This document shows positions 1 to 12,317 of a DNA stretch of 12,317 nt, piece after piece. The DNA comes from Gemmatimonadota bacterium (GTDB lineage Bacteria > 4572-55 > J002), in the NCBI GenBank assembly GCA_003697105.1, contig RFFQ01000071.1, positions 1 through 12,317 of the forward strand, written 5' to 3'. How positions within the stretch are numbered: the first letter of the stretch is position 1; each line of letters starts with the position of its first letter. The notes under the pieces are model-generated. The model ran no database searches, was not told the origin of the DNA, and saw only the letters and a program-made list of their open reading frames with translations. The translations under genes were made by a program, and so were the position numbers.

Positions 1-843
1 GTACTCATACGCTTTCTGATAATCTCCTTGCTCCTGAAAAAGCGTAGAGAGATTCTCGTACGAATTTTGAATGATCGTCTTTGCTTTAATCTGTTTCCCA
101 ATCGCCAAGCCTTGTTCAATATAGTATTGTGCCTGCTCATAATTTTTAAGTTGAAGATAGGTAAAACCGATATTATTCATCAGTTTACCGGCAGAGACCG
201 GTGAAATCGACTCATCTTGCAACTGCAATGCCCGTTGGTAGTACGCCAGAGCTTGATCATATTTAAGTAAAAAATAATACACATTGCCCATGTTGCTAAG
301 GCAGTCAAAAATGCCGTTTTTGTCTTCCAGCCGCTGCCGGATGTCCAACGCTTGCTGGTAATAATCCAACGCTTTGGAATAATCCCCCAACCGGCGATGT
401 GAAATACCGATGTTATTCAGAACTTTCGCAATACCGGCGTCATCTTGCAGAGTTTTCATCACCTCCAACGCCTTGAGATGGTAATCCAGTGCGACATCAT
501 AATTGCCCAATTCGTTGTAAATAATGCCCAGCGACAAATACGCATCCGCCACTCCAGCCAAATCGGTCAAGCGTTGGCTCAAGTCCAGGTATTCCAGCCC
601 GTACTCCACCGCTTTGTGGTACAAACTAAGATGAGTATAGGCTTTACAAACCTGCTGAACCGCCGCCATGTGCCCTTTACTCGATTGAAGTTCCAGTGCC
701 AGTAAAAGCGCTTCGTTGGCGTAATCCAGCGCTTTTTCCGGAAATTCAACCTGATGCTGGTCGGCTAATTGCGTAAGCAACTGCAACCGGGATTCACCAG
801 TGGCATGTTCCAATTGATCCTGTAACGTTCTGGTAGTTACCAT
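1..843 (-). CDS. TPR-repeat protein, N-terminal part (cut by window edge)
   Basis: An open reading frame runs from an ATG at 843 on the minus strand to the window edge, giving 281 residues without a stop; the C-terminus lies outside. After a helical lead-in (residues 1-104, itself TPR-like), four complete 40-residue repeats start at residues 105, 145, 185 and 225, and a fifth begins at 265. Each has the TPR pattern LG-x3-x3-G-x-Y-x-x-A-L-x-Y with a conserved A-L pair in helix B. The 40-residue period, rather than 34, is that of TPR_12/LGN-type arrays, which usually bind peptides or partner proteins. No signal peptide is visible, so it is probably cytoplasmic. In related bacteria such arrays often precede a cyclase, histidine kinase or DNA-binding domain; whether that holds here cannot be seen. 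A weak AGGA (847-850) lies only 3 bases before the ATG. The TPR identity is secure; the function is unknown. Confidence 0.9.
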   Translation of the reverse strand, partial: MVTTRTLQDQLEHATGESRLQLLTQLADQHQVEFPEKALDYANEALLLALELQSSKGHMAAVQQVCKAYTHLSLYHKAVEYGLEYLDLSQRLTDLAGVADAYLSLGIIYNELGNYDVALDYHLKALEVMKTLQDDAGIAKVLNNIGISHRRLGDYSKALDYYQQALDIRQRLEDKNGIFDCLSNMGNVYYFLLKYDQALAYYQRALQLQDESISPVSAGKLMNNIGFTYLQLKNYEQAQYYIEQGLAIGKQIKAKTIIQNSYENLSTLFQEQGDYQKAYEY

Positions 844-878
844 GATTCCTAACCCGTGATTAAAGACAATCTCTTGTA

Positions 879-906
879 ATTATCCCGATTTTTCAAATAA
901 TGTCAA
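879..906 (-). promoter_or_regulatory. Sigma-70-like promoter for the TPR gene
   Basis: Read on the minus strand, TTGACA (906-901) is followed after 16 bases by GATAAT (884-879). This is a perfect -35 box and a 5/6 match to the -10 box. Transcription would begin near 872, leaving a leader of about 30 bases before the ATG at 843. The call rests on consensus match and position only. Confidence 0.6.
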
Positions 907-918
907 GCAATTTATCAT
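890..918 (+). promoter_or_regulatory. Candidate promoter for the kinase operon
   Basis: TTTTCA (890-895), 17 bases, then TATCAT (913-918) gives 4/6 and 5/6 matches to sigma-70 boxes. It points toward the kinase gene and would leave a leader of about 110 bases. It partly overlaps the minus-strand promoter at 879-906, so the two could interfere. A second possibility is TTGATT (947-952) with TATTAT (968-973), but its 15-base spacer is short. Neither is strong. Confidence 0.3.
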
Positions 919-1036
919 ATATCTACTCAAAAATGCAGAAAACAAATTGATTTTTACAGGAGATTGATATTATTTTAAGAACCAGAATCGATTTCCACCC
1001 CGCCCCTTTATTCTCATCAACCAAAGTGAGGACGCC

Positions 1037-2653
1037 ATGCCGGAAGTACCTTCGCCATCAACGACGGAATTACGCGCCCAAATTGAACGCCTGGAACGGG
1101 AGAACCAGCAACTGCGCCAACATGCCCCCCCCGAAGCGGTCGCCCACCTGTTGGAAAAGGTCGAAAATGCCAAAAGAGAATGGGAAGTCACAGTTGATGT
1201 GCTCTCCGAACTAATCTGCCTCATCAATTCAGATGGCGAAATTCAACGCGCGAACCGGACGGTCGAACGGTGGCAGTTGGGGCAGGTGATGACCATCAAA
1301 GGGCAAAACTTGCTGGAACTACTTCACCCCGAACCGGATGCCTCCAAAGCCGCGTTTGAAGCTTTTTGGAAAAAAGGATGGCAGCGTCTTGCCAAAGGTC
1401 AATCGGCGCGGGGAGAGTATTTTAATACAGCTCTCCAACGGCATCTATCCATCCATTTATTACCACTGACAAAAGAAAACCCGTTAGAGCCGGTGGCGAT
1501 CGTCATCAAAGATGTAACGGAACAACGCCGCGCCGAAGAAGCGTTAGCCTCCGAGCGCGAAATGTTAGATGTCACCTTACACTCCATTGGGGATGGCGTC
1601 ATCACAACGGATGTGGATGGGCGAATTGCGTTGTTTAATCAAATTGCCGAAAAATTAACCGGTTGGAAAGAGTATGAAGCCCTCGGCCGTTCCCTAAACG
1701 AGGTCTTCCTGATTTACGATGAAGATACCCGCGAACCGTGTGAAAACCCGGTCCAAAAAACGTTGAAGGCAAATACCGCTATATCATATCCGAACCATGT
1801 GATTTTAGTCTCACGAGATCAAAAAGAGTACGGTATCCTACTCAGCGGTTCACCACTGCATAATACCAAAGGGGAGATGATGGGCGTGGTCATTACCTTT
1901 CAGGATGTCACCGAGATGCGCCGTTTGGAACGCTCCAAGTTCAGTTTTCTCAATTCGATCAGCCACGAACTCCGTACCCCGTTGACCTCCATTCTGGGAT
2001 TTTCAGACCTGCTGCTTTACAATGCCAACCCTGAGGATTATCAAGAATATGTAAACCAAATTCGGAAATCCGCAGAACGCCAATCCAATTTGGTCGAGGC
2101 ATTATTGACCATCGTCAAGTTAGAGAGTGATGCGGAAGAATACCAGTTGGAAACCGTGGATGCCTATCCCTTGTTAGAAGAAATTCTGGTTTACGGCAGT
2201 GAATTTATCGAAATAATGCTTCACGAGCGCCACCCCAACCGCATACCCTCCTTTAATTACCACTACACCTTACCCGAAGAACTCCGCCCCATCAAGATTC
2301 GAGTGGATGAAAACCGTATTCAGAAAGTCATCGAAAATCTGTTGAGTAATGCCGTGAAGTACTCGTCCATTGAGAACATCAGCATTCACGTTGAGGTACG
2401 GCTCCAAGACGGGTATCTTGAAATTCACATTCAGGATCAAGGTCGGGGTATTCCCCCTGAGGAGATGGAGCATATCTTCAAGCCCTTCTATCAGGTACGA
2501 GAGCGCCGTTACGATGTTTCCGATGGTATTGGGTGCGGATTGACAATGGTAAACCGGCATGTTCGGGCACATGGGGGTCATATCCGGGTGGAGAGTACTG
2601 TCGGTGAAGGCAGTCACTTTACCATCATTCTACCTGTCAAATCGGAGTCCTAA
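1037..2653 (+). CDS. Soluble PAS-PAS sensor histidine kinase
   Basis: This 538-residue protein would autophosphorylate on a histidine and pass the phosphate to an unidentified response regulator. A short coiled coil (about residues 10-30) leads into two PAS domains (about 45-162 and 172-293), each ending in the typical DVTE segment. The HisKA domain has the H-box SISHELRTPL with phospho-acceptor His310. The ATPase domain has an N-box ENLLSNAVKY (433-442), a G1 box DQGRGIP (467-473), an F-box around FKPFYQ (481-486) and a G2 box GIGCGL (497-502). There is no membrane segment or signal peptide, so it should sense a cytoplasmic cue. GTGAGGA (1026-1032) lies 4 bases before the ATG at 1037. No response regulator gene is present here. 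The stop codon directly abuts the next start codon. Family assignment is firm; the signal is unknown. Confidence 0.93.
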   Translation: MPEVPSPSTTELRAQIERLERENQQLRQHAPPEAVAHLLEKVENAKREWEVTVDVLSELICLINSDGEIQRANRTVERWQLGQVMTIKGQNLLELLHPEPDASKAAFEAFWKKGWQRLAKGQSARGEYFNTALQRHLSIHLLPLTKENPLEPVAIVIKDVTEQRRAEEALASEREMLDVTLHSIGDGVITTDVDGRIALFNQIAEKLTGWKEYEALGRSLNEVFLIYDEDTREPCENPVQKTLKANTAISYPNHVILVSRDQKEYGILLSGSPLHNTKGEMMGVVITFQDVTEMRRLERSKFSFLNSISHELRTPLTSILGFSDLLLYNANPEDYQEYVNQIRKSAERQSNLVEALLTIVKLESDAEEYQLETVDAYPLLEEILVYGSEFIEIMLHERHPNRIPSFNYHYTLPEELRPIKIRVDENRIQKVIENLLSNAVKYSSIENISIHVEVRLQDGYLEIHIQDQGRGIPPEEMEHIFKPFYQVRERRYDVSDGIGCGLTMVNRHVRAHGGHIRVESTVGEGSHFTIILPVKSES

Positions 2654-3157
2654 ATGTCACCAGAAGCCACCTACTGGATTACCCATCTTCACCTGCAACC
2701 CCACCCCGAAGGCGGCTTTTTTCGGGAGGTCTATCGATCTGAAGAAGTCCTTTTGCCGGCAGGATTACCCGAGCGATACCACCATAGCCGCCCGTTAGCC
2801 ACCAGCATCTATTTCTTACTAACCGGAAAGCACTTTTCCGCCTTACACCGTCTTCAATCCGATGAAATTTGGCATTTTTATGCCGGGGATCGCCTGCAGA
2901 TTTCGATGATCGATGCTGGCGGGCACTTGCGCACTATTCAACTTGGAAACAACCCCGTTCAAGGAGAGCAGTTGCAAGCAGTCGTTCCGCGCCATCACTG
3001 GTTTGGCGCCCATGTGATAAACCCCAACGGCTATGCGTTGGTGGGTTGTACGGTTGCCCCCGGCTTTGATTTTGCCGACTTTGAACTTGGCGAGCGAGAC
3101 CACCTTCTCCGCCAATTCCCACACCATAAAACCCTGATTGAACAACTGACCCGATGA
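2654..3157 (+). CDS. Cupin_5 (DUF985, YML079w-like) family protein
   Basis: The 167-residue protein fits the length and motifs of the cupin_5/DUF985 family, small beta-barrel proteins related to sugar epimerase-type cupins. Recognisable blocks are HPEGGFFREVYRS (17-29), TSIYFLLTG (50-58), SALHRLQSDEIWHFYAGD (62-79), VVPRHHWFGA (110-119) and GCTVAPGFDFADFELG (131-146). His65, Glu71 and His74 lie where cupin fold ligands would be expected, but metal binding is an inference. The biochemical role of the family is not settled. The ATG follows the kinase stop with no gap, and the end overlaps the AnmK start by 4 bases (ATGA), which implies co-translation. Its place between a kinase and AnmK hints at a sugar- or cell-wall-related ligand, but that is only context. 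Confidence 0.88.
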   Translation: MSPEATYWITHLHLQPHPEGGFFREVYRSEEVLLPAGLPERYHHSRPLATSIYFLLTGKHFSALHRLQSDEIWHFYAGDRLQISMIDAGGHLRTIQLGNNPVQGEQLQAVVPRHHWFGAHVINPNGYALVGCTVAPGFDFADFELGERDHLLRQFPHHKTLIEQLTR

Positions 3158-4305
3158 TTGAAAGATTGCTCCAAATTCGCTCCAAGCCGGTACGCCTCAT
3201 GATCGGGCTGATGTCCGGCACCTCACTCGATGGCGTCGATGCCGCCTTAGTGGAGATAAGCGGTTTCGCTCTTGACACCCGCATTCGCTTGATCGATTTC
3301 ATCACCATTCCGTACCCCCAACCCGTCCGAAAGCGGCTCTTGGATTTGATTGAGGGAAAGCCGGTACAACGCGCCTCTGCCGCCAATTTTCTCCTTGGAC
3401 GGAAGTTTGCCGACGCCGCCCAGCAAGTGATGGAACGCCACGGGCTTAAAGCAGGCGAGATTGACTTGATCGGCTCGCATGGACACACCGTTTGGCACCA
3501 ACATCGCCAACACAGTTTGCAATTCGCCGAACCCTCTGTCATTGCCGAGCGCACCGGTGCGGTCGTCATCGCCGATTTCCGGGTGCGGGATATTGCCGCC
3601 GGCGGGTCTGGGGCGCCCCTCGTACCCTACGTGGATTTTTTGCTCTGTCGCAGTGACACTTACGGGCGTATCTTGCAAAACATCGGCGGAATTGCAAATT
3701 GCACCCTTTTACCACGGGGAATCGATCAGGTGGATCACCTAATTGCCTTTGATACCGGTCCCGGCGTGATGATTTGTGATGCTTTGGTAAAAGCGTTTAC
3801 CAACGGAACATTAACCTATGATCGGGATGGCGAAATTGCCCGTAGCGGCACAATTCACCCCGAATGGCTAGAGGTGTGGAAACGTGATCCCTATTTTGAA
3901 AAACCACCGCCGAAGTCCTGTGGGCGGGAACAGTTTGGAAGCCACTTTGCCAACAACCTGCTGGCAAACTACCCCCTTAATGCCGATCTCATCGCCACGG
4001 TAACCGCCTTTACGGCTCATACCATCGCGGATGCCTATCAGCGGTTTTTATTGCCTCATGCGCCAGTGGATCAGATCATTCTGAGCGGTGGTGGTAGTAA
4101 AAACCCATTTTTAGTCAACCAATTACAGCAATTATTACCCTCGTACCACATCCTCAGCTCGGATGAAGTGGGTCTCCCCAGTGATGCCAAAGAAGCGATG
4201 GCTTTTGCCATTTTGGCAAATGAAACTCTTTTTGGGCAACCGGCAAATGTCCCCGCCGTCACCGGTGCCCGCCACCCGGTGGTACTTGGTAAGATTGTGT
4301 TGTAA
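3154..4305 (+). CDS. anmK: Anhydro-N-acetylmuramic acid kinase
   Basis: AnmK uses ATP and water to open the 1,6-anhydro ring of anhydro-MurNAc and phosphorylate it, giving MurNAc-6-phosphate in the cytoplasmic branch of peptidoglycan recycling. The 383 residues carry the family's marks: GLMSGTSLDGVDAALVE (18-34, phosphate-binding loop), GSHGHTVWH (107-115), ADFRVRDIAAGGSGAPLVP (140-158), QNIGGIAN (175-182), FDTGPGVM (199-206), PKSCGREQFG (253-262; many homologues have PKSTGRE), LSGGGSKNPFL (310-320) and GLPSDAKEAMAFAILANE (340-357). The Asp in DTGPG is the expected catalytic base region. The ATG at 3154 gives about 15 extra residues before the conserved core and overlaps the previous stop as ATGA; Met16 (3199) is a possible alternative start. 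MurQ, the next enzyme, is not in the window. A terminator follows about 50 bases downstream. Confidence 0.95.
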   Translation: MIERLLQIRSKPVRLMIGLMSGTSLDGVDAALVEISGFALDTRIRLIDFITIPYPQPVRKRLLDLIEGKPVQRASAANFLLGRKFADAAQQVMERHGLKAGEIDLIGSHGHTVWHQHRQHSLQFAEPSVIAERTGAVVIADFRVRDIAAGGSGAPLVPYVDFLLCRSDTYGRILQNIGGIANCTLLPRGIDQVDHLIAFDTGPGVMICDALVKAFTNGTLTYDRDGEIARSGTIHPEWLEVWKRDPYFEKPPPKSCGREQFGSHFANNLLANYPLNADLIATVTAFTAHTIADAYQRFLLPHAPVDQIILSGGGSKNPFLVNQLQQLLPSYHILSSDEVGLPSDAKEAMAFAILANETLFGQPANVPAVTGARHPVVLGKIVL

Positions 4306-4355
4306 TACCCACCAAAGAGGATTCTAACTCGCTCATCAAGACATTATCCATTTTG

Positions 4356-4379
4356 AAAACCGTTGACATCGGTTTTTTT
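4356..4379 (+). terminator. Intrinsic terminator after anmK
   Basis: A 7-bp stem, AAAACCG (4356-4362) with CGGTTTT (4370-4376), encloses a 7-base loop TTGACAT and continues into a run of seven T (4373-4379). The T-run is partly inside the stem. It lies 51 bases after the anmK stop and is the only credible end signal for operon A. The stem has three G-C pairs, so it may be leaky. Confidence 0.55.
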
Positions 4380-4391
4380 ATATGTTATTCT
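4363..4391 (+). promoter_or_regulatory. Strong promoter for operon B, nested in the terminator
   Basis: TTGACA (4363-4368), a 17-base spacer and TATTCT (4386-4391) give a 6/6 -35 box and a 4/6 -10 box at ideal spacing. The bases TATTCTTG (4386-4393) also fit the Bacteroidota-type TAnnTTTG element at all but one fixed position. Transcription would start near 4398, about 38 bases before the ATG at 4436. The -35 box coincides with the loop of the terminator hairpin. GGAG (4424-4427) lies 8 bases before the ATG. Confidence 0.6.
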
Positions 4392-4435
4392 TGCCCAACT
4401 TCTAATAGGTTCCTGAGGGTTTTGGAGTCATTATC

Positions 4436-5803
4436 ATGTCGCAAGAATTATTACGGCGAATCGTGTTGGTCTTTTCGCCTGCATTTTTTGGACTGATTAT
4501 CCTTCAGCTGATTCATATTGTGGATGTTATCCGGCGTGATAAAAAAACGGTTCCAAAGAAAACAGTATGGTTGGTGTGGATGGCAATTCCGGTGTTGGGA
4601 GGCTTTGTTGCCGGAATTTATTATTGGATAGTCGTGCGGCGATTCGGACCACCGGCAGGTAAATCCACGCCCGCTAAATCCGGGAAAGTAACCGCGAAAA
4701 CGCCAAAAAAAGCCAAAAAGAAATCAGCCACAACCCCGAAAAACAAGAAAAAGTCAACCGCTGACGCGCCATCAAAACCGGTGATTTCAAAACCCGTCAA
4801 ACCCAAATCCGTGACATCACCCGCCGCATCACCGGCAGTTTCGGCGAAATCTGCGACTCGCTCGACCCCAACAGCGAACATCGCTTCTAAACCGCTAAAG
4901 CCAGCGGCGTCACCTGTGGCGCAACCACAACCGGTTTCACCACCCACTGCCCCAGCGACACCGCCAAACCAGAGCCAGACCGGTTTGAAAGGGTACGGAG
5001 ATGACCGGCGGAATCGCATTATTGAAAACAATGCCGCCCAACCCCCCATTGACGGGCGTCCCCGCGTCCATCAGGCGGATAAAGTGAATGTCAAACCGGA
5101 TGGCTTGCTCATCACAGACGGCTTGAACCGGCATCATGTGAAATGGAATGAAATCCAGATTATCATTGGTGCCCAATCTCCCGTTGGGATACGGGATAAG
5201 CTAATGATGGATATGTTTGTCGCCGGATTGGTTGCACCTTACCGTATTTTTGATGATGTAATTTTGTATCAGGAATTTTTGGACGATGTCTCGTTCAATA
5301 TTGAAGATAATTTTCGGGCATTTACCCAATGGGTATTAAAACATGCCACGGCGGCGGTTGTCGAACCGGAAACCGTTGATTTTGCGAACATCCCGACGAA
5401 ACATTTTGCTCACCAATTTCGTAAGTTTCAGGAATTTGACGAGTTTGTCTGGAAAATCCGAAATCAGGTGTTTTCTCAAACAGAGGTCAGCTCAGCAGAA
5501 CCCCAACCGGCGGTTTCCGCGCCGGAACCCCCTCCTACACCCGCACCTCCGCCCGCAGAAGAGAAATTTGGGGTCATCATCCGGGAAATTACACCGGGCT
5601 ATGAAAAACACATTCTACAAGTCATCATGCACCTTTACAAATGTGATGTGGATCGCGCCAAAACCTTCCTCAAACTGCCGTCCATTGTAGGGCAAAATCT
5701 AAGCCGGGAACAAGCCCTCAAACTGACCAACGAGTTGCAAAAGCGAGGGGCCGTTGTGCAAGGGGTCCGGATGGAACAGCTCAAAAAGTTACGGAAAACC
5801 TAA
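4436..5803 (+). CDS. Membrane protein with PLDc_N-like anchor, basic linker and L7/L12-like C-terminal domain
   Basis: I do not recognise this 455-residue protein as a named family. Two hydrophobic segments (about 10-30 and 43-66), joined by a charged turn VDVIRRDKK (29-37), resemble the PLDc_N two-helix anchor of cardiolipin synthases, but no phospholipase D HKD motif follows. Residues 71-183 are a low-complexity Lys/Ala/Pro/Ser/Thr linker resembling histone H1 tails. A middle region (about 184-347) looks globular, with alternating strands around VKPDGLLITDGLNRHHVKW (219-237) that might be PH-like; this is a guess. A Pro/Ala/Glu linker (350-377) leads to residues 378-447, which follow the pattern of the ribosomal L7/L12 C-terminal domain (FGVII, AKTFLKLP, LSREQALKLTNELQKRGA). 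It heads operon B and its stop overlaps the next start by one base (TAATG). Anchor and C-terminal similarity are by eye. Confidence 0.85.
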   Translation: MSQELLRRIVLVFSPAFFGLIILQLIHIVDVIRRDKKTVPKKTVWLVWMAIPVLGGFVAGIYYWIVVRRFGPPAGKSTPAKSGKVTAKTPKKAKKKSATTPKNKKKSTADAPSKPVISKPVKPKSVTSPAASPAVSAKSATRSTPTANIASKPLKPAASPVAQPQPVSPPTAPATPPNQSQTGLKGYGDDRRNRIIENNAAQPPIDGRPRVHQADKVNVKPDGLLITDGLNRHHVKWNEIQIIIGAQSPVGIRDKLMMDMFVAGLVAPYRIFDDVILYQEFLDDVSFNIEDNFRAFTQWVLKHATAAVVEPETVDFANIPTKHFAHQFRKFQEFDEFVWKIRNQVFSQTEVSSAEPQPAVSAPEPPPTPAPPPAEEKFGVIIREITPGYEKHILQVIMHLYKCDVDRAKTFLKLPSIVGQNLSREQALKLTNELQKRGAVVQGVRMEQLKKLRKT

Positions 5804-6327
5804 TGCAACGAGGATGCGTCATCATCTTGATACTACTACTCTATGTCACCGCCGGTTCTGGGATTGCTCAAACGGTGGAAGCAACATCCGCGGACTCAAT
5901 TTACGGCGATCAGCCGCTCGGTTCGCCACGTGGCGCCATGTGGCGGTCGTTAGTCCTGCCGGGTTGGGGGCAATGGTATAACGGCCAACCTCGCAAAGCC
6001 TTGATTATTGGTGGAATTCAGGTCGGCACAATTGCCAGCTCACTCCTTGCCGATTATTACGCTTACAAAAATTTGGATCGCAGTAAAAAGGAGTCACTCT
6101 CGACTACTCAACAGGCGATTTTCCGGGAGCGGTATGAAGACTACAAGAATTGGAAACGTTTCTTCCGCTGGTGGTTTTTTTTGATGACCCTCTACAGCAT
6201 GGGGGATGCTTACGTCGAAGCTCATTTGAAGGGCTTTGACGACCAAGTCAAGGAAAATGCGGATTGGCGTATCCAAATGGACCCGGACCTCCGTCACCCT
6301 CAACTTCAACTTCAATTTTCGTTCTGA
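5803..6327 (+). CDS. DUF5683-type exported/membrane protein
   Basis: The 174-residue product begins with a signal peptide (hydrophobic 5-20, likely cleavage after GIAQ or nearby). It carries the two hallmarks of the DUF5683 family: LVLPGWGQWYNGQPRKALIIGG (50-71, cited by its ends LVLPGWGQ and KALIIGG) and SMGDAYVEAHLKGFDD (about 141-156). Two or three hydrophobic stretches (about 65-85 and 120-145) suggest membrane association. The family is common in Bacteroidota and relatives and has no established function. The start ATG shares its A with the previous stop codon (TAATG), so translation is probably coupled. The stop is 6 bases before the permease start, whose ribosome-binding site (GAGG) overlaps this stop codon. 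Confidence 0.85.
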   Translation: MQRGCVIILILLLYVTAGSGIAQTVEATSADSIYGDQPLGSPRGAMWRSLVLPGWGQWYNGQPRKALIIGGIQVGTIASSLLADYYAYKNLDRSKKESLSTTQQAIFRERYEDYKNWKRFFRWWFFLMTLYSMGDAYVEAHLKGFDDQVKENADWRIQMDPDLRHPQLQLQFSF

Positions 6328-6333
6328 GGCATT

Positions 6334-7284
6334 ATGAAAACCCATCGGGGTACGTTGTTATTGGCATTATTGTTTATTTTTCCGGCGTCGTTGATTGTGT
6401 TTGTTTTCCGGCTCGTGCCAGTCATATACTCTTTCATTGTTAGTTTTTATGATTGGGGTGTGGCTGGTATGAAAGGGTTCATCGGGTTGGATAATTATGT
6501 GTTCTTGATGAAAGACCCGGAATTCTGGCAGTCGTTGGTCAACACATTTTATTATGTACTTTACACCGTACCGGTAACATTGGTGCTATCCTTGATAATC
6601 GCAATTTTACTGAATCAAAAAATAAAAGGTTTAGGCATCTATCGTGTGATCTACTTTTTACCGGTGGTGACCTCTCTCGTCGCGGTTTCGATGGTGTGGA
6701 AGTGGATTTTTAATCCAGAAATTGGGCTTGCCAACTATATGCTCTCTTTGATTGGCATTCCGCGCCAACTCTGGTTGCAAGAAGCAAAAGGGGTTTTCCA
6801 ATTGATGCTGAGTCCCGTGGGGATCGATCTTCCCCGTTGGGCAGGGGGTCCCAGTTTGGCGTTGATGAGTATCATTATCATGAGCGTTTGGAAAGGTGTC
6901 GGTTACAATGTGGTGATCTTCCTTGCAGGTTTGCAAAACATTGGGGAACAGTATTATGAAGCCGCAAAACTCGATGGTGCGAACCGGTTTCAGCAATTTT
7001 GGCATGTGACCTTGCCCTTGCTCTCCCCCACGACGTTTTTCGTGCTAGTGATGACGACGATTACCTCTTTTCAAGTCTTCGTCCAAATTTACATGATGAC
7101 CGGACCCCCCGTGGGTGGACCCGCCGGCACAACTAAAGTATTGGTCTATTACCTCTACGAAAAAGGCTTTGAGACCTTTGAAAGCGGTTATGCCTCAGCG
7201 ATCGCGTTTGTCCTGTTTATGATTATTTTAACTTTGACGATCATCCAACGCCAAGTGATTGAACCGCGCGTTCATTACGATTAA
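6334..7284 (+). CDS. Sugar-type ABC transporter permease (MalF/UgpA family)
   Basis: This 316-residue inner-membrane protein is one of the two permease subunits of a carbohydrate-type ABC importer. Six membrane segments are apparent, beginning at about residues 8, 75, 105, 175, 235 and 287. The EAA loop that docks on the ATPase is intact: EAAKLDGANRFQQFWHVTLP (209-228), with E209, A210, A211, G215, L227 and P228 at the expected positions. The C-terminus (EPRVHYD) also resembles MalF-like permeases. Residues about 146-172, between the third and fourth segments, look longer than in typical members. The partner permease, binding protein and ATPase are all missing from this window; the gene sits between a DUF5683-type gene and E1 alpha, with a 6-base gap before and a 7-base gap after. 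The family is certain; the substrate cannot be told. Confidence 0.93.
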   Translation: MKTHRGTLLLALLFIFPASLIVFVFRLVPVIYSFIVSFYDWGVAGMKGFIGLDNYVFLMKDPEFWQSLVNTFYYVLYTVPVTLVLSLIIAILLNQKIKGLGIYRVIYFLPVVTSLVAVSMVWKWIFNPEIGLANYMLSLIGIPRQLWLQEAKGVFQLMLSPVGIDLPRWAGGPSLALMSIIIMSVWKGVGYNVVIFLAGLQNIGEQYYEAAKLDGANRFQQFWHVTLPLLSPTTFFVLVMTTITSFQVFVQIYMMTGPPVGGPAGTTKVLVYYLYEKGFETFESGYASAIAFVLFMIILTLTIIQRQVIEPRVHYD

Positions 7285-7291
7285 GAACCTT

Positions 7292-8305
7292 ATGAAAACA
7301 AAAACATCGATCCTTGAACCGTTATCCGCAGTTGATAACCTCAATCTTTACACCCAGATGGTGCGGATGCGCCGCATTGAAGAACGCGCCGAACAGCTTT
7401 TTCGGGAAAACCGGACGGTTGGGCGCGTGTACACCGGTCGCGGGCAAGAAGCGATCTCGGTAGGAGCGGCGTATGCACTAAACCCCGATGATGGCTTAGC
7501 ACCACTCTACCGGGAGATGGGCGCCCATCTGGTGCGAGGGGTCACCCCCCGCGAAATTTTCTGCCAATATATGGGACGAAAAAATTCCGCTACCCAAGGT
7601 CGGGATTCCGGGTTGCATATTGGCGATCCGCATCGCCATCTGGTGAGCATGATCAGCAGTTTAACCGCCTCTTTACCGGTGGCAGTCGGAATGGGACTCT
7701 CCTACCAGATTCGCGGGCAACAGCGCGTCGCCATGACCTTTTTAGGCGATGGTGCCACCAGTACCGGTAGTGCCCATGAGGGGCTCAATTTTGCCGCTAC
7801 CCGTAAAATTCCGGTGGTGTTTGTCTGCTCGAATAATCAATGGTCGCTTTCGACTCCCTCCCACCAGCAACATGGTTTGGCACGACTGGCAGGTCGCGGT
7901 ACGGGTTACGGCATGGCATCTGTTCAAGTGGATGGTAATGATGTCCGGGCGGTCTATTACGCTGCCGCCGAAGCCGTCGTCCGTGCGCGCCACGGGAAAG
8001 GTCCAACCTTTATCGAAGCCGTGACCATGCGCATGGCCGGACATTCGGTGACCGATCCGGCGGTCTATATTCCCAAGACAATGACCCAACAATGGCAGGA
8101 AAAAGACCCCCTCCACTGCTTTCAAACCCAACTGTGCGCGGAGGGATTGCTGACCGCTGAAAAAATCGAACAAATTGAACTCGAGATACGCGAAGAGATT
8201 GATGACGCCGTTCGCTTCGCCGAAGAAAGCCCGCTGATGCCAACTGACGAACTGACGACAGGTGTTTTTGCCGAATTTCACGGGAGTACTAATGCGAAAA
8301 ATTAG
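7292..8305 (+). CDS. 2-oxoacid dehydrogenase E1 component, alpha subunit (pyruvate dehydrogenase-like)
   Basis: With the beta subunit this forms a thiamine-diphosphate enzyme that decarboxylates a 2-oxoacid and passes the acyl group to a lipoyl E2. The 337 residues include the E1 alpha opening YTQMVRMRRIEERA (20-33), the TGRGQEA segment (48-54) and the diphosphate/Mg motif GDGATSTGSAHEGLNFA (152-168) closing with NN (181-182). GHSVTDPAVY (250-259) replaces the GHSxxDPxxYR common in pyruvate dehydrogenases, with Ile in place of the Arg. Substrate may be pyruvate, a branched-chain oxoacid or, in acetoin dehydrogenase, acetoin. I chose the ATG at 7292; a TTG at 7259 in the same frame lies inside the permease gene and would add an unlikely 11-residue lead. 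The end overlaps the beta start by 14 bases. Confidence 0.92.
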   Translation: MKTKTSILEPLSAVDNLNLYTQMVRMRRIEERAEQLFRENRTVGRVYTGRGQEAISVGAAYALNPDDGLAPLYREMGAHLVRGVTPREIFCQYMGRKNSATQGRDSGLHIGDPHRHLVSMISSLTASLPVAVGMGLSYQIRGQQRVAMTFLGDGATSTGSAHEGLNFAATRKIPVVFVCSNNQWSLSTPSHQQHGLARLAGRGTGYGMASVQVDGNDVRAVYYAAAEAVVRARHGKGPTFIEAVTMRMAGHSVTDPAVYIPKTMTQQWQEKDPLHCFQTQLCAEGLLTAEKIEQIELEIREEIDDAVRFAEESPLMPTDELTTGVFAEFHGSTNAKN

Positions 8306-9272
8306 TTACCGCGAAGCCATCCGGGAAACGCTCTGGGAAGCAATGGAAGCAGACGAGCGGGTGTTTACCCTCGGGCAGGACATTGAATATGGCGGCGTTT
8401 ATGGCATCACTCGCGGATTTTACGACCGGTTTGGGCCCAACCGGGTAATCAACACAACACTGGCCGAAACCGCTATTACCGGCGCCGCCATGGGAGCCGC
8501 CCTAGAAGGCTTACGCCCCATTGCTGAGATTCAATTTGCCGATTTTATTACACCCGCCATGGATCAAATTGTGAATATGATCGGTAAATATCACTACCGG
8601 ACTCATATCCCGGTACCGCTGGTTATCCGGACCCCTGCCGGAGCAATTGTCACCGCACACGGGAGTACGGGACCCTTACATTCCCAATCTCCAGAGGCGT
8701 GGTTTGCCCATGCCCCCGGTTTGAAAATCGTGGTGCCCTCAAATGCGTTCGATGCCAAAGGCTTGCTTTTTACCGCCATTGATGACCCCAATCCGGTACT
8801 CTTTTTCGAGCAAAAACGGCTTTATAACGATAAAATGGATGTCCCCGGGGGACGGTACGGCATTCCCTTTGGACAGTTGCGGGTAGCCCGAACCGGGCTA
8901 GACCTCACCGTGGTAACCTACGGCTCAATGGTGCCGGTGGTACTCAATGCGGTCCAGCAAATTGCCGCCCACGGTATTGAAACGGAAGTGCTCGATCTGC
9001 GAACACTGGTCCCTCTTGACCGGCAGGGCATTATTAAAAGCGTACAAAAAACCGGCAAAGTGCTGATCGTCCACGAGGCAAACCGTACCTGCGGTTTTGG
9101 CGCCGAAGTCGCGGCACTCATCAGCGAATACGCCTTTGAATATCTGGATGCCCCGATTCGTCGGCTAACCCCCCCGGATATTCCGGTACCTTCAGCACGA
9201 CATTTGGCAGAGGCATATCTACCCAATGTAAATGATGTGATTCAAGCCATCCAACAATTGAATCGATATTGA
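8292..9272 (+). CDS. 2-oxoacid dehydrogenase E1 component, beta subunit
   Basis: The 326-residue beta subunit completes the E1 heterotetramer. It shows ISYREAIRETLWEAM (4-18), the NTTLAET segment with the expected catalytic Glu59, GLRPIAEIQFADF (73-85), HSQSPEAWF (130-138), the transketolase C-terminal lobe opening with LTVVTYGSMVPV and DLRTLVPLD, and VHEANRTCGFGAE near the end. GGGAG-like GGGAG (8282-8286) sits 5 bases before the ATG at 8292. An upstream in-frame GTG (8262) would add ten residues not typical of the family, so ATG is preferred. It overlaps the alpha gene by 14 bases, so both subunits should be made in balance. No E2 (lipoyl acyltransferase) or E3 (dihydrolipoamide dehydrogenase) gene follows; the next gene is an unrelated peptidase after 173 bases. 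Confidence 0.94.
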   Translation: MRKISYREAIRETLWEAMEADERVFTLGQDIEYGGVYGITRGFYDRFGPNRVINTTLAETAITGAAMGAALEGLRPIAEIQFADFITPAMDQIVNMIGKYHYRTHIPVPLVIRTPAGAIVTAHGSTGPLHSQSPEAWFAHAPGLKIVVPSNAFDAKGLLFTAIDDPNPVLFFEQKRLYNDKMDVPGGRYGIPFGQLRVARTGLDLTVVTYGSMVPVVLNAVQQIAAHGIETEVLDLRTLVPLDRQGIIKSVQKTGKVLIVHEANRTCGFGAEVAALISEYAFEYLDAPIRRLTPPDIPVPSARHLAEAYLPNVNDVIQAIQQLNRY

Positions 9273-9445
9273 GAGTCCGATTTATCATAAAATCACACGC
9301 TATTTGCTGAATTCAGCGATTTGCCCGGTCTGAAAAAACCGTGTTGCCATTAAAAGCGGCAGTACAACAATAAAATTACCGGTTAGAAAAACGCTATTTT
9401 CCAAATTTTTCGATACTTCTATCTGAAAGGAGTTGGACATTTATC
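9273..9445 (+). promoter_or_regulatory. Intergenic region before the M16 peptidase, with palindrome and ribosome-binding site
   Basis: This AT-rich stretch holds a perfect 12-base palindrome GCTGAATTCAGC (9306-9317), not followed by a T-run, so it is more likely a binding site or chance than a terminator. The best promoter elements seen are TTGCCA (9344-9349) and TAAAAT (9371-9376), but their 21-base spacing is too long to call. AAAGGAG (9426-9432) is a strong ribosome-binding site, 13 bases before the GTG start. Confidence 0.35.
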
Positions 9446-12148
9446 GTGAAAAACATCCACCTGTTAGTGCTTATGTCTCTTTGTCTCACCGGAGGATTTC
9501 CGGCAGTTCACGCCAGCGATTTTGCCAAGGTGAGCAAAGCGCGGTTGGATAACGGGCTTCAGATTATTTTCATCGAAAATCACGCCAATCCGGTAGTGAT
9601 GTCGGGAGCCGTGCTGAATGCCGGAAGTCGCTTTGAAGATGGTGCGTTCAGCGGAGCATCCCACATGCTGGAGCATTTGCTATTTAACGGCACCACCCAC
9701 CGCACTCAAAAAGAACTTTACGACGAAACCGACCGCTACGGCATCTATAACAACGCCACTACCATGCAATCCTGTGTGTTTTACATGATGCTCGGTCCGG
9801 CGGAATACGCAGATAAAATCCTTGAAATTCAGTCGGATATGCTGTACAACTCCACGCTACCAGAGGAAAAATTTGAAAAAGAACGCGGGATTGTTCTGGA
9901 AGAACTTAATAAAGATATGGACCGCAAGGAGTACATTGCCGAGCAGCTCTTCCGCCAACATGCCTACCCCATGACACCCTACGCCCTGCCGGTACTGGGA
10001 ACGGTGGAAACCATCACCAACATGTCACGAGATAAGGTCTGGGATTACTACCAAGCGCATTATGTGCCGGGCAATACCACGCTCTTTTTAATGGGGGATT
10101 TTGAGACCGAAACCATGCTGGAAAAGGTCAAAGCCTCATACTACGGCACCACAAAAAGCCCAACAACGGTCCCGCATATTACGGTCAAATTACCGGACAT
10201 TACCGGTCAGGGCAGAAACCTTAAATATTATCGAACCGAAACCAATCAAGCGTACTTGGATTTAGCCTTTAATGCCCCTAAAATCACCGATCCCGATTGG
10301 GCAGCATTTCAAGTTCTCTCGGAAATTATTTCTACCCGCCTCCGTAACCAATTGCAAGGTCATCATTTCCTAACCATCGGGGCAAGCTACGAGACCAATG
10401 CCGATTTTGGACGGCTGCGAGTCTCCGCAACGGCAAAAGATGAGCCGGCACTGGATCGCGGTATTACTGAGATCATTACCGTCCTAAATGATATTGGGAC
10501 ATTTGGCATTCAGGAAAAAGAGCTTCAAAATGTGATTATCCGAACCCAAACCGACGAACTGTTCGTCGCAGAACGGCTTCATTACTATGTGATGATGAAA
10601 GCCGCCCAAATTGCCACGGGCGGCTGGGATTTCGTGCTAAATTACAGTGACCGGATTGCCAACGTGACCACTGGTCAGGTCAATATGGTCGCCCAAAAGT
10701 ATTTCTCCCGGATGAATTACACCGGGACGGTATTGGCAAATGGAACCCCCAATTTTGATCTCGCCCAGCTATCCCCCCTCCAATTGTTACCGGAAGGCAA
10801 AATAGACCCCCGGACCCGCACCGAATTGGAGCTAAACCTTACCCCCGAACCGTTGACCCTCATCTCACAATCGGAAAGCATCGCCGGCAGCGACCAACAG
10901 TCCATTGTGATCCGCAAAGTGTTGGCGAATGGCTTGACGGTGATCGTCGATCAAAACCCAGATTCGCGCGTCTTTGCCGTACACCTTATGGCAAAACATC
11001 GCAGTCTGCGCGAACCAGAAGGCAAAGCCGGTATCGCCGATATTTTGCACCGAATGCTGTTATTGGGGACGGCAAATAAAAGTCGGGAAGAATTGGATCA
11101 AGCGCTTAGTGGTATTGGTGCCGAAGTGCTGGTCACGGATAGGGACTTTATCCCCTTTGATGACTATTATACTACGCCGGAATTTTCGTTTGTCCGCTTT
11201 AAAACGATTGATGATTTCTACGAAACCGGCTTAGATATATTCACCGAGATGATCATCCACCCAGCACTAACCCCAGAAAATTTTGAACAGGCAAAAGAAC
11301 AGCTCCTCGGTGTACTCGGTCGCAAGCAAGAGAGTGTGAAAGAAACGGCGCGTCGTCTCTTTGCTCAGGCACTCTATGGTGACCATCCGCTCGCCCAATC
11401 CCCGTTCGGCACAATAGAAACGGTCAATTCGATCACCTTTGAGGATATGCAAGCCTTCTATCCCATGTATTTTGCCGCAAATAACCTCGTGTTAAGTATT
11501 GTCACCAACCTGCCGGCAGAATCCATAATGGCTACCGTAGAGAGCCGGTTTGGCGAGTTGCCACCAACAGAGTACCCCCTTGAAGATATGCCACCCCTTC
11601 CCGTTACCCAAGAGAGCAAAACGGTTGAAAACAATCAGGAAACCGGACGGGCACAAATCTACATCGGTACGATTTTCCCCATAGAGCCAGCCGATGAAGC
11701 CGCATTGGATGTGGCAACCTCCATTTTATCCGACCGGATGATGTTCGATCTGCGAGAGACGCGGGGGTGGGCATATAGTATCGGTGCATCTTTCAGTAAA
11801 AAGGGTGCATTCGGCAAAGTGACGTTGGGGATGGGCACCAATTCCGGCGTGGTGAATGATGCCGTTGCCGGTATGCAAGAGCAAATCCGGCAGATGGCAG
11901 CCCTCACTGAAATTGACAGTCTGGAAGTCGAGAAAACCATCAATTCCATGATCTACCGACAAGCAATGCGCACGATGGCACGGGAAGGACAGGCATATCG
12001 TTACGCCATGCGCGAATTGGAGGGTCTGCCGGTGGAAAGTGACACGTCCTATACCCAACAACTCCGGACGGTGCAACCGGCAGATGTCGTGCGAGTCGCA
12101 CAACACTATTTGAACACCGATAAATGGGTCACCGTCATCGCGCAGTGA
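9446..12148 (+). CDS. Exported two-repeat M16 family zinc metallopeptidase (pitrilysin/insulinase type)
   Basis: The 900-residue protein begins with a signal peptide (hydrophobic 5-20, cleavage likely after VHA at 23), so it acts in the periplasm or beyond. The first half has the inverted zinc motif HMLEH (His73, Glu76, His77) and the distal ligand in ERGIVLEELNKD (146-157; Glu153 by spacing). The second half, starting near residue 490, repeats the M16 fold (KVLANGLTVIVDQNP) but has GIADILHRML in place of HxxEH, so it is catalytically inactive, as usual in this family. It keeps the substrate-binding LRETRGWAYS (769-778). Such enzymes form a clamshell that cleaves unfolded peptides. The GTG start gives the best signal peptide; an internal ATG at 9473 would cut it short. 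The ribosome-binding site is 13 bases away, longer than usual. It appears to be transcribed alone. Confidence 0.94.
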   Translation: MKNIHLLVLMSLCLTGGFPAVHASDFAKVSKARLDNGLQIIFIENHANPVVMSGAVLNAGSRFEDGAFSGASHMLEHLLFNGTTHRTQKELYDETDRYGIYNNATTMQSCVFYMMLGPAEYADKILEIQSDMLYNSTLPEEKFEKERGIVLEELNKDMDRKEYIAEQLFRQHAYPMTPYALPVLGTVETITNMSRDKVWDYYQAHYVPGNTTLFLMGDFETETMLEKVKASYYGTTKSPTTVPHITVKLPDITGQGRNLKYYRTETNQAYLDLAFNAPKITDPDWAAFQVLSEIISTRLRNQLQGHHFLTIGASYETNADFGRLRVSATAKDEPALDRGITEIITVLNDIGTFGIQEKELQNVIIRTQTDELFVAERLHYYVMMKAAQIATGGWDFVLNYSDRIANVTTGQVNMVAQKYFSRMNYTGTVLANGTPNFDLAQLSPLQLLPEGKIDPRTRTELELNLTPEPLTLISQSESIAGSDQQSIVIRKVLANGLTVIVDQNPDSRVFAVHLMAKHRSLREPEGKAGIADILHRMLLLGTANKSREELDQALSGIGAEVLVTDRDFIPFDDYYTTPEFSFVRFKTIDDFYETGLDIFTEMIIHPALTPENFEQAKEQLLGVLGRKQESVKETARRLFAQALYGDHPLAQSPFGTIETVNSITFEDMQAFYPMYFAANNLVLSIVTNLPAESIMATVESRFGELPPTEYPLEDMPPLPVTQESKTVENNQETGRAQIYIGTIFPIEPADEAALDVATSILSDRMMFDLRETRGWAYSIGASFSKKGAFGKVTLGMGTNSGVVNDAVAGMQEQIRQMAALTEIDSLEVEKTINSMIYRQAMRTMAREGQAYRYAMRELEGLPVESDTSYTQQLRTVQPADVVRVAQHYLNTDKWVTVIAQ

Positions 12149-12230
12149 CCTATCCCCCAACGGAAACGTTTAACAGGTGGGTCAGCCCTGAAGAATACTA
12201 TTATTAAAGGCAAAGATCAACAATACCTTC

Positions 12231-12251
12231 GCCAAAAGTGACCTTTTAGGC
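12231..12251. terminator. Weak hairpin after the M16 gene
   Basis: GCCAAAAG (12231-12238) can pair with CTTTTAGGC (12243-12251) with one bulged A and a TGAC loop. The A-run and T-run flanking the loop could serve either direction between converging genes, but no T-run follows the stem on the plus strand. It overlaps the possible minus-strand stop codon at 12246-12248. Confidence 0.2.
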
Positions 12252-12317
12252 TGTATGAATAGCGCCAATTCCGGCGAGATGGTTTTTGATTTGTTGAATT
12301 AAAATTGGGTGAGCCAA
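12246..12317 (-). CDS. Possible C-terminal end of a minus-strand gene
   Basis: On the minus strand the frame entering from the window edge reads 23 codons (LAHPILIQQIKNHLAGIGAI and three more) before a TAA at 12248-12246. The composition is plausible for an amphipathic C-terminal helix and the other minus frames look less protein-like, but 23 codons are too few to prove coding or name a family. The rest of 12149-12317 shows nothing else convincing. Confidence 0.25.
   Translation of the reverse strand: MAHPILIQQIKNHLAGIGAIHTA

Follow-up and report, generated by a model that had tools for sequence, protein, structure and literature searches.

A predicted membrane-anchored protein with a C-terminal L12-type domain from a Gemmatimonadota bacterium, and its distant relatives in KSB3

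The gene and the domain order of its product

The window analyzed here is a stretch of 12,317 nucleotides from a Gemmatimonadota bacterium (contig RFFQ01000071.1). ORF calling delimits a gene on its plus strand (4436..5803) for a 455-aa membrane protein with a C-terminal L12-type domain. This is a genuine ORF, and a GGAG at 4424-4427 lies eight bases 5' of its ATG. The upstream neighbor is an AnmK gene with a terminator-like hairpin (4355-4377, plus strand), overlapped by a promoter-like site (4363-4391, plus strand; 10/12), both recognized as consensus matches only; TTGACA, the first hexamer of the promoter-like site, sits in the loop of the hairpin. On the 3' side the stop codon overlaps the start (TAATG) of a gene for a 174-aa DUF5683 protein (5803..6327, plus strand; PF18935, E=2.1e-14), and neither an EF-G gene nor hflKC adjoins the gene within the window. 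Translation, hydropathy, composition and domain homology bore out both the ORF and the order of segments given in a preliminary description of this DNA, namely a membrane anchor, a basic linker, a middle domain and an L7/L12-type C-terminal domain.

The N-terminal anchor (residues 1-70; 4436..4645, plus strand), assigned by hydropathy and related to that of a paralogue described below, has two membrane-length hydrophobic segments (residues 11-29 and 43-61) with a basic loop between them. The PLDc_N-like character first ascribed to it was rejected, since PF13396 gave no match to the window in a whole-genome scan, even at E=10; in the same scan a frame of 497 aa at another place in the genome reached 37.3 bits with this family. 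The anchor is followed by a Lys/Pro/Ala/Ser/Thr linker, presumed disordered from its composition (residues 71-183; 4646..4984, plus strand), whose 113 residues include 22 Pro, 21 Lys or Arg and a single acidic residue. The term "H1-like" earlier applied to this linker fits its basic composition and holds as a composition descriptor only. A middle domain of an unnamed family (residues about 207-352; 5054..5491, plus strand) and a second linker, Pro-rich and acidic in composition (residues about 353-376; 5492..5563, plus strand; 348-376 in the composition count), lead to the C-terminal L7/L12-CTD-type domain, here called the head (residues 377-447; 5564..5776, plus strand).

The head was assigned by profile comparison and predicted fold. 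The only Pfam match to the isolated domain was PF00542 (Ribosomal_L12; E=0.0097, 16.7 bits), under the curated cut-off of 25.9 bits, which its direct relative in a long protein (L011) exceeded with 27.5 bits. Comparison with ten rplL domains in hhalign gave E=9.6e-8 for the pair formed by the window and paralogue heads and E=4.8e-9 for an eight-member set. A two-row profile of the same pair, run against 386 genomes, put long proteins other than ribosomal ones at the top (5.9e-14 to about 2e-7) and after them recovered ordinary rplL from dozens of genomes. The eight-member profile returned mostly L7/L12 chains from a PDB sequence search; the pentatricopeptide matches that also appeared there summed many sub-significant repeats and were set aside as compositional. 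An AlphaFold2 model built from seven sequences (pLDDT 81.5) has the beta-alpha-alpha-beta-alpha-beta order, ranked L7/L12 at the top in Foldseek and aligned with 1CTF over 67 residues at 1.2 A (VIA-align, Z 11.3). ClpS also resembled the model, at a Z of 8-9.8 that is below bL12, and the ClpS family gave no match to the isolated head in hmmscan (E<=10, subject to HMMER filters). These profile and model comparisons establish true homology between the head and the bL12 C-terminal domain and uphold the initial assignment of residues 378-447 to the L7/L12 type. The N-terminal domain of Ribosomal_L12, which serves dimerization and bL10 binding, had no Pfam match; the N-terminus is instead the hydrophobic anchor.

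Relatives in the same genome and in KSB3

The genome of the window also encodes a paralogue of 238 aa (L002:1399-2115, minus strand), which combines an anchor, a Pro linker and a head and has no middle domain. The two heads are 34% identical (E=4.6e-11) and the two anchors 36% identical (E=6e-8). An ordinary rplL lies at L006:1321-1704, beside L1- and L10-like genes, so that neither the window protein nor its paralogue is the ribosomal protein. A third PF00542 match in the genome (L008) contains a stop and overlies a gene resembling a proton-pump subunit, and was taken as chance.

Searches for relatives of the whole protein returned none in 60 genomes beyond weak rplL-type matches, and none in a database of genome contigs or in plasmids. 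The sole genome of the same class in our set, G001, held no relative, including by the two-row head profile; PF00542 finds no rplL in it either, probably because of an assembly gap. The relatives found outside the window genome are distant, at about 20-25% identity. The closest non-ribosomal heads found with the two-row profile (E=5.9e-14, 8.3e-13 and 4.6e-10) all come from KSB3 (Moduliflexota), a phylum represented in the set by four genomes, G099 (bacterium JZ-2.bins.100), G365, G237 (KSB3 bacterium DOLJORAL78_50_49) and G386 (bacterium UASB270, which we take to be Vecturithrix granuli, a KSB3 member). All four encode a protein of 547-568 aa in which a linker joins a hydrophobic N-terminal region to two heads. 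These proteins resemble the window protein in their hydrophobic N-terminus, long linker and head sequence, but they carry two heads rather than one and no middle domain, the G099 protein has four hydrophobic segments by hydropathy against two in the window protein, and their genes lie beside an extra EF-G gene.

Searches with the middle domain led to other KSB3 proteins. It matched a protein of G237 (E=1.4e-10) and gave two further matches in G386, and no relative was found in Pfam or PDB sequence searches. Three KSB3 membrane proteins join this domain to zinc ribbons (L095:703-1971, 422 aa; L102:751-1995, 414 aa; and L108:40-1914). In L095 and L102 the middle domain is followed by the zinc ribbons and, at the C-terminus, by a hydrophobic hairpin, so that they share the middle domain with the window protein and differ from it in their zinc ribbons, in the position of the hairpin and in having no head; in L108 a rhomboid-like and repeat region, recognized by inspection, comes before the middle domain and a zinc-ribbon-like segment. 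Weaker matches (L096-L099 and L103-L107) were dropped because of high E-values, stops or the presence of unrelated genes. A single-sequence AlphaFold2 run on the middle domain gave no reliable model (pLDDT 34.8); at a guess, it could be PH-like, its first half appearing strand-rich by eye, with helices after.

The order of segments is therefore conserved in part. Anchor, Pro linker and head recur together in the paralogue, and the KSB3 proteins repeat membrane segments, linker and heads (two of them), but the complete four-part order including the middle domain was seen in the window only, and the middle domain also occurs in headless KSB3 proteins. Judged by these sequence matches, it is a separate module outside any fixed architecture.

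In all four KSB3 genomes a conserved hydrolase gene is followed by a full-length extra EF-G gene and then by the gene for the two-headed membrane protein (EF-G and two-headed pairs at L050:4579-8272, L051:4635-8334, L052:3579-7369 and L053:4243-8088; within L050, EF-G at 4579-6606 and the two-headed protein at 6629-8272). The two genes are 22-84 bases apart in the three genomes with a clear gap. The genes 3' of the pair vary. In G099 and G365 they are hflK and a gene resembling hflC; in G237 and G386 hflKC does not adjoin the pair. Each KSB3 genome has three EF-Gs. The extra ones score 882-985 bits with TIGR00484 (cut-off 659; three scanned), keep their GTPase motifs intact and form their own clade in an 18-sequence tree (support 100/100), apart from the str-operon copies. 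Their acidic G' helix region is, by inspection, as in other EF-Gs. The C-terminal end of the L050 EF-G and its orthologues is ~14 residues shorter, and loop I of domain IV reads RDHYG or REHYG versus RGQYG in most other EF-Gs compared.

The window genome itself encodes two EF-Gs of the main kind (G000:C120:11158-13182 and G000:C166:17440-19464) and one EF-G2-like protein, and its str-operon EF-G is the more diverged of the two main-kind copies. The extra copy (C120) was considered as an orthologue of the KSB3 extra EF-G and rejected, as it falls outside the KSB3 clade in the tree. Neither of the head-bearing genes of this genome is near an EF-G gene. Duplicated EF-Gs have been studied in depth (PMC3150367); a limited search of the open-access literature found none tied to a membrane L12-type protein, which is weak evidence that the KSB3 pair has gone undescribed.

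The contact face of the head and comparison with known proteins

The conserved site by which bL12 binds IF2, EF-Tu, EF-G and RF3 is positively charged and lies on its helices 4 and 5 (PMC6753160). K65, K70, R73, K81, E82 and K84, all on these two factor-binding helices, are identical in the 14 rplL proteins compared (14/14). At these positions, aligned with hhalign, the window head has E, Q, M, D, R and K, so that K84 alone is kept, and the counterparts of the basic K65, K70, R73, K81 and K84 are E390, Q395, M398, D406 and K409. Few of the basic contact residues survive in any of the eight anchored heads, that is, in the window head and in seven others whose positions were counted without gaps from the AK (or equivalent) pair and may be off by one in the distant heads. 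Loss of this conserved basic face would make docking of translation GTPases in the manner of bL12 unlikely and would leave room for another mode; on residue identities, bL12-style capture of factors by the window head thus appears unlikely. The recruitment of translation factors hinted at in the preliminary description is accordingly weakened for the window protein, and it is kept alive in KSB3 by the pairing with EF-G.

The window protein is like bL12 in the fold and core sequence of its head and in the flexible linker that carries it, an arrangement shared with the ribosomal stalk. It differs in having a membrane anchor in place of the bL10-binding, dimerizing N-terminal domain and in lacking K65, K70, R73 and K81, and a true rplL is present elsewhere in the genome. 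Its head resembles the ClpS adaptor at the level of the superfold, with a weaker match than to bL12 and none to the family profile. Single-TM proteins whose cytoplasmic part bears a ClpS-ribosomal L7/L12 domain are described in passages of PMC12419801; they share with the window protein a membrane anchor and an L12-ClpS domain and differ by fusion to an HTH domain and by coupling to a Skillet-2 Lipocone gene, and the passages concerned make no mention of a middle domain like the one described here. ClpS-ribosomal L7/L12 domains inserted in other systems have also been reported (PMC7159879). Membrane-anchored L12/ClpS-type domains are therefore already published, and the window protein is a variant of such proteins.

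Further L12-type proteins were encountered in the genomes searched. A soluble-looking 278-aa protein of G099 (L048:1246-2082) has a counterpart in G365; its L12-type domain scores above the Pfam cut-off, and it is not close to the window protein. A protein of G230 (L014:1018-1860) joins zinc ribbons, two L12-type domains and a hydrophobic segment, and one of G360 (L039:487-2319) combines zinc ribbons, an L12-type domain, a hydrophobic segment, TPR and a peptidase domain.

Proposed role and alternatives

Our preferred reading, held with moderate confidence, makes the window protein a cytoplasmic adaptor that is tethered to the membrane and binds proteins through its L12-type head. The two-helix hairpin would fix the protein in the inner membrane, the long, basic, flexible linker would give the two globular domains room to move in the cytoplasm close to the membrane, and the terminal domain would be the protein-binding head, in which the stalk fold is retained while helices one and two present an altered contact face. 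The published single-TM proteins with a cytoplasmic domain of the L12-ClpS type offer a parallel. Given this altered face, the head should bind a non-canonical partner, or the canonical translation GTPases in a different way. It is reasonable to propose that the protein tethers a cytoplasmic partner at the membrane, its orientation, tethering and partner binding all being putative.

The hydrophobic anchor and the L12-type domain are both present, and the side of the membrane is read from charge only. By itself the hairpin could put the C-terminus on either side, because the loop between its hydrophobic segments is also basic. The charge of the linker and the zinc ribbons in homologues of the middle domain suggest a cytoplasmic C-terminal part; the C-terminal side of the paralogue is not strongly basic, which counts against this argument. 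Since the loop is strongly basic, the positive-inside rule could place both ends of the hairpin outside the inner membrane, where the C-terminal part would have an envelope role, for instance with the DUF5683 membrane protein encoded by the translationally adjacent gene. We consider this unlikely, as the linker after the hairpin is still more basic than the loop, and the zinc ribbons as well as the four hydrophobic segments of a KSB3 relative suit a cytoplasmic C-terminus. It is more doubtful still that the linker is the working part, a basic tail binding nucleic acid or acidic lipid with the globular domains as accessories: its composition would suit such binding, but the head is kept in the paralogue and the KSB3 relatives on linkers of differing composition and length, that of the paralogue being Pro-rich rather than Lys-rich.

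Two further alternatives concern the partner of the head. As a membrane-bound catcher of factors, the head would recruit EF-G or another translation GTPase, aiding translation or recycling at the membrane. The pairing, in all four KSB3 genomes, of the two-headed gene with an EF-G of a distinct clade and with intact GTPase motifs speaks for such a role, as does mitochondrial EF-G1, whose G' subdomain is contacted by helices of the uL12m CTD (PMC8203779), and KSB3 gives this reading a firmer footing than the window does. The loss of most of the basic contact residues in every anchored head argues against it; with the G' helix region of the KSB3 extra EF-G as acidic as usual, nothing suggests that the interface has changed on both sides, and in the window genome neither the placement of the head genes nor the phylogeny of the extra EF-G repeats the KSB3 arrangement. 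For the window protein we regard this role as rather unlikely. The fuller version, in which the KSB3 two-headed protein captures its dedicated EF-G for ribosome translocation or recycling at the membrane and the window protein and its paralogue are a single-headed version with a rewired face, is given a low probability. We deem it very unlikely that the head acts as a ClpS-like membrane adaptor passing substrates or degrons to an AAA+ protease such as FtsH. The resemblance of the head to ClpS in superfold would allow it, and the genes that come next in G099 and G365 are hflK and an hflC-like one, regulators of FtsH; however, both fold searches place bL12 structures higher than ClpS, Pfam gives Ribosomal_L12 and no ClpS, and the hflKC adjacency is absent from G237, G386 and the window.

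If the adaptor reading is right, the ribosomal stalk fold would have left the ribosome for the membrane in at least two deep lineages of bacteria, one of them the barely sampled lineage of the window organism, with its catching surface rewritten. Through its middle domain, an unnamed module, the window protein is linked to zinc-ribbon membrane proteins of KSB3. The most interesting lead is the KSB3 pair of extra EF-G and two-headed protein, which offers a testable case for membrane-linked control of translation.
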